Position numbers and translations under genes: made by a program
Assembly (NCBI RefSeq): GCF_000959525.1
Contig: NZ_CP009832.1
Location: 1,984,001 to 2,048,000, forward strand
Direction of reading: 5' to 3'
Length of the DNA stretch: 64,000 nt
Origin: Burkholderia multivorans ATCC BAA-247
GTDB lineage: Bacteria > Pseudomonadota > Gammaproteobacteria > Burkholderiales > Burkholderiaceae
Notes under the pieces: model-generated
What the model saw: only the letters and a program-made list of their open reading frames with translations
Told to the model about the DNA's origin: nothing
The model's database searches: none
In this document: piece after piece, positions 1 to 64,000 of the stretch
How positions within the stretch are numbered: the stretch's first letter is position 1
Layout of the letters: every line of letters starts with the position of its first letter

Positions 1-729
1 CACGTAATGCAGACGCACCCACGCGCCGTACTGCGCGGCGAGTTCGCCGAGCGCGGCGACGAGATCGGTCATGCGCGTCTTGATCGGCTTGCCGTTCCAG
101 AAGCCCGTCCGGTATTTGACGTCGACGCCGTACGCGCTCGTGTCCTGCGAGATCACGAGCAGTTCCTTCACGCCCGACTTGAACAGGTTTTCCGCCTCGA
201 GCATCACTTCGGCGACGGGACGCGACACCAGATCGCCGCGCATCGACGGGATGATGCAGAACGTGCAGCGGTGGTTGCAGCCTTCGGAAATCTTCAGGTA
301 CGCATAGTGACGCGGCGTGAGCTTGATGCCGGCCGGCGGCACGAGATCGACGAACGGATCGTGCGGCTTCGGCAGGTGCGAGTGCACGGCCTGCATCACT
401 TCGCCGACCGCATGCGGGCCCGTGACGGCGAGCACCTTCGGGTGCACTTCCTCGATCAGGCCCGAGCCGCTCGCGCTCTTCTTCGCGCCGAGACAGCCGG
501 TGACGATCACCTTGCCGTTCTCGGTCAGCGCTTCGCCGATCGCGTCGAGGCTTTCCTGCACGGCTTCGTCGATGAAGCCGCACGTGTTGACGACGACGAG
601 GTCGGCGCCGTCGTAGGTGCCGGAGATTTCATAGCCTTCGGCGCGCAGCTGGGTGATGATCTGTTCGGAGTCGACGAGCGCTTTCGGGCAGCCGAGGGAA
701 ACGAAGCCGACTTTGGGGGATTGAGACAT
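1..729 (-). CDS. rimO: Ribosomal protein S12 methylthiotransferase RimO (5' part, cut by window edge)
   Basis: Radical-SAM enzyme that adds a methylthio group to an aspartate of ribosomal protein S12. The first 243 codons are in the window and the rest lies beyond position 1. The N-terminal UPF0004 domain shows its three cluster-binding cysteines at residues 14 ([12 protein letters not shown]), 50 (NTCGFIDEA) and 79 (TGCLG). The radical-SAM CxxxCxxC motif is at residues 151, 155 and 158 ([11 protein letters not shown]). [12 protein letters not shown] is typical of RimO and separates it from the related MiaB. The ATG at 727-729 is the natural start, with no strong Shine-Dalgarno sequence before it. 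It is divergent from the small gene at 980. Family identity is near certain. Confidence 0.96.
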
Positions 730-979
730 CTGGAGTGTGGGGGCGTGGCAGCAAAACCGTGAGTTTACAGCCATTTAGGTTCGCCGAGCCAAAACCGGCC
801 GCGAATGCGTGCAGCGATGCGGCCCTTTCGGCGACGGACGCTGCCGCGCCGGAGCGGCCCGGCGCCGGGCCCTGCCCGTGCACCGCGCGAATTGGCGAAC
901 CGAACGGCCCGACCGCACTGCGCCGCTATGCGAAAATCGAGGCCTTCATCCCTACAACGCAACAGCGACGGAATCCCGC

Positions 980-1231
980 ATGACGACCCACATCACGATC
1001 GAGTTCACCGACCAGGCCGCGGAAGCCATCGGCGAGCAAACCAGCACGAGCTTTTCGTACGATCAGAGCGCGCACCTGCCGCAGCCGGGCGATTTCGTCG
1101 AGCTCGAGCATGCGCCGCAGACGTTTCTCGTGATCGGCCGCGTGTTCTCGCTGAAGGCGAACTTCAGCGCGGTCAAGCTGGTGCTCGACCTGCCGCCGGG
1201 CGACGATCAGGGCCTCGATCCGGCGTACTGA
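980..1231 (+). CDS. Small conserved hypothetical protein (83 aa)
   Basis: I do not recognise a named family. The 83-residue product begins MTTHITIEF, is acidic, and has no signal peptide or membrane segment. Its hydrophobic and charged residues alternate in a way that suggests a small beta-rich domain (for example HAPQTFLVIGRVFSLKA). The ATG at 980 is preferred over the upstream in-frame start at 809 because the 5' extension is arginine-rich shadow sequence. The gene is divergent from rimO and convergent with phaR, so it is probably its own transcription unit. Function is unknown. Confidence that it is a real gene comes from its protein-like composition and its clean placement. Confidence 0.7.
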   Translation: MTTHITIEFTDQAAEAIGEQTSTSFSYDQSAHLPQPGDFVELEHAPQTFLVIGRVFSLKANFSAVKLVLDLPPGDDQGLDPAY

Positions 1232-1351
1232 AAACGCGGCCGCCAACAACGGCATGCCGCGGCGCCGACGCTGCACACGTGCCGCACGTCGCGGCGCCGG
1301 CCGTTCGGCGGCGCTCGCCGCCGCGGCTAGCCGGCCAGCCTCGAACGCGCG

Positions 1352-1918
1352 TTACTTCTTCTCGGGCTCCGATGCGCCCGGCTGCTTGAACGGGAACGTC
1401 GCGAACATCGACTTCGCCTGGTTCTGCATCTGCTCCTGCATCTGCACGAACATGTTCTTCGACTGCTCGATGTAGCTGGTCATCATCCCCTGCATCATCG
1501 GCGCCTGCATGTTCATGAACTGCGACCAGATCTCGGGATTCATCGCGTTGTTTTCGTACAGGTTCTTCGACTGATCCGCGAGCTTGTGCTGGATGTCGAT
1601 GAACGCCTGGATGTTCTTTTCCAGGTACGTGCCCATCATGCCCTGCATCGCGTGTCCGTAGAAACGGATGATCTGCGACAGCATCGACGACGAGAACATC
1701 GGTACGCCGCCGCTTTCCTCCTCGAGGATGATCTGCAGCAGGATGCTGCGCGTCAGGTCTTCGTTCGACTTCGCATCGACGACCTTGAAATCCTCCTGGT
1801 CCAGCACGAGTTGCTTCACGTCGGTAAGCGTGATGTACGTGCTCGTCTCGGTATCGTAAAGCCGGCGGTTCGGATATTTCTTGATGAGCCGCTCGGCCGT
1901 CTTCTTTGTAGTAGTCAT
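1352..1918 (-). CDS. phaR: Polyhydroxyalkanoate synthesis repressor PhaR
   Basis: Cytoplasmic repressor that senses PHB polymer and controls phasin and PHB synthesis genes. The 188-residue product has the PhaR DNA-binding domain at the N terminus (about residues 10-75, with KKYPNRRLYDTETSTYI) followed by the PHB-accumulation regulatory domain (about 75-120). The C-terminal third is methionine- and glutamine-rich (MQAPMMQGMMTSYIEQ, MQEQMQNQ) and could be an amphipathic polymer- or phasin-binding helix. It lies 117 bp downstream of phaB on the same strand and is the last gene of the PHB cluster. Length and motifs fit the family well. Confidence 0.96.
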   Translation of the reverse strand: MTTTKKTAERLIKKYPNRRLYDTETSTYITLTDVKQLVLDQEDFKVVDAKSNEDLTRSILLQIILEEESGGVPMFSSSMLSQIIRFYGHAMQGMMGTYLEKNIQAFIDIQHKLADQSKNLYENNAMNPEIWSQFMNMQAPMMQGMMTSYIEQSKNMFVQMQEQMQNQAKSMFATFPFKQPGASEPEKK

Positions 1919-2035
1919 GTAACGCCTTTGAGTGCAGCGTAGCGCAAGTGACGAATCCCCGCCGCCCGGAACCGGGTGGCGGGGCGCTTCGGAAAGCCCG
2001 AGCCGCGCGCTGTTCGATCCGCGCGGCCCGCGGGT

Positions 2036-2776
2036 TCAGCCCATGTGCAGGCCGCCGTTCAGCGAGAAGTCGGCGCCCGTCGCGAAGCCGGAATCGTTCG
2101 ACGCGAGCCACGCGACGATCGAGCCGATTTCCTCCGGCGTGCCGAGACGGCGCACCGGAATCGTCGCAACGATCTTCTCGAGCACGTCGGGACGGATCGC
2201 CTTCACCATGTCGGTGCCGATATAACCGGGCGACACGGTGTTGACGGTCACGCCCTTCGTCGCGACTTCCTGCGCGAGCGCCATCGTGAAGCCGTGAATG
2301 CCGGCCTTTGCGGTCGAGTAGTTGGTCTGGCCGAATTGCCCCTTCTGGCCGTTCACCGACGAAATGTTGATGATGCGGCCCCAGCCACGCTCGACCATCC
2401 CGTCGATCACCTGTTTCGTCACGTTGAACAGGCTCGTCAGGTTGGTATCGATGACGGCAGTCCAGTCTTCGTGCGTCATCTTGCGGAACACGACGTCGCG
2501 CGTAATGCCCGCATTGTTCACCAGCACGTCGATTTCGCCGACTTCGGCCTTGACCTTGTCGAATGCCGCCTTCGTGGAGTCCCAGTCGCCGACGTTGCCT
2601 TCCGACGCGATGAAGTCGAACCCGAGCGCCTTCTGCTCCTCGAGCCACTTCACGCGGCGCGGCGAGTTCGGGCCGCAGCCTGCGACCACCTTGAAGCCGT
2701 CTTTCGACAGACGCTGGCAGATGCTGGTGCCGATGCCGCCCATCCCGCCCGTTACGTACGCAATTCGCTGAGACAT
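2036..2776 (-). CDS. phaB: Acetoacetyl-CoA reductase PhaB
   Basis: NADPH-dependent reductase converting acetoacetyl-CoA to (R)-3-hydroxybutyryl-CoA, the monomer for PHB. It is a classical short-chain dehydrogenase of 246 residues. The nucleotide-binding motif TGGMGGIG is near residue 10, NNAG near residue 88, and the catalytic serine and YxxxK are in ISSVNGQ and TNYSTAKAG. The ATG at 2774-2776 is chosen because a GGAG lies about 9 nt upstream; an in-frame GTG three codons earlier (2785) is possible but overlaps that ribosome binding site. It lies between phaA and phaR in the usual order. Confidence 0.97.
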
Positions 2777-2881
2777 AAATCTCACTCCATTTTTGGGTTT
2801 CGAGAGCCGCCGAAGCGCCCTCCGACTTCACACGGCGCCGCCCGCTGCTGGGCCGGCCGGCGCCGGGATACGGTTCGCCCG

Positions 2882-4063
2882 TTACGGACGTTCGACCGCC
2901 AGCGCGACGCCCATCCCGCCGCCGATGCACAGCGACGCGAGCCCGCGCTTCGCATCGCGCTTGACCATCTCGTGCAGCAGCGTCACCAGGATCCGGCAGC
3001 CCGACGCGCCGATCGGGTGACCGATCGCGATCGCCCCGCCGTTCACGTTCACCTTCGACGTGTCCCAGCCCATCTGCTTGTGCACGGCCAGCGCCTGCGC
3101 CGCAAACGCCTCGTTGATCTCCATCAGATCCAGATCGCCCGGCGTCCAGCCCGCGCGCTCCAGGCATCGGCGCGATGCCGGCACCGGGCCCATCCCCATC
3201 ACGCTCGGATCCACACCGGCGTTCGCATACGCCTTGATCCGCGCGAGCGGCGTCAGGCCCAGCGCCTGGGCCTTCTGCGCCGACATCACGAGCACCGCCG
3301 CCGCGCCGTCGTTGATGCCCGACGCGTTGGCCGCCGTCACCGTGCCGTCCTTCGCGAACGCCGGCTTCAGCCCCGCGAGCGACTCCGCCGTCACGCCGTG
3401 ACGCACGAACTCGTCGGTCGCGAACTGCAGCGGCTCGCCCTTGCGCTGCGGAATCGACACCGGCACGATCTCGTCATTGAAGCGCCCCGCCTTCTGCGCC
3501 GCTTCGGCCTTGTTCTGCGACAGCGCCGCGAACGCATCCTGCTCTTCGCGCGTAATGCCGTATTCCTTCGCGACGTTCTCCGCCGTGATGCCCATGTGGT
3601 ACTGGTTGTACACGTCCCACAGGCCGTCGACGATCATCGTGTCGACCAGCTTCGCGTCGCCCATCCGGAACCCGTCGCGCGAGCCCGGCAGCACGTGCGG
3701 CGCCGCGCTCATGTTCTCCTGCCCGCCCGCCACGACGATCTCCGCGTCGCCCGCGACGATCGCGTTCGCGGCCAGCATCACGGCCTTCAGCCCCGAGCCG
3801 CACACCTTGTTGATCGTCATCCCCGGCACCGCGCTCGGCAGTCCGGCCTTGATCAGCGACTGGCGCGCCGGGTTCTGGCCCGAACCCGCCGTCAGCACCT
3901 GTCCCATGATCACTTCGCTGACCTGCTCCGGCTTCACGCCCGCGCGCTCCAGCACCGCGCGGATCACCGTCGCGCCCAGTTCGGGCGCCGCCACCTTCGC
4001 CAGCGAGCCGCCGAATTTGCCGACCGCGGTCCGCGCGGCCGATACGATCACTACGTCCGTCAT
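2882..4063 (-). CDS. phaA: Acetyl-CoA acetyltransferase (beta-ketothiolase) PhaA
   Basis: Thiolase that condenses two acetyl-CoA to acetoacetyl-CoA, the first step of PHB synthesis. The product has 393 residues, the standard length for biosynthetic thiolases. The acyl-accepting cysteine is Cys88 ([12 protein letters not shown]), the catalytic histidine is in [15 protein letters not shown], and the second cysteine is in [15 protein letters not shown]. It sits between phaC (99-bp gap) and phaB (105-bp gap), all on the minus strand. Nothing is unusual in the sequence. Confidence 0.97.
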
Positions 4064-4162
4064 TTTCCATTCCTCCGAGCCCGCGCGACACGGCGCGTCG
4101 CTGCCGACCCTGTTAAAAAAACTGCGGTGCGTCGGACAGCGTGCGCCGCTGTCCGGCTTTCG

Positions 4163-6028
4163 TCAATCGCGCTGCAATACGTAACGGCCGGGCGCCGGTT
4201 CGATCACCGGGAACTGCGCGGAGCCGAGCTCGGCCGGCGCCGCCACCTTGCGGCCGCCGTACTGGTCGAGCCATTCGATCCAGGTCGGCCACCAGCTGCC
4301 CGGATGCTCGATCGCGCCGGCGAACCAGTCGTCGGCGGCGCTCGGCAGGTCGTCGTCGTTCACCCAGTAGCTGCGCTTTTTCTTCGCGGGCGGATTGATC
4401 ACGCCGGCGATGTGGCCCGAGGCGCCGAGCACGAACTTCAGCGGGCCCGTCAGGATCGACGTCGACGCATAGGCCGTCTGCCACGGCACGATGTGATCCT
4501 CGCGCGACCCGTAGATGAAGGTCGGCACGTCGATGCGCGACAGATCGACCGGCTCGCCGCAGACGGTCAGCGCGCCCGGCTCACGCAGCTTGTTCTCGAG
4601 ATACGTATTGCGCAGGTACCACGCGTACATCGGCCCCGGCAGGCTCGTCGAATCGCTGTTCCAGTACAGCAGGTCGAACGGCGCCGGCGTGCGGCCCTTC
4701 AGGTAGTTGTCGACGACGTAGTTCCAGACGAGATCGTTCGGGCGCAGGAACGAGAACGTGTTCGCGAATTCGACGCCGCGCATCAACCCGGGCGGCGTCC
4801 CGTTCTTGCCGCCGATCGTCTGCTCGCGCATCTGCACGTGCGCCTCGTCGACGAACACGTCGAGCACGCCCGTATCGGAGAAATCGAGCATCGCGGTGAG
4901 CAGCGTCATCGACGCGGCCGGATGTTCGCCGCGCGCAGCGAGCACCGCGAGCGCGGTCGCGAGCATCGTGCCGCCGACGCAGAAGCCGAGCGTATTGATC
5001 TGTTCGCGTCCGCTCACCTGCTGCACCGCGTCGATCGCGGCGAGCAGCCCTTCGTTCATGTAGTCGTCCCACGTCTTGTGCGCGACCGACGCATCGGCAT
5101 TGCGCCACGACACGAGAAACACCTGATGGCCGCTCGACACCGCGTGCGCGACGAGCGAGTTCTCGGGCTGCAGATCGAGGATGTAGAACTTGTTGATGCA
5201 CGGCGGCACGATCAGCAGCGGCCGCTCGAACACCTTCGCCGTCTTCGGCGTGTACTGGATCAGCTGGATCAAGTCGTTCTCGTAGACGACCGCGCCTTCC
5301 GCGCACCCGAGATTCTTGCCGACGACGAATTGCGATTCGTCGGTCTGCGAAATCTTGCCGCGCTGCAGATCGCCCAGCAAGTTCATCATCCCCTGCCGCA
5401 GGCTTTCGCCCTGCGTTTCGAGAATCGACTTCTGCGCATCGGGATTCAGCGCGAGGAAGTTGCTCGGCGCGGCGGCGGCCGTCCACTGCTGCACGGCGAA
5501 ACGGATGCGCTCGCGCGTTTTCGGATCGGTCTCGAGCGCGTCGGCGAGTTCCTGCAGATAGCGTGCATTGAGCAGATACCACGCGGCCGCGAATGCATGG
5601 GCCGGCGATGCCTTCCATGCGTCGCCGCTGAAGCGCCGATCCTTCAGTTCGGGAGCCTCGAGCTTCGCTGCGGCCGCCTGCTGCATCAGCGCGACGCAGT
5701 CGCGCGCATAGTCGGCCTGCAGCTTCTGCAGCCGCTCGGGCGGAATCGCCGCGACCGGCAGCGTGAGCCCCGCGAACGGCGACGCCATCGCGCCGAAATC
5801 GGGCATCGACGGCATCTGGAACGGGAACGACTTCGGAAACTGGAACGTAGCGAACGGATTGACGGCAGCCGACGCAGTCGCGGCACGCGCCGGATCGGCA
5901 AAATCGCGCCATGCGTTCAGCCAAGCTTCGAACATCTGCTGCATCGGCTGCGCCGCGGAACCGAATCCCGTATTGCCCGCGGAAGTGCCCGCCGCAGCGG
6001 ACGTCGACGAATTTTTCGATGCTGTCAT
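4163..6028 (-). CDS. phaC: Class I poly(R)-hydroxyalkanoic acid synthase PhaC
   Basis: Polymerises (R)-3-hydroxyacyl-CoA into PHB on the granule surface. The 621-residue product has the family's N-terminal domain (about 1-250) and a C-terminal alpha/beta-hydrolase domain. The lipase-like box is GFCVGG with nucleophile Cys350. The aspartate and histidine of the triad are in SREDHIVPW and ASGHIAGVINPP. The first 30 residues are serine-, alanine- and glycine-rich and probably disordered. It is the first gene of phaC-phaA-phaB-phaR. No phasin gene is seen nearby. Length fits class I synthases, which act without a PhaE or PhaR subunit partner. Confidence 0.97.
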   Translation of the reverse strand: MTASKNSSTSAAAGTSAGNTGFGSAAQPMQQMFEAWLNAWRDFADPARAATASAAVNPFATFQFPKSFPFQMPSMPDFGAMASPFAGLTLPVAAIPPERLQKLQADYARDCVALMQQAAAAKLEAPELKDRRFSGDAWKASPAHAFAAAWYLLNARYLQELADALETDPKTRERIRFAVQQWTAAAAPSNFLALNPDAQKSILETQGESLRQGMMNLLGDLQRGKISQTDESQFVVGKNLGCAEGAVVYENDLIQLIQYTPKTAKVFERPLLIVPPCINKFYILDLQPENSLVAHAVSSGHQVFLVSWRNADASVAHKTWDDYMNEGLLAAIDAVQQVSGREQINTLGFCVGGTMLATALAVLAARGEHPAASMTLLTAMLDFSDTGVLDVFVDEAHVQMREQTIGGKNGTPPGLMRGVEFANTFSFLRPNDLVWNYVVDNYLKGRTPAPFDLLYWNSDSTSLPGPMYAWYLRNTYLENKLREPGALTVCGEPVDLSRIDVPTFIYGSREDHIVPWQTAYASTSILTGPLKFVLGASGHIAGVINPPAKKKRSYWVNDDDLPSAADDWFAGAIEHPGSWWPTWIEWLDQYGGRKVAAPAELGSAQFPVIEPAPGRYVLQRD

Positions 6029-6385
6029 TACCTGCCTTACCGGTGATTCGTGAGCGTCAATCGCGAAATCCTGCTCGCGCGCGGCATGCCGGCTGCGAGC
6101 CGGGCCGTCATGCCCTGGAGAGGCGTCTCCAGATTCTGCCGCAGTGCGGTATTTTTATCATTATCGTTTTCCCCATGTGAAGCCGTGCGTCAAACCACCG
6201 AACATTCGAACACCGCAATAATCGGCGGAAAACAGGCGGGACAAGGGTTTCGGGGAAACATAAAACATTTTGTCCAACGCGACTCCCGGATTTTTCAATC
6301 GGTCAAGCATACTGCCCACCATTGCCGCATCAATATCGAGATAAATCGATTGCGCGGCGCAGCAGACACGCTGTGCACGCATCGG
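6029..6385. other. Intergenic region upstream of phaC (357 bp, probable pha promoter and leader)
   Basis: This stretch between phaC and pgeF is visibly richer in A+T than its neighbours, especially 6140-6350. It has no convincing gene. On the strand reading into phaC several TTGACx hexamers occur (for example around 6190 and 6300), but none is paired with a good -10 at 16-18 bp, so I do not call a promoter. A perfect 7-bp inverted repeat lies at 6115-6132 and a short CTGC/GCAG dyad at about 6136-6144. Both could be PhaR or other operator sites. Confidence 0.5.
6115..6132. repeat. Inverted repeat in the phaC upstream region
   Basis: Perfect 7-bp arms CTGGAGA and TCTCCAG are separated by GGCG, about 90 bp before the phaC start codon. 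It may be a protein-binding site or a hairpin in the 5' untranslated RNA. No T-run follows on the phaC-sense strand, so it is not an intrinsic terminator. Confidence 0.6.
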
Positions 6386-7225
6386 TCAATCGGCCAGCCA
6401 GATCGCCGCGGCCATCCTGCCCGTCACGCGGTCGCGGCGATACGAATAGAAACGCGCGCGCTCGGTGAGCGTGCATGCGTCGCCGCCGCTCACGTGCACG
6501 ACGCCGGCCCGCGCGACACGCACGCGCGCAAGCGCGTACAGATCGGCCAGATACTTGCCCGGCGCGCCGTCGATCGCGACGAACGCACGACCGGTTTCAT
6601 CATGCTCCGACTGCGTGGCCGTGTCGAGAAACGCGTCGCGCACGTCCGCACCGACTTCGAACGCGCGCGGCCCGATCGCCGGGCCGAGAAACGCATGGAC
6701 GTCGGCCGCGGCGCCGCCGGCCAGCGCCGCGACACGCGCGGCCGTCTGCTCGACGATGCCGGCCGCGAGCCCGCGCCAGCCCGCATGGGCGGCGCCCACC
6801 GCGCGGCCGTGCGCATCGCACAGCAACACGGGCAGGCAGTCGGCCACCATCACGACGCACACGGCGCCCGCGCGATCGGTGACGCTCGCGTCGGCCTGCA
6901 CCGGCGTCGCGCAGTCGCCGGCCGACGCGATCACTTCGTCCGCGCGCACGATCTGCGCGCCGTGCACCTGCTCGAGCCACGCGGCGCGCGGACGCCCGGT
7001 CAGCGCGAGCAGTCGCGCGCGGTTCTGCGCGACATGCGCGGGATCGTCGCCGGTATGCAAGCCGAGATTCATGCCGCCCGGCAGCGCGGCACCGTCCTGC
7101 CAGCGGCCGTACGGCCCTTCGCTGACGCCGCCGTCGCGCGTCGTGATCAACGCGCGCACGCGCGGCGACACCTGCCAGTCCGGCAGCACGCAGTCCCGCC
7201 AGCTCAGCGGCGTGGGGTTCGTCAT
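6386..7225 (-). CDS. pgeF: Peptidoglycan editing factor PgeF (DUF152/YfiH family)
   Basis: Cytosolic zinc-dependent enzyme of the multicopper-polyphenol-oxidase-like (YfiH) family. Family members remove mis-incorporated amino acids from UDP-MurNAc precursors and can act on purine nucleosides. The 279-residue product has the conserved His-Cys-His metal set: the His in EQVHGAQIV, the Cys in VADCLPVLLCD and the His in AAHAGWRGLAAG, plus the LGPAIGP motif. The start at 7225 (MTNPTPLSWRD) is chosen because the upstream extension lies inside the end of rluD in another frame. It is separated from rluD by five bases, so the two are probably co-transcribed. Confidence 0.9.
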   Translation of the reverse strand: MTNPTPLSWRDCVLPDWQVSPRVRALITTRDGGVSEGPYGRWQDGAALPGGMNLGLHTGDDPAHVAQNRARLLALTGRPRAAWLEQVHGAQIVRADEVIASAGDCATPVQADASVTDRAGAVCVVMVADCLPVLLCDAHGRAVGAAHAGWRGLAAGIVEQTAARVAALAGGAAADVHAFLGPAIGPRAFEVGADVRDAFLDTATQSEHDETGRAFVAIDGAPGKYLADLYALARVRVARAGVVHVSGGDACTLTERARFYSYRRDRVTGRMAAAIWLAD

Positions 7226-7230
7226 CGGCT

Positions 7231-8430
7231 TTACTCCCTCTCGTCGTCCGGATACGACGCTTCGTCGTGGTAATCGCCGCCGAAATCGTCGTCGATGCCG
7301 TCGTCGTCGAATTCCTCGTCGTTCTGCCCGAAACCGAGCGCCTCGACGAGCGCGGTCATGTCGTCGGGCAGCGTACAGCGCCACTGCATCGCACTGCCCG
7401 TGACCGGATGCACGAGCCCGAGCCGCCACGCGTGCAGCGCCTGCCGCGCGAAGCCGCCCGGCAGCGGCGCGACCGAGCGCTTGCCGCGCGCACGTCCGTA
7501 CACCGGATCGCCGAGCAGCGGATGCCCGACATGCGAACAATGCACGCGGATCTGGTGCGTGCGGCCCGTTTCGAGATCGCACTGGATCGCCGACACCGGC
7601 TGACGGTGCCACAGGCATGTGTCAACCGTGCGGAAATGCGTGCGCGCCGGCTTGCCCGACGCGCCGGTGACGACGGCCATGCGCGTGCGTTCGCGCGGAT
7701 CGCGCCCGATCGGCGCGTCGATCGTCCCTTCGTCGGGCATCGCGCCCCACACGAGCGCGAAATAGCGGCGCTTGACCGTGCGCGCCTGCAGCTGGCGCAC
7801 GAGATCGGTCTGCGCGGCCAGTGTGCGCGCGATCACCATCAGGCCGGACGTCTCCTTGTCGAGCCGATGCACGATGCCCGCGCGCGGCAGGCCGGCCGCG
7901 GCGTCGCCGTAGCGATGCAGCAGCCCGTTCAGGATCGTGCCGCTCCAGTTGCCGGCCGCGGGATGCACCACGAGCCCGGCCGGCTTGTTGATGACGACGA
8001 GCGCGTCGTCTTCGTAGACGATGTCGAGCGGCACCGGCTCGGGTGTGAACGCAAGCTGTTCGGGCAGCAGATCGGGCACGAGCTCGATCGTCGCGCCGAG
8101 CGGCACCGGCTGGCGGATCTTCGCCGGCGCGCCGTCGACGCGCACACGCTGCGCATCGATCCAGCTCTGCAGCCGGCTGCGCGAGAATTCGGGAAACAAC
8201 TGGGCAAGCGCCTTGTCGAGACGCTCGCCCGCGAGCGACGCGGGCACTTCGACAACGCGCGGCGCATCGTCGCCGCCGCCGGACGGCGCAACAGGCGGCT
8301 GCAACGCGTCGCCGATCAGATCGTCGTCGAGGGAATCCCCGAGGGCAGCGTCGGCGGGCCGATCGCTTGGGCTATAATCTTCGCGATTTGACGTGCCCGA
8401 GCGGGCATTCTGCGAACTTGAACGGGTCAT
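7231..8430 (-). CDS. rluD: 23S rRNA pseudouridine synthase RluD
   Basis: Makes pseudouridines in helix 69 of 23S rRNA. The 399-residue product has an S4 RNA-binding domain (about 70-125, with [16 protein letters not shown]) and the RluA-type catalytic domain containing the active-site aspartate in [12 protein letters not shown]. Both ends are extended: about 60 residues at the N terminus rich in Asp and Ser, and a very acidic C-terminal tail ([18 protein letters not shown]). The first ~20 codons overlap the likely promoter of the divergent gene bamD. A later start is possible but none is clearly better. Confidence 0.93.
8373..8378 (+). promoter_or_regulatory. Probable -10 element of the bamD promoter
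   Basis: A perfect TATAAT lies 94 bp before the bamD start codon, inside the 5' coding part of the divergent rluD. No good -35 hexamer is visible at 16-18 bp, so the call rests on the -10 alone and on its position in front of bamD. Confidence 0.45.
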
Positions 8431-8471
8431 TTAGACTGGGTCACCGAGACTTGAAGCTAGGACATGCGAGC

Positions 8472-9296
8472 ATGACGAATTCGACCAAACGCACGGCTAA
8501 AACCGTCGCCGCCCGGGCTGCGGCGGTAGCGGCCGCGGCCCTCATCGCCGGCTGCCACGGCTTGCCGCAGAAGCAGGACGAGACGGCTACCTGGTCGAAC
8601 AACAAATTATACTCAGAGGCCCAGGACGCCCTGTCCGGCGGCGACTGGGGCAAGTGCGCGAAATATTTCGAGGCGCTGCAAGGTCGCGATCCGTTCGGCC
8701 ATTTCGCGCAGCAGGCGCAGATCAACGTCGCGTACTGCAACTGGAAGGACAACGAACCGGCCGCCGCCGATCAGGCCGTCGACCGCTTCATCCAGCTCCA
8801 CCCCGATCATCCCGACATCGCATACGCGTACTACCTGAAAGGGATGATCCACTTCAACGACGATCTCGGGCTGTTCGGCCGCTTCTCCGGGCAGGACATG
8901 AGCGAGCGCGACCCGCAGGCGCTGCGCGAGTCCTACGACGCGTTCAAGGTCGTCGTCGATCGCTATCCGAAGAGCAAATACGCGCCCGACGCAGCGGCAC
9001 GGATGCGCTACATCGTGAACGCGCTCGCGTCGCACGAAGTGCATGCGGCCGACTACTACTACCGGCGCGGCGCGTATGTCGCGGCCATCAACCGCGCACA
9101 GCTCGCGATCAAGGACTACAAGGGCGCGCCGGCCATCGAGGACGCGCTGCACATCATGGTCCTGTCGTACCAAAAGCTGAATCAGCCGCAGCTCGCCGAA
9201 GACACGAAGCGCGTGCTCGCGGGCACGTTCCCGGACAGCCCCTACATCACGGGCCGCGCGCGTCCCGGCACGAAGAAGTCGTGGTGGCAGTTCTGA
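8472..9296 (+). CDS. bamD: Outer membrane protein assembly factor BamD (ComL-type lipoprotein)
   Basis: Essential lipoprotein of the BAM complex that inserts beta-barrel proteins in the outer membrane. The 274-residue product starts MTNSTKRTAK, has an Ala-rich signal peptide and lipobox LIAGC with the lipidated cysteine at about residue 28. The mature protein consists of five tetratricopeptide-like repeats (for example LYSEAQDALSGGDWGKCAKYF and AYYLKGMIHF). The downstream ATG at 8472 is used because the extension upstream would bury the signal peptide. It is followed by a strong terminator and is divergent from rluD. Its partner bamB is also in this window. Confidence 0.95.
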   Translation: MTNSTKRTAKTVAARAAAVAAAALIAGCHGLPQKQDETATWSNNKLYSEAQDALSGGDWGKCAKYFEALQGRDPFGHFAQQAQINVAYCNWKDNEPAAADQAVDRFIQLHPDHPDIAYAYYLKGMIHFNDDLGLFGRFSGQDMSERDPQALRESYDAFKVVVDRYPKSKYAPDAAARMRYIVNALASHEVHAADYYYRRGAYVAAINRAQLAIKDYKGAPAIEDALHIMVLSYQKLNQPQLAEDTKRVLAGTFPDSPYITGRARPGTKKSWWQF

Positions 9297-9332
9297 GCGA
9301 TGCCGCATGCCGCGCGAACGCGGCAGCCATAG

Positions 9333-9360
9333 AAAAACCCGGCCTGCGAGCCGGGTTTTT
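9333..9360. terminator. Bidirectional intrinsic terminator between bamD and dinG
   Basis: An 8-bp stem (AACCCGGC/GCCGGGTT) with a 6-nt loop is flanked by A5 on the left and T5 on the right. It can terminate bamD on the plus strand and dinG on the minus strand. Confidence 0.9.
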
Positions 9361-9425
9361 CATTGGTGCGAGACGCCGGCCGACGGCGATGCGACCGGCG
9401 GCGGCCGCACGGGCCGCCCTTGCCG

Positions 9426-11687
9426 TCAGGCGCGACGCGCGGCGCGCTGCTCGTCGAAGAAGTCCTGCACGACCGCGATTTCGCGCGTGCGCTTGAACGG
9501 CGGCAGGCTCTGCCAGATCCGGCGGCCGTACGGCTTGTCGACGAGCCGCGTGTCGCAGATCATCAGCACGCCGCGATCGGTCTCCGCACGGATCAGCCGC
9601 CCGGCGCCCTGCTTCAGCGTGATGACGGCCTGCGGCAGCTGATGCACGGCGAACGGGCTCAAGCCCTTCTTCGCGAGCGCGTCGAGCCGCGCGGCCAGCA
9701 CCGGATCGTCGGGCGGCGCGAACGGCAGCTTGTCGATCACGACGAGCGACAGCGCATCGCCGCGCACGTCGACGCCTTCCCAGAAGCTCTGGCTGCCGAC
9801 GAGGATCGCGTTGCCGTACGCACGGAAGCGATCGAGCAGTTCGGTCCGGCTCGCATCGCCCTGCACGAGCAGCGGCGTGTTCCAGCCGCGCGATTCGATC
9901 ACGTCGCGCAGTTTCGAGGCGATCCGGTCGACCGCACGCAATGTCGTGCACAGCATGAACACGCCGCCACCCGAGGCCTCGATCGCCGGCAGCGCCGCAT
10001 CGAACACGGCATCGGTAAACGCGGGCGACGACGGCTGCGGCAGATTGCGCGGCACGTACAGCAGCCCCTGCGTCTGGTAGTCGAACGGGCTCGCGAGCGT
10101 CATCGAACGGCGCGAGCTCAGGCCCATCTGCGCCGCGTAGTGCGTGAAGTCGCCGCGCACCGACAGCGTCGCCGACGTGAAGATCCACGCGCGCGGCACG
10201 CCCGCGCGCTGCTTCGCGAAGATCGGCGCCACCGACAGCGGCGTTTCGTGCAGCTGCACCGTATGCGCGAACACCTCGACCCAGCGCACCTTCTCGTTCG
10301 GATCGCCGGCCGCGGCTGCCGCCTCGCCGGCGGCCGCCGCATCGGCCTGCGCAGCGGCCTCGGCCGCGCCGGGCGCGACCCAGCCCGCGAGCAGATCCTG
10401 CAGCTCGCGCGCGCGACGCAGGCACGCGCCGAGCGATTCCGCGCGCTCGGCCTGACTCGCGAGCGCAGAAGCCAGCGCGTCGAGCGCCGCTTCGAGCGCA
10501 TCGAGCGCGGCGAACAGCGGATGATCGTCGCCGAGTTGCGCGAGCGACATCCGCACGATCTGATCGTCGGCGAACGCGAGCCGCACGTCGCGCGCCGCGC
10601 GTTCGAGCGCGCCGCCGAGCTTTACCCATTCGACGGCGTCGCGCGCGTGACTGAGGCCCTCGGCGACCGTATCGCGCGCAAGTTCGAGAATCTGCGTCGT
10701 CGATAGCGTCTCGCCGAAAAACAGCGTCGCCGTCTCCGGCAGCTGATGCGCTTCGTCGAAAATCACCGTGTTCGCATTCGGCAGCAGCTCGGCCATGCCG
10801 GTGTCGCGCAGCATGATGTCCGCGAAGAACAGATGATGGTTGACGACGACGATGTCGGCCTGTTGCGCTTCGCGCCGCGCCTGCATCACGAAGCATTCCT
10901 TGTAGTGCGGACACTCCTGGCCGAGGCAGTTGTCGCGCGTCGACGTGACCATCGACCATACGGGCGCCGTCTCCGGCACGCTCGCGAGCTCGGCCTTGTC
11001 GCCGCTTTTCGTGATCTTCGCGAAACGGACGATCTCCTGCAGATACGCGGTGTCCTGCCGCGACGGCAGGCGGCCGTTGTCCGCGGTGCGCTGCAGATAG
11101 TAGTGGCACAGATAGTTCGCGCGGCCCTTCAGCATCGCGACCGTCACCGGCACCGCGAGCGCGTTGCGCACGGTCGGAATGTCGCGCAGGAACAGCTGGT
11201 CCTGCAGATGCTTGGTGCCGGTCGACACGATCACCTTGCCGCCCCACAGCATCGCGGGGACGAGATACGCATAGGTCTTGCCCGTGCCGGTGCCGGCCTC
11301 GACGATCAGCGTGTTGTCGCCGGCATCGGCGTCCGCTTCGTTCGCGGCGTCGCTCACGCCGGCGTCGGCCGCACCGCCCCCGCCGCGCCCGCCGCCCGTT
11401 TCGCCGAGCCGGCGCGCCGGCCGCTTGCGCGCTTCGAAGATTTCCGGCTCCGGCATCCGGCGCGCGGACGCCTCCATCGCGGACGCGACCGCACGCGCCA
11501 TCTCGATCTGCGATGCGCGCGGACGATAGCCGTCGAGCGCGCGCGCCAGCAACCCGCCGTCGCCGAAAATCGCGTCGAGTTCGTCGACGCGCTTGCGGCT
11601 CAGTTCGAAGGTGCCTTCGGACGCACGAACGCGCCCGGGCGACGCGTCGCGCCGGGCATCGGGGGTGGCTTCAAGCGGTGAATTCAA
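9426..11687 (-). CDS. dinG: ATP-dependent DNA helicase, DinG/YoaA (XPD-like) family
   Basis: Superfamily 2 iron-sulfur helicase that unwinds DNA 5' to 3', expected to act in repair and R-loop removal. The 753-residue product has Walker A AGTGTGKT at residues 131-138 and a DEAH box in VIFDEAHQLPE. The Fe-S cluster cysteines are in NYLCHYYLQ and CLGQECPHYKECF, and the C-terminal helicase motifs are in LVGSQSFWEGVD and QGAGRLIR. The segment between the Q-motif region and Walker A (about 76-123) is a Gly/Ala/Asp-rich insertion. The start is a TTG with AGGAA eight bases upstream and no in-frame ATG before it. YoaA-like rather than true DinG cannot be excluded. Confidence 0.9.
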   Translation of the reverse strand: MNSPLEATPDARRDASPGRVRASEGTFELSRKRVDELDAIFGDGGLLARALDGYRPRASQIEMARAVASAMEASARRMPEPEIFEARKRPARRLGETGGGRGGGGAADAGVSDAANEADADAGDNTLIVEAGTGTGKTYAYLVPAMLWGGKVIVSTGTKHLQDQLFLRDIPTVRNALAVPVTVAMLKGRANYLCHYYLQRTADNGRLPSRQDTAYLQEIVRFAKITKSGDKAELASVPETAPVWSMVTSTRDNCLGQECPHYKECFVMQARREAQQADIVVVNHHLFFADIMLRDTGMAELLPNANTVIFDEAHQLPETATLFFGETLSTTQILELARDTVAEGLSHARDAVEWVKLGGALERAARDVRLAFADDQIVRMSLAQLGDDHPLFAALDALEAALDALASALASQAERAESLGACLRRARELQDLLAGWVAPGAAEAAAQADAAAAGEAAAAAGDPNEKVRWVEVFAHTVQLHETPLSVAPIFAKQRAGVPRAWIFTSATLSVRGDFTHYAAQMGLSSRRSMTLASPFDYQTQGLLYVPRNLPQPSSPAFTDAVFDAALPAIEASGGGVFMLCTTLRAVDRIASKLRDVIESRGWNTPLLVQGDASRTELLDRFRAYGNAILVGSQSFWEGVDVRGDALSLVVIDKLPFAPPDDPVLAARLDALAKKGLSPFAVHQLPQAVITLKQGAGRLIRAETDRGVLMICDTRLVDKPYGRRIWQSLPPFKRTREIAVVQDFFDEQRAARRA

Positions 11688-11742
11688 GGCAAGCGTTCCT
11701 GTATCCAGCGCCCGGGCGGCGCCGGCGCTTGCCAGGCCGCGC

Positions 11743-11958
11743 TCAGGCGCGCTTATCCGGTTCGAGCTGCGATTGCAGCATGATGATCTTGTCTTTGGCC
11801 AGCAGCTTTTCCTTCTTCAGCCTGTGCAACGTGAGGTCGTCGATATCGGAGCGGCCTTCCTTCAGTTCGATCTCGCGAGCGAGCTGCTGGTGCTGTTCCT
11901 GCAATGCAGCCAAACGGTTGTGCAATTCCTGCTGCTGTTCCGCGTGACGATTTTGCAT
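11743..11958 (-). CDS. DUF465 (YdcH family) small coiled-coil protein
   Basis: The 71-residue product is almost entirely helical and charged, with heptad-like leucines (LHNRLAALQEQHQQLAREI). It contains the family signature DDLTLHRLKKEKLLAKDKI. YdcH/DUF465 proteins are small and cytosolic, with no established molecular role. It lies 55 bp upstream of dinG on the same strand and may share a transcript. A GAGG ribosome binding site lies about 8 nt before the ATG. Confidence 0.88.
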   Translation of the reverse strand: MQNRHAEQQQELHNRLAALQEQHQQLAREIELKEGRSDIDDLTLHRLKKEKLLAKDKIIMLQSQLEPDKRA

Positions 11959-12034
11959 ATACGCCTCCTCATCGAAGCAGCGCGCCGACCGGCGTGCCGA
12001 CGCGCACGAGCTGTTTCCGGATCAACTCAACACG

Positions 12035-12784
12035 TTACTGCCCCTGCTGTTGCTGCTGCTTGGCCTTCTCGGCCGCTTCCCGCTGACGCTGCTCGACCTC
12101 GGCCTTGTGCTGCGCGGCCTCCTTCTGCTTCTGCTCGTAGCGCGCCGCGTTCTCCGCACGCGCCTGCGCCTTCTGCGCGGCCTGGGCGTGCGCCTCGTCG
12201 AGCTTGCGCTGGAAATCGGCCTGCTTCTGGTCGTACGCCTGCTTGTTCGCCGCGCGCTGCGGCGCCTCCGCGCCGCGCTGCGCCTGCTTCAACGCATTCT
12301 GCTCCTGCTTGTCGCGGAACGCGGCCGCGTTCGCCGCCTCGTTCGCGGCGCGCTGCGGCGCCTCCGCCGCGTTCTGCGCCTGCTTCAGCGCGATCTGCTC
12401 GTCGCGCTGCTTCGCACGCACCGCACGCTGCTCGTCGTCGAGCGCGAGCTGCGCCTGCCGGATGCTCGCGCGCTCCTCGCGCATCTTGTCGCGCGCGACG
12501 CCCAGGCAGTGATTGACGAAGAACCGGCTGTAGCAATCGTGCTCGGCCACCGCATAACGATAATCGTTTTCCGCGGAACGTTGATCGAGCACTTTTTGAC
12601 GGGCGGCGAAATCGTCCGCGAGACCGGGCGCGGCAGGCGCCGACGCGGCGCTATCGGCCGTGACGGTCGAGGCCTGCGCGTACACGCCGGACGTGCCGAC
12701 GGACAAAGCGGCGGCAAGCGCTGCGCCGAGCGCGACGAGAGAAAAACGGGAAGTTGGCAACGTCGTAGGAAAGCTGCGGGACAT
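12035..12784 (-). CDS. Secreted Ala/Gln-rich coiled-coil protein with internal repeats, function unknown
   Basis: I do not recognise a characterised family. The 249-residue product has a clear Sec signal peptide (about residues 1-36, ending SGVYAQA). A short domain with two cysteines follows (about 82-95, [18 protein letters not shown]). The rest is a long, highly charged coiled coil rich in Ala, Gln, Lys and Glu. Two near-identical repeats, [20 protein letters not shown] and [20 protein letters not shown], lie about 38 residues apart. The tail ends in a Q-run. It is probably periplasmic. It is divergent from tex, with about 160 bp between the starts. Confidence 0.85.
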
Positions 12785-12947
12785 GTGTCAAATTCTATCA
12801 CCGCCGGCTGGACGCTCTGCCATTTATGGCAAAATGCCCCGCTTCACTCACCCGCGGCATCTGGTCCGGCGGGCCCGCCATGCAGCCCGCCGCGCCGGGC
12901 ATGCCGGCCCGCGCCGCGATTTCAGCAGGCAGAAGCTCATCAACGAC

Positions 12948-15272
12948 ATGACGGAAACCGTAGCACTCAAGATCGTACAGCGCATCGCCACCGAACTGTC
13001 CGTCCAGCCGCGCCAGGTCGCGGCCGCGGTGCAACTTCTCGACGAAGGCTCGACCGTTCCGTTCATTGCCCGGTATCGGAAGGAAGCGACCGGCAACCTG
13101 GACGACACGCAACTGCGCCAGCTCGAAGAGCGCCTCCTGTATCTGCGCGAACTCGAGGATCGCCGCGCGGCGATCCTGTCGAGCATCGAGGAACAGGGCA
13201 AGCTGACCGACGAACTGCGTGCGGCAATCGATGCGGCCGACAGCAAACAGGTGCTCGAAGACCTTTATCTGCCGTACAAGCCGAAGCGCCGCACGCGCGC
13301 CCAGATCGCGCGGGAAGCGGGTCTCGAGCCGCTCGCGCAGGCGCTGCTCGCCAATCCGATGCTCGATCCGCAAACCGAAGCGGCCGCGTACGTCGATGCC
13401 GACAAGGGCGTCGCCGACGTGAAGGCCGCGCTCGATGGCGCGCGCGACATCCTGTCGGAACAGTTCGGCGAGACGGCCGAGTTGCTCGGCAAGCTGCGCG
13501 ACTATCTGCATGATCGCGGCGTCGTGTCGTCGGCGGTCGTCGAGGGCAAGGAAAACGAAGAAGGCGAGAAATTCCGCGACTATTACGACTACGCGGAGAC
13601 GCTGAAGACCGTGCCGTCGCACCGCGCGCTCGCGCTGTTCCGCGGCCGCAACGCCGGCGTGCTGACGATCCGGCTGGGCCTCGGCGAGGAACTCGACGCG
13701 CAGGTGCCACATCCCGGCGAAGCGATGATCGCGCGCCATTTCGGCATCGCGAACCAGAATCGCCCGGCCGACAAATGGCTGAGCGACGTGTGCCGCTGGT
13801 GCTGGCGCGTGAAGGTTCAGCCGCACATCGAGAACGAGCTGCTGACGCAGCTGCGCGAAACGGCCGAAACCGAAGCGATCCGCGTCTTCGCGCGCAACCT
13901 GAAGGATCTGCTGCTCGCGGCGCCTGCCGGCCCGAAGGCCGTGATCGGTCTCGACCCCGGCCTGCGCACCGGCGTGAAGGTCGCCGTCGTCGACCGCACC
14001 GGCAAGCTGCTCGCGACGGACACGATCTATCCGCATGAACCGCGTCGCGACTGGGACGGCTCGATCGCGAAGCTCGCGCGCCTCGCCGCGCAGACGCAGG
14101 CCGAACTGATCAGCATCGGCAACGGCACCGCGTCGCGCGAAACCGACAAGCTCGCGAGCGAACTGATCGCGAAGCACCCCGAACTGCGGTTGCAGAAGAT
14201 CGTCGTGTCGGAAGCCGGCGCGTCGGTCTACTCGGCGTCCGAACTCGCGGCCAAGGAATTCCCGGAACTCGACGTATCGCTGCGCGGCGCCGTGTCGATC
14301 GCGCGCCGGCTGCAGGATCCGCTCGCCGAGCTCGTGAAGATCGAGCCGAAGGCGATCGGCGTCGGCCAGTACCAGCACGACGTGAATCAGCGCGAGCTCG
14401 CGCGCTCGCTCGACGCGGTCGTCGAAGACTGCGTGAACGCGGTCGGCGTCGACGCCAACACCGCATCGGCGCCGCTGCTCGCGCGCGTGTCGGGGCTGAA
14501 CGCGACGCTCGCACGCAACATCGTCGACTACCGCGACGCGAACGGCCCGTTCCCGTCGCGCGAGCACCTGCGCAAGGTGCCGCGCCTCGGCGACAAGACG
14601 TTCGAGCAGGCCGCCGGCTTCCTGCGGATCAACGGCGGCGAGAATCCGCTCGACCGCTCGTCGGTGCACCCGGAGGCGTATCCGGTCGTCGAACGGATCC
14701 TCGCGAAGATCAACAAGCGCATCGACGACGTGCTCGGCAATCGCGACGCGCTGTCGGGCCTGTCGCCCGCCGAATTCGTCGACGAACGTTTCGGCCTGCC
14801 GACGGTGCGCGACATCCTGTCCGAGCTCGAGAAGCCCGGCCGCGATCCGCGCCCCGAGTTCAAGACCGCGACGTTCCGCGAAGGCGTCGAGAAGGTGTCG
14901 GACCTCGTGCCGGGCATGACGCTCGAAGGCGTCGTGACGAACGTTGCCGCATTCGGCGCGTTCGTCGACATCGGCGTCCATCAGGACGGGCTCGTCCACG
15001 TATCCGCGATGTCGACGAAGTTCATCAAGGATCCGCACGAAGTCGTGAAGGCCGGCCAGGTCGTGAAGGTCAAGGTGCTCGACGTCGACGTGAAGCGCCA
15101 GCGCATCTCGCTGACGATGCGGCTCGACGACGAAGCGGCGCCCGGCCTGTCGTCGCGCGGCGCGCAGGAACGCGGCACCGCCGCGCGCGGCGGCGCCCGC
15201 CCGCCCCGCGCGCGCGAACCGGAACCGGCTGGCGCGATGGCCGCCGCGTTCGCGAAGCTCAAGCAACGCTGA
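12948..15272 (+). CDS. tex: Transcription accessory protein Tex (S1 RNA-binding)
   Basis: Conserved nucleic-acid-binding protein thought to affect transcription and stress tolerance. The 774-residue product has the expected order: N-terminal helical Tex domain ([17 protein letters not shown]), the YqgF/RuvC-like fold ([18 protein letters not shown]), helix-hairpin-helix repeats (about 500-620) and a C-terminal S1 domain ([18 protein letters not shown]). The last 40 residues are a basic, Arg/Gly/Ala-rich tail. The ATG at 12948 (MTETVALKI) gives the family length; the open frame upstream to 12660 overlaps the divergent gene and is not coding. A bidirectional terminator follows. Confidence 0.96.
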
Positions 15273-15296
15273 GCGTGCGGACCGTGCCGCAATGAG

Positions 15297-15323
15297 AAAA
15301 GCCCGCCGTCAGGCGGGCTTTTT
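15297..15323. terminator. Bidirectional intrinsic terminator between tex and kup
   Basis: A 7-bp GC stem GCCCGCC/GGCGGGC with loop GTCA is flanked by A4 and T5. It serves tex (plus strand) and kup (minus strand). Confidence 0.92.
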
Positions 15324-15389
15324 GTTGGCGCAGCGTCTCGGCGAGCGAGCCGTCAAGCGGCATGCGCGATCGCGCACGCCTCGTGGCGC

Positions 15390-17306
15390 TCAGATCTCGA
15401 TCTTCGTGCCGAGCTCGACGACGCGGTTCGCCGGAATCGCGAAGAAGTCGGTCGGCTTCGCGGCGTTCTGGTGCATCCACGCGAACACGCGCTCGCGCCA
15501 GATCGACATGCCGGGCAGCTGCGTCGGCACGACCGTCTCGCGTGCGAGGAAGAACGATGTGTCCATCAGCTCGAACGTCATGTCGTGCGTGCGGCCGAAC
15601 TCTTCGAGCACGGCCTTCACGTCCGGCGTCTCGTTGAACCCGTACTCGGCCTTCACGATGTACAGGCCGCCGCCGGCGTCGCGCGCGCTCAGCCGCTTGT
15701 CGTCGCGCACGTACGGGATGTCGCGCGTGACGAACGTCATGAACAGCGTGCGCTCGTGCAACACCTTGTTGTGCTTCAGGTTATGCAGCAGGCTCACGGG
15801 CACGAGCTTGTCGTTGCCCGTCAGATAGATCGCGGTGCCCGACACGCGGTGCGGCGGATGTGCGAGCAGCCCCTGCAGGAACGGCTCGAGCGGAATGCCG
15901 TCGGCGGCCGTGCGTTCCTTCACGATGTGGCGGCCCTTGTACCAGGTCATCAGCAGGAAGAACAGCAGCGCGCCGATGCCGAGCGGCAGCCAGCCGCCCT
16001 GCGCGACCTTCAGCAGGTTCGCGCCGAAAAAGCCGAGATCGATCGTCAGGAAGACGGCGATGATCGCGCCGACCAGCAGCCGGTTCCAGTTCCACACCTT
16101 CACCATCACGACGCATGCGAGCACGGTCGTGATCACCATCGTCGCGGTCACCGCGATCCCGTACGCGGCCGCGAGGTTGTCGGAGCTCTTGAAGCCGATC
16201 ACGATGCAGAGAATCACGAACAGCAGCAGCCAGTTCACGAGCGGCACGTAGATCTGGCCGATCGCGAGTTCGGACGTGTGGAGCACCTTCATGCGCGGCA
16301 CATAGCCGAGCTGGATCGCCTGCGACGTCAACGAATAGGCGCCGGAGATCACCGCCTGCGACGCGATCACGGTCGCGACGGTCGACAGCACGACGAGCGG
16401 CAGCAGCGCCCAGTCGGGCGCGAGCAGGAAGAACGGGTTTTCGATCGCGCGCGGATTCTGGATCAGCAACGCGCCCTGCCCGAAGTAGTTCAGCACCAGC
16501 GACGGCATCACGAGCCCGTATGCGGCGAGGCGGATCGGCTTCGCGCCGAAGTGGCCCATGTCCGCATAGAGCGCTTCCGCACCGGTCAGCACCAGCACGA
16601 CGGAACCGAGCACGACATAGGCCTGCAGCAAATGCTCGGACATGAACGACGCTGCGTAGTACGGATTGATCGCCGCGACGATGCCGGGCGCACGCACGAT
16701 GTGGTACACGCCGAGCGCCGCGATCGCGATGAACCACAGCACCATGATCGGGCCGAACAGCTTGCCGACCGTTGCCGTGCCGTGACGCTGGATCCAGAAC
16801 AGCGCGATCAGAATCACGATCGTGATCGGCAGCACCAGATGCGACAGATGCGGCGTCGCGATCTCGAGACCTTCGACCGCCGACATCACCGAAATCGCCG
16901 GCGTGATGACCGCGTCGCCGTAGAACATGCACGCGCCGAAGATGCCGAGCGCCATCAGCGCGCCCGCGACACGCGTCTTCGGGTCGAGCGGCCGCAGCGA
17001 CAGCGCCATCAGCGCGAGCACGCCGCCCTCGCCGTTGTTGTCGGCACGCATCACGAACAGCAGATATTTGACGCCGACCACGAGGATGATCGCCCAGAAC
17101 AGCAGCGAGATCACGCCGAGGATCGAGCTTTCCGTGAGCGGAATCCCGTGCGCGGGGCTGAACGCCTCCTTCAGCGAATACAACGGGCTCGTGCCGATGT
17201 CGCCGAACACCACGCCGATGGCCGCTATCGCCAGCGCCCGCAGCGAGTGTTGGTGCATCGGGTGCGGCGCGTGAGCGGCGTCGGCCGCGTGGGTCGTATC
17301 GTTCAT
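15390..17306 (-). CDS. kup: Low-affinity potassium uptake transporter Kup (KUP/HAK/KT family)
   Basis: Inner-membrane potassium:proton symporter. The 638-residue product has an N-terminal KUP signature ([19 protein letters not shown]), about twelve hydrophobic segments to residue ~450, and a cytosolic C-terminal domain of about 160 residues. [19 protein letters not shown] is the other hallmark motif. The N terminus is His-rich ([16 protein letters not shown]), which is unremarkable. The gene is monocistronic between two terminators. A TAGAAT at 17351-17356 on its strand could be a -10 element, but I see no matching -35. Confidence 0.96.
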
Positions 17307-17540
17307 ATGAAGCGTAATAATCGGGTCCGGATTCGGACAAAACGAGCGCTATTCTACCCGCGCGTCCCGCAAACACCGCGCCGCCGTGTTGCCCCGAAGC
17401 CACGTAACCGATCGCGCACATGCATTGCGGCGCGAGCTGTGGCAGGGCTGCCATCATAGCCGGGGTCGCACCGTCTGCCTATCGGGGTGCACGGCGGGGG
17501 CGCACGGCGCGACTGCACGGCGGGCGCCCGGCCCGCAAAC

Positions 17541-17566
17541 GAAAACGGCGCCGCAAGCGGCGCCGT
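17541..17566 (-). terminator. Intrinsic terminator after the phosphoribosyltransferase gene
   Basis: A 10-bp perfect stem ACGGCGCCGC/GCGGCGCCGT with a 2-nt apparent loop is followed on the minus strand by TTTTC. It marks the end of the long leftward gene cluster. Confidence 0.85.
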
Positions 17567-17595
17567 ACGAGGCTTTCGTCGATAGACCGGCGCGC

Positions 17596-18192
17596 TTACG
17601 CGCCCGCGCCGTCGCGCTGCGCGCGACCGCGCTTGATCCACGCTTCGAGGTTGTGCGGACGCACGGTGTCCCACTCCTCGAACGGCTGATGGATCCACGG
17701 GTTCGTCGGCAGGAACTGCGTGTGGTAGTCGGGCTTGACCTTCGAGCAACCCTTGTACCAGAGCACCGCCGAGCGCACCGCCGTGACGGCCGGATAACGC
17801 TCCTTCAGGTGCTCCTGCACGCGCGCGAGCGTGACGCCCGAGTCGACCAGATCGTCGACGAGCAGCACGTTGCCCGCGAGGTTGCCGCGCGTCATCGTGA
17901 TGTACTGCGCGATGTCGAGCTCGCCCTGCTCGCGGCCGGCCGCTTCGCGGTACGAACTCGTCGCGAGAATCGCGAGCGGCACGTCGTAGATGCGCGAAAG
18001 CTGATCGCCGACACGCAGGCCGCCGCGCGCGAGGCACAGGATCTGGTCGAACTTCCAGCCCGACTCGTGCACCTGCAGCGCGAGCAGTTCGATGAGCCGG
18101 TGATATTCGTCCCAGCCCACCCAGAGGTTCTTGTCGTCGTTACGCGGATCCGTCATCAGGTCGGCCGCCTTGATCGTGTTTTGCTGCGTCAT
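17596..18192 (-). CDS. Purine phosphoribosyltransferase (xanthine/hypoxanthine/guanine type)
   Basis: Type I phosphoribosyltransferase expected to salvage a purine base with PRPP. The 198-residue product shows the PRPP-binding loop in LLVDDLVDSGVTL and a conserved LCLARGGLRVGDQLS segment near residue 52 that helps bind pyrophosphate. The C-terminal half, with LWYKGCSKVKPDYHT and PWIHQPFEEWDT, resembles the xanthine/guanine Gpt-like subfamily, but exact base specificity cannot be read from sequence. It starts 7 bp downstream of the purA stop codon, so it is probably co-transcribed with adenylosuccinate synthetase. Confidence 0.88.
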   Translation of the reverse strand: MTQQNTIKAADLMTDPRNDDKNLWVGWDEYHRLIELLALQVHESGWKFDQILCLARGGLRVGDQLSRIYDVPLAILATSSYREAAGREQGELDIAQYITMTRGNLAGNVLLVDDLVDSGVTLARVQEHLKERYPAVTAVRSAVLWYKGCSKVKPDYHTQFLPTNPWIHQPFEEWDTVRPHNLEAWIKRGRAQRDGAGA

Positions 18193-18199
18193 CTGGAAA

Positions 18200-19555
<1,356 letters not shown>

Positions 19556-19657
19556 TTAGCTGGTTAAAAACGTATTTTACCTATGTTCGCGAGCGATTCC
19601 GAATTTTTCCGTTTCGCGTCAACGATATGCAGCCGACTGCCGCTCGCGAACGCCTTG

Positions 19658-20806
19658 TTAGCGGGGCTCGACCACCCACGCACCGTTGCGCTCGACGAGC
19701 GAACGGTCGCAGGCGAACTCGTCGAGCACGTGATCGTGGCCCGGCAGCGCCTGGATCACGACCTCGCCGGCGTCGCGCAGCGCGGCCACGGCCGCGCGCA
19801 GCGCATCGTCCTGCGCCCACGGCGCCAGAATCGCGGTGCCGCGCGCCTCGACCGGCGAAATCCGCGCGAGCTCGCGCAGGTCGAGCGAGAAGCCGGTCGC
19901 CGGACGCGCGCGGCCGTATGCCTGGCCGACGTGGTCGTAACGGCCGCCGCGCGCGATCGCATTCGGCACGCCGTCGATATACGCGGTAAACATCGCGCCG
20001 CTGTGGTACGCGTAACCGCGCAGATCGGCCAGGTCGATCGCGACTTCCGCACCCTTCGCCTGCGCCGCGAGCTGCGCGAGATCGTCGAGCGCGCGCGCGA
20101 TCTCGGGCAGCGCCGGCAGGCGCTGGCGCGCTTCGTCGAGCACGCTCGCGTCGCCGTACAGGTGCGGCAGCGCGCGCAGCGCCGCGCGCGTGTCGGCGCC
20201 GAGATCGTCGGTCAGTTCGTTCAGCAACGGCACGTCCTTGCCCGATAGCGCGTCGTAGAGCGCTTCGCCGCGCGCGGCCGCCTGCGTATCGCGCGCGAGC
20301 AGCGCCGCGAGCACGCCCGCATGGCACAGATCGAGGCGGACCCGCGACAGGCCGGCAAGATGCAGCGCATCGAGCATCAACTGCTGGATCTCGAGATCGG
20401 CTTCCAGTCCCGCATGACCGTAGATTTCCGCGCCGATCTGGATCTGCTCGCGCGTCGCGTGCAGGCCGCGCGGGCGCGTATGCATGACGTGCCCCGCATA
20501 GCAGAGGCGCGTGACGCCCTGGCGGTTCAGCAGATGCGCGTCGATGCGCGCCACCTGCGGCGTGATGTCGGCGCGCAGGCCGAGCGTGCGGCCCGAAAGC
20601 TGGTCGACCAGCTTGAAGGTGCGCAGGCGCAGATCGGCGCCGCCGCTCGTCAGCAGCGACTCGAGATATTCGAGCAGCGGCGGCATCACCATCTCGTAGC
20701 CGTACGAACGGAAGCGATCGAGCAGCCTGCGGCGCAGCTCCTCGATCTTGCGCGCTTCCGACGGCAGTACGTCGGCGATATTCTCGGGAAGTAACCAGGT
20801 CGACAT
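19658..20806 (-). CDS. hisZ: ATP phosphoribosyltransferase regulatory subunit HisZ
   Basis: HisRS-like protein lacking aminoacylation function that forms the active complex with short-form HisG for the first step of histidine synthesis. The 382-residue product starts [18 protein letters not shown], a typical HisZ N terminus. Class II synthetase motifs are degenerate but visible ([32 protein letters not shown]). The true HisRS is present separately at 28536. The ATG at 20804-20806 is chosen over a start 12 codons earlier because MSTWLLPE is the conserved start. HisG is not in the window; in betaproteobacteria it is normally elsewhere. Confidence 0.94.
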
Positions 20807-20908
20807 CGGTACGGTCCTACGACAGGAAACGGCGCGCGGCACGCGCGCCGACGGATGAATCGGTAATCGGAATCGGACGGGAACGAACGGCGGGTGCGCC
20901 GTCCGGGA

Positions 20909-21100
20909 TCAGGTGGCGAGCAGCAGCAGCACGAGCCCGAGCGCCATCACGATCAGCCCGCCGATCCGGATATGATGCGGCGGCCGCTCCGCTATTCTAC
21001 GAAACGTGTCGCGCCAGGCGACGGGAAACACGAAGGGGAACGCCCCTTCGATGATCAGCATCAGCGCGACGGCAAGCAACAACGAGGCAGCGAGATCCAT
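20909..21100 (-). CDS. DUF2065 (YjeT-like) small inner-membrane protein
   Basis: The 63-residue protein has two hydrophobic segments (about 4-22 and 43-61), separated by a short loop with RDTFRRIAERPPHHIR. It is a predicted double-pass inner-membrane protein of the DUF2065 family, which is conserved next to hflC and of unknown function. It lies 36 bp downstream of hflC and about 100 bp upstream of hisZ, and is probably part of the hflX-hflK-hflC operon. Position and the clear hydrophobic pattern support it as a real gene. Confidence 0.85.
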   Translation of the reverse strand: MDLAASLLLAVALMLIIEGAFPFVFPVAWRDTFRRIAERPPHHIRIGGLIVMALGLVLLLLAT

Positions 21101-21136
21101 GCGGGCGACGGTGCCGCACGACGCGGCACCCCAGAT

Positions 21137-22036
21137 TCAGTGTTTGCGGGGAGCAGGCGCCGCCGGTGCGGCACCGCCCGTCGGGCTGCGCATGAAACGG
21201 AAGAACGCGCTGTCGGGATCGACGACGATGACGTCGTTGCGCTTGAACGTCTTCCGGTACGCCTGCAGGCTCGCGTAGAACTCGTAGAACTGCGGATCGC
21301 GGCCGAACGCGTCCGCGGCGATCGTCGCCGCCTTCGCATCGCCCTCGCCCTTGATCGTCTGCGCGGACTTGTACGCGTTCGCGAGCACCGCCTGCTGCTC
21401 GCGTTCGGCGTCCGCCTTGATCTGCTCGACCTCGGCTGCGCCGTCGGCACGCACCTGCGCGGCCTGGTCGTGCAGCGCGCCGATCATGCGCTGATAGACC
21501 GCATCGGTCTGCGCGGCCGGCAAGTCGACGCGCGTGAGCTGCACGTCGACCAGCTCGATGCCGAGCGCTGCCGCGCTGGCCTGTACCGCGTCGCGCGCAG
21601 CGTCGGCGATCGCGCGCTGCGCGCCGAGCGCGTCGTCGAGCGCATGCTTGCCGAATGCGTCGCCAAGCGCGCCCTTCAGCGCGCCGGCCAGCCGCTCGCC
21701 GGCCGCGGCCGGATCGCCGCCGGTTGCCGTGAAGTACTTCATCGGATCGCCGATCCGGTACTTCGCCGCATACGAAACCAGCAGATCGTGCTTGTCTTCG
21801 GTTGCCAGCTGCAGCGGATCGGGCGATTCCAGCGACTGCAGCCGCGTATCGACCAGCGTGGCCGTCTGCAGCGGCGGCGGCAGCTTGAAATGAACGCCGG
21901 GGCCGGCGAGCTCGGGCTCCGCGCCGCCGCGGCCGGACAGCACGGCGATATGGCGCGGATCGACGGTCAGCACGGTCGACGATGCGGCAAAAGCCAGGAT
22001 CACGATTGCGACGACGAGCGCAACGATTCGATTCAT
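21137..22036 (-). CDS. hflC: HflC, modulator of the FtsH membrane protease
   Basis: Band-7/SPFH-family protein that forms a periplasm-facing cage with HflK around the FtsH protease. The 299-residue product has an N-terminal membrane anchor (about 4-22, VALVVAIVILAFAASSTVL). The SPFH domain follows (about 24-190, DPRHIAVLSGRGG and KYRIGDPMKYF), then a helical segment with DRVQ-type repeats (EVEQIKADAEREQQAVLANA). The C terminus is Pro/Ala-rich. It begins 15 bp after the hflK stop codon. Typical of the family. Confidence 0.95.
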   Translation of the reverse strand: MNRIVALVVAIVILAFAASSTVLTVDPRHIAVLSGRGGAEPELAGPGVHFKLPPPLQTATLVDTRLQSLESPDPLQLATEDKHDLLVSYAAKYRIGDPMKYFTATGGDPAAAGERLAGALKGALGDAFGKHALDDALGAQRAIADAARDAVQASAAALGIELVDVQLTRVDLPAAQTDAVYQRMIGALHDQAAQVRADGAAEVEQIKADAEREQQAVLANAYKSAQTIKGEGDAKAATIAADAFGRDPQFYEFYASLQAYRKTFKRNDVIVVDPDSAFFRFMRSPTGGAAPAAPAPRKH

Positions 22037-22051
22037 GTTCTGCGCTCCCCG

Positions 22052-23398
22052 TTACTTCAGATCGTCTTCGCGCGACCGGCTGCGGAACGCTTCGCGCGAT
22101 CGCAGCGCATCGCTGCCCGGTGCCGCTGCGGCCGCCGGCGTCGATGCCGCGGTCGCGGCGGCGGCGGCGGCGCCCGACGCGGCCGCCGGTGCCGAGGCCG
22201 CATCGGCCGCCGCCGCGCCGGCCGACGCCGCGGCGTTTTGCCGCTGCTGCTCGACGAGCTTGTCGAGCGGCAGATAGACGACGTTATTGCCGTTGTTGCC
22301 GACGAAAACCTTCGTCGCGTTCGAATAGATTTCCTGCATCGTGTCGACGTACATCCGTTCGCGAACGACCGCGGGCGCCTTCGAATACGCGGCGTAGACC
22401 TGCGTGAAACGCTCCGCGTCGCCTTGCGCTTCGGTGACGACGCGCTCCGCATAGGCCTTCGCATCGTCGATCAGCTTCGCGGCATCGCCCTGCGCCTTCG
22501 GCAGCAGCTCGCTCGCGTAGGCCTGCGCGGCGCGCTTCGCGGCCTCGCGCTCGTCGCGCGCCTTCGCGACGTCCGCATAGGCGGACTGCGTCTGCTCGGG
22601 CGCGGCGACGCGCTGCATGGTGACGGCCGTCACTTCGAGGCCCGTCCGATAACGGTCGAGATCGCGCTGAATCGCGGCCGACAGTTGCTCGCGCATCGCA
22701 TCGCGATCCTGGCTCAGCAGGTCGGCCGCGCTGCGCGTGCCGACGATCGCGCGCACCGCCGCCTGCGCGGCCTGCGACACGCTGCGCTCGGGATCGACGC
22801 TGCGGAACAGATAGTCGGTGGCGGAGCGAACGCGGTACTGGACGATGAAGCGCACGTCGACGATGTCCGCATCGCGCGTGAGCATCGCGGCTTCCTTGAC
22901 GTTGGCGAGCCGCACGACGTTGTTGCGGCCGATCTCGATCGAGCGCACCTGCGTCGTGTCGACGATCTCGTGCGACGCGAACGGATACGGCGCACGCCAG
23001 TGCACGCCCTGGCCGACCGTGCCGGCCAGCTTGCCGAGCTGCAGCACGACGCCGGTCTGACCTTCCTGGACGACGAACAGGCCGCTGCCGGCATAGACGG
23101 CGATCAGCACGCCGATCACGATGCCGACGCCGACGCGCGCCGCGCGCCCGTTATCGGGACGGAAACCGTTGCCGCCCTTGCCGCCGAACAGCCCGCTCAG
23201 GCGGCGGTTGAAATTGCGCCACATCTCGTCGAGATCGGGCGGACCGTCGCCGTCGCCGCCGGGCGGACGCTTCGATTCGTTCGCGCGCGGGCGGGAGCCG
23301 CCGTTGCCATTGCCTTCGCCGCGCCCCCAGCGGGGATCGTTGATCGACAGCAAGGCGCGCATCCGCCGCCAGGTACTCCGCTCGTTGTATTCGTTCAC
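22052..23398 (-). CDS. hflK: HflK, modulator of the FtsH membrane protease
   Basis: Partner of HflC in the SPFH complex around FtsH. The 448-residue product has a Gly/Asn/Arg-rich cytosolic N terminus (for example RWGRGEGNGNGGSRPR) typical of HflK, and a membrane segment near 90-110 (GVGIVIGVLIAVYAGSGLFVV). The SPFH domain is at about 110-290 and a helical region follows. The C terminus is a low-complexity Ala-rich stretch (about 385-430). It starts 47 bp downstream of hflX. The Ala-rich tail is longer than in E. coli but common in this lineage. Confidence 0.95.
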   Translation of the reverse strand: MNEYNERSTWRRMRALLSINDPRWGRGEGNGNGGSRPRANESKRPPGGDGDGPPDLDEMWRNFNRRLSGLFGGKGGNGFRPDNGRAARVGVGIVIGVLIAVYAGSGLFVVQEGQTGVVLQLGKLAGTVGQGVHWRAPYPFASHEIVDTTQVRSIEIGRNNVVRLANVKEAAMLTRDADIVDVRFIVQYRVRSATDYLFRSVDPERSVSQAAQAAVRAIVGTRSAADLLSQDRDAMREQLSAAIQRDLDRYRTGLEVTAVTMQRVAAPEQTQSAYADVAKARDEREAAKRAAQAYASELLPKAQGDAAKLIDDAKAYAERVVTEAQGDAERFTQVYAAYSKAPAVVRERMYVDTMQEIYSNATKVFVGNNGNNVVYLPLDKLVEQQRQNAAASAGAAAADAASAPAAASGAAAAAATAASTPAAAAAPGSDALRSREAFRSRSREDDLK

Positions 23399-23445
23399 CA
23401 GAGTTTGTTCACCAGATTAGACGCCGGCGAACCGGCCGGGACCGG

Positions 23446-24636
23446 TTAGCGCCCGTGTTCGGAAATCGTGTGGTCTTCGTGCGGTTCAGCGGGCGCGCCG
23501 TCGAGCGCGTCGTTGGGCAACGTCGCGCCGGACAGGTGTTCCGCGGAGGCGATCTCGGCGATGGCGGCGCGCAACGTGTCGAGACCCTGACCGGTGCGCG
23601 CGCTCAAAAAGACGCGCGAAATATTACCATACTCGTCCCGCTCGACCGCGTCGCCGCGGGCCGCCAGCTCGGGCACGGCGTCGATCTTGTTGAACACCAG
23701 CACCTGCCGGATCGTGTCCGCGCCGATCTCGTGCAGCACGCCGTTGACCTGCTCGATCTGCTCGAGCCGCACCGCGCTCGACGCGTCGACCACGTGCAGC
23801 AGCAGATCGGCGTGGATCGTTTCTTCCAGCGTCGCGCGGAACGCGGCGACGAGCTGGTGAGGCAGCTCGCGGATGAAGCCGACCGTGTCGGACACGACGA
23901 TCTGACCCACTTCGTCGCCGAGGTAGACGCGCCGCGACGTCGTGTCGAGCGTCGCGAACAGCTGATCGGCCGCGTAGGCCTGCGCTTTCGTCAGCGCATT
24001 GAACAGCGTCGACTTGCCGGCGTTCGTATAGCCGACGAGCGACACCGACATCGTGCCGCTGCGCGCGCGCTGGCGCCGCTGCGTGCTGTGCTGCCGGCGC
24101 AGCTTGTCGAGCCGCGACTTCAGCATCTTGATGCGCTCGCCGATCAGCCGGCGGTCGGTTTCGAGCTGCGTCTCGCCGGGGCCGCGCAGGCCAATACCGC
24201 CCTTTTGACGCTCGAGGTGGGTCCACGCGCGGATCAGCCGCGTCGACAGATATTGCAGCTGCGCGAGCTCGACCTGCAGCTTGCCTTCGTGGCTGCGCGC
24301 GCGTTGCGCGAAGATGTCGAGGATCAGGCTCGTGCGATCGACGACGCGCCGGTTGAGCGCGCGCTCGAGGTTGCGCTGCTGAGCCGGCGCGAGTGCGTGA
24401 TTGAAGATGACGATGTCGACGTCGTGCGCTTCGCACGCGAGCCGCAATTCGTCTGCTTTGCCGCTGCCGATGAACATCGCGGCATCGGGACTGGACCGGC
24501 GGCCCGTGAGAGTGACGGCGGGATGCGCCCCGGCGCTGGAGGCGAGAAGACTGAGTTCTTCGAGACTGGCTTCGAAATCGGTCTTGCCGAAATCGATGCC
24601 GACGAGCGCTGCGTTGATCAAATTGTCAGGTGTCAA
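23446..24636 (-). CDS. hflX: Ribosome-associated GTPase HflX
   Basis: GTPase that binds the 50S subunit and rescues stalled or heat-damaged ribosomes. The 396-residue product has the HflX N-terminal domain (about 10-115, with GSGKADELRLACEAHDVDIV) and the glycine-rich linker motif KGGIGLRGPGETQLETDRR. The G domain has Walker A GYTNAGKS at 202-209, switch-region DTVGFIRELPHQLVAAF and the NKID motif. It lies 57 bp downstream of hfq in the conserved der-hfq-hflX-hflK-hflC order. Confidence 0.96.
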   Translation of the reverse strand: MTPDNLINAALVGIDFGKTDFEASLEELSLLASSAGAHPAVTLTGRRSSPDAAMFIGSGKADELRLACEAHDVDIVIFNHALAPAQQRNLERALNRRVVDRTSLILDIFAQRARSHEGKLQVELAQLQYLSTRLIRAWTHLERQKGGIGLRGPGETQLETDRRLIGERIKMLKSRLDKLRRQHSTQRRQRARSGTMSVSLVGYTNAGKSTLFNALTKAQAYAADQLFATLDTTSRRVYLGDEVGQIVVSDTVGFIRELPHQLVAAFRATLEETIHADLLLHVVDASSAVRLEQIEQVNGVLHEIGADTIRQVLVFNKIDAVPELAARGDAVERDEYGNISRVFLSARTGQGLDTLRAAIAEIASAEHLSGATLPNDALDGAPAEPHEDHTISEHGR

Positions 24637-24693
24637 GATAAGGCGGCTGGCATCGGTCGCTCGCGGCGACCGGATGCCGGCCGCTGCAATGGG

Positions 24694-24933
24694 TTAGGAC
24701 GAGGCTTCCGCGTCCGGGTGGAAGTTCACCGGGCGCGCCGGCACGACCGTCGAGATGGCGTGCTTGTAGACCATCTGGGTCACCGTATTACGGAGCAACA
24801 CGACGTACTGGTCGAACGATTCGATGTTCCCTTGGAGCTTGATGCCGTTCACGAGATAGATCGAAACGGGCACGTGCTCCTTGCGCAGTGCGTTCAAAAA
24901 CGGGTCTTGTAACAATTGCCCTTTGTTGCTCAT
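24694..24933 (-). CDS. hfq: RNA chaperone Hfq
   Basis: Hexameric Sm-like protein that pairs small RNAs with mRNAs. The 79-residue product starts [22 protein letters not shown], contains the Sm1 motif ([27 protein letters not shown]) written here by position at about residues 22-48, and ends with a short Sm2 ([11 protein letters not shown]) and a short tail. The ATG at 24931-24933 is the family start; a start four codons earlier (24945) would add MEYA. It is followed by hflX and preceded by der, with a 154-bp gap that probably contains its promoter. Confidence 0.97.
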
Positions 24934-25087
24934 GGCGTACTCCATCTTTTTTTTGCAGGTTGATCTGGATTGGCGACGAAGAAAAAGAGATCCGGCGCCA
25001 ATCGCTACACTATAGCTGATTTTGCCTGCCGCGCCCGGCGTCGGCCATGCGGCCGATCCGTTGCCGGAAGCGGGTATCAGGCGTGCT

Positions 25088-26425
25088 TCAGCCCTTGTCC
25101 GCGTACGGGTTGGTCGACGAACGGAACTCTATGCGCAATGGAGTGCCGGTCAGGGAGAAAGTTTCGCGGAAACGGTTCTCCAGGTAACGCTTGTACGTTT
25201 CCGTCACGGCGTCGAGCGCGTTGCCGTGGATCACGATGATCGGCGGATTCTGGCCGCCCTGGTGCGCGTAGCGCAGCTTCGGTCGCACGGGGCCGCGGCG
25301 GCGCGGCTGCTGGAATTCCACGGCCTCGATCAGCGCGCGCGTGAGCTTCGGCGTCGGCAGCTTCGCCATGGCAGCCGCATACGCATCGTCGACCGAGCGC
25401 ATCAGCGCGCCGATGCCCGTTTTCTTCGCGGCCGAAATGAAGTGCGACTTGGCGAAGTCGAGGAATTTCAGCTTGCGGGTCAAATCCGCCTTCGCGCGCT
25501 CGCGCGCGTGCTCGTCGAGCCCGTCCCATTTGTTCACACCGATCACGAGCGCGCGGCCCTGCTCGACGACGAAGCCGGCGATATGCGCGTCCTGATCGGA
25601 AATGTCCTGCTGCGCATCCAGCAGAAGAATGACGACGTTCGCATCGGAGATCGACTGCAGCGTCTTCACGACCGAGAACTTCTCGATCGCCTCGAACACC
25701 TTGCCGCGGCGGCGCAGGCCGGCCGTGTCGATCAGCGTGTATTTCTTGCCGTTACGCTCGAAGTCGACGTAGATCGAATCGCGCGTCGTGCCCGGCATGT
25801 CGAACGCGATCACGCGGTCCTCGCCGATCAGTGCGTTGACGAGCGTCGACTTGCCGACGTTCGGCCGGCCGACGATCGCGATCTTGATGCCGCGCGACGG
25901 ATCGTTGTCGTCCTCTTCTTCCGGCTGGTCGGCGTACGCGACTTCCAGCGCCTCGTTGATCATGTCGGTCACGCCGTCGCCGTGCGCGGCCGAGATCGCG
26001 CGCGGATCGCCGAGCCCGAGTTCGTAGAAATCGGTCGCGACCGCCGTGTACTTCATCCCCTCGGCCTTGTTGACGACGAGGAAAATCGGCCGGCCCGTCT
26101 TGCGCAGATAGTCGGCGATCGACTTGTCCTGCGGCGCGAGGCCGTTGCGGCCATCGACGATGAACACGACGACGTCGGCTTCCTCGACGGCCTGCCGCGT
26201 CTGACGCGCCATCTCGTGCAGGATCCCGTCCTTCGCGACGGGCTCGAAGCCGCCCGTGTCGACGACGAGATACGGCCGCGCGCCGACGCGCCCTTCGCCG
26301 TAATGGCGATCGCGCGTGAGGCCCGGCAAGTCGGCCACCAGCGCATCGCGCGAGCGCGTGAGCCGGTTGAACAGCGTGGATTTCCCCACATTGGGGCGCC
26401 CAACGAGGGCAATGACCGGTTTCAT
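25088..26425 (-). CDS. der: Ribosome assembly GTPase Der (EngA)
   Basis: Essential double-GTPase needed for 50S subunit maturation. The 445-residue product has two G domains: the first with [14 protein letters not shown] near residue 8, the second with [19 protein letters not shown] near residue 186. Each has its DxxG motif (DTGGF, DTAGL) and an NKxE/NKWD motif. A KH-like domain makes up the last ~85 residues. It follows bamB by 237 bp, a gap that contains a GC-rich hairpin. Fully typical. Confidence 0.97.
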
Positions 26426-26583
26426 CTGTGTTGTCTACGGTGAAGCGCAGCAGCGGGAGGCCCGCTGCTGCGGGCGGCTGCGCTGAATGAAAATATCACG
26501 AATTCGCGCCGCGCCGGATGCGCGCGCCGGGCACGCAGTGCGCGCCGTCCGTCTTTCGTTTCGAACTGCCTTTCAAATACCGA

Positions 26584-26604
26584 GCGGCCGGGAACACCGG
26601 CCGC
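26584..26604. repeat. GC-rich hairpin between bamB and der
   Basis: A perfect 8-bp inverted repeat GCGGCCGG/CCGGCCGC with a 5-nt loop lies between the two minus-strand genes. No T-run follows in either direction, so it may be an RNA-stabilising hairpin or a weak attenuator rather than a classical terminator. Confidence 0.6.
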
Positions 26605-26662
26605 CTTCATGTCGTACGCCGCAGCGCGCGGGCGGGCCCGCGCGGCGCGTACCTGCTGCGCG

Positions 26663-27808
26663 TCAGCGCGGACGGAAGCCGTACAGGCCGCCGTCCTTCG
26701 TCTGCACGACGAGCGTGTTGCCGGCCAGCACCGGCGCAGCCGTGATCGCGCTGCCGTCGGTCTTCATCCGCGCGATGAAGCTGCCGTCCTCGCGCGACAG
26801 GAAGTGCACGTAGCCCTGGTAGTCGCCCATCACGACCGCATGGCCGAGCAGATAGGGCACGCCGACGTCGCGGCTCTTCAGCTTGTCGTTATGCCACAGC
26901 GGATTGCCGGTCGCCGCGTCATACGCCGTGACGATCGACCAGTCGTCGCCGCCGGTGACGACCGAATCGTCCTGCGCGAGGCCGCTGCGGCTCGAGAACG
27001 GTTTTTCCCAGAGCGGTCGCCCCGAGTTCGCGTCGAAGCAGCCGAGCTGACCCTGGAACGTCACGGCGCAGGTTTCGGCGCCGACCAGCGTCGGCGGGCC
27101 GCTCACGTCGTTGATCCGCTCGACTTCGGTCACGCCCTTCGGGAACGACACCGGCGTCTGCCAGAACGGCTCGCCGGTCTGCAGGTTGATCGCGACGAGC
27201 CCGCCGCCCGGGAAACCTGCGAGCACGGCCGCGTCGCCCGCGAACGTCATCCCGGCCGACACGCGCAGATTGAGCGGCACCGCGCGGTTGCGGTAGTTCC
27301 ACTTCTGCTCGCCCGTCTGCGCGTTGAACGCGATCACCTGGCCGTCGATCGTGCGCACGATCACGAGACCGTTGCCGACGAGCGGCGGCGAAATGATCTC
27401 GCCCTGCACCGTGGTCTTCCACAACTGCTTGCCGTCCGGGCCGAGCACGAACACGCCGCCCTTCAGCGCGCCGACCGCGGTCAGGTTGCCGTCGCTGCCG
27501 ACGCCCGCCGACAGATCCGAGCCGAGCTTCGTGCGCCAGACGGTCTGGCCCGTCTTCGCGTCGATCTTCTCGACCGAGCCGTTCTCGCCCGCCGCGAATA
27601 CGGCGTCGCCGACGGCCACCGGCGAGAACAGATAGCGTCCGCCCTTGCCGACGCTCGCCTTCCAGACCTGTTGCACGTCCATCACGGGCTTGAACTCGGT
27701 GAGCGGCGTCGGCACGCGGCGCGCGTCCTTCGACGACGAGCAGGCCGCCAATGTCATGACAGCCGCCGCGCAGGCAACGGGCACAGCGTAACGTTTCAGC
27801 AAATTCAT
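26663..27808 (-). CDS. bamB: Outer membrane protein assembly factor BamB (lipoprotein)
   Basis: Beta-propeller lipoprotein of the BAM complex. The 381-residue product has a signal peptide with lipobox MTLAAC (Cys at about residue 23). Eight PQQ-like/WD-type repeats follow, with recurring AxxG-xxxW motifs (VWRTKLGS, LWKTTVQGE, KWNYRNRAV, FWQTPVSF, LWEKPFSS, LWHNDKLK). It starts about 40 bp after the YfgM-like gene. BamD is encoded at 8472 in this window. Sequence and neighbourhood (hisS-yfgM-bamB-der) are those of other proteobacteria. Confidence 0.96.
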   Translation of the reverse strand: MNLLKRYAVPVACAAAVMTLAACSSSKDARRVPTPLTEFKPVMDVQQVWKASVGKGGRYLFSPVAVGDAVFAAGENGSVEKIDAKTGQTVWRTKLGSDLSAGVGSDGNLTAVGALKGGVFVLGPDGKQLWKTTVQGEIISPPLVGNGLVIVRTIDGQVIAFNAQTGEQKWNYRNRAVPLNLRVSAGMTFAGDAAVLAGFPGGGLVAINLQTGEPFWQTPVSFPKGVTEVERINDVSGPPTLVGAETCAVTFQGQLGCFDANSGRPLWEKPFSSRSGLAQDDSVVTGGDDWSIVTAYDAATGNPLWHNDKLKSRDVGVPYLLGHAVVMGDYQGYVHFLSREDGSFIARMKTDGSAITAAPVLAGNTLVVQTKDGGLYGFRPR

Positions 27809-27849
27809 CGGTTAGCGAAGCAGAGTTAAGAGGTTGAGGGGGCCGCGAT

Positions 27850-28479
27850 TCAGCCGCCGAGCGCGTCCAGCTTGAACTGCACGAGCTGGCGCGCCGACTG
27901 GTCGTCCTTCGACAGGCTGTCGAGCGCGAGCTTGTAGGCAGTGCGCGCGTCGTCGGTCTTGCCTTGCGCGGCGAGCAGATCGCCGCGGCGATCGGCCACG
28001 AGGCCCTTGAATGCGTCCATCGGCGTGCCCGACAGCAGCGCGAGCCCTGCGTCGTACGCCTTTTCGTCGAGCAGCAGCGACGCAAGGCGCAACTTCGCGA
28101 TCTGCTTGTACTCGTCGTCCTTCGCGTGATCGGCCGCCCACTGCAGCTGCGCCTTCGCGCCGGCCGTATCGCCCGCCGCGTACAGCACCTTCGCGGCCGA
28201 CAGCGCCGTCATCTGTGCATACGCGGTGCGGCCGTACTTGTCTTCCATGTCGGCGGCCGCGCGTGCGATCGTCGTCTTGTCGTTCGCGGCAGCGGCCTTC
28301 TGGACCTGCTCGTACAGCCCCGACGCTTCGGCGGCCTGACGGCGCTGCCAGTAGTTCCAGCCGTTGAAACCGGCTGCGACGACGAGCGCCGCGAGGACGA
28401 TCCACGTGGTGAGATTGCCCCAGCGGGCCCACCACGCTTTCAGACTTTCAATCGATTCTTGTTCGTCGTGATAACTCAT
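27850..28479 (-). CDS. YfgM-like ancillary SecYEG translocon subunit (TPR protein)
   Basis: Inner-membrane protein with one N-terminal membrane segment (about 23-42, LTTWIVLAALVVAAGFNGWNY) and a periplasmic domain of tetratricopeptide-like helices. In the family it associates with SecYEG and periplasmic chaperones such as PpiD. The 209-residue product begins MSYHDEQESIESLKAWWARWG, a typical YfgM N terminus. It is located between hisS and bamB, the conserved position of yfgM. Function is inferred from family and position; the repeats are degenerate. Confidence 0.88.
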   Translation of the reverse strand: MSYHDEQESIESLKAWWARWGNLTTWIVLAALVVAAGFNGWNYWQRRQAAEASGLYEQVQKAAAANDKTTIARAAADMEDKYGRTAYAQMTALSAAKVLYAAGDTAGAKAQLQWAADHAKDDEYKQIAKLRLASLLLDEKAYDAGLALLSGTPMDAFKGLVADRRGDLLAAQGKTDDARTAYKLALDSLSKDDQSARQLVQFKLDALGG

Positions 28480-28535
28480 CGGCGAGCGATTCCTTCCTGT
28501 TCAGGCCTTTTCTTGTCGAGCGAACGCCAGCGCGA

Positions 28536-29876
28536 TCAGTCGTCGCCGTCTTCGGCGGATGCAACCATCGCATTGATTAGGAATTCGGTCAAGCTTTCGA
28601 CCGGTACGGTCTGCTGAGCGTTCTTTTCCCCGTCGCCGCCCGTGCCGCGCAGCGCTTTCACGCCCACCGTGCCGTTCGCGACCTCTTCTTCGCCGAAGAT
28701 CACCGCGAATGCGGCGCCGCTCGCATCGGCGCGCTTCATCTGCGACTTGAAGCTTGCCGGCGCGCCGTCGGCGCTGCAGTGGAAGATCACGTCGAGGCCC
28801 GTATCGCGCAGACGCTCGGCCGCGATGAAGGCCTGCTCGCGCGCCGCGTCGCCCTGGTGCACGACGTATACATCGACGCCTTCCTGCTCCGGCGCAAGGT
28901 TCTCTTCCTTCAGCAGCTCGAGAATGCGCTCGATGCCCATCGCCCAGCCGCACGCAGCCGTCGGCTTGCCGCCGAGCTGCTCGATCAGCGGATCGTAACG
29001 GCCGCCGGCCGCGACGGTGCCCTGCGCGCCGAGCTTGTCGGTCACCCACTCGAACACGGTCAGGTTGTAGTAGTCGAGGCCGCGCACGAGCCGCGGATTG
29101 ATCTTGAACGGAATGTTGTTCGCGAGCAGCAGGCGCTGCAGTCCCTCGAAGTGCGCACGCGACGTGTCGCCGAGGAAGTCGATCAGCTTCGGCGCATTCT
29201 GCGCAATCTCCTGCAGCGCCGGATTCTTCGTGTCGAGCACGCGCAGCGGGTTCGTATACAGACGACGCTTCGCATCCTCGTCGAGCGCGTCGACGTGCTG
29301 CTCGAGATACTTGATCAGTTCGACGCGATGCGCCGCACGCTCTTCGGCGAGGCCCAGCGAATTGATCTCGAGCTTGATGCCGGTCAGGCCGAGGTCGTCC
29401 CACAGACGCTGACACATCATGATGATCTCGGCATCCGCATCGGGACCCGCGAAGCCGAGCGCCTCGACGCCGACCTGATGGAACTGGCGATAGCGACCGC
29501 GCTGCGGACGCTCGTGACGGAACATCGGGCCGATGTACCAGAGGCGCTTCGGACCGTCGTACAGCATGTTGTGCTCGATCGCCGCGCGCACGACGGCCGC
29601 GGTGTTCTCCGGACGCATCGTCAGGTGCTCGCCGTTCAGCGCGTCGGTGAAGCTGTACATCTCCTTCTCGACGATGTCGGTAACTTCGCCGATGCCGCGC
29701 GTGAAGAGCTGCGTATGCTCGACGATCGGCGTGCGGATGTTCTGATAGCCGTACGCGCGCAACAGCGATTTCACGGTGGACTCGAAGAACTCCCACAGGC
29801 CGGCATCCTGCGGCAGGATGTCGTTCATGCCCTTGACGCCCGTGAGCTTCTCGATCTTGCGTTTCTGTTCAGTCAT
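28536..29876 (-). CDS. hisS: Histidyl-tRNA synthetase HisS
   Basis: Class IIa aminoacyl-tRNA synthetase charging tRNA-His. The 446-residue product shows class II motif 1 ([21 protein letters not shown]), motif 2 ([19 protein letters not shown]) and motif 3 ([29 protein letters not shown]). The histidine-specific segment [15 protein letters not shown] is present, and the C-terminal anticodon-binding domain starts at about 330. It lies 15 bp downstream of ispG and 56 bp upstream of the yfgM-like gene. Typical. Confidence 0.97.
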
Positions 29877-29891
29877 CTGTGTGTGGACGAA

Positions 29892-31196
29892 TTAGTTCGT
29901 GGCCGCCGCGCGGCCGTAATTGCGTGCGACGTAGTCGCTGACGATCTGCTGGAATTCCTCGGCGATCCGCTCGCCGCGCAGCGTCTTGACCTTCTCGCCG
30001 TCGATGAAGACGGGCGCGGCCGGGTTCTCGCCCGAGCCCGGCAGGCTGATGCCGATGTTCGCGTGCTTCGACTCGCCCGGGCCGTTGACGATACAGCCCA
30101 TCACCGCGACGTTCATCTTCTCGACGCCCGGATATTCCTTGCGCCACACCGGCATCTGCTCGCGCAGATACGTCTGGATCTGCATCGCCAGTTCCTGGAA
30201 CAGCGTGCTCGTCGTGCGGCCGCAGCCCGGGCACGCGATCACCATCGGCGCGAACGAGCGCAGGCCCATCGTCTGCAGGATTTCCTGGCCGACCACCACT
30301 TCGCCCGTGCGCGGCGCGCCCGGTTCCGGCGTCAGCGAAATGCGGATCGTGTCGCCGATCCCTTCCTGCAGCAGCACGCCGAGCGCCGCCGTCGAGGCGA
30401 CGATGCCCTTCGAGCCCATGCCGGCTTCGGTCAGACCGAGGTGCAGCGCGAAGCCGCAGCGCCGCGCGAGCTCGCGGTACACCGCGATCAGGTCCTGCAC
30501 GCCGCTGACCTTGCACGACAGCACGATGCGGTCGCGCCCGAGGCCCAGTTCGACCGCGCGCTCGGCCGAGCCGATCGCCGACTGGATCAGCGCCTCGTAC
30601 ATCACGCTCTGCGCATCCCAGGGCTGCGCGCGCGCGGCATTCTCGTCCATCATCCGCGCGAGCAGATCCTGATCGAGGCTGCCCCAGTTCACGCCGATCC
30701 GCACCGGCTTGTCGTACTTGATCGCCGCTTCGATCATCTGCGCGAACTGCGTGTCGCGCTTCGCGCCCTGACCGACGTTGCCCGGATTGATCCGGTACTT
30801 CGACAGCGCTTCCGCGCAGCCCGGATAGTCGCGCAGCAGCAGGTGGCCGTTGTAATGGAAGTCGCCGACGAGCGGCACCGTCACGCCCATCCGGTCGAGC
30901 TGCTCGCGGATCGCCGGCACGGCGGCCGCGGCCTCCGGCGTGTTGACGGTGATGCGCACCAGCTCGGAGCCCGCGTTCGCGAGTTCCTTGATCTGGATCG
31001 CGGTGCCGATCGCGTCGGCCGTGTCGGTGTTCGTCATCGACTGCACGCGCACCGGCGCGTCGCCGCCGATCGTCACGAGCTGCCCGCCCCAACGGACATC
31101 GACCGCATGCGATACGCGACGCGGCGCCGGCCCGCCGAATACCGGTTCGGTTGAACAAATCTGACTGCTGCGTGGGGATTGAGCTTCGGATTGCAT
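29892..31196 (-). CDS. ispG: 4-hydroxy-3-methylbut-2-enyl diphosphate synthase IspG (GcpE)
   Basis: Iron-sulfur enzyme of the MEP isoprenoid pathway. The 434-residue product has the TIM-barrel N-terminal domain ([32 protein letters not shown]) and a C-terminal 4Fe-4S domain with ligands in CPGCGRTT and GCIVNGPGE. The betaproteobacterial insert between the domains is present. The start at 31196 ([11 protein letters not shown]) is preferred; an ATG four codons earlier (31208, MDLS) has no better ribosome binding site. It lies 110 bp downstream of rodZ. Confidence 0.95.
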
Positions 31197-31306
31197 CGAT
31201 AGATCCATTTACGCGGAATGCGCCGCGAGGCGGCGCACGAATTGAAAAAGCGCCGTGCAGCCACGGCTGCCGACGCGGCGGCAGCCTTTGGCCACGGCGC
31301 TTGGCA

Positions 31307-32311
31307 TCAGGGCAACGTGAACCGCGCCACGTTACCCCGCGCTGCCGAATATTTTGCCGGATCGACGGGTTTTCCGTCGAACGCGATCGCGTCGAGGCCC
31401 GCCTTGTTGCCGATCGTCACGCGGAACGGGCCGTCGCCGGCGACCTGCTTCGCCTCGCCGGCATGCACGAGCCCCGAGAACAGTTCCTTGCCGCGGTTGT
31501 CGCGCACGCTGAACCAGCTGTCCTGCTTCACCTTCAGTTCGATCGTCGACTGGCCGGGCGCCGCCGCCACGCTCGCCGCTTCGGCCGATGCGGCCGCGCC
31601 GGCGACTGCGACCGGCTGCGATGCCGCCGCGGTTGCGACCGGTGCGGCCGGTGCCGGCGCCGCCGATGCGGCGGCCTGCGGCGCCGCTTCCGATACGGCA
31701 GCCGGCACGGCGGCAACCGGCGCCGCGTTCGATGCGCCGGTCGCGGAAGCGTCCTCGACCGGCGAGGCCGTCGCCGCCGCTGCGGCCGAGGCATGCTGCT
31801 GCGCGTCGTTGCCCTTCAAGCGCGCGAGCCAGCCCGACGAATCGCCGCCAGTGTGCCACATGAGCACCGCGATCACCGCGACCACGACGAGCGCCGTTCC
31901 CCATAGCCACGGATGGTGGCGCGACGAGTGTCCGAGCGGAATCGACACGCGGCCGCGCGGCAGATCGGCGCCCGACGACGCGGGCATCGACAGATCGACC
32001 TCCGGCACGCCGCGCTCGCGGCGCAGCGCCTGCGCAAACGGTTCCGGATCGACGCCGAGCATCTTCGCGTAGCTGCGCACGACGCCCAGTGCGAACGTCA
32101 CGCCGGGCAGATGGCTGATGTCGCCGGCCTCCAGCGCCCGCAGCTTCGGCGGAGCGACCTTGAGCCGCGCCGATACGTCCTCGACCGTCCACCCCTTCGC
32201 CTCCCGAAGCTGCGCCAGCCGGCTGCCGACCGCGACCAGCGATTCCAGTCCCGCCGGTGCCGGCTGTGCGGCATTCGTCTCTGCGCCGTTTGACGGCTGC
32301 GGCTCACTCAT
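31307..32311 (-). CDS. rodZ: RodZ-like cell-shape protein (HTH, single membrane segment)
   Basis: Bitopic inner-membrane protein that links MreB to the cell-wall machinery. The 334-residue product has a cytosolic HTH-25 domain (about 30-100, LRALEAGDISHLPGVTFALG) and one membrane segment at about 133-152 (PWLWGTALVVVAVIAVLMW). A long Ala/Pro/Val low-complexity periplasmic linker follows (about 170-250), then a C-terminal beta domain (DUF4115, IELKVKQDSWFSVRDNRGKE). It sits between rlmN and ispG as in many proteobacteria. A pilF/pilW gene often found here is missing. Confidence 0.92.
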   Translation of the reverse strand: MSEPQPSNGAETNAAQPAPAGLESLVAVGSRLAQLREAKGWTVEDVSARLKVAPPKLRALEAGDISHLPGVTFALGVVRSYAKMLGVDPEPFAQALRRERGVPEVDLSMPASSGADLPRGRVSIPLGHSSRHHPWLWGTALVVVAVIAVLMWHTGGDSSGWLARLKGNDAQQHASAAAAATASPVEDASATGASNAAPVAAVPAAVSEAAPQAAASAAPAPAAPVATAAASQPVAVAGAAASAEAASVAAAPGQSTIELKVKQDSWFSVRDNRGKELFSGLVHAGEAKQVAGDGPFRVTIGNKAGLDAIAFDGKPVDPAKYSAARGNVARFTLP

Positions 32312-32472
32312 CCTTGTCCTCGCGTCGATTCTTCTTCACTGGCGGGTGCGCCGGCTCCACCGGCCGCCCCCCCGCAACTGTTCATGCCATGCGCGGCGCC
32401 CGTGCGCCGCGACGATCGCTATTCGCGTGTTGTACCGCCACTGGTTCGGGCATCCCCGGCCGGGTCACCCCG

Positions 32473-33609
32473 TCAAACCGCCCGAACCTCGATGATTTTT
32501 CCTGCGCCCGTTCGTTCCGCCAGGCGCGTGCGGTCCTTCACTGCACCGGCGAGCTGACCGCATGCGGCGTCGATGTCGTCGCCGCGCGTCTTGCGCACGG
32601 TCGTCACGACGCCCGCGTCGATCAGGATCTGCGCGAAACGCTTGATCTGCTCCGGCTTCGAGCGGATGAGGCCCGACTCCGGGAACGGGTTGAACGGGAT
32701 CAGATTGAACTTGCACGGCACGTCGCGCGTGACGGCCAGCAGTTCGCGCGCATGCGCTTCGGTGTCGTTCACACCGTCGAGCATGCAGTATTCGAAAGTA
32801 ATGAAGTCGCGCGGCGCGACCTTCAGATAACGCTGGCACGCAGCCATCAGCTCGCGCAGCGGATGCTTCTTGTTCAGCGGTACGAGTTCGTCGCGCAGCG
32901 CATCGTTCGGCGCATGCAGCGACACCGCGAGCGCGACCGGCAGCTCGGCGCCGAGACGGTCCATCATCGGCACCACGCCCGAGGTCGACAGCGTGACGCG
33001 ACGGCGCGACAGCCCGTACGCGTTGTCGTCGAGCATCAAGCGCATCGCGGGAACGACCGCGTTGTAATTGAGGAGCGGCTCGCCCATGCCCATCATCACG
33101 ACGTTCGTGACGACGCGCTCGGCCTTGCCGTTCGGCCCCGGCGCGCGCCCGAGCGACGCACGCAGCGCAAATTCGGCCATGCGCAGCTGGCCGATGATCT
33201 CGGCCGTCGACAGGTTGCGCGAGAACCCCTGCTTGCCCGTCGAACAGAAGCGGCAGTTGACGGCGCACCCGGCCTGCGACGACACGCAGAGCGTGCCGCG
33301 CGTTTCCTCGGGGATGAACACGGTTTCGACCGCGTTGCCGTTGCCGACGTCGACGAGCCACTTGCGCGTGCCGTCGGCGGAAACGTGATCGCTGACGATG
33401 TCGGGCATCGTGATCGACGCGCGCCCCTTCAGCTTTTCCCTGAGGGACTTCGCGAGATCGGTCATGCCGTCGAAATCGCCGGCGTTGTACTGGTGGATCC
33501 AGCGCTGCAACTGCTTGGCGCGGAACGGCTTCTCGCCGAGGCTGCCGCAGTACGCGACAAGACCCTCGGCGTCGAAGTCGAGAAGATTGACGGAAGTTTC
33601 GCTCGTCAT
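32473..33609 (-). CDS. rlmN: 23S rRNA / tRNA adenine-C2 methyltransferase RlmN
   Basis: Radical-SAM enzyme that methylates A2503 of 23S rRNA and A37 of some tRNAs. The 378-residue product has the CxxxCxxC cluster motif at residues 115, 119 and 122 ([14 protein letters not shown]). The catalytic C-terminal cysteine is in [11 protein letters not shown], and the conserved [11 protein letters not shown] motif is near the middle. It lies 55 bp downstream of ndk and 161 bp upstream of rodZ. Typical in length and motifs. Confidence 0.97.
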
Positions 33610-33664
33610 GATGTGCTGCCTTGCCGCGTGCGCTGAATCCTGCCTACTTGCTGGAAGCCAGGGC

Positions 33665-34090
33665 TTAGCGCGAGTAAACGTTCATTTCCGGGAAGAAGAA
33701 CGCGATTTCGACCGCTGCCGTTTCCGGTGCGTCCGAGCCGTGCACGGCGTTCGCGTCGATGCTGTCCGCGAAGTCGGCGCGGATCGTGCCCTTTTCAGCC
33801 TTCTTCGGATCGGTCGCGCCCATCAGGTCGCGGTTCTTCAGGATCGCGCCTTCGCCTTCCAGAACCTGGATCATCACCGGGCCCGAGATCATGAAGTCGA
33901 CGAGGTCCTTGAAGAACGGACGCGCCGCGTGAACCGCATAGAACTTCTCAGCGTCTGCACGCGACAGATGCGCCATGCGCGCTGCGACGATCTTCAGGCC
34001 GGCGCCTTCGAAACGGCTGTAGATCTGGCCGATCACGTTCTTTGCCACCGCATCCGGCTTGATGATCGACAGGGTGCGCTCGATTGCCAT
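33665..34090 (-). CDS. ndk: Nucleoside diphosphate kinase Ndk
   Basis: Transfers the gamma phosphate between nucleoside triphosphates and diphosphates. The 141-residue product carries the phosphohistidine His117 in [12 protein letters not shown] and the N-terminal [12 protein letters not shown] motif. It is the first gene of the leftward sixteen-gene cluster. An extended -10 element is found about 47 bp upstream of its start. Length and active-site residues are standard. Confidence 0.98.
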
Positions 34091-34136
34091 AAAAACTCCA
34101 AGAAATTAAGAAGTTACAGGTTCAAATGAATCCGCT

Positions 34137-34142
34137 ATTGTA
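34137..34142 (-). promoter_or_regulatory. Probable extended -10 promoter element of ndk
   Basis: On the minus strand TACAAT is preceded by TG-C, giving an extended -10 (TGCTACAAT). It lies about 47 bp before the ndk start, where an A/T-rich leader follows. The -35 region at 17-18 bp (CGCAAT or TCGCAA) is weak. Confidence 0.5.
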
Positions 34143-34338
34143 GCACGATCCCGTGTATCATTGCGATTGAACCCTTACACGATCGAAAGGTTCCAAAACG
34201 ATGTGTTCTGCGCGGCGCGGCCATTGAAACCTCGCGGCGCGGAACGTATCTTAGCCATAGCTGTTCCGGTTTGCTGCGCCGCACACCGCGTGTGCCGAAC
34301 CGGCCCCGAACGCCCTGCGTTCAATGTTAGGAGAAACC

Positions 34339-35037
34339 ATGAACGACTATCCGTACAATTTCGGCCGAGGCGGCTCCGTTACCACCGCCGAGGTTCGCAA
34401 CCGCGTGCTGCGGAACACGTACTGGCTGCTCGCGCTGTCGATGGTGCCGACGGTGCTCGGTGCGTGGGTCGGCGTCGCGACGGGCTTCTCGCTGTTCGCG
34501 GCCACCAGCCCGATGATGAGCCTGCTGGCGTTCTTCGCGATCGCGTTCGGCTTCATGTTCGCGATCGAGCGCACGAAGAACAGCGCGGCCGGCGTGTTCG
34601 TGCTGCTCGGCTTCACGTTCTTCATGGGCCTGATGCTGTCGCGGCTGCTGAGCTTCATCCTCGGCTTCTCGAACGGGCCGTCGCTGATCATGCTCGCGTT
34701 CGGCGGCACCGGCATCATCTTCGCCGCGATGGCGACGATCGCCACCGTCAGCAAGCGCGATTTCTCGGGCCTCGGCAAGTGGCTGTTCATGGGCGTGATC
34801 GTGATCCTGCTCGCCTCGGTCGCGAACATCTTCCTGCAGCTGCCGGCGCTGATGCTGACCGTCTCCGTGCTCGCGATCGCGATCTTTTCCGCGTACATGC
34901 TGTTCGACGTGCAGCGCGTCGTGAACGGCGGCGAAACGAACTACATCACCGCCACGCTCGCGATCTATCTCGACCTCTACAACGTGTTCACGAACCTGCT
35001 TGCGCTGCTCGGCATCTTCGGCGGCAACCGCAACTGA
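34339..35037 (+). CDS. Bax inhibitor-1 / YccA family membrane protein
   Basis: Integral inner-membrane protein with seven hydrophobic segments, 232 residues from the ATG at 34339 (MNDYPYNFGRGGSVTTAEVRNRVLRNTYWLL). The BI-1 family has pH-gated calcium-leak activity in characterised members, and YccA in E. coli is an FtsH substrate and modulator. AGGAG precedes this ATG by about 7 nt, which decides it over an earlier in-frame ATG at 34324 (MLGET). It is divergent from ndk and ends at a strong terminator. Notably hflK and hflC, other FtsH modulators, are in the same window. Confidence 0.9.
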   Translation: MNDYPYNFGRGGSVTTAEVRNRVLRNTYWLLALSMVPTVLGAWVGVATGFSLFAATSPMMSLLAFFAIAFGFMFAIERTKNSAAGVFVLLGFTFFMGLMLSRLLSFILGFSNGPSLIMLAFGGTGIIFAAMATIATVSKRDFSGLGKWLFMGVIVILLASVANIFLQLPALMLTVSVLAIAIFSAYMLFDVQRVVNGGETNYITATLAIYLDLYNVFTNLLALLGIFGGNRN

Positions 35038-35056
35038 CGTTCGCGGCATCCGACGA

Positions 35057-35088
35057 AAAACCGGCCCGTCACGGGCCGGTTTTTTTTA
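35057..35088. terminator. Bidirectional intrinsic terminator between the BI-1 gene and rlmD
   Basis: Stem ACCGGCCCG/CGGGCCGGT with a 3-nt loop is flanked by A-run (left) and T8 (right). It can terminate the plus-strand BI-1 gene and the minus-strand rlmD. Confidence 0.93.
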
Positions 35089-35110
35089 CGTCCGCTGCCG
35101 CCTGCGTCGC

Positions 35111-36508
35111 TCAGTCGCGCTCGAACAGCGCGATCGATTCGACGTGCGACGTATTCGGGAACATGTTCACGACGCCGGCGCCCTTGAGCCGGTATCCGGC
35201 TTCATGCACGAGCAGGCCGGCGTCGCGCGCAAGCGTCGACGGATTGCAGGACACGTAGACGATCCGCTTCGGTAGCGGGCCCTCGCCGCTCTGCGCGATG
35301 TCGGCCAGCGCCTTCGAGACCGCGAGCGCGCCTTCGCGCGGCGGATCGATCAGGAACTTGTCGAAGGCGCCGAGCGCACGGATGTCGTCGGCCGTCACCT
35401 CGAACAGGTTGCGGCACGCGAAGGTCGTATGACCGTCGACGCCGTTCTCGCGCGCGTTGGCGAGCGCGCGCGTGGTCAGCGTCTCGCTGCCCTCGATGCC
35501 CACCACCTCACGCGCGAGCCGCGCGAGCGGCAGCGTGAAGTTGCCGATCCCGCAGAATAGATCGAGCACGCGATCGTCGCGCGCCGGCGCGAGCAGACGC
35601 AGCGCGCGGCCGACCAGCACGCGGTTGATCTGATGGTTCACCTGCGTGAAGTCGGTCGGCTTGAACGGCATCCGGATGCCGAATTCCGGCAGCGTGTAGT
35701 CGAGCGACACGTCGAGCGGATAGAACGGCGTGACCGTGTCCGGTCCCTTCGGCTGCAGCCAGAACTGCACCTTGTGTTCGTCCGCAAACGCGCGCAGCAG
35801 CGCTTCGTCGTTCGCGTTGATCGGCTCCAGCACGCGCAGCACGAGCGCCGTCACCTGCGAGCCGACCGCGAGTTCGATCTGCGGCATCCGGTCGCGAATC
35901 GACAGCCTCTCGACGAGCCGGCGCAGCGGCACGAGCATCGCCGATACGTGCGGCGGCAGCACCTCGCAGCTCGTCATGTCGGCCACGTAGCTGCTCTTCT
36001 TCTCGTGGAAGCCGACCAGCACGCCGCCCTTCTTCGCGACATGGCGCACGGTCAGGCGCGCGCGATAACGATAGCCCCACGACGGGCCGTGGATCGGCGA
36101 GAAGATCGACTCCGCGCGGAGCTTCGCGAGATGCCACAGGTTGTCCTCGAGCACGCGCTGCTTGATCGCGACCTGCGCGCGCATGTCGAGATGCTGCATC
36201 GAGCAGCCGCCGCAGGTGCCGAAGAACGCGCACTTCGGCTGCGTGCGCATCACGCTCGGGCGCAGGATGTCGACGACCGTCGCCTGCTCGTAGCTCGGCT
36301 TGCGGCGGTAGCTCGAATAGGTCACGCGCTCGCCGGGCAGCGCGCCCTCGACGAAGATGACCTTGCCCGGCTCGCCGTCCTCGGTCGTCGCACGGCCGAC
36401 ACCGCGCGCTTCCATGTCGAGCGACTCGATCTCGAGAACCGGAGCGCTCCCGGGCGCGGCGGGCACGCTATTCAATTTGCGCGCAGAAGTGGGGACGGCT
36501 TCAGACAC
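35111..36508 (-). CDS. rlmD: 23S rRNA (uracil-1939-C5) methyltransferase RlmD
   Basis: SAM-dependent methyltransferase with a 4Fe-4S cluster. The 465-residue product has an N-terminal TRAM domain (about 30-90, [16 protein letters not shown]) and cluster cysteines in [15 protein letters not shown]. The SAM-binding motif is [16 protein letters not shown], and the catalytic region DPPREGA and [11 protein letters not shown] follows. The start is a GTG at 36506-36508 ([11 protein letters not shown]) with AGGAAAAG about 7 nt upstream; a longer open frame upstream overlaps the divergent nuclease gene. RlmC cannot be the alternative because the TRAM domain is present. Confidence 0.94.
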
Positions 36509-36595
36509 CAGCTTTTCCTGACAAACGTTGAAGAAGGCGAGATTGTAGACGAAGCTAGCAGCAGAAAGCGGCATCCGCCGCGGGGAGATTCCATC

Positions 36596-37453
36596 ATGCG
36601 CGTGATCGACTGGAACATCCAATGGGGTCGGGACGCCGACGGCGTCGTCGACCTGCGCCGCACGATCGCCGTGGCGCGCCAACTCGCCGACTTCGATGTC
36701 CTGTGCGTGCAGGAAATCACGCGCGGCTTCGACGCCCTGCCGGGTCGCCCGGGCGTCGGTCAGTTCGCGGAACTGGCGGCGCTGCTGCCAGGCTATACGG
36801 TCGTCGAGGCAATCGGCGCCGATCTGCCGCCCGCGCAGCCAGGTACACCGCGCCGACAGTTCGGCAACGCGATCGCGACGCGGCTGCCGGTCGGCCGCGT
36901 GCTGCGCCAGTTGCTGCCGTGGCCGGCCGATGCCGACGCGCCGTCGATGCCGCGCGTCGCGCTCGACGTCGAACTGCTGACGGCGTCCGGCCCGCTGCGC
37001 GTCGTGACGACGCATCTCGAGTTCTATTCGGAGCGGCAGCGCCTCGCGCAGGTCGACGCAATACGTGCGCGGCATCGCGAAGCATGCGCACATGCGGACC
37101 GGCCGGCGCCGGCGGAAAACGACACGGGCCCGTTCGCCGCGACGGCGCAGTCGCGCGATGCGATCCTCTGCGGCGACTTCAACAGCGCGTTCGACAGCAC
37201 CGCATACCGGCGCATGCTCGAGCCGATCGACGGCGCGCCGGCCTTCGTCGACGCGTGGATTGCGCAGCATCCCGGCCGCACGCCGCCGCCGACGGCCGGC
37301 GTCTACGACACCGCCCAATGGTCGGACGGCCCGCTCGCGTGCGACTTCGCATTCGTCACCGACACGCTGTTGCCGCGCCTCGCGCGCTGCGAGATCGATG
37401 GCGCCGTGCGCGCATCGGATCACCAGCCGATCGTGCTGGAGCTGCTCGACTGA
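36596..37453 (+). CDS. Endonuclease/exonuclease/phosphatase family protein
   Basis: Metal-dependent hydrolase of the DNase I-like EEP fold. The 285-residue product starts [11 protein letters not shown] (metal-ligand Asn), has the catalytic Glu in [11 protein letters not shown], the catalytic His in [20 protein letters not shown] with the Asp/Asn pair, and the final [10 protein letters not shown] with Asp-His. Substrate cannot be told: DNA, RNA or a phospholipid are all used in this superfamily. No signal peptide is seen, so it is cytosolic. It is divergent from rlmD, with a GGGGAG ribosome binding site, and convergent with the exonuclease gene at 37470. Confidence 0.88.
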
Positions 37454-37469
37454 TCGGCTCCGGCAAGCG

Positions 37470-38246
37470 TTACGCGCCGAAGGCGGCCAGATACTCGGCC
37501 CAGTGCGGTGCCGACTCCTGGGCGAGCGCGTTCTTCACGAGCAGAATCTCATCGTCGTACTCGCTCGGTGTGAGGCCGCCGCGCATCAGTTGGAACCGGC
37601 AGTACAACAGATACGTATTGACGACGTCCGTTTCGCAATAGTTGCGAATCTCGTCGATGCGCCCTTCCTGGAAGGCCGTCCAGACCTGACTGCCGTCCAT
37701 GCCGAGCTTGCCGGGAAACCCGCACAGTTTCGCGAGCGCGTCGAGCGGCGCGTTCGCGCGCGCCTGATACATCGCGAGCAGATCCATCAGGTCCGTATGC
37801 CGCGAGTGATAGCGCGAGATGTAGTTGTTCCATTTGAAGTCGCGGTCGTCCTCGCCGAGATCCCAGTAGCGGGTCGCGGCGATGCGGTGCACGAGCGCGC
37901 GGTAATGCAGCACCGGCAGATCGAAGCCGCCGCCGTTCCACGACACGAGCTGCGGCGTGTACTTCTCGATCACGCGGTAAAACGACTGGATCAGCGTCGC
38001 TTCGCTGTCCTGCGGCGTGCCGAGCGAGCGCACGCGAAAACCGTTGTTGTCGCGAAACACGCACGAGATCGCAGCGACGCGCTGCAGGTGATGCGGCAGG
38101 AAATCGCTGCCGGTCTTCTCGCGGCGCGCGGCGAACGCATGTTCGGCCACCGCGGCATCGTTGAGCGTGGCGGGCAAATCTTCGAGACGGCGAATGCCGT
38201 CGACATCGGGAATCGTCTCGATGTCAAAAACGAGAATCGGTGTCAT
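37470..38246 (-). CDS. 3'-5' exonuclease, PolB-exonuclease-like (PF10108 type)
   Basis: Predicted DEDD-superfamily nuclease related to the proofreading domain of family-B polymerases. The 258-residue product has motif I FDIETIPD at about 7-14, motif II in [12 protein letters not shown], and motif III in [13 protein letters not shown] (DEDDy type). It stands alone rather than fused to a polymerase. The first ATG ([11 protein letters not shown]) is used. Its stop codon is 16 bp from the end of the convergent EEP gene. It starts just 3 bp after the rpoS stop and so probably rides on the rpoS transcript. Confidence 0.88.
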
Positions 38247-38249
38247 CAG

Positions 38250-39335
38250 TTACAGAACGGCGTCCTTGCGCACGCCGTTGGACGCGAAGAACCGCTTGAG
38301 GCGCACCAGCGCTTCCTGCTGAATCTGCCGCACACGCTCGCGCGTCAGCCCCATCTCGTCGGCGAGCTCCTCGAGCGTCGCCGGTTCGATATGGTTCAGC
38401 CCGAAACGCCGCTCGATGACGTGCCGATGCTTATCGGACAGACGCGACAGCCACGCGCGCGTGAGCGTCTCGAGTTCGCGGTGCTGCACTTCGGCGTCGG
38501 GCGACTGGCTCTGGTCGTCCGGCAGCAGGTCGAGCAGGCTGCTCGCGGGATCGAGATCGAGCGGCGCGTCGAGCGACGCGGTGTGCTCGTTCAGCGCGAG
38601 GATATCGGTGACTTCCTCGGCGGTCTTGCCGGTGAGATAGGCGATGTCGTCGATGCTGGCTTCGCGGCGCTCGGCCGCTTCGCCCGTCGACATCGAGTTT
38701 TTTTCCAGGTGACGCTTCGCGCGCAGCACCTGGTTCAGTTCGCGGATCACGTGCACGGGCAGGCGCACGGTGCGCGCCTGGTTCATGATCGCGCGTTCGA
38801 TGCTCTGGCGGATCCACCAGGTCGCATAGGTCGAGAAACGGAAGCCGCGCGTGGGATCGAATTTCTCGATCGCATGCATGAGCCCGAGATTGCCTTCCTC
38901 GATCAGATCGAGCAGCGGCACGCCGCGGTTCAGATAGCCCTTCGCGATGCTGACGACGAGACGCAGATTGCGCTCGATCATCACCTGCCGCGCTTCGAAT
39001 TCGCCGGCTTTGGCCAGACGCGAATAGCGCTGCTCCTCCTCGACGGTGAGCAGCGGCTTCACGCTGATGCGGTTCAGGTAGTGCTGGATCGTGTCGGCCG
39101 TGAGCTCGGCCTGCAGCAGTGCGCGGAAATCGTCGACGTCGGGCGCCGCGTCCGGGCGGTCTTCGCGCTCGTCGCCGCCTTCGGAATCGGCGTCGCGCGC
39201 TTCGAAGTCCCGCTCGTTGTCCGCGACGTCGTCGTCTTCGTCCGTCGAAGCGCCAGCGCGATCCACCGATGCTTGCGTGGCACGACTGATCTTCTCAGAC
39301 TCGGCTTGCGGCTCGTGGCGCTTCGATTTCGGCAT
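38250..39335 (-). CDS. rpoS: RNA polymerase sigma factor RpoS
   Basis: Stationary-phase and general stress sigma factor. The 361-residue product has an acidic, low-complexity N-terminal extension (about 1-75, rich in Asp/Glu), region 1.2 (TADTIQHYLNRISVKPLL) and region 2 (NLRLVVSIAKGYLNRGVPLLDLIEEG; RGFRFSTYATWWIRQSIERA). Region 3 (about 195-270) follows, and region 4 carries the helix-turn-helix (TLEELADEMGLTRERVRQIQ). It is immediately downstream of nlpD (10-bp gap), the arrangement seen in E. coli, where a main rpoS promoter lies within nlpD. Confidence 0.96.
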   Translation of the reverse strand: MPKSKRHEPQAESEKISRATQASVDRAGASTDEDDDVADNERDFEARDADSEGGDEREDRPDAAPDVDDFRALLQAELTADTIQHYLNRISVKPLLTVEEEQRYSRLAKAGEFEARQVMIERNLRLVVSIAKGYLNRGVPLLDLIEEGNLGLMHAIEKFDPTRGFRFSTYATWWIRQSIERAIMNQARTVRLPVHVIRELNQVLRAKRHLEKNSMSTGEAAERREASIDDIAYLTGKTAEEVTDILALNEHTASLDAPLDLDPASSLLDLLPDDQSQSPDAEVQHRELETLTRAWLSRLSDKHRHVIERRFGLNHIEPATLEELADEMGLTRERVRQIQQEALVRLKRFFASNGVRKDAVL

Positions 39336-39345
39336 GGTCGTCCCG

Positions 39346-40224
39346 TTATTGAGGCGGCAGATACTTCATCGGATCGACAGGCTTACCCTGTCGGCGAACC
39401 TCGAAATGCAGCATCACGCGGTCGGCATCGCTGTTACCCATCTCGGCGATTTTCTGCCCCTTCGTCACCGCGTCCCCCTCTTTTACCATCAAAGCGCGAT
39501 TGTGTGCATACGCGGTGAGGTAAGTCGCGTCGTGCTTGATGATAATGAGGTTGCCGTAGCCGCGCAGCCCGTTGCCCGCGTAGACGACGCGGCCGTCCGC
39601 CGCCGCCTTCACGGCCTCGCCGGCCGTGCCGCCGATATTGACACCCTTGTTCTTCGTGTCGTCGAAACCGTTCAGCACGGGGCCGCGCACCGGCCAGGCG
39701 AACGCGATCGGGCCGCTCGGCGCGGCCGTCGTGTCGCTCGATGCGGCGGGCGGCGGCGTGACGGCCGACGGCGCACTTGCCGACGGCGTCGCCGGGCCGC
39801 TGCTCAACGGGGCCGTCGCGACCGCGCCGCCCGCGAGCGGTGCCGTGGCCGGCGCACCGGCCGCCGCGGCGCCGCCCGGCGGCACGACGCGCAGCAGCTG
39901 ATCGACCTCGATCTGATTCGGGTTCGACAGATTGTTCCACGCGGCGATGTCGCGATAATTCTGTCCGTTCTCGAGTGCGATCCGGTACAGCGTGTCGCCC
40001 GGCTTCACGCGGTAGAAACCGGGCGGCGGCGGGCCGAGCGGCACCGCGGGCTGCGCGGCGGCCGTCGTGCCGAACGAACCGGAGCGGTCGACGACGGGCG
40101 CGTTGTCGAGCCGCGTCGCACAGGCGGCCAGTAACGTGGAGAACGCGGCCACGCAGATCGCGCGCTGGGCGAGCGTAAGCGGTTCCCTGGAACGGTTGTT
40201 TTGCATCGCGCGCAACATACTCAT
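39346..40224 (-). CDS. nlpD: NlpD-like lipoprotein (LysM plus degenerate LytM/M23 domain)
   Basis: Outer-membrane lipoprotein that in E. coli activates the amidase AmiC during cell separation. The 292-residue product has a lipobox LLAAC at about residue 31-35, a LysM domain (VKPGDTLYRIALENGQNY), an Ala/Pro linker and a C-terminal M23 domain. The zinc ligands look lost: the HxxxD site reads KGVNIGG and the HxH site reads VMLHFEV. That matches the non-catalytic activator type. The ATG at 40224 is chosen; a TTG at 40233 would overlap the pcm stop by 4 bp. It precedes rpoS by 10 bp. Confidence 0.93.
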   Translation of the reverse strand: MSMLRAMQNNRSREPLTLAQRAICVAAFSTLLAACATRLDNAPVVDRSGSFGTTAAAQPAVPLGPPPPGFYRVKPGDTLYRIALENGQNYRDIAAWNNLSNPNQIEVDQLLRVVPPGGAAAAGAPATAPLAGGAVATAPLSSGPATPSASAPSAVTPPPAASSDTTAAPSGPIAFAWPVRGPVLNGFDDTKNKGVNIGGTAGEAVKAAADGRVVYAGNGLRGYGNLIIIKHDATYLTAYAHNRALMVKEGDAVTKGQKIAEMGNSDADRVMLHFEVRRQGKPVDPMKYLPPQ

Positions 40225-40229
40225 CGGTT

Positions 40230-41159
40230 TCAAATCACTCCGGATTTTAAAGGGACAAAGAAAACGCGATCAAGCCGAGACTCCCGCCACTGCGCGTGCG
40301 CGACGCGCTCGACGAGCGTGAGGACCTGCGGCTGCCCGCTCTGCGCACCGACCGGCGCGATGAGGCGCCCGCCGATCGCGAGCTGCTCGAGCAGCGCCTG
40401 CGGCACGTCGAGCCCCGCGGCTGCGATCACGATCGCATCGAACGGGGCGGCGGACGGCAGGCCGACACGCCCGTCGCCGTAGTGCAGACGGATGTTCGGC
40501 ACGCGCAGCGGCCTCAGGTTCAGCTTCGCGCGCTCGTACAGCGGCTTGATGCGTTCAATCGAATACACGTCGCGCGCCACGTGGCTCAGCACCGCGGCCT
40601 GATAGCCGCAGCCGGTGCCGATTTCGAGGACGCGCTCGAGGGAGCGGCCGGCCATCGCGAGCTCGATCATGCGCGCGACGACCGACGGCTTCGAAATGGT
40701 CTGCTGGTGGCCGATCGGCAGCGCGGAATCCTCGTAGGCCTGCGTCGCGAGGCCGGGATCCACGAACAGGTGGCGCGGCACCGCCGCCATCGCCGCCAGC
40801 ACGCGCGCGTCGGCGACGCCGTTCGCACGCAGCCGTTCGACCATGCGCTCGCGCACGCGTTCCGAGGTGAGCGCGAACGCGCCGGCCGGCGCCGCGCTCG
40901 GTGCGATCGGCCGCGGTGCGGCAGGCTTCGGCAGCGTCGGCTTCGGTGCGGTGGCCTTCGGCGCCGTCGCGGGCTTCGCGGCGGCGAGGCCGGCCGGCAC
41001 GCCGCGCGCCGTGCCGGGCTTCGGCACGGCGACCGGACCGTCGGCGGACTTCGACGCGGCAAGCGCATGGCGTTCGCCGGGCCGCCCGTCGGATTTGCGT
41101 GGCGCTCGCTTGAGATCTTCGAGCGCGAGCGGGAACCGCTTCGCGCGCTCGCCGCTCAT
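40230..41159 (-). CDS. pcm: Protein-L-isoaspartate O-methyltransferase Pcm
   Basis: Repairs isoaspartyl residues in aged proteins using SAM. The 309-residue product has the methyltransferase domain at about 105-309, with [13 protein letters not shown] as the SAM motif and the conserved [11 protein letters not shown] segment. In front is a Lys/Pro/Ala-rich extension of about 95 residues (repeated ATAPK, PKP and PAAP units) that most orthologues lack. The ATG at 41157-41159 overlaps the surE stop as ATGA, so translational coupling is likely. The gene is followed immediately by nlpD and then rpoS. Confidence 0.93.
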
Positions 41160-41917
41160 GAAGCCCGCCCTCCGGCGCGCGCCCATTCGCGCGTCGCGGG
41201 CAGCATCTGCGTGTGCGTGAGATCGAGCTGCAGCGGCGTGATCGACACGAAACCGTTGGCGATCGCGTGGAAATCGGTGCCTTCGCTCGCGTCCATCGCG
41301 TCGCCCGCCGCGCCGATCCAGTAAATCGGCTCGCCGCGCGGATCGGCCTGGCGGATCACCGGCTGCGACGGATGACGCTTGCCGAGGCGCGTCACCTTCC
41401 AGCCCTTCAGCTCGTCGTACGGCAGGTTCGGGATGTTGACGTTCAGCAGCGGGTGGCCCGGCAGCGGATGCGCGAGGTAGTGCGCGACGATCTCGGCCGC
41501 GACGCGCGCGGCGTCTGCGAGATGGGCCCAGCCCTTGTCGGCCAGTGAAAACGCGATCGCCGGCACGCCGAACATGATGCCCTCGGTGGCGGCAGCGACC
41601 GTGCCCGAGTAGAGCGTGTCTTCGCCCATGTTCTGGCCGTTGTTGATGCCCGACACGACGAGGTCGGGCCGCGCGTCTATCATTCCCGTCAGCGCGACGT
41701 GCACCGAGTCGGTCGGCGTGCCGTTCACGTAGAAGAAACCCGTACTCGCCGCGCGCTGCACGGACAGCGGCCGCGACAGCGTCAGCGAGTTCGATGCGCC
41801 GCTGCAGTTCTGCTCGGGCGCGATCACCGTGAGTTCGGCCAGCGGTTGCAGCGCGTCGTTGAGCGCGGCAAGACCCGGGGCGAGATAGCCGTCGTCGTTG
41901 CTGAGTAGGATTCGCAT
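41156..41917 (-). CDS. surE: 5'/3'-nucleotidase SurE
   Basis: Stationary-phase survival nucleotidase acting on nucleoside monophosphates and short polyphosphate. The 253-residue product starts [15 protein letters not shown], with the metal-binding Asp8/Asp9 pair. It has [15 protein letters not shown] and the [23 protein letters not shown] motif typical of the family. The start at 41917 is used; the longer open frame upstream is arginine-rich shadow. It is the first gene of the surE-pcm-nlpD-rpoS operon, and its stop overlaps the pcm start. Confidence 0.97.
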
Positions 41918-42021
41918 CCGGCGATTGTAACCGAGGAAAGATGGCGCGCGAGCGACAGTCCGACGGCAGCCGGGCACATGCGTGCGCGGTGCACGGCCGC
42001 ATCGCGCGGCCGCATTTGCGC

Positions 42022-43227
42022 TCAGATGGCGCCGGCGTCGCGCAGCGCCGCGATGGCCTGCGCGTCGTAGCCGAGGCCGCGCAGCACCTCGTCCGTATGC
42101 TCGCCCAGCGCCGGGCCGGGCCAGCGCGTTTCGCCCGGCGTGTCGGACAGCTTCGGCGTCACGTTGGGCAGCGGGATGTCGGTACCGTCGGCGAGCTTGA
42201 AGTGCTGGATCATCTGGCGTGCGGCGAACTGCGGATCGGTGAACATGTCGGCGACGCTATAGATGCGCCCGGCCGGCACGTCGGCGGCGTGCAACACCTC
42301 GAGCGCCTCGTCGATCGTGCGCGGTGCGAGCCATGCGGCGATCGCGTCGTCGATTTCCTGCGTGCGCGGCACGCGCCCGTCGTTCTGCGCGAGCGCCGGA
42401 TCGTCCGCGAGATCGTCGCGGTCGATCGCCTTCATCAGCCGCTTGAAGATCGGATCGCTGTTGCCGCCGATCACAATGCTGCCGTCGCGGCACGCGTACG
42501 TGTTCGACGGCACGATGCCCGGCAGCGACGCGCCGGTGCGCTCGCGCACCATCCCGTACACGCCGTACTCCGGCACGACGCTTTCCATCATGTTGAACAC
42601 CGCTTCATATAGCGCGACGTCGACGACCTGCCCCGCGCCGCCGTTCACCTTGCGGTGATGCAGCGCCATCAGCGCGCCGATCACGCCGTGCAGCGCGGCG
42701 ATCGAATCGCCGATCGAGATGCCGATGCGCGGCGGCGGCAGGTCGGGATAGCCGGTGATGTGGCGCAGCCCGCCCATCGATTCGGCGATCGCGCCGAAGC
42801 CCGGGCGGTCGCGATACGGGCCGGTCTGCCCGTAGCCGGACAGGCGCACCATCACGAGGCCCGGATTCTCGGCCGACAGCACGTCGTAGCCGAGGCCGAG
42901 CTTTTCGAGCAGGCCCGGACGGAAGTTCTCGATCACGATGTCGGCTTCGCGTGCGAGCTGGCGCGCGATCGTCTTGCCGGCGTCCGATTTCAAGTTCAGC
43001 GTGACCGATTTCTTGTTGCGCGCCTGCACGGCCCACCACAGCGACGTGCCGCCCTGCTCCGGATGGAGCTTGCGCCACTTGCGCAGCGGATCGCCGCCTT
43101 TCGGGTCTTCGATCTTGATGACTTCGGCGCCGAACTCGGCGAACAGCCGCGACGCGAACGGCCCGGCGATCAGCGTTCCGAATTCGAGCACTTTGACGCC
43201 CGCGAGCGGGCCCTGGCTGGCGCTCAT
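42022..43227 (-). CDS. CaiB/BaiF (class III) CoA transferase
   Basis: Transfers CoA between carboxylic acids via an enzyme-bound anhydride. The 401-residue product has the family N terminus ([27 protein letters not shown], about 7-33) and the catalytic aspartate at Asp174 in [12 protein letters not shown]. The substrate cannot be told from the sequence; relatives include formyl-CoA, succinyl-CoA:dicarboxylate and carnitine CoA transferases. The ATG at 43225-43227 (MSASQGPL) has GGGAGA upstream and is preferred over an earlier start at 43242. No dehydrogenase or regulator partner is adjacent. Confidence 0.9.
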
Positions 43228-43276
43228 GTGTCTCCCTGACATGAGGAACGGCGCCGCCGGCTGGCGGCGCCGAAAA

Positions 43277-43873
43277 TTACATCGTGCGGCGGTCGAGCAT
43301 CGCGCGGGCGATCGTGCCCGCGTCGACGTATTCGAGCTCGCCGCCGACCGGCACGCCGCGCGCGAGGCGCGTGACCGCGAGCCCGCGCGCCTTCAGCGTC
43401 TGGCCGAGGTAATGCGCGGTGGCTTCGCCTTCGTTCGTGAAGTTCGTCGCGAGCACGACTTCCTTGACGATGCCGTCGGATGCGCGGCGCACGAGCCGGT
43501 CGAAGTGGATTTCCTTCGGGCCGATGCCGTCGAGCGGGCTGAGCCGCCCCATCAGCACGAAGTACAGGCCGCGATAGGTCATCGTCTGCTCGAGCATGAT
43601 TTGATCGGCAGGCGTTTCGACGACGCACAGCAGCGTCGGGTCGCGCTCCTCGTCGCTGCAGACCTCGCAGATCTGCGCTTCGGTGAACGTGTTGCATTTA
43701 TCGCAGTGCCGCAGATGCTCGGTCGCGAACAGCAGCGACCGGCCGAGCCGCTCCGCGCCCTCCCGATCGTGCTGCATCAGGTGGTACGCCATGCGCTGCG
43801 CGGACTTCGGCCCGACGCCGGGCAGCGCACGCAGCGCTTCGACGAGCGCGGACAGGGCGGACGGTTGTTTCAT
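43277..43873 (-). CDS. recR: Recombination mediator protein RecR
   Basis: Loads RecA at gaps together with RecF and RecO. The 198-residue product has the helix-hairpin-helix ([17 protein letters not shown]), the zinc-binding cysteines at 57, 60, 69 and 72, and the Toprim domain ([35 protein letters not shown]). It is 31 bp downstream of the ybaB gene and belongs to the dnaX-ybaB-recR operon found in most proteobacteria. Confidence 0.97.
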
Positions 43874-43904
43874 ACGGCGGCAGACGTCGAGACGAACGCG
43901 GCGT

Positions 43905-44231
43905 TCAGAACGGCAGCTTGAAGCCCGGCGGCAGCGGCAGGCCCGACGTCATCCCGCTCATCTTTTCCTGCGACGTCGCCTCGGCCTTGCGCACCGCATC
44001 GTTGAACGCGGCCGCGACGAGATCCTCGAGCATGTCCTTGTCGTCCGCGAGCAGGCTCGGATCGATCGACACGCGACGCACTTCGTTGCGGCACGTCATC
44101 GTCACCTTGACGAGGCCGGCGCCCGACTGCCCTTCGACTTCAATCTGCGCAAGCTGCTCCTGCATCTTCTTCATGTTCTCCTGCATTTGCTGCGCTTGCT
44201 TCATCAGTCCGGCGAGGTTGCCTTTCAACAT
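43905..44231 (-). CDS. YbaB/EbfC nucleoid-associated protein
   Basis: Small dimeric DNA-binding protein of 108 residues, with [22 protein letters not shown] as the methionine- and glutamine-rich N-terminal helix, given here by residues 10-31. The central beta sheet has [13 protein letters not shown]. The ATG at 44231 ([12 protein letters not shown]) is the family start. It lies between dnaX and recR, the conserved context of ybaB. The C terminus is Gly/Pro-rich ([13 protein letters not shown]), as is usual in Burkholderia. Confidence 0.95.
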
Positions 44232-44325
44232 GGGAATACTCCTTCTCGATCGTGTGAAAACCGGCACGCGGCGCGTGCCGGCCAATGTGCTGGGGCGGGA
44301 TTGTGCCTGCCGCGGCGCAATCCGT

Positions 44326-46791
44326 TCAATGCAGCGTCGGCGCACCGCCGTCCGGCGCCGAATCGGCGAGCGGACGCACGGAGCCTTCGACGATGCGCGC
44401 GCCGAAGTCGCGCACGAGTTGCTGGACGAACGGATCGGCGTGAATCTCCTGTTCGGCCTCGCGCTGACGCGCCGCGCGTGCGGCCGCGTCGAGCGCCGCC
44501 GCCGTGCGGCGCGCGGGGCCGACCTCGACCGCCACCTCGACCGGCTTGCCGAGTGCATCGGCAAGCGCGGCCTTCAGCTTCGCGACCTGTGCGGCGTCCG
44601 CGTACTGCGGGACGGGCACCGACAGCTTCAGCGACGTCGCGTCGACAGCCGTCAGTTCGCTGTTGAACGCGAGCTGATATGCGACGCCCTTCAGCGGCAA
44701 TCGTGCGGCGAGCGTCGGCCATTCGCCGTCGAAGCCGATCGCGTCGAGCGCGATCGCGGGCGGCAACGGACGCGTGTCGACCGGCGCCGACGGCCGGCTT
44801 TCGGCGAGCGACGGCGCGACGCGCACGTCGTCCGGGCCGCTGTCGAACACCGGCACGAAGCCGTCGTCCGGCGGGCCGCCGAACATTTCGTCCGCGCTGA
44901 GCGGCACATAGTCGTCCGGCGGAATGTCTTCCCACGGCGGCGGCGCATGGCGCGTGTCGGCGCTCGGCTGCGCGGCGCGCGCGGTCGCGCGCGGCGTCGG
45001 CACCTGCACGGCCGGACGCGCCGGCGCAGGCTTTGCGGCGGCGGGCTCGGCCGCGGGCTTGGCTGCGACGCCCGCGCGAGAACGATCGGACGACACGCGC
45101 ATCCCGGCATTGCGCAACACGTCGAGCGCGGCGGCCGCGCCGCCCGAACGGGCGCCCGGGCGCGCGGCCGACCCTGCGGATGCCGCGCGCGGCGTCGGTT
45201 CGGCCGGCGGTGCGGGTTCGTCATTGCGCGGCGCGGCAGCGGATGCTTCGGGCTCGCGCGCTTGCTGCGCGGCGACGCGCGGTTTCGGCGCGCTGTTGCG
45301 CGGCTCGGCGGCCGACACTTCGGCTTCGGTGCTGCGCTGCGCGTCGGCAGACGGTGCGGGTTCGGCACGAACGGCCGCCGGCGTGTCGGTCGCTGCGGTC
45401 GCCGCGTCCGATCGAGCGCTCGCGTCGGGTTGTGGCGTCGCGCCGGCGTCCGCTACCTTCGCGACGGGCGAAACCGGCGTGGCTTGCGGCGCAGGCGCGG
45501 CTTGCGTGGCCGGCTGCGTGGCGGCATCGCCGGTCGGTGCCGGCGCAACCGCTGCCGGGCGCGCAGCAGGCGCAGCCGGAGCAGCCGTTTGCGGGCGCAC
45601 AGCCGACACCGGCTTCGCCGCAGGCGCTGCCGCCGCGGCAGCCGCCCGCGGCGCCGGTACGGCGCGCGGCACGGACGGCTGACCGCCCGGCGCGCTGCCG
45701 GCACCGACGGCCGGCTCGAACGCGAGCATGCGCAGCAGCGTCATCGTGAAACCCGCGTATTCGTCGGGCGCGAGGCCGAGCTCCGCGCGGCCGACCGTCG
45801 CGATCTGATAGAACAGCTGCACCTGTTCGGGGCTCAGCAGCTCGGCGAAGCGACGCAGATCGGCCGCTTCCGGCCATTCGTCGAGCACCGAGCCCGGCGC
45901 GAACTGCGCCCACGCGATCCGGTGCAGCAGGCTCGCGAGATCCTGCAGCGCGGTCGAGAACGACAGGCTGCGCAGCGACATTTCGTCGGCGATCGCGAGA
46001 ATCTCGGGGCCGCTGCCGGCCGCGAGCGCATCGAGCAGCCGCACCATGTAAGTCTGGTCGAGCGCGCCGAGCATGCCCGACACCGCCGCTTCGGTCACTT
46101 CGTTGGCCGAATAGGCGATCGCCTGGTCGGTCAGCGACAGCGCGTCGCGCATGCTGCCCTGCGCCGCACGCGCGAGCAGACGCAGCGCCTGCGGCTCGAA
46201 CGCGATGCGCTCTTCGCCGAGAATGCGCTCGAGATGCGACACGATGTGCCCGGCCGGCATCTGCTTCAGATTGAACTGCAGGCAGCGCGACAACACCGTG
46301 ACGGGAATCTTCTGCGGATCGGTGGTCGCGAGGATGAACTTCACATGCGGCGGCGGCTCCTCGAGCGTCTTCAGCATCGCGTTGAACGCGTGGTTCGTCA
46401 GCATGTGCACTTCGTCGATCATGTAGACCTTGAAGCGCGCATCGACCGGCGCGTACACCGCGCGCTCGAGCAGCGCGGCCATTTCGTCGACGCCGCGATT
46501 GCTCGCGGCATCCATTTCGACGTAGTCGACGAAGCGGCCTTCGTCGATCTCGCGGCACGCACGGCAGACGCCGCACGGCTGCGACGTCACGCCGGTTTCA
46601 CAGTTGAGCGCCTTCGCGAAGATGCGCGACAGCGTCGTCTTGCCGACGCCGCGGGTGCCGGTGAACAGATACGCGTGATGAAGACGCCCGCCGTCGAGCG
46701 CGTGCGTGAGCGCCCTGACGACGTGCTCCTGGCCGACGAGCGAAGCGAAATCCTTCGGACGCCACTTGCGTGCGAGAACTTGATAGGTCAT
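44326..46791 (-). CDS. dnaX: DNA polymerase III subunits gamma/tau DnaX
   Basis: Clamp-loader ATPase of the replisome. The 821-residue product has Walker A in GTRGVGKTT near residue 45, zinc-module cysteines in [16 protein letters not shown], Walker [14 protein letters not shown], the LEEPP and SRC (LSRCLQFNL) motifs, and clamp-loader domain III. A Pro/Ala-rich linker of about 240 residues follows (roughly 380-620), then the tau-type C-terminal domain. No poly-A or poly-T slippery heptamer for a gamma-producing frameshift is evident. The 4.5S RNA gene lies upstream on the same strand. Confidence 0.96.
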
Positions 46792-46998
46792 CGGGAAATT
46801 GTATCAGCAACGCTGCCGCGCGCCGACACGCGAAACGCCGCGCGCTGCGGCAATCGCGGTGCATGACGGCGCCTGACGACGCATGCGTCGCGACGGGCGA
46901 AATGCTCAGGACGAGCGTCGACCGGATGCACGGCCGCGACTGCGCCTGACGGAATCGAAACAGCGAAAACCGGGGAAACGAAAATCGATTGCAGAAAC

Positions 46999-47022
46999 AA
47001 AAAACGCCCGACGAACGGGGCG
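46999..47022 (-). terminator. Intrinsic terminator of the 4.5S RNA gene
   Basis: On the minus strand a 5-bp GC stem (CGCCC/GGGCG) is followed by T6. It lies just after the 3' end of the SRP RNA and separates it from dnaX. Confidence 0.75.
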
Positions 47023-47031
47023 AGGAGGAAG

Positions 47032-47131
47032 GTGACGAGCCCGACCCTCGGCACTGGCGGAAAACGGCTGTGGCTGCTTCGTTCCCGACCTGACCAGGTT
47101 CACCGGCCCACCATGCGAGGAGGCCCGTCAC
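47032..47131 (-). ncRNA. ffs: 4.5S RNA, signal recognition particle RNA (small bacterial type)
   Basis: RNA component of the signal recognition particle, which binds Ffh and targets membrane proteins. On the minus strand the sequence contains the conserved core CAGGTCGGGAACGAAGCAGCC, shown here by position about 47068-47088, with the GNAR tetraloop (GGAA-like). The 5' end GTGACGGGCC pairs with GGCTCGTCAC at the 3' end, giving the closed hairpin of about 100 nt. A TAGAAT -10 is 6 nt upstream of the inferred 5' end and a terminator follows. Exact ends are inferred from the terminal pairing. Confidence 0.95.
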
Positions 47132-47506
47132 GGCGTATTCTATCACCGCTGCGCGCCGAATGCGACCGTTTATTCGGCTGCGCCGTAAATCGGCGGATAA
47201 ATGGCGCGCCGGTCGTGCCGCGGCGGTGCGCTCTTGTATTTTGCGTGCACGCCTCCACCTGCCGATTGCAGCGGCCGAACGGCGCGTCGTACCCCTACTT
47301 GCAAAGCGGCTACTATCGCCGCCCGCAACGGATAGCAATTTAGGCTAATATGACGCCCGAACGACCCGCGAGCCGCGGTATGCAGCGCTTACGCCCTTCT
47401 TTCCCGGAGAGCGGAGCTACCTGCCGCAGCGGCCGGCTGCTTCGGCGGCCGGTGCGCCGCAACGCGCGAAGCAGGCAGTCCCCGAACCGAAAGAGGTATT
47501 GACCCA
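47132..47506. other. Intergenic region between the 4.5S RNA gene and trxA (375 bp)
   Basis: No open reading frame here looks coding. The left end carries the SRP RNA promoter on the minus strand (TAGAAT at 47137-47142, no clear -35). A TAATAT at 47344-47349 on the plus strand is a possible -10 for trxA, with a leader of about 150 nt. Nothing else is recognisable. Confidence 0.5.
47137..47142 (-). promoter_or_regulatory. -10 element of the 4.5S RNA promoter
   Basis: TAGAAT on the minus strand ends 6 nt before the inferred first base of the 4.5S RNA, an ideal -10 spacing. The -35 region at 17-18 bp is not recognisable. Confidence 0.55.
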
Positions 47507-47833
47507 ATGAGCGAACAGATCAAACACATCAGCGACGCATCGTTCGAACAGGACGTCGTCAAATCCGACAAGCCCGTCCTCGTCGACTTCTGGGCCGAAT
47601 GGTGCGGTCCGTGCAAGATGATCGCCCCGATCCTCGACGAAGTCGCGAAGGACTACGGCGACAAGCTGCAGATCGCGAAGATCAACGTCGACGACAACCA
47701 GGCGACGCCCGCGAAGTTCGGCGTGCGCGGCATCCCGACGCTGATCCTGTTCAAGAACGGCGCGGCTGCCGCGCAGAAGGTCGGCGCGCTGTCGAAGTCG
47801 CAGCTCACCGCATTCCTGGACAGCCACCTGTAA
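47507..47833 (+). CDS. trxA: Thioredoxin TrxA
   Basis: Cytosolic disulfide reductase. The 108-residue product has the active site WCGPC with Cys33 and Cys36, the buried Asp in VDFWAEW and the cis-proline in RGIPTLILF. An AAAGAGG ribosome binding site lies about 9 nt upstream of the ATG. It is followed by rho on the same strand, as in E. coli and many other proteobacteria, with a 196-bp intergenic region that carries a hairpin and a separate rho promoter. Confidence 0.98.
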
Positions 47834-47847
47834 TACCGGCACGTCCC

Positions 47848-47879
47848 GCGGACGTGTTGTCAGCCGGCAACACGTCCGC
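47848..47879. repeat. Perfect 12-bp stem hairpin between trxA and rho
   Basis: Arms GCGGACGTGTTG and CAACACGTCCGC are separated by 8 nt. It begins 14 bp after the trxA stop codon. No T-run follows, so it may be a 3'-end stabiliser of the trxA transcript or a Rho-dependent end processed back to the hairpin. Confidence 0.75.
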
Positions 47880-47920
47880 CGCCGCACCGCCGATCGGCCG
47901 CTCAAGCGCGAATCGGCGTA

Positions 47921-47929
47921 TGCTAGAAT
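47921..47929 (+). promoter_or_regulatory. Probable extended -10 promoter element of rho
   Basis: TGCTAGAAT is an extended -10 (TG-n-TAGAAT) about 100 bp before the rho start. The -35 hexamer at 17 bp (CTCAAG) is weak, as is common for extended -10 promoters. Confidence 0.55.
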
Positions 47930-47935
47930 CAAAAA

Positions 47936-48029
47936 ACGTCTACAAGACGCATTTAAGTCTCTGAGCGCTTCCGCTCGCCCTCCTCCCTTTATATCTTTCG
48001 TCGCATCTCCTCCCTGGCGGGTTCTCCGT
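47936..48029 (+). promoter_or_regulatory. Pyrimidine-rich rho leader (candidate Rho utilisation and autoregulation site)
   Basis: Between the probable start point and the ATG the leader is strikingly rich in C and T on the sense strand, above all at 47965-48015 (CGCCCTCCTCCCTTT, CTCCTCCCTGG), with little G. This is the composition expected of a rut site. Rho autoregulation by attenuation in its leader is known in E. coli; here it is inferred. Confidence 0.5.
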
Positions 48030-49292
48030 ATGCATTTATCCGAGCTCAAGTCTCTGCACGTCTCCGAACTGATCGAAATGGCCAACGGCCTCGAGATCGA
48101 AAACGCGAACCGCCTGCGCAAGCAGGAGCTGATGTTCGCCATTCTCAAAAAGCGCGCCAAGACGGGAGAGACGATCTTCGGCGACGGCACGCTCGAAGTG
48201 CTGCCGGACGGCTTCGGCTTCCTCCGCTCGCCGGAAATGTCGTACCTCGCGAGCACCGACGACATCTACATCAGCCCGTCGCAGATCCGCCGCTTCAACC
48301 TGCACACCGGCGACACGATCGAAGGCGAAGTCCGCACGCCGAAGGACGGCGAGCGCTACTTCGCGCTCGTGAAGGTCGACAAAGTCAACGGGCAGCCGCC
48401 CGAGGCCTCGAAACACAAGATCATGTTCGAGAACCTCACGCCGCTGCACCCGAACAAGCCGCTGTCGCTCGAGCGCGAAATGCGCGGCGAGGAAAACGTC
48501 ACGGGCCGCATCATCGACATGATCGCGCCGATCGGCAAGGGCCAGCGCGGCCTGCTCGTCGCATCGCCGAAGTCGGGCAAGACCGTGATGCTTCAGCACA
48601 TCGCGCATGCGATCAAGCAGAACCATCCCGACGTGATCCTGTTCGTGCTGCTGATCGACGAGCGTCCCGAAGAAGTGACCGAAATGCAGCGCTCGGTCGC
48701 GGGCGAAGTGATCGCGTCGACGTTCGACGAACCGGCCACGCGTCACGTGCAGGTCGCCGAAATGGTGATCGAGAAGGCCAAGCGTCTCGTCGAAATGAAG
48801 CATGACGTCGTGATCCTGCTCGACTCGATCACGCGTCTCGCACGCGCCTACAACACCGTGATCCCGGCGTCGGGCAAGGTGCTGACGGGCGGTGTCGACG
48901 CGAACGCGCTGCAGCGTCCGAAGCGCTTCTTCGGCGCGGCGCGCAACATCGAGGAAGGCGGCTCGCTGACGATCATCGGCACCGCGCTGATCGAAACCGG
49001 CAGCCGCATGGACGACGTCATCTACGAAGAGTTCAAGGGCACCGGCAACATGGAAGTGCACCTCGAGCGCCGTCTCGCGGAAAAGCGCGTCTATCCGTCG
49101 ATCAACCTGAACAAGTCGGGCACGCGCCGCGAGGAAATGCTGATCAAGCCGGACATCCTTCAGAAGATCTGGGTGCTGCGCAAGTTCATCCACGACATGG
49201 ACGAAGTCGAGGCGATGGAATTCCTGCTCGACAAGATCCGCCAGACGAAGAGCAACTCCGAGTTCTTCGATCTGATGCGCCGCGGCGGCTAA
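48030..49292 (+). CDS. rho: Transcription termination factor Rho
   Basis: Hexameric RNA helicase that ends transcription at C-rich sites. The 420-residue product has the N-terminal helical and cold-shock-like RNA-binding domain (about 1-125, [23 protein letters not shown], residues about 51-73). Walker A is SPKSGKTVM, Walker B is in [16 protein letters not shown], and the Q/R-loop regions follow. It starts [18 protein letters not shown]. It is preceded by its own probable promoter and followed by a terminator. Confidence 0.98.
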
Positions 49293-49312
49293 GCGCCCCG
49301 CTGCGCGCCCGA

Positions 49313-49347
49313 CGGCCGCCCGCGCCCTGCGCCGGCGGCCGTTTTTT
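49313..49347 (+). terminator. Intrinsic terminator of rho
   Basis: An 8-bp perfect stem CGGCCGCC/GGCGGCCG with a 13-nt loop is followed by T6. It lies about 20 bp after the rho stop codon. Confidence 0.85.
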
Positions 49348-49353
49348 CGCGCC

Positions 49354-49387
49354 AACCTGAACGTGAACGTACAGGTTGATCTATAAT
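49354..49387 (+). promoter_or_regulatory. MerR-type promoter/operator (19-bp spacer) of the regulator-transporter operon
   Basis: A perfect TATAAT (49382-49387) is preceded at 19 bp by CTGAAC (49357-49362), an abnormally long spacer typical of MerR-activated promoters. An inverted repeat AACCTG/CAGGTT (49354-49359, 49372-49377) lies over the -35 and spacer, where MerR regulators bind. The repeated AACGT inside the dyad adds to it. It lies 30 bp before the MerR-family gene start. Confidence 0.7.
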
Positions 49388-49417
49388 GACGCGATCGTCA
49401 CGATCCGCGTTTCGCTC

Positions 49418-49915
49418 ATGTCCGATGCCGCCTCCACCCCGCTGCTGACCGTCGGCGACGCCGCCGCGCGGCTCGGCGTCACGCCGCGCACGCTGAAGTA
49501 TTACGAGGAGCGCGGGCTCGTCACGCCGTCGCGCAGCGAGGGCCGCTACCGCCTGTACGACGAGGCCGACCTCGAGCGCTTCGCGCGCATCCTGCGATTG
49601 CGCGCGCTCGGCTTCTCGCTGCACGGCATCACCGAAATGCTCAAGCGTCCGCTCGAGGAAACCGGCGACGGCCGGCGCCGCTATTCGGACACCTCGCTGC
49701 GCGAGATCCGCGCAGGGCTCGCCGAGCAGATCGCGACGCTCGATCGCCGGATCGCGGCCGTCCAGCGCGAGCTGAAGGAAGCGGTCGCGCTGCGCAAGGA
49801 GTTGCAGCACGACATCGACTACGTCGAACGACGCCTCGCCGGCGAGAACGCCGATGCACTGATCGCGCAACGGCGCGCCGAAGCCGGCGCACGGCGCGGC
49901 AAGGGCCGCGCATGA
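49418..49915 (+). CDS. MerR-family transcriptional regulator
   Basis: The 165-residue product has an N-terminal MerR winged helix-turn-helix (TVGDAAARLGVTPRTLKYYEERGLV, about residues 9-33) and a long dimerisation helix (LAEQIATLDRRIAAVQRELKEAV, about 107-129). A short Arg/Ala-rich C terminus has no cysteines, so metal binding as in MerR itself is unlikely and the ligand is probably organic. The ATG at 49418 (MSDAAS) is used; the frame upstream lies over the promoter. Its stop overlaps the transporter start as ATGA, suggesting autoregulation of a two-gene operon. Confidence 0.93.
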   Translation: MSDAASTPLLTVGDAAARLGVTPRTLKYYEERGLVTPSRSEGRYRLYDEADLERFARILRLRALGFSLHGITEMLKRPLEETGDGRRRYSDTSLREIRAGLAEQIATLDRRIAAVQRELKEAVALRKELQHDIDYVERRLAGENADALIAQRRAEAGARRGKGRA

Positions 49916-51468
49916 ACGTCACGTCCGGGCGCCCGCCGCTGTGGAGCCGCGCGAACCTGCGCGCGGACCTGTTCCCCTGGGCACTTGCGCTCGTCACCGG
50001 GCTCGACTACTTCGACAACGCGATCTTCTCGTTCTTCGCGAGCTATATCGCGGGCGGCATCAATGCGTCGCCGGACGAACTCGTATGGGCGTCGAGCGCG
50101 TATGCGGTCACGGCCGTGCTCGGCATCCTGCAGCAGCAATGGTGGGTCGACCGCCTCGGGCATCGCCGCTACGTCGCCGGCTGCATGCTGATGTTCTCGT
50201 TCGGCGCGATCGCGGCCGCGCTCGCCGATACGTCGCTCGAACTCGCCTTCGCGCGCGGCTTCCAGGGCTACTTCATCGGCCCGATGATGGGCGCGTGCCG
50301 GATCCTGATCCAGATCAGCTTCAAGCCGCAGACGCGGCCGCCCGCCACGCGCGCGTTCCTGATCATGATCCTGCTCGGCAGCGCGCTCGCGCCGATCGTC
50401 GGCGGGCTGTTCGTCGCGTATTCGACGTGGCGCGCGCTGTTCGCGTGCACGGCGCCGGCCGGCATCGCGTTCGCGATCCTCGCGCTGCTCACGCTGCCCG
50501 ACTCGGGCCGCACGCCGGACGACGAACGCGGCTCCGGACACTTCTGGCCGTACGTCGTGTTCGCGCTCGCGCAAGGCGCGCTGCAGATCGTGATGCAGCA
50601 GGTGCACTACCAGCTGTACAGCGGCTCGCCGATGCTGATCGGTCTGACCGCCGCGGGGCTCGGCGCGCTCGCCTGGTTCGCGTATCACCAGTGGAATCAC
50701 CCGACGCCGCTCGTGCGGCTGCACGCGCTGCGCGAACGCACGTTCCAGATCGGCCTGCTGCTCTACATGTTCTATTACTACGAGTCGACGGGCTTCAGCT
50801 ATCTGACGTCGCGCTTTCTCGAATCGGGGCTCGGCTATCCGGTCGAAAACGCCGGGCGGCTCGTCGGCACGATGTCGCTGATTTCGGCCACCGCGCTGTT
50901 CGCGTACCTGCGCTATGCGAAGCACGTCGCGCACAAGAAATGGTTCGTCGTGCCGGGCTTCGCGATCGCGATCGTCGCGACGCTATGGATGACGCGGCTC
51001 ACGCCGCAAGTCGGCGAGGCCGCGCTCGTCGTGCCGCTGCTGCTGCGCGGTCTGCTGCTGCTGTTCATCGTGCTGCCGGTCGCGAACCTCACGTTCCGGA
51101 TCTTCGCGATCGACGAATATACGCACGGCTATCGGCTGAAGAACATCGTGCGGCAGCTGACGATCACGTTCGCGACGTCGTCGGTGATGATCGTCGAGCA
51201 GCATCGGCTCGCGGTGCACCAGACGCGGCTCGTCGAACGCGCGAACGTGTTCGACCCGCTGTTCCGGCAGACGCTCGACACGCTCGCGAACGGTTATGCG
51301 GCGGCCGGCCACGCGGCGACCGAAGCGCATGGGCTCGCCGTCGCGGCGATCGCGCGGATGGTCGCGCAGCAGGCGTCGTTTCTCGCCTCGCTCGACGGCT
51401 TCTACTTCCTCGCCGGCGTCGCGCTCGTCGGCGGCGTGTTCGCGGCATGGCAAAAAGAGATCGATTGA
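49912..51468 (+). CDS. Major facilitator superfamily transporter
   Basis: Polytopic inner-membrane protein of 518 residues, with about 12-14 hydrophobic segments; the first predicted segment begins FPWALALVTGLDYFDNAIF. It has no signal peptide. Length and layout suggest a drug:proton antiporter-like or uncharacterised MFS subfamily, and the substrate cannot be read from sequence. The ATG overlaps the MerR stop by four bases, so it is translated together with its regulator. It is probably the main target of the MerR-type promoter at 49354. The next gene begins 38 bp downstream. Confidence 0.88.
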   Translation: MNVTSGRPPLWSRANLRADLFPWALALVTGLDYFDNAIFSFFASYIAGGINASPDELVWASSAYAVTAVLGILQQQWWVDRLGHRRYVAGCMLMFSFGAIAAALADTSLELAFARGFQGYFIGPMMGACRILIQISFKPQTRPPATRAFLIMILLGSALAPIVGGLFVAYSTWRALFACTAPAGIAFAILALLTLPDSGRTPDDERGSGHFWPYVVFALAQGALQIVMQQVHYQLYSGSPMLIGLTAAGLGALAWFAYHQWNHPTPLVRLHALRERTFQIGLLLYMFYYYESTGFSYLTSRFLESGLGYPVENAGRLVGTMSLISATALFAYLRYAKHVAHKKWFVVPGFAIAIVATLWMTRLTPQVGEAALVVPLLLRGLLLLFIVLPVANLTFRIFAIDEYTHGYRLKNIVRQLTITFATSSVMIVEQHRLAVHQTRLVERANVFDPLFRQTLDTLANGYAAAGHAATEAHGLAVAAIARMVAQQASFLASLDGFYFLAGVALVGGVFAAWQKEID

Positions 51469-51506
51469 GTTAAAAGACAGGCTTTGGATTTCCGCGCGCT
51501 GCCTCC

Positions 51507-52340
51507 ATGCTTTCGAAACTGACCCGCTGGCTCGACGATCGCCGCCGCGATCGCGCGCTGCGCAGCCATCCGATTCCGGACACGCTGTGGCACGACACCG
51601 TGGCACGCCTGCCGTTCCTCGACGCGTTGTCGCCCGACGATCTCGGCCGGCTGCGCGAACTGACGAGCCTGTTCATCGCGAAGAAATCGTTCTCCACGGC
51701 GCACGGGCTCGAGCTGACCGACGCGATGATCGTCGCGATCGCCGCGCAGGCGTGCCTGCCCGTGCTGAATCTCGACCTGTCGCTGTACGACGGCTGGGTC
51801 GGCGTCGTGGTGTATCCGGGCGAGTTCGTGATCCGCAAGACCGTGCAGGACGAGGACGGTGTCGTGCACGAGGTCGAGCAGGACGCGAGCGGCGAGGCGT
51901 GGGAAGGCGGCCCCGTGATTCTGTCGTGGGAAGACGCGCAGATGACCGACGGCCGCGACGCGTACAACGTCGTGATCCACGAATTCGCGCACAAGATCGA
52001 CATGGTCAACGGCGCGGCCGACGGCTACCCGCCGCTGTTTCGCCGCTGGCATGCGCCGCACCTCGATGCGCAGACCTGGGCCGACGTGTTCGACAACGCA
52101 TACGACCAGTTCTGCGCGCGCGTCGACGCCGTGCCGGACCGCGCCTGGGCGCGCTTCGAGCGCGACTCCCTGATCGATCCGTACGCGGCCGACCATCCGT
52201 CCGAGTTCTTTGCGGTTTGCAGCGAAGCGCTGTTCGTGCGGCCGCAAGCGTTCGAGTCCGAATTTCCGGAGCTGTACCGGCTGCTCGCCCGCTACTACCG
52301 GCAAGATCCGGCGCGCGCGGGCGCGCTCGACGCGGCGTGA
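51507..52340 (+). CDS. M90 (MtfA) family zinc metallopeptidase
   Basis: Single-domain zinc peptidase related to E. coli MtfA, which interacts with the glucose regulator Mlc. The 277-residue product has the zinc-binding motif HEFAHKID with HExxH at residues 158-162. A conserved glutamate region (PSEFFAVCSEALFVRP, about 230-245) would supply the third ligand. It is predicted soluble and cytosolic. It starts 38 bp after the MFS gene; coupling to it is uncertain. Whether Mlc exists in this organism cannot be judged from the window. Confidence 0.88.
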   Translation: MLSKLTRWLDDRRRDRALRSHPIPDTLWHDTVARLPFLDALSPDDLGRLRELTSLFIAKKSFSTAHGLELTDAMIVAIAAQACLPVLNLDLSLYDGWVGVVVYPGEFVIRKTVQDEDGVVHEVEQDASGEAWEGGPVILSWEDAQMTDGRDAYNVVIHEFAHKIDMVNGAADGYPPLFRRWHAPHLDAQTWADVFDNAYDQFCARVDAVPDRAWARFERDSLIDPYAADHPSEFFAVCSEALFVRPQAFESEFPELYRLLARYYRQDPARAGALDAA

Positions 52341-52496
52341 AAATTATTCGTCAACCGTCTGATTTTCTGGCATAATCGCCGTTTTTCGACCTTAGGCAAG
52401 TGGCTCGCGCCGGGCTTGACGGTCGCCGATACGCGCACAGCGCGCCAATCGGCACGGCAAGCGGCGGGTTGGCTACCGCTCTCACCAAGGAAAATC

Positions 52497-52760
52497 ATGA
52501 AACCTGGCATTCACCCGGATTACCGCGAAGTCGTCTTCCAAGACATGTCGAACGGCTTCAAGTTCATCACGCGTTCGACGATCCAGACGCGCGAAACCAT
52601 CGAGCTCGAAGGCAAGACCTACCCGCTCGCGAAGATCGAAGTGTCGTCGGAATCGCACTCGTTCTACACGGGTCAGCAAAAGATCATGGACACGGCCGGC
52701 CGCGTCGAGAAGTTCAAGAACAAGTTCGGTTCGCGCGCAAGCGGCAAGGTCGCGAAGTAA
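52497..52760 (+). CDS. rpmE2: Ribosomal protein L31 type B (zinc-independent)
   Basis: 50S subunit protein. The 87-residue product begins [18 protein letters not shown] and contains no cysteine, so it is the C-minus type that does not bind zinc. AAGGAAAA precedes the ATG at 52497 by about 6 nt. An open frame to 52416 in the same frame is an upstream extension without family similarity. It is a single gene with its own terminator. A CATAAT about 127 bp upstream is a possible -10, but no Zur-type palindrome was noticed. Confidence 0.96.
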
Positions 52761-52804
52761 GCTTCGCACCGCAGCCGGTGGCTGCAACGCACCGGTCTCC
52801 GCAC

Positions 52805-52832
52805 AAAAGGGCAGCCTCGGCTGCCCTTTTTT
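52805..52832 (+). terminator. Intrinsic terminator of rpmE2
   Basis: Stem GGGCAGCC/GGCTGCCC is flanked by A4 and T6, about 45 bp after the stop codon. On its other strand the A4 would give a weaker T-run. Confidence 0.92.
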
Positions 52833-52971
52833 GTCTCCGCGCGTCCGGCACACGGCCCGGCCCGCGAGCCCGCCATGATCTGCCGCGCGCGCGTGCGCGC
52901 GTCTACAATGCCGGATGCTCGAAACCGGCCCGGCCGCGCGGCCGCCCGCTCATCACACATCGTTCATCTGC

Positions 52972-54729
52972 ATGAAGCCTGTCGTCCGTCTCACCGCCTC
53001 CGCCACGCGCGCGCTGCCGCGCTGGCTGCTGCTCACGCTTTGCTTCGTCTACGCGGCGTTCGGCCTGTTCGGCCGAGATCCGTGGAAGAACGAGGACGCG
53101 GCGGGCTTCGGCGTAATGTGGACGATGGCGACCGGCCACCACGACGACTGGCTGCTGCCGAACCTCGTCGGCAAGTTCATCACGAGCGACGGGCCGCTCG
53201 GCTACTGGCTCGGCGCGCTGTCGATCCGCGCGCTGGCGCCCTGGGTCGATGCGAGCAACGCGTCGCGCGTCGATACCGGCATCTGGTTCTGCGTCGCGTG
53301 CGCGTTCGTCTGGTATGCGGCCTACCTGCTCGGCCGACGCGCCGAAGTCCAGCCGTTCAAATACGCGTTCGGCGGCGAGCCCGAGCCGCGCGACTACGGC
53401 CGCACGCTCGCCGACGGCGCGCTGCTGATCCTCGTCGCGTGCTTCGGCCTCGCGGAGCGCGGACACGAAACGACGCCGCAGCTCGCGCAGTTCGCGTGGA
53501 TCGCGATGCTCGTCTACGGCATCGTGCGCGGCATCGACAGGCCGCTGCAAGGCGCGCTGTGCTGGGGTGCGGCGATCGGCCTCGTCGGCTTGTCGGGCAA
53601 CCCGGTGCTCGTCGTCGCGCTGCTCGCCGGCACCGCCGCGCTGTGGCTCGTCACGCCCGAGATGCGCAACCTGCGCCTGCCGCTCGTCGGCGTGCCGGTC
53701 GCGATCGCGATCTTCGCGCTGTGGCCGGTCGCCGCGTTCATCGCAGCGCCCGACGACGCCGCGTGGTTCTTCAACCAGTGGATCCACGGCAGCCTGATGC
53801 GCTTCTCGGGCCCGCCGACCGCGGTGCTCGGCTATGCGGCGAAGAACCTGCCGCTGTTTACGTGGCCCGCATGGCCGCTCGCGATCTGGGCGTGGTGGAG
53901 CTGGGCCGGCATGCGCCGGCGCGCGCACATCGCGATTCCGCTGTCGGTCGTCGTGCCGCTCGTCGCGCTCGTGATCCTGCAAAGCCAGCAGTCGAACCGC
54001 ATGTACATGCTGCTGCTGCCGCCGCTCGCGGTGCTCGCGACGTTCGCGCTGCCGACGCTCAAGCGCGGCGCAATCAACGCGATCGACTGGTTCGCGGTGC
54101 TCAGCTTCACGATCCTCGGCACCTTCGTGTGGCTCGTGTGGCTCGCCTCGCTGACCGGTTTCCCGCATCCGCTCGCGCGCAACCTCGGGCGGCTGCTGCC
54201 GGGCTACGAGCCGCATTTCAACGCGCTGTCGTTCGCCTGTGCGGTCGTCGTCACGGTGTGCTGGTGCGTGCTCGCGCGCTGGCGCATCTCGCGGCAGCCG
54301 AAGGTGCTCTGGCGCAGCGTCGTGCTGTCGGGCGCGGGCACCACGCTGATGTGGGTGCTGCTGATGACGCTGTGGCTGCCGATCGTCAACTACGGCCGGA
54401 CCTACCGCGACGTCGCGCAGCAGATCGCGACGCACCTGCCGGCCGACTACCAATGCATTTCGCCCGTGCGGCTCGGCGATGCGCAGATCGCGACGTTCGC
54501 CTATTTCGGCAACATGCACTTCGATTTCACCGAAGACTGCGACGTGATCCTGCGCCAGGACCGCGCGGACTTCGGCGAGCCGAGCGCAATGTCGCAATTC
54601 GTGTGGCGTCTCGTCTGGGAAGGCCGCCGCGTCGCCGACCGCGACGAGCGCTTCCGCCTGTATGAGCGCATCGAGCGGCCGAAGACGCCGGTCAAGCGGC
54701 GCGCGCCGCATCGCCGGGCGGCCGGTTGA
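52972..54729 (+). CDS. ArnT-like membrane glycosyltransferase (GT-C fold)
   Basis: Inner-membrane enzyme of the ArnT/PMT (GT-C) type that uses a lipid-linked sugar to modify a periplasmic acceptor. The 585-residue product has about twelve hydrophobic segments. The first periplasmic loop carries acidic residues expected at the active site (NEDAAGFGVMW, TSDGPLGYWLG). Sugar and acceptor are unknown: an L-Ara4N transfer to lipid A, as in ArnT, is one possibility only. The ATG at 52972 is chosen over 52915 because MKPVVRLT gives a normal length. A MATE exporter gene follows directly. Confidence 0.86.
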   Translation: MKPVVRLTASATRALPRWLLLTLCFVYAAFGLFGRDPWKNEDAAGFGVMWTMATGHHDDWLLPNLVGKFITSDGPLGYWLGALSIRALAPWVDASNASRVDTGIWFCVACAFVWYAAYLLGRRAEVQPFKYAFGGEPEPRDYGRTLADGALLILVACFGLAERGHETTPQLAQFAWIAMLVYGIVRGIDRPLQGALCWGAAIGLVGLSGNPVLVVALLAGTAALWLVTPEMRNLRLPLVGVPVAIAIFALWPVAAFIAAPDDAAWFFNQWIHGSLMRFSGPPTAVLGYAAKNLPLFTWPAWPLAIWAWWSWAGMRRRAHIAIPLSVVVPLVALVILQSQQSNRMYMLLLPPLAVLATFALPTLKRGAINAIDWFAVLSFTILGTFVWLVWLASLTGFPHPLARNLGRLLPGYEPHFNALSFACAVVVTVCWCVLARWRISRQPKVLWRSVVLSGAGTTLMWVLLMTLWLPIVNYGRTYRDVAQQIATHLPADYQCISPVRLGDAQIATFAYFGNMHFDFTEDCDVILRQDRADFGEPSAMSQFVWRLVWEGRRVADRDERFRLYERIERPKTPVKRRAPHRRAAG

Positions 54730-54731
54730 CG

Positions 54732-56087
54732 ATGTTCGCGGACATCCGTCGCATCGTCGGTCTCGCGTGGCCGGTGCTCGTCGGCCAGCTCGCGATCATC
54801 GCGTTCGGCGTGATCGACACCGCGATGGTCGGCCGCTATTCGGCCGTCGACCTCGCAGCGCTCGGGCTCGGCTCGTCGATCTACGTGTCCGTCTATATCG
54901 GGCTGACCGGCATCCTGTCCGCGCTGCAGCCGATCGCGGGCCAGCTCTACGGCGCGCGGCGCTATGCCGAGATCGGCGAGGAAGTGCGCCAGGCGCTGTG
55001 GCTCGCCGTGCTGCTCGCGACACCCGGCTTCCTGTTGCTGCATTTTCCCGAACCGCTGCTGCGCGTCGCGCACGCGCCGCCGGCGCTTCACGACCGCACC
55101 GTCGACTATCTGCGCATCCTGTCGTACGGGCTGCCGGCGAGCCTCGTATTCCGCATTTACAACGCGTTGACCAACGCGGCCGGCAAGCCGCGGCTCGCGA
55201 TGATCCTGCAGATCGGCGCACTGCTGCTGAAGTTTCCGCTCAACGTCTGGTTCATCTTCGGCGGCTTCGGCATACCGGCGCTCGGCGGCCCCGGCTGCGG
55301 GCTCGCCAGCACGCTGATCAACTGGACGCTCGCGCTGATCGGCTTCGCGCTGCTCGCGCGCCTCGACGTGTTCGCGCCGCTCGCGATCTTCTCGCGCTTC
55401 TGCTGGCCCGTCTGGACGCGCCAGAAAGCGCTGCTGAAACTCGGCGTGCCGATGGGGCTGTCCTATCTGATCGAAGTCACGTCGTACACCTGCATGGCGC
55501 TGTTCATCGCGCAGTTCGGCACGACGACGCTGGCCGGCCACCAGATCGCCGGCAACGTCGGCGCCGTGCTGTACATGACGCCGTTGTCGATCGGCGTCGC
55601 CGCCTCGACGCTCGTCGCGCGCGCGCTCGGTGCGGGCCGGCCCGACGAAGCGCGGCTGCTCGGCCGGCACGGCGTGATGCTCGCCTGCGCGATCGCCGCC
55701 GCGTACGGCGTGCTCGTGTTCGTGCTGCGGCCGTTGATCATCGGCGGCTACACGCCGAATCCGGCCGTCGCGTCCGCCGCGATGCCGCTCGTCGCGATCG
55801 TGACCTGCTACCACTTCTTCGACGCGCTGCAGATTACCTCCGCGTTCGTGCTGCGCGCGTACAAGGTCGCGGTCGTGCCGACCGTGATCTACGCGGTCGC
55901 GCTCTGGGGCGTCGGCCTCGGCGGCGGCTATCTGCTCGGCTTCGACGTCGGCGGCATCGCGCCCGCGTCGCTCGTCGGCGCGCGCGGCTTCTGGTTCGCG
56001 AACACGGTCAGCCTGATGCTCGCGGGCGTCGGGCTCGCGCTGTACCTGCGCCGCGTGAGCCGCCTGCACGTGTCCGCCGGCACCTGA
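54732..56087 (+). CDS. MATE-family multidrug/metabolite exporter (DinF/NorM type)
   Basis: Inner-membrane exporter driven by sodium or protons. The 451-residue product has twelve predicted membrane segments and the MATE features WPVLVGQLAIIAFGVIDTAMVGR and LAGHQIAGNVGAVLYM. The ATG at 54732 (MFADIRRIVGLAWP) is used. A TTG at 54726 would overlap the upstream glycosyltransferase stop by 4 bp. The close spacing suggests co-transcription with the glycosyltransferase. Substrate is not predictable. Its 3' end is 10 bp from the end of the convergent lipA, with no terminator seen between. Confidence 0.92.
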   Translation: MFADIRRIVGLAWPVLVGQLAIIAFGVIDTAMVGRYSAVDLAALGLGSSIYVSVYIGLTGILSALQPIAGQLYGARRYAEIGEEVRQALWLAVLLATPGFLLLHFPEPLLRVAHAPPALHDRTVDYLRILSYGLPASLVFRIYNALTNAAGKPRLAMILQIGALLLKFPLNVWFIFGGFGIPALGGPGCGLASTLINWTLALIGFALLARLDVFAPLAIFSRFCWPVWTRQKALLKLGVPMGLSYLIEVTSYTCMALFIAQFGTTTLAGHQIAGNVGAVLYMTPLSIGVAASTLVARALGAGRPDEARLLGRHGVMLACAIAAAYGVLVFVLRPLIIGGYTPNPAVASAAMPLVAIVTCYHFFDALQITSAFVLRAYKVAVVPTVIYAVALWGVGLGGGYLLGFDVGGIAPASLVGARGFWFANTVSLMLAGVGLALYLRRVSRLHVSAGT

Positions 56088-56097
56088 GCCACGCCCG

Positions 56098-57063
56098 CTA
56101 CGCGGGCAACAGCACGTCGGCCGCGTGATACGAGGAGCGCACGAGCGGGCCGGCGACCACTTCCGCGAAACCGAGCGCCAGCCCCTCGTCGCGCCATGCC
56201 GCGAACGCCTCCGGGCTCACGTAGCGCCGCACCGGCAGATGATGCGCGGACGGCGCGAGATACTGGCCGAGCGTCAGGACGTCGACACCGTGCGCGCGCA
56301 GGTCGCGCATCGTCGCGCGCACCTCGTCGTCGCCTTCGCCGAGCCCGAGCATCAATCCCGATTTCGTGACGAGCGCCGGCCGCGCGCCCTTCGCGCGCGC
56401 GAGCAGATCGAGCGAGCCGCGATAGTCGGCGCCGGGCCGCGCCGCGCGATACAGCGAGGGCACCGTCTCGATGTTGTGGTTGAACACGTCGGGCCATGCC
56501 TGCGACAGCGCGTCGAGCGCACGATCGATGCGGCCGCGGAAATCGGGCACCAGCACCTCGACGCCGATCCCCGGCACGCTCGCGCGCACCGCCGCGATGC
56601 AGGCGGCGAAATGCGCGGCGCCGCCGTCGCGCAGATCGTCGCGGTCGACCGACGTGATCACGACGTAGCGCAGCGCGAGCGCGGCGACGGCCTCCGCGAG
56701 CCGGGCGGGCTCGTCCGGATCGAGCGGCTCCGGACGGCCGTGCGCGACGTCGCAGAACGGGCAGCGGCGCGTACAGAGCCCGCCCATGATCATGAAGGTC
56801 GCCGTGCGCTGCGCAAAACATTCGCCGATGTTCGGACACATCGCTTCCTCGCATACGGAATGCAGCCGATGCGCGCGCAGCACGGCCGCCATGTCGGCGA
56901 CGGCCGCGCTCATCATCGGCCGTGCGCGCAGCCACGGCGGCTTGGGCAGCGCCGCACCGTCGGCGGGCTCGACCCGCACGGGGATGCGCGCGAGCTTGTC
57001 GCGGCTGCGCGCGCCCGGCTGGCCGAGCGCGGTGAGGCTGGGTCGTTCGAGCGCGGCAGCCAT
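56098..57063 (-). CDS. lipA: Lipoyl synthase, aco-operon copy (LipA family)
   Basis: Radical-SAM enzyme that inserts two sulfurs into octanoyl groups on lipoyl domains. The 321-residue product has the auxiliary-cluster cysteines at 71, 76 and 82 ([12 protein letters not shown]), the radical-SAM CxxxCxxC at 97, 101 and 104, and the C-terminal RSSYHA signature. It starts 2 bp after the acoC stop codon, so it is translationally linked to the acetoin dehydrogenase E2. It is probably a paralogue of a housekeeping lipA elsewhere, but only this copy is in the window. An acoS-like name would also fit. Confidence 0.92.
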
Positions 57064-57065
57064 CG

Positions 57066-58181
57066 TCAGTCTCCGAGAAACGCGACGATCAGCCGGTTCA
57101 CGTCGGCCGCCGCTTCCATCTGCACCATGTGCCCGCTGCCGGCGATCAGCTCGGTGCGCACGCCGTCCGGCAAACCCTGCGCGTGCTGCGCCGGAATCAC
57201 CTGGTCGCGCTCGCCCCAGATCACGAGCGTGCGCGGCGCGAGCGACGCAAGCCGGTCGCGGAACACGCGCCGCTGCATCGCGCCGTCGAACGCGGCGTTC
57301 GCGATCTTCTCGAGCGCGGCCTGCACGCCTTCGAGCCGCTTGTATTTGACGAGATCGTCGACGAGCTGTCGCGTGACGAGCGCGCTGTCCGCGAACAGCG
57401 CGCCGAGATGCGGCTTCAGCGTATTGCGGCTGTTGCCGGCGACGAAGCCGTCGATGTAGTCGCGGTTGATCTCGGCACCGAGGCCCGCGCTCGCGATCAG
57501 CGTCAGCGACGCGACGCGCGCCGGCGCACGCTCGGCGACCGTCATCGCGACCGCGCCGCCCATCGAATGGCCGATCAGGTGCGCACGCTCGATGTCCTTC
57601 GCGTCGAGCAGCGCCAGCACGGCGTCGGCGAGCTCGTCGAGGCTGCCGCTCTCGACCGCCTTGCCCGACTCGCCGTGACCGGGCAGATCGAGCGCCCACA
57701 CCGGCCGGTGCGCCGCCAGTTCCGCATGGTTGAACAGCCAGTTGTTCAGGTCGCCGCCGAAGCCGTGAATCAGCACGGCCGGCGTCCCGGCGCCCTCGCC
57801 GAGCTTCAGGAAGCGTACCGTGCGGCCGCCGATCTGCGCCTTCTCAGGCTGCGGGCCGGCCGCTTCGTCGGCCGCCGCGCTCGGCGTGTAGTCGCGCTGG
57901 AACGCCGCGATCGCCGCGTCGATGTCGGCATCGCTCACGTCGGCCGCGGCGACCACGCCGAGCAGCGCGCCGACCGGCAGCGTTTCGCCCTCCTGAGCGA
58001 CCTGCCGGCGCAGCGTGCCGTCGAATGCGCATTCGACGCCCGACGAAATCTTGTCGGTCTCGACGTCGAGCACCTCGTCGCCCTTCGACACGCGTTCGCC
58101 GACCGCCTTCAGCCAGCCGTTGACCTGCCCCTGCTCCATCGACAGCCCCCACTTGGGCATCGTGATCATGTGAATCGACAT
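57066..58181 (-). CDS. acoC: Acetoin dehydrogenase E2 component AcoC (lipoyl domain plus alpha/beta hydrolase)
   Basis: Dihydrolipoyl acetyltransferase of the acetoin dehydrogenase complex. The 371-residue product has an N-terminal lipoyl domain with the modified Lys44 in VETDKISSG and a short linker (about 82-125). The C-terminal part is an alpha/beta-hydrolase fold: nucleophile Ser206 in IGHSMGGA, Asp326 in GERDQVIP, His351 in GSGHMVQ. A chloramphenicol-acetyltransferase-type catalytic domain, normal in E2 proteins, is absent. This hydrolase-fused form is known in AcoC proteins. It starts 4 bp after acoB and is followed by lipA. Confidence 0.92.
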
Positions 58182-58185
58182 CGTC

Positions 58186-59190
58186 TCAGCTCCTCGTTTT
58201 CAGCACGGCCTGCGCGATTGCATCGGCAGACGGGATATACAGGTCCTCGAGCACGCCGGCGAACGGCGCGGGCGTGTGCGGCGCGGTCACGAGCTCGATC
58301 GGCGCCTGCAGCGAACGGAACGCGCGCTGCGCGACGAGCGCGGCGATGTCGGTCGCGATCGAGCAGCGCGGGTTCGCTTCGTCGACGACCACCACGCGCC
58401 CGGTGCGTGCCGCGCTTTCGAGAATCGTTTCCTCGTCGAGCGGCGACGTCGTGCGCAGGTCGATCACGTCGACCTGAATGCCGTCCTTCGCGAGCTTCGC
58501 GGCGGCGTCCATCGCGACATGCACCATCCGGCCGTAGGTGACGATCGTCGCGTCGTCGCCGTCGCGCACGACGTTCGCCTCGCCGAACGGAATGGCATAG
58601 GATTCCTCGGGCACGTCGCCTTCGCGCGTGTAGAGCAGCTTGTGCTCGAGGAAGATCACCGGATCGTTGTCGCGGATCGACTGGATCAGCAGCCCCTTCG
58701 CGTCGTACGGCGTCGACGGGCATACGACCTTCAGCCCCGGAATGTGCGTAAACAGCGACGTGAGCATCTGCGAGTGCTGCGCGGCCGCGCGCAGGCCCGC
58801 GCCGTACATCGCGCGGATCACGACCGGCGTGACGGCCTTGCCGCCGAACATGTAGCGGAATTTCGCGGCCTGGTTGAAGATCTGGTCGAAGCACACGCCC
58901 ATGAAGTCGACGAACATCAGCTCGGCGACAGGTCGCATCCCGCACGCGGCGGCGCCGACCGCCGCGCCGATGTAGCCGCCTTCGGACAGCGGCGTGTCGA
59001 GCACGCGGCCCGGAAACTTGTGGAACAGCCCCTTCGTCACGCCGAGCACGCCGCCCCATGCGTCGTCCTCGCCGGGCGCGCCCGCGCCGCCCGCATTGTC
59101 CTCGCCCATCACGATCACGCTGTCGTCGCGCGCCATCTCCTGCGCGAGCGCCTCGTTGATCGCCTGCGAATAAGTGATCTTCCTTGCCAT
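58186..59190 (-). CDS. acoB: Acetoin dehydrogenase E1 component, beta subunit AcoB
   Basis: Beta subunit of the thiamine-diphosphate E1 that cleaves acetoin to acetaldehyde and an acetyl unit. The 334-residue product has the transketolase-pyrimidine domain (about 1-180) with DDSVIVMGEDN and DTPLSEGGYIGAAVGAA, and a C-terminal transketolase domain (about 195-330, LRTTSPLDEETI). It lies 64 bp downstream of acoA and 4 bp upstream of acoC. Sequence and context agree with AcoB rather than the pyruvate or branched-chain enzyme. Confidence 0.94.
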   Translation of the reverse strand: MARKITYSQAINEALAQEMARDDSVIVMGEDNAGGAGAPGEDDAWGGVLGVTKGLFHKFPGRVLDTPLSEGGYIGAAVGAAACGMRPVAELMFVDFMGVCFDQIFNQAAKFRYMFGGKAVTPVVIRAMYGAGLRAAAQHSQMLTSLFTHIPGLKVVCPSTPYDAKGLLIQSIRDNDPVIFLEHKLLYTREGDVPEESYAIPFGEANVVRDGDDATIVTYGRMVHVAMDAAAKLAKDGIQVDVIDLRTTSPLDEETILESAARTGRVVVVDEANPRCSIATDIAALVAQRAFRSLQAPIELVTAPHTPAPFAGVLEDLYIPSADAIAQAVLKTRS

Positions 59191-59254
59191 GTCTGTCTCC
59201 TGGAATGTTCGGTTCGCCGTGTCGGCCGTTGCATTGCGCGCGGTTCGGCCGCGC

Positions 59255-60238
59255 TCACGGATACGACACGTAGACGTCGGTCAGCAGGTCGGCCGCATCC
59301 GGCAGCGGCGCGGCCTTCGCTTCCGCCACCGCGTCGTCGATCAGCGCCTTCACCTGCGCGTCGACTGCACGCAGCTCGTCCGTCGTCAGCACTTCGGCGC
59401 GCACGACGCGCGATTCGAAATGCTTCAGGCAGTCCTTCTCGTCGCGCAGCTTCTGTACTTCGCCAGGCGCGCGATAGGTCTGTGCGTCGCCTTCGAAGTG
59501 GCCGAAGTAGCGCGAGAACTTCACCTCGACGAGCGTCGGGCCGCCGCCGTTGCGCGCGCGCTCGACGGCTTCGCCGAGCGCCTCGTGCACGGCAAAGAAG
59601 TCGAAGCCGTCGACGATCACGCCCGGCATGCCGAAGCCGTTCGCGCGATCGGCGATGTTGTCGGTCGCGACCGACCAGCTCGACGAGGTCGCTTCCGCGT
59701 AGCCGTTGTTCTCGGCGACGAAGATCGCGGGCAGCCGCCACACCGACGCGAGGTTCATCGATTCGAAGATCACGCCCTGGTTCGATGCGCCGTCGCCGAA
59801 GAAGCAGACGCCGACGCCGCCCGTCTTCTTCTGCTTGGCCGCGAGCGCCGCGCCGCAAACGAGCGGGCCGCCCGCCCCGACGATCCCGTTGGCGCCGAGC
59901 ATCCCCATCGACAGGTCGGCGATGTGCATCGAGCCGCCCTTGCCGTGACAGACGCCGGTCTTCTTCCCGTAGATTTCGGCCATCATCCCGCGCACGTCGA
60001 CGCCCTTCGCGATGCAGTGGCCGTGGCCGCGGTGCGTCGTCGCGACGTAGTCGGCGACGCCGAGGTGCAGCATCGTGCCGACCGCGGACGCCTCCTCGCC
60101 CGCATACAGGTGAACGAAGCCGGGAATCTCGCCGGTCGCGAACTCGACGTGCAGGCGCTCCTCGAATTCGCGAATCGTGCGCATCAGCCGGTATGCCTCC
60201 AGCAGCGTGTCTCTGCTGAGCTGTGTCGAAACGGACAT
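59255..60238 (-). CDS. acoA: Acetoin dehydrogenase E1 component, alpha subunit AcoA
   Basis: Alpha subunit of the thiamine-diphosphate E1. The 327-residue product carries the TPP-binding motif GDGASNQGVIFESMN with the conserved Gly-Asp-Gly and Asn, and the E1-alpha core around GKGGSMHIADLSMGMLGANG, residues about 120-140. A GGAG ribosome binding site precedes the ATG at 60238. It lies 97 bp downstream of the short-chain dehydrogenase gene and is the first of the three contiguous complex genes acoA-acoB-acoC. The E3 (dihydrolipoyl dehydrogenase) is not in the window. Confidence 0.94.
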   Translation of the reverse strand: MSVSTQLSRDTLLEAYRLMRTIREFEERLHVEFATGEIPGFVHLYAGEEASAVGTMLHLGVADYVATTHRGHGHCIAKGVDVRGMMAEIYGKKTGVCHGKGGSMHIADLSMGMLGANGIVGAGGPLVCGAALAAKQKKTGGVGVCFFGDGASNQGVIFESMNLASVWRLPAIFVAENNGYAEATSSSWSVATDNIADRANGFGMPGVIVDGFDFFAVHEALGEAVERARNGGGPTLVEVKFSRYFGHFEGDAQTYRAPGEVQKLRDEKDCLKHFESRVVRAEVLTTDELRAVDAQVKALIDDAVAEAKAAPLPDAADLLTDVYVSYP

Positions 60239-60335
60239 GTGTGTCTCCTTGGGTTGGTCTGACTGCGAATGCCGCCGCGGCGCTGCCGCGGCAACGGATT
60301 GCGCGACTGCGGCCCGCGCGTGCCGGTTGCAGCCG

Positions 60336-61112
60336 TCAGTGAAACGTGAAGCCGCCGTCGACGTTCACGGCCTGCCCGGTCACGTTGTCCATCGTCGCGA
60401 AAAACAGCGCGAGGCGGCCCATGTCTTCGGGCGTCTGCGCGCGGCCTTGCGGAATCAGCGTGAGCTGATGCCGCTGCCACGATTCCTCGACCGACTCGCC
60501 GTCCGCCTTCCATTCGTCGGAAAGCCGGTCCCACATGTAGGTGCGCACGATGCCCGGGCAGATCGCGTTGACGGTGATGCCGTCGCGCGCGACTTCCTTC
60601 GCGAGCGCGTTCGTGAAGCCGACGACCGCGAACTTCGAGGCGCTGTAGTGCGCGAGATTCGGAAAGCCTTCCTTGCCGGCAATCGACGCGACGTTGACGA
60701 TCCGGCCGCTGCGTTGCGTCTTCAGATGCGGCAGCGCCGCGCGGCAGCCGAGAAACGTGCCCTTCGCGTTCACGTCCATCACGAAATCCCAGTCGCGCTC
60801 GCTCAGCTGGTCGACCGGGTGGATGCTGATCACGCCCGCGCAGTTGACGAGGATGTCGAGCCGGCCGAGTTCGGCAAGCGCCTGCGCGACCATCGCGTCG
60901 ACCTGCGCGGACTGCGTGACGTCGACCTTCGCGACCGCCGCACGGCGGCCGAGCGCACGCACTTCGCGCGCCGTGGAATCGAGCGCGTCGTCGAGCAGAT
61001 CGGCGAGCAGAATGTCGGCGCCCGCGCCGGCGAGCGTCAGCGCGATCCCGCGGCCGATGCCGCGCGCGCCGCCGGTGACGATCGCGACCTGTCCTTCGAG
61101 AGCGGTTGTCAT
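60336..61112 (-). CDS. Short-chain dehydrogenase of the aco operon (putative acetoin/diacetyl/2,3-butanediol reductase)
   Basis: NAD(P)-dependent oxidoreductase of 258 residues. The nucleotide-binding motif TGGARGIGRG is at about residue 13, NCAG near 90, catalytic Ser in NVASIAG and YxxxK in HYSASKFAVVG. Its place between acoX and acoA suggests it oxidises 2,3-butanediol to acetoin or reduces diacetyl to acetoin, feeding the dehydrogenase. The exact substrate is inferred from context only. The ATG at 61110-61112 has GAGGAGA upstream. It starts 50 bp after the acoX stop codon. Confidence 0.88.
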   Translation of the reverse strand: MTTALEGQVAIVTGGARGIGRGIALTLAGAGADILLADLLDDALDSTAREVRALGRRAAVAKVDVTQSAQVDAMVAQALAELGRLDILVNCAGVISIHPVDQLSERDWDFVMDVNAKGTFLGCRAALPHLKTQRSGRIVNVASIAGKEGFPNLAHYSASKFAVVGFTNALAKEVARDGITVNAICPGIVRTYMWDRLSDEWKADGESVEESWQRHQLTLIPQGRAQTPEDMGRLALFFATMDNVTGQAVNVDGGFTFH

Positions 61113-61162
61113 GGCACTGTCTCCTCGTGAATGGGAAAAGCGATACATGCGCGTCGGTGCGT

Positions 61163-62236
61163 TCAGTTGCGCCACGCGGAAACGTCGCGCAGCAACTGAC
61201 GCGACGCCGCGTAGCGCAGCGTGCGGCCGACGTCGACGGTGAGCGGGCCGCGCCAGTCGAGCGCGATCTCGTAGCGGTCGCCGCGCGCGACTTCGATCTC
61301 GCGTTCGCCGTCGAACGCGAGCGTGCCGTGCTCGAATGGAATCGGCTGCCACGCGTCCGGCTCGAGCCGTTCGCAGCTGCGCATCACGACGCGGTCGACG
61401 CGGCCCGGCGCGATCGGTGCGACGAGCGGCGTGCCGGCCGTCTTTCCTTCGCCGGCGAAACGCATCGCGAGCCCGTGCGGCGCGCTGCGCTCGAGCGGCG
61501 CCCACGCGCCGCCGAGCGCCGACAGCCCGATGCCGTCGGGCTCCGCGAAGGTCAGATACAGCGTGTCGATGTCGTCGGGCCCCGAGATCGCGCGTGCGCC
61601 GACGAAGCGCTGCCGTGCGGCGCAGACGTCGACGAGCGCGATCTCCTCGCGCCCCGGCTGCGGGCCGGCCGCGCAGCGCACGACGAGCCGCTTGTTGCGC
61701 GCGAACACGACGTCGGGCGGCACCGCGCCAGTGGCGGCGAGACCGGCCGCGACGCCGGCGACGGTCGCCTCGCGCTGCTCGGGAAACGCGTTGTTGGTGC
61801 CGGTCGACAGCGCGACGAGCGGTGTCGTGCCGCAATGGGCCGCGACCGCACGATGCGTGCCGTCGCCGCCGAGCACGACGATCAGCGCAACTTCGTGGCG
61901 ATGCAGATAGGCGGCGCCCGCATGCGTGTCGGCGACCGTATCGGTGATCGGCAGGTCGACGAATTGGACGTCCGGCCAGCGCGCGTCGCCGCCCACCGCA
62001 CGATGCGTATCGAGTGCGCGCAGCAGCAGCGTCGCGATGCCGGTGCGGTCGCGCAGCGTCAGCACGCGCTCGACGCCCATCGCGCCGAGGCCGGCCAGCA
62101 GGCGCACGATCATGTTCGCCTTCTCGGCGGTCGGAAACACCGATGCATGCGTGGTGAGGCGGCGAATGTCGCGCCCCGAGGCGGGGTTCGCGATCACGCC
62201 GACGGTAACGGGCGTCGTCACGGGCTTTGTCTCCAT
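61163..62236 (-). CDS. acoX: AcoX, ATP-NAD kinase-like protein
   Basis: Protein of the NAD kinase/diacylglycerol kinase fold, found in acetoin operons as AcoX with unproven function. The 357-residue product has VGVIANPASGRDIRRL at the N terminus and the GGDGT nucleotide-binding motif (VLGGDGTHRA) near residue 125. ALSTGTNNAFPE follows. It is the first gene after the sigma-54 promoter, whose conserved bases lie 119-134 bp upstream of its start. The start is ATG at 62236. Its order, acoX before acoA, matches the Ralstonia eutropha cluster except for the inserted dehydrogenase. Confidence 0.92.
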   Translation of the reverse strand: METKPVTTPVTVGVIANPASGRDIRRLTTHASVFPTAEKANMIVRLLAGLGAMGVERVLTLRDRTGIATLLLRALDTHRAVGGDARWPDVQFVDLPITDTVADTHAGAAYLHRHEVALIVVLGGDGTHRAVAAHCGTTPLVALSTGTNNAFPEQREATVAGVAAGLAATGAVPPDVVFARNKRLVVRCAAGPQPGREEIALVDVCAARQRFVGARAISGPDDIDTLYLTFAEPDGIGLSALGGAWAPLERSAPHGLAMRFAGEGKTAGTPLVAPIAPGRVDRVVMRSCERLEPDAWQPIPFEHGTLAFDGEREIEVARGDRYEIALDWRGPLTVDVGRTLRYAASRQLLRDVSAWRN

Positions 62237-62354
62237 CCAGTCGGCCGGCGCCGGCGCTGTCGCGCCCGCGGCGGCCCTGCGTTACGTCCGCGGCCTGCGA
62301 AGGGCCGCGGATCGTCGTCGCCGACGCCATCGCGCCGGTCTTGCCCGTGATCTC

Positions 62355-62370
62355 TGCAAGCGATGTGCCA
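62355..62370 (-). promoter_or_regulatory. Sigma-54 (RpoN) -24/-12 promoter of the aco operon
   Basis: On the minus strand the sequence TGGCACATCGCTTGCA matches the TGGCAC-N5-TTGCA consensus with the exact 5-nt gap and the invariant GG and GC. It points to acoX, 119 nt from the start codon. AcoR, encoded divergently, is a sigma-54-dependent activator. Confidence 0.9.
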
Positions 62371-62476
62371 GCATGCGCGCGATCGGCGCGGCACCCGCGC
62401 CGGCGCTGGCGCGGCGGCCGCGCGCGGCATGCGGATGCAACGCCGCGACCGCGCGTCGCGGCGCCGAGCGGCGCCG

Positions 62477-62496
62477 GCGTCTCACGCGCGCGCGAC
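62477..62496. repeat. Weak GCGTC/GACGC dyad in the aco regulatory region
   Basis: Arms of 5 bp around a 10-nt centre contain one GTCTCAC half-site identical to an arm of the palindrome at 62649. It may be an additional weak activator site or chance in GC-rich sequence. Confidence 0.35.
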
Positions 62497-62612
62497 GCTG
62501 TGCGCCTCGTCAGCGCACGCGCCGCGACGCCGGGCATCGCGCGCAAACCCGCGTGCGGCGCGGCTGTGCGCCGCATTACGCCGGCGCGCCGCCGGCCGAA
62601 CGACGCGGCGAT

Positions 62613-62638
62613 GCGCGTCTCAATCGCGCGAGACGCGC
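62613..62638. repeat. Inverted repeat 1, candidate AcoR binding site
   Basis: Perfect 9-bp arms GCGCGTCTC and GAGACGCGC are separated by 8 nt. The GTCTC/GAGAC core is shared with the repeat at 62649. Centre-to-centre distance to that repeat is 32 bp, close to three helical turns. Confidence 0.7.
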
Positions 62639-62648
62639 GGCGGCGGCC

Positions 62649-62666
62649 GTGAGACGAATGTCTCAC
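62649..62666. repeat. Inverted repeat 2, candidate AcoR binding site
   Basis: Perfect 7-bp arms GTGAGAC and GTCTCAC are separated by GAAT. It lies 92 bp before the acoR start and about 290 bp upstream of the sigma-54 promoter, a normal distance for enhancer-like activator sites. Confidence 0.75.
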
Positions 62667-62757
62667 GCGGCTCGCGTGCTGCGGCGCAATGTGATCCGCC
62701 GAAACGGATGTGCTACAAGAGCATCGAATTCCCCGTCGTACGGAACCGGAGCCGACC

Positions 62758-64000
62758 ATGCCTTACGTCGTTCCCCAGGCCCAGCATGCGGACCGCGTGC
62801 TCGGTGCGCTCGCCGGCCGTTTGCCGCCGCCGGCCGATTCGACGCGCCTCGTTTCGTCATGGCAGCGCTCGCTCGAGCGCTACCGGCTCGACCCCGCGTC
62901 GTCGATCGGCCCGCGCGTGCTGACCGCGGCCGAGCTGCGCGAGGTGCGCGACAAGGAAGAAGCGTTTTTGCGCGCGTCGGGCCAGTGCCTGACGCGGCTG
63001 CACGAGATGATCCGCGTCGCCGATTACTGCGTGATGCTGACCGACGCGCACGGCGTGACGATCGACTATCGGATCGATCGCGAGCGTCGCAACGACTTCC
63101 GCCATGCGGGGCTGCACATCGGCTCGTGCTGGTCGGAGAGCGAGGAAGGCACGTGCGGCGTCGCGAGCGTGCTGACCGATCTCGCGCCGATCACCGTGCA
63201 CAAGACCGACCATTTTCGCGCCGCGTTCACGACGCTCACCTGCAGCGCGGCGCCGATCTTTTCGCCGGCCGGCGAGCTGATCGGCGTGCTCGACGCGTCG
63301 GCCGTGCAGTCGCCCGACAATCGCGACAGCCAGCGTCTCGTCTATCAGCTCGTGCGGCAGAGCGCGGCGCTGATCGAGGACGGCTATTTCGTGCACAGCA
63401 CGGCGCAGCACTGGATCCTGTTCGGGCATCCTAATCGTCACTACGTCGAGGCGCAGCCCGAATGGCTGATCGCGTTCGACGAATGTGGCAACATCGTCGC
63501 CGCGAACCGGCGCGCGCGCGACGCGTTGCCGGAGCTGCGCGAGCCGCGCCACATCGACGAGATTTTCGACGTGACCGACATGCCGCTGCGCGACGCCGCG
63601 CGGCTCGACGCGATCGTCGCGCTGCGGCTGCGCGCGACCGGTGCGACGCTGCATGCGCGGCTGCGCGCGCCGTTGCGCCGCGCGGGACGCGATGCCGGCA
63701 GCGCATCGCGCCGGCCGGGCGCGACCGAGCGCCACGTAGGCGCGCTGACGCCGTTCCTGCACAGCAGCGACGCGCGCGTCGCGCAGCAGGCCGAACTCGC
63801 GCTGCGCGTCGCGAGCAAGCGGCTGCCGATTCTCGTGCTCGGCGAAACCGGCGCGGGCAAGGAAGTGTTCGCTCGGGCGATCCACGATGCCGGCGCGCGA
63901 CGCACGCGGCCGTTCGTCGCCGTCAATTGCGGCGCGCTGCCCGAAGCGCTGATCGAGAGCGAACTGTTCGGCTACGCAGCGGGCGCGTTCACGGGCGCAC
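62758..64000 (+). CDS. acoR: Sigma-54-dependent activator AcoR (5' part, cut by window edge)
   Basis: Enhancer-binding protein that senses acetoin or a related inducer and drives RpoN transcription of the aco operon. 414 codons are present and the rest lies beyond the right edge. The N-terminal half contains a GAF-like sensory domain (about 60-200, [18 protein letters not shown] and [11 protein letters not shown]). The AAA+ domain begins at about 345 with Walker A GETGAGKE. The last complete residues are GAFTGA, the sigma-54 contact loop, in [13 protein letters not shown]. The C-terminal Fis-type DNA-binding domain is not in view. It is divergent from acoX. Confidence 0.95.

Follow-up and report, generated by a model that had tools for sequence, protein, structure and literature searches.

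The divergent acoX and acoR genes of Burkholderia multivorans ATCC BAA-247 raise the question of how the DNA between an acetoin catabolic operon and the gene of its activator serves two promoters, and which of the repeats located there are recognized by AcoR. The original prediction, made from the letters of the DNA alone, combined a sigma-54 promoter and two paired palindromes into a complete enhancer architecture. Here, we followed up this proposal in a window of 64,000 nucleotides (contig NZ_CP009832.1, positions 1,984,001 to 2,048,000), which is the whole stretch of DNA analysed and to which all coordinates refer, and in the corresponding regions of related genomes.

The aco operon and its promoters

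The locus comprises the following features:

57066..61112, minus strand: remaining operon, with an SDR dehydrogenase, acoA-like and acoB-like E1 subunits and an acoC-like lipoyl plus alpha/beta hydrolase protein (E2)
61163..62236, minus strand: acoX, first gene of the operon, NAD_kinase-like, named from homology and context
62355..62370, minus strand: sigma-54 -24/-12 element toward acoX, reading TGGCACATCGCTTGCA at 62370-62355
62477..62484, minus strand: distal AcoR-type half-site, GCGTCTCA, or TGAGACGC as read on the minus strand; located 109 bp upstream of the -24 element
62615..62636: palindrome 1, GCGTCTC-N8-GAGACGC, two half-sites
62649..62666: palindrome 2, GTGAGAC-N4-GTCTCAC, two half-sites, predicted core AcoR operator
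62676..62696, plus strand: conserved block between palindrome 2 and the acoR -10, GTGCTGCGGCGCAATGTGATC, seen in the alignment
62711..62719, plus strand: sigma-70-type extended -10 of acoR, TGCTACAAG, conserved in the alignment
62758..64000, continuing past the window, plus strand: acoR, 638 aa with GAF, sigma-54 AAA+ with GAFTGA, and Fis-type HTH

The earlier assignment of the divergent gene to the sigma-54 activators with a GAFTGA motif was borne out, as the frame from 62758 contains a GAF and a sigma-54 activation domain, and the entire gene shows the combination of GAF, sigma-54 AAA+ with GAFTGA and Fis HTH that defines an AcoR-type enhancer-binding protein. The GAFTGA motif is found at the end of the window and HTH_8 beyond it, where the gene was read from the whole genome. 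Operon content and literature point to acetoin as the likely AcoR ligand. The acoC-like gene is followed on the minus strand by a radical-SAM gene (56098-57042), reminiscent of the lipoyl-synthase-like gene found in certain aco operons. In Cupriavidus necator H16 (Alcaligenes eutrophus), an acoXABC operon with a sigma-54-type promoter before acoX is activated by AcoR, and the present locus is similar in its acoX-acoABC operon, sigma-54-type promoter and AcoR activator. The AcoR-regulated set given for Pseudomonas putida in PMC10943186, acoXABC-bdhA, has acoX and acoABC in common with it and includes a butanediol dehydrogenase.

The near-perfect -24/-12 element that had been proposed to face acoX on the minus strand exists at exactly these coordinates. 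It carries GG at -24 and GC at -12 in the fixed spacing of the TGGCAC-N5-TTGCW type, TGGCACATCGCTTGCA scores 11 of 12 consensus positions, and when the intergenic region was shuffled 2000 times with its dinucleotides preserved, TGGCAC-N5-TTGCW never appeared on either strand. Its prediction as the sigma-54 promoter of acoX is supported by comparison, as TGG-N8-TTGC faces acoX in 111/111 orthologous acoR-acoX regions (set described below), where the element scores 12, the maximum, in 35, 11 in 54 and 10 in 22 regions. Judged from the element, the acoX transcript would be expected to start at approximately 62344. This genome gives two PF04552 (sigma-54) matches. On the opposite side, the -10 of acoR itself occupies 62714-62719 and reads toward acoR, and the block at 62676-62696 contains strongly conserved TGC repeats with TGTGATC at its end.

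Between both promoters, five GTCTC/GAGAC half-sites are found, i.e. two in each palindrome and one at 62477-62484. The two palindromes with the shared core are real, had been placed correctly, and have their centres 32 bp apart. Inverted repeats with arms of at least 7 were listed 18 times in the intergenic region, some of them overlapping, compared to an average of 6.9 over 500 shuffled versions; in 380 of these versions, two repeats with a common 5-mer core occurred. In these shuffles the palindromes are not distinguishable from G+C-rich background; hence, the argument from one sequence fails, we rejected it, and conservation has to decide. Allowing for up to 2 mismatches, a genome-wide scan placed GTGAGAC-N4-GTCTCAC at 2 sites, of which only palindrome 2 is perfect, and the reversed control pattern gave 7 matches per strand. 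As to further members of an AcoR regulon, the search returned no second perfect palindrome and one site with 2 mismatches at 2768-2785 of the window.

Conservation of the half-sites in orthologous regions

The search for acoX in 299 genomes of the family resulted in 125 genomes with a match, 58 of them at 65% identity or more and all of these with a divergent acoR. A second search in 144 genomes centred on genome G219 gave 75 matches in the genus, of which 20 were already in the set; from the remaining 55, 53 could be used. The comparison set consisted of 111 divergent acoR-acoX regions, 34 from the own genus and 77 others. Dropped were duplicate loci (L105, L119, L126), L102 from the same genome as L037, L159 with stops in acoX and an incomplete acoR match, and L160 at a contig end.

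Against a diverged background, the core GAGAC-N4-GTCTC of palindrome 2 was retained in all 111 regions, so that every orthologous locus keeps this dyad between the gene of the activator and the promoter of its target, and the longer form TGAGAC-N4-GTCTCA was found in 107 of them (33/34 in the own genus, 74/77 in the others). In an unbiased count between the -24 element and acoR, TGAGAC/GTCTCA was the top 6-mer in both groups, with 297 copies versus 12.2 expected in the 77 non-genus regions and 135 versus 3.6 in the 34 own-genus regions.

Palindrome 1 behaves differently. GTCTC-N8-GAGAC is present in 30/34 own-genus regions, and the start of its half-site precedes the GAGAC of palindrome 2 by 34 bp in 27 of the 34 regions of the genus, by 33 bp in 5 and by 24 bp in 2. 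Among the other 77 regions it occurs once, and the notion of two palindromes 32 bp apart as a conserved enhancer unit had to be rejected outside the genus. Two distant relatives of acoX and one of acoR are also preceded by the same arrangement. Aligning the acoX-acoR regions, as the original prediction had suggested, thus had a divided outcome: palindrome 2 stood in 111/111 regions, while palindrome 1 with its 32-bp spacing did so in 1/77 non-genus regions. We propose that palindrome 1 is a lineage-specific extra pair of sites.

The complete enhancer architecture also has to be revised at its other end, where a third half-site nearer to the promoter (62477-62484) had been overlooked. A distal GTCTC that precedes the -24 element by 95-130 bp was detected in 94/111 regions (34/34 in the own genus, at 109 or 110 bp, and 60/77 in the others); GAGAC, i.e. 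the opposite orientation, was found in the same interval in 7/111. The distal half-site is absent in 17 of the 111 regions, all of them among the 77 non-genus regions, and each of these 17 kept palindrome 2 and the promoter.

Placement of palindrome 2 and AcoR relatives without the AAA+ domain

The position of palindrome 2 differs markedly in its relation to the two promoters. Its distance to the acoR -10 (TG-N-TA-M-AA) is 55.5-58.5 bp in 111/111 regions and 56.5 bp in 106 of them, whereas the distance to the -24 element of the sigma-54 promoter ranges from 219.5 to 293.5 bp across the same 111 regions. This raises the possibility of a division of labour, in which palindrome 2 would be used only for autoregulation of acoR and the acoX enhancer would combine the distal half-site, at approximately -135 relative to the predicted acoX start, with palindrome 1 or further half-sites. 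Besides the fixed placement, this reading gains from the AcoR relatives described below, which keep the module of palindrome and promoter, in 13 of 14 cases with no sigma-54-like element within 450 bp upstream. It has to face the 17 regions mentioned above that lack the distal half-site but still hold palindrome 2 and the promoter, and also the changes in the spacing of palindrome 2 and the -24 element, most of which either do not exceed 2 bp or come close to one turn of the helix. Altogether, we regard a strict division of labour as rather unlikely.

These distance changes were mapped on the acoR tree. For palindrome 2 to the -24 element, 48 changes were inferred, of which 27 were of 2 bp or less, 5 of 3-8 bp, 11 of 9-12 bp, 2 of 13-18 bp and 3 larger. 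In the same classes, the control distance from palindrome 2 to the acoR start gave 21, 10, 6, 2 and 6 of 45 changes, and that from the -24 element to the acoX start 17, 17, 12, 6 and 25 of 77. Helical phasing was evaluated by Fisher's test versus the two control distances (p = 0.055) and by a crude simulation without L152 (p = 0.005), both on sequences that are related to each other. Hence, the changes are only suggestive of helical phasing of palindrome 2 with the promoter.

Further evidence comes from AcoR relatives without the AAA+ domain. They are 380-394 aa long and consist of GAF and Fis HTH (Pfam run on two) with the helix SRATLYRR as in AcoR. We collected 14 such short forms, 13 from the family and one from another family in an order-level search (L098, L181 and L190-L201; the same genes are also contained in L089, L090, L092-L094 and L097); they are found in some Paraburkholderia-type and other genomes. 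When the 299 family genomes were searched for AcoR forms, 71 had a match. In 58 of these it was the divergent acoR, whose open frame reached at least 658 aa in 56 genomes and 456 and 496 aa in the other two; 12 genomes carried the short form, with 13 genes in total, and one had a short fragment containing a stop. Among the matches scored in these 299 genomes, none combined both forms in one genome. All 14 short-form genes directly precede relatives of a flavin-monooxygenase-like gene (Pfam for two).

The palindrome stands before each of the 14 short-form genes; it is exact in 8, and the other 6 match it at 10-11 of 12 positions. Its distance from the -10 is 55.5 bp in 13 cases and 56.5 bp in one. 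In four related short forms, both arms have changed in concert, giving TGAGAA-N4-TTCTCA, and two others, L195 and L197, show asymmetric arm changes. A block resembling 62676-62696 also precedes these genes, weakly so in L181. Within 450 bp upstream, a sigma-54-like element was found before none of 13 of the 14 short forms, and the remaining one has one weak match. As the tight spacing is the same in the AAA+-less relatives and at the divergent acoR, palindrome 2 and the acoR -10 appear to form one module. The rigid placement relative to the -10 and the recurrence before genes mostly lacking a sigma-54-like element indicate that palindrome 2 is probably an operator of acoR as well. Hence, AcoR probably uses palindrome 2 twice, as an operator at the promoter of acoR itself and, from a distance, as an enhancer of acoX; the position of palindrome 2 would imply autoregulation of acoR. 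Whether the role at the sigma-70 promoter of acoR was able to outlive the sigma-54 one, so that an enhancer-binding protein would have kept its operator while becoming an ordinary regulator of sigma-70 promoters, we consider evenly balanced.

Predicted recognition by AcoR and a proposed two-way switch

For the recognition sequence itself, published AcoR sites provide a direct comparison. The B. thuringiensis AcoR site (Peng et al., 2020, as quoted in PMC12648084) has 30 bases and contains GAGAC-AGAT-GTCTC, and the B. subtilis AcoR UAS (Ali et al., 2001, quoted in the same source) ends in TGAGAC; an AcoR site is also described as a palindromic operator of approximately 30 bp (PMC10018347). Palindrome 2 shares the core of the quoted B. 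thuringiensis site, GAGAC-N4-GTCTC followed by A, so the recognition sequence is already known and we rejected the idea of an undescribed motif. The outer GACAAAA/TTTTGTC pair of the quoted Bacillus site was not seen here. Unlike the Bacillus system as quoted there, the Burkholderia locus has a divergent acoR, a separate half-site near the promoter and a palindrome 2 tied to the acoR -10. A similar comparative approach inferred upstream motifs of sigma-54 activators including AcoR in Clostridiales (PMC6615313), i.e. in another phylum. Taken together, conservation, the AAA+-less relatives and the core of the Bacillus site support the earlier claim that the GTCTC/GAGAC core is the predicted AcoR recognition sequence.

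In the loci examined, the recognition palindrome tracks the HTH type. An acoX type with 40-46% identity is present in 67 genomes, of which 12 loci (L061-L072) were examined; these have co-oriented acoR and acoX, the helix SRMTLYRR and the palindrome GTGACA-N2-TGTCAC, complete in 11/12, at 82-115 bp before the -24 element. Furthermore, an order-level search in 300 genomes gave 24 more distant full-length AcoR relatives. One of them, L166, has clustered TGAGACGC half-sites upstream and a sigma-54-like element facing the opposite way; four TGAGACGC-type half-sites lie at approximately 1271-1325, between the AcoR relative and a divergent Rieske-domain ORF. One search of that genome, performed without positive control, did not find acoA. 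In L163 and L182, there is little DNA upstream of the AcoR relative. Among seven distant acoX relatives (L250-L256), two have GTCTCA-N6-TGAGAC and another two one GTCTCA at -220 to -263. All four adjoin a divergent AcoR relative of approximately 40% identity, and their best sigma-54-like elements reach only 9/12.

Alternatively, a different regulator might recognize the half-sites, and AcoR would then bind at another place. The distribution of the exact palindrome bears on this from both sides. It was detected in 82/299 family genomes (reversed control 18/299), and in 62 of these 82 it is located at the divergent acoR-acoX (56 genomes, 33 of the own genus and 23 others) or at an AAA+-less AcoR relative (6 genomes). 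The other 20 genomes, including three of the own genus, carry it only where no AcoR-type gene matched, a number close to the background of 18/299. Twenty further places with the exact palindrome were inspected in the family; 7 of them head AAA+-less AcoR genes; around the other 13, the stretch inspected contained no AcoR-like gene, and in two of these cases it reached a contig end. In the own genus, the exact palindrome occurs once in 36/41 genomes (reversed control 0/41), and in 33 of the 34 genomes with an orthologous acoX this single copy is the palindrome 2 site; it is found elsewhere in 3 of the 7 genomes without acoX (L082:3087, L083:3727, L084:3696, with no AcoR-like gene in the stretch). 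Copies away from AcoR-type genes and the conserved block at 62676-62696, which shows that further factors may act here, speak for another regulator; the 62 genomes with the palindrome at AcoR-type loci, the common core with the Bacillus site quoted in PMC12648084 and the half-sites that accompany acoR relatives from beyond the family (L166, L250, L252) make it very improbable. An origin of the palindromes as hairpins that arise by chance in G+C-rich DNA, as similar repeats in shuffled versions might suggest, is hardly credible and already contradicted for palindrome 2 by its retention in every region against a diverged background; for palindrome 1, the absence from 76/77 non-genus regions does agree with a lineage-specific or chance origin.

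Accordingly, comparison gives good support for both the sigma-54 promoter and the predicted AcoR operator. We consider it highly probable that the acoX-acoR region acts as a two-way switch, in which AcoR at the half-sites loops to sigma-54 polymerase for acoX and palindrome 2 also controls acoR. AcoR would bind the GTCTC/GAGAC half-sites and sense acetoin via its GAF region; the bound activator would contact sigma-54 polymerase through looping, and its GAFTGA ATPase would open the acoX promoter. Palindrome 2, approximately 56 bp upstream of the acoR -10, would let AcoR control its own sigma-70 promoter. The conserved sigma-54 promoter and a repeat matching the published Bacillus AcoR site place this region among known types of gene switches.

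The core of the AcoR operator known from Bacillus, a member of another phylum, is thus kept in Burkholderia and Paraburkholderia. Our analysis corrects which of the repeats matter, and it predicts that AcoR controls its own gene. Moreover, the AAA+-less relative would offer a natural comparison for the rewiring of a sigma-54 activator with its operator kept.
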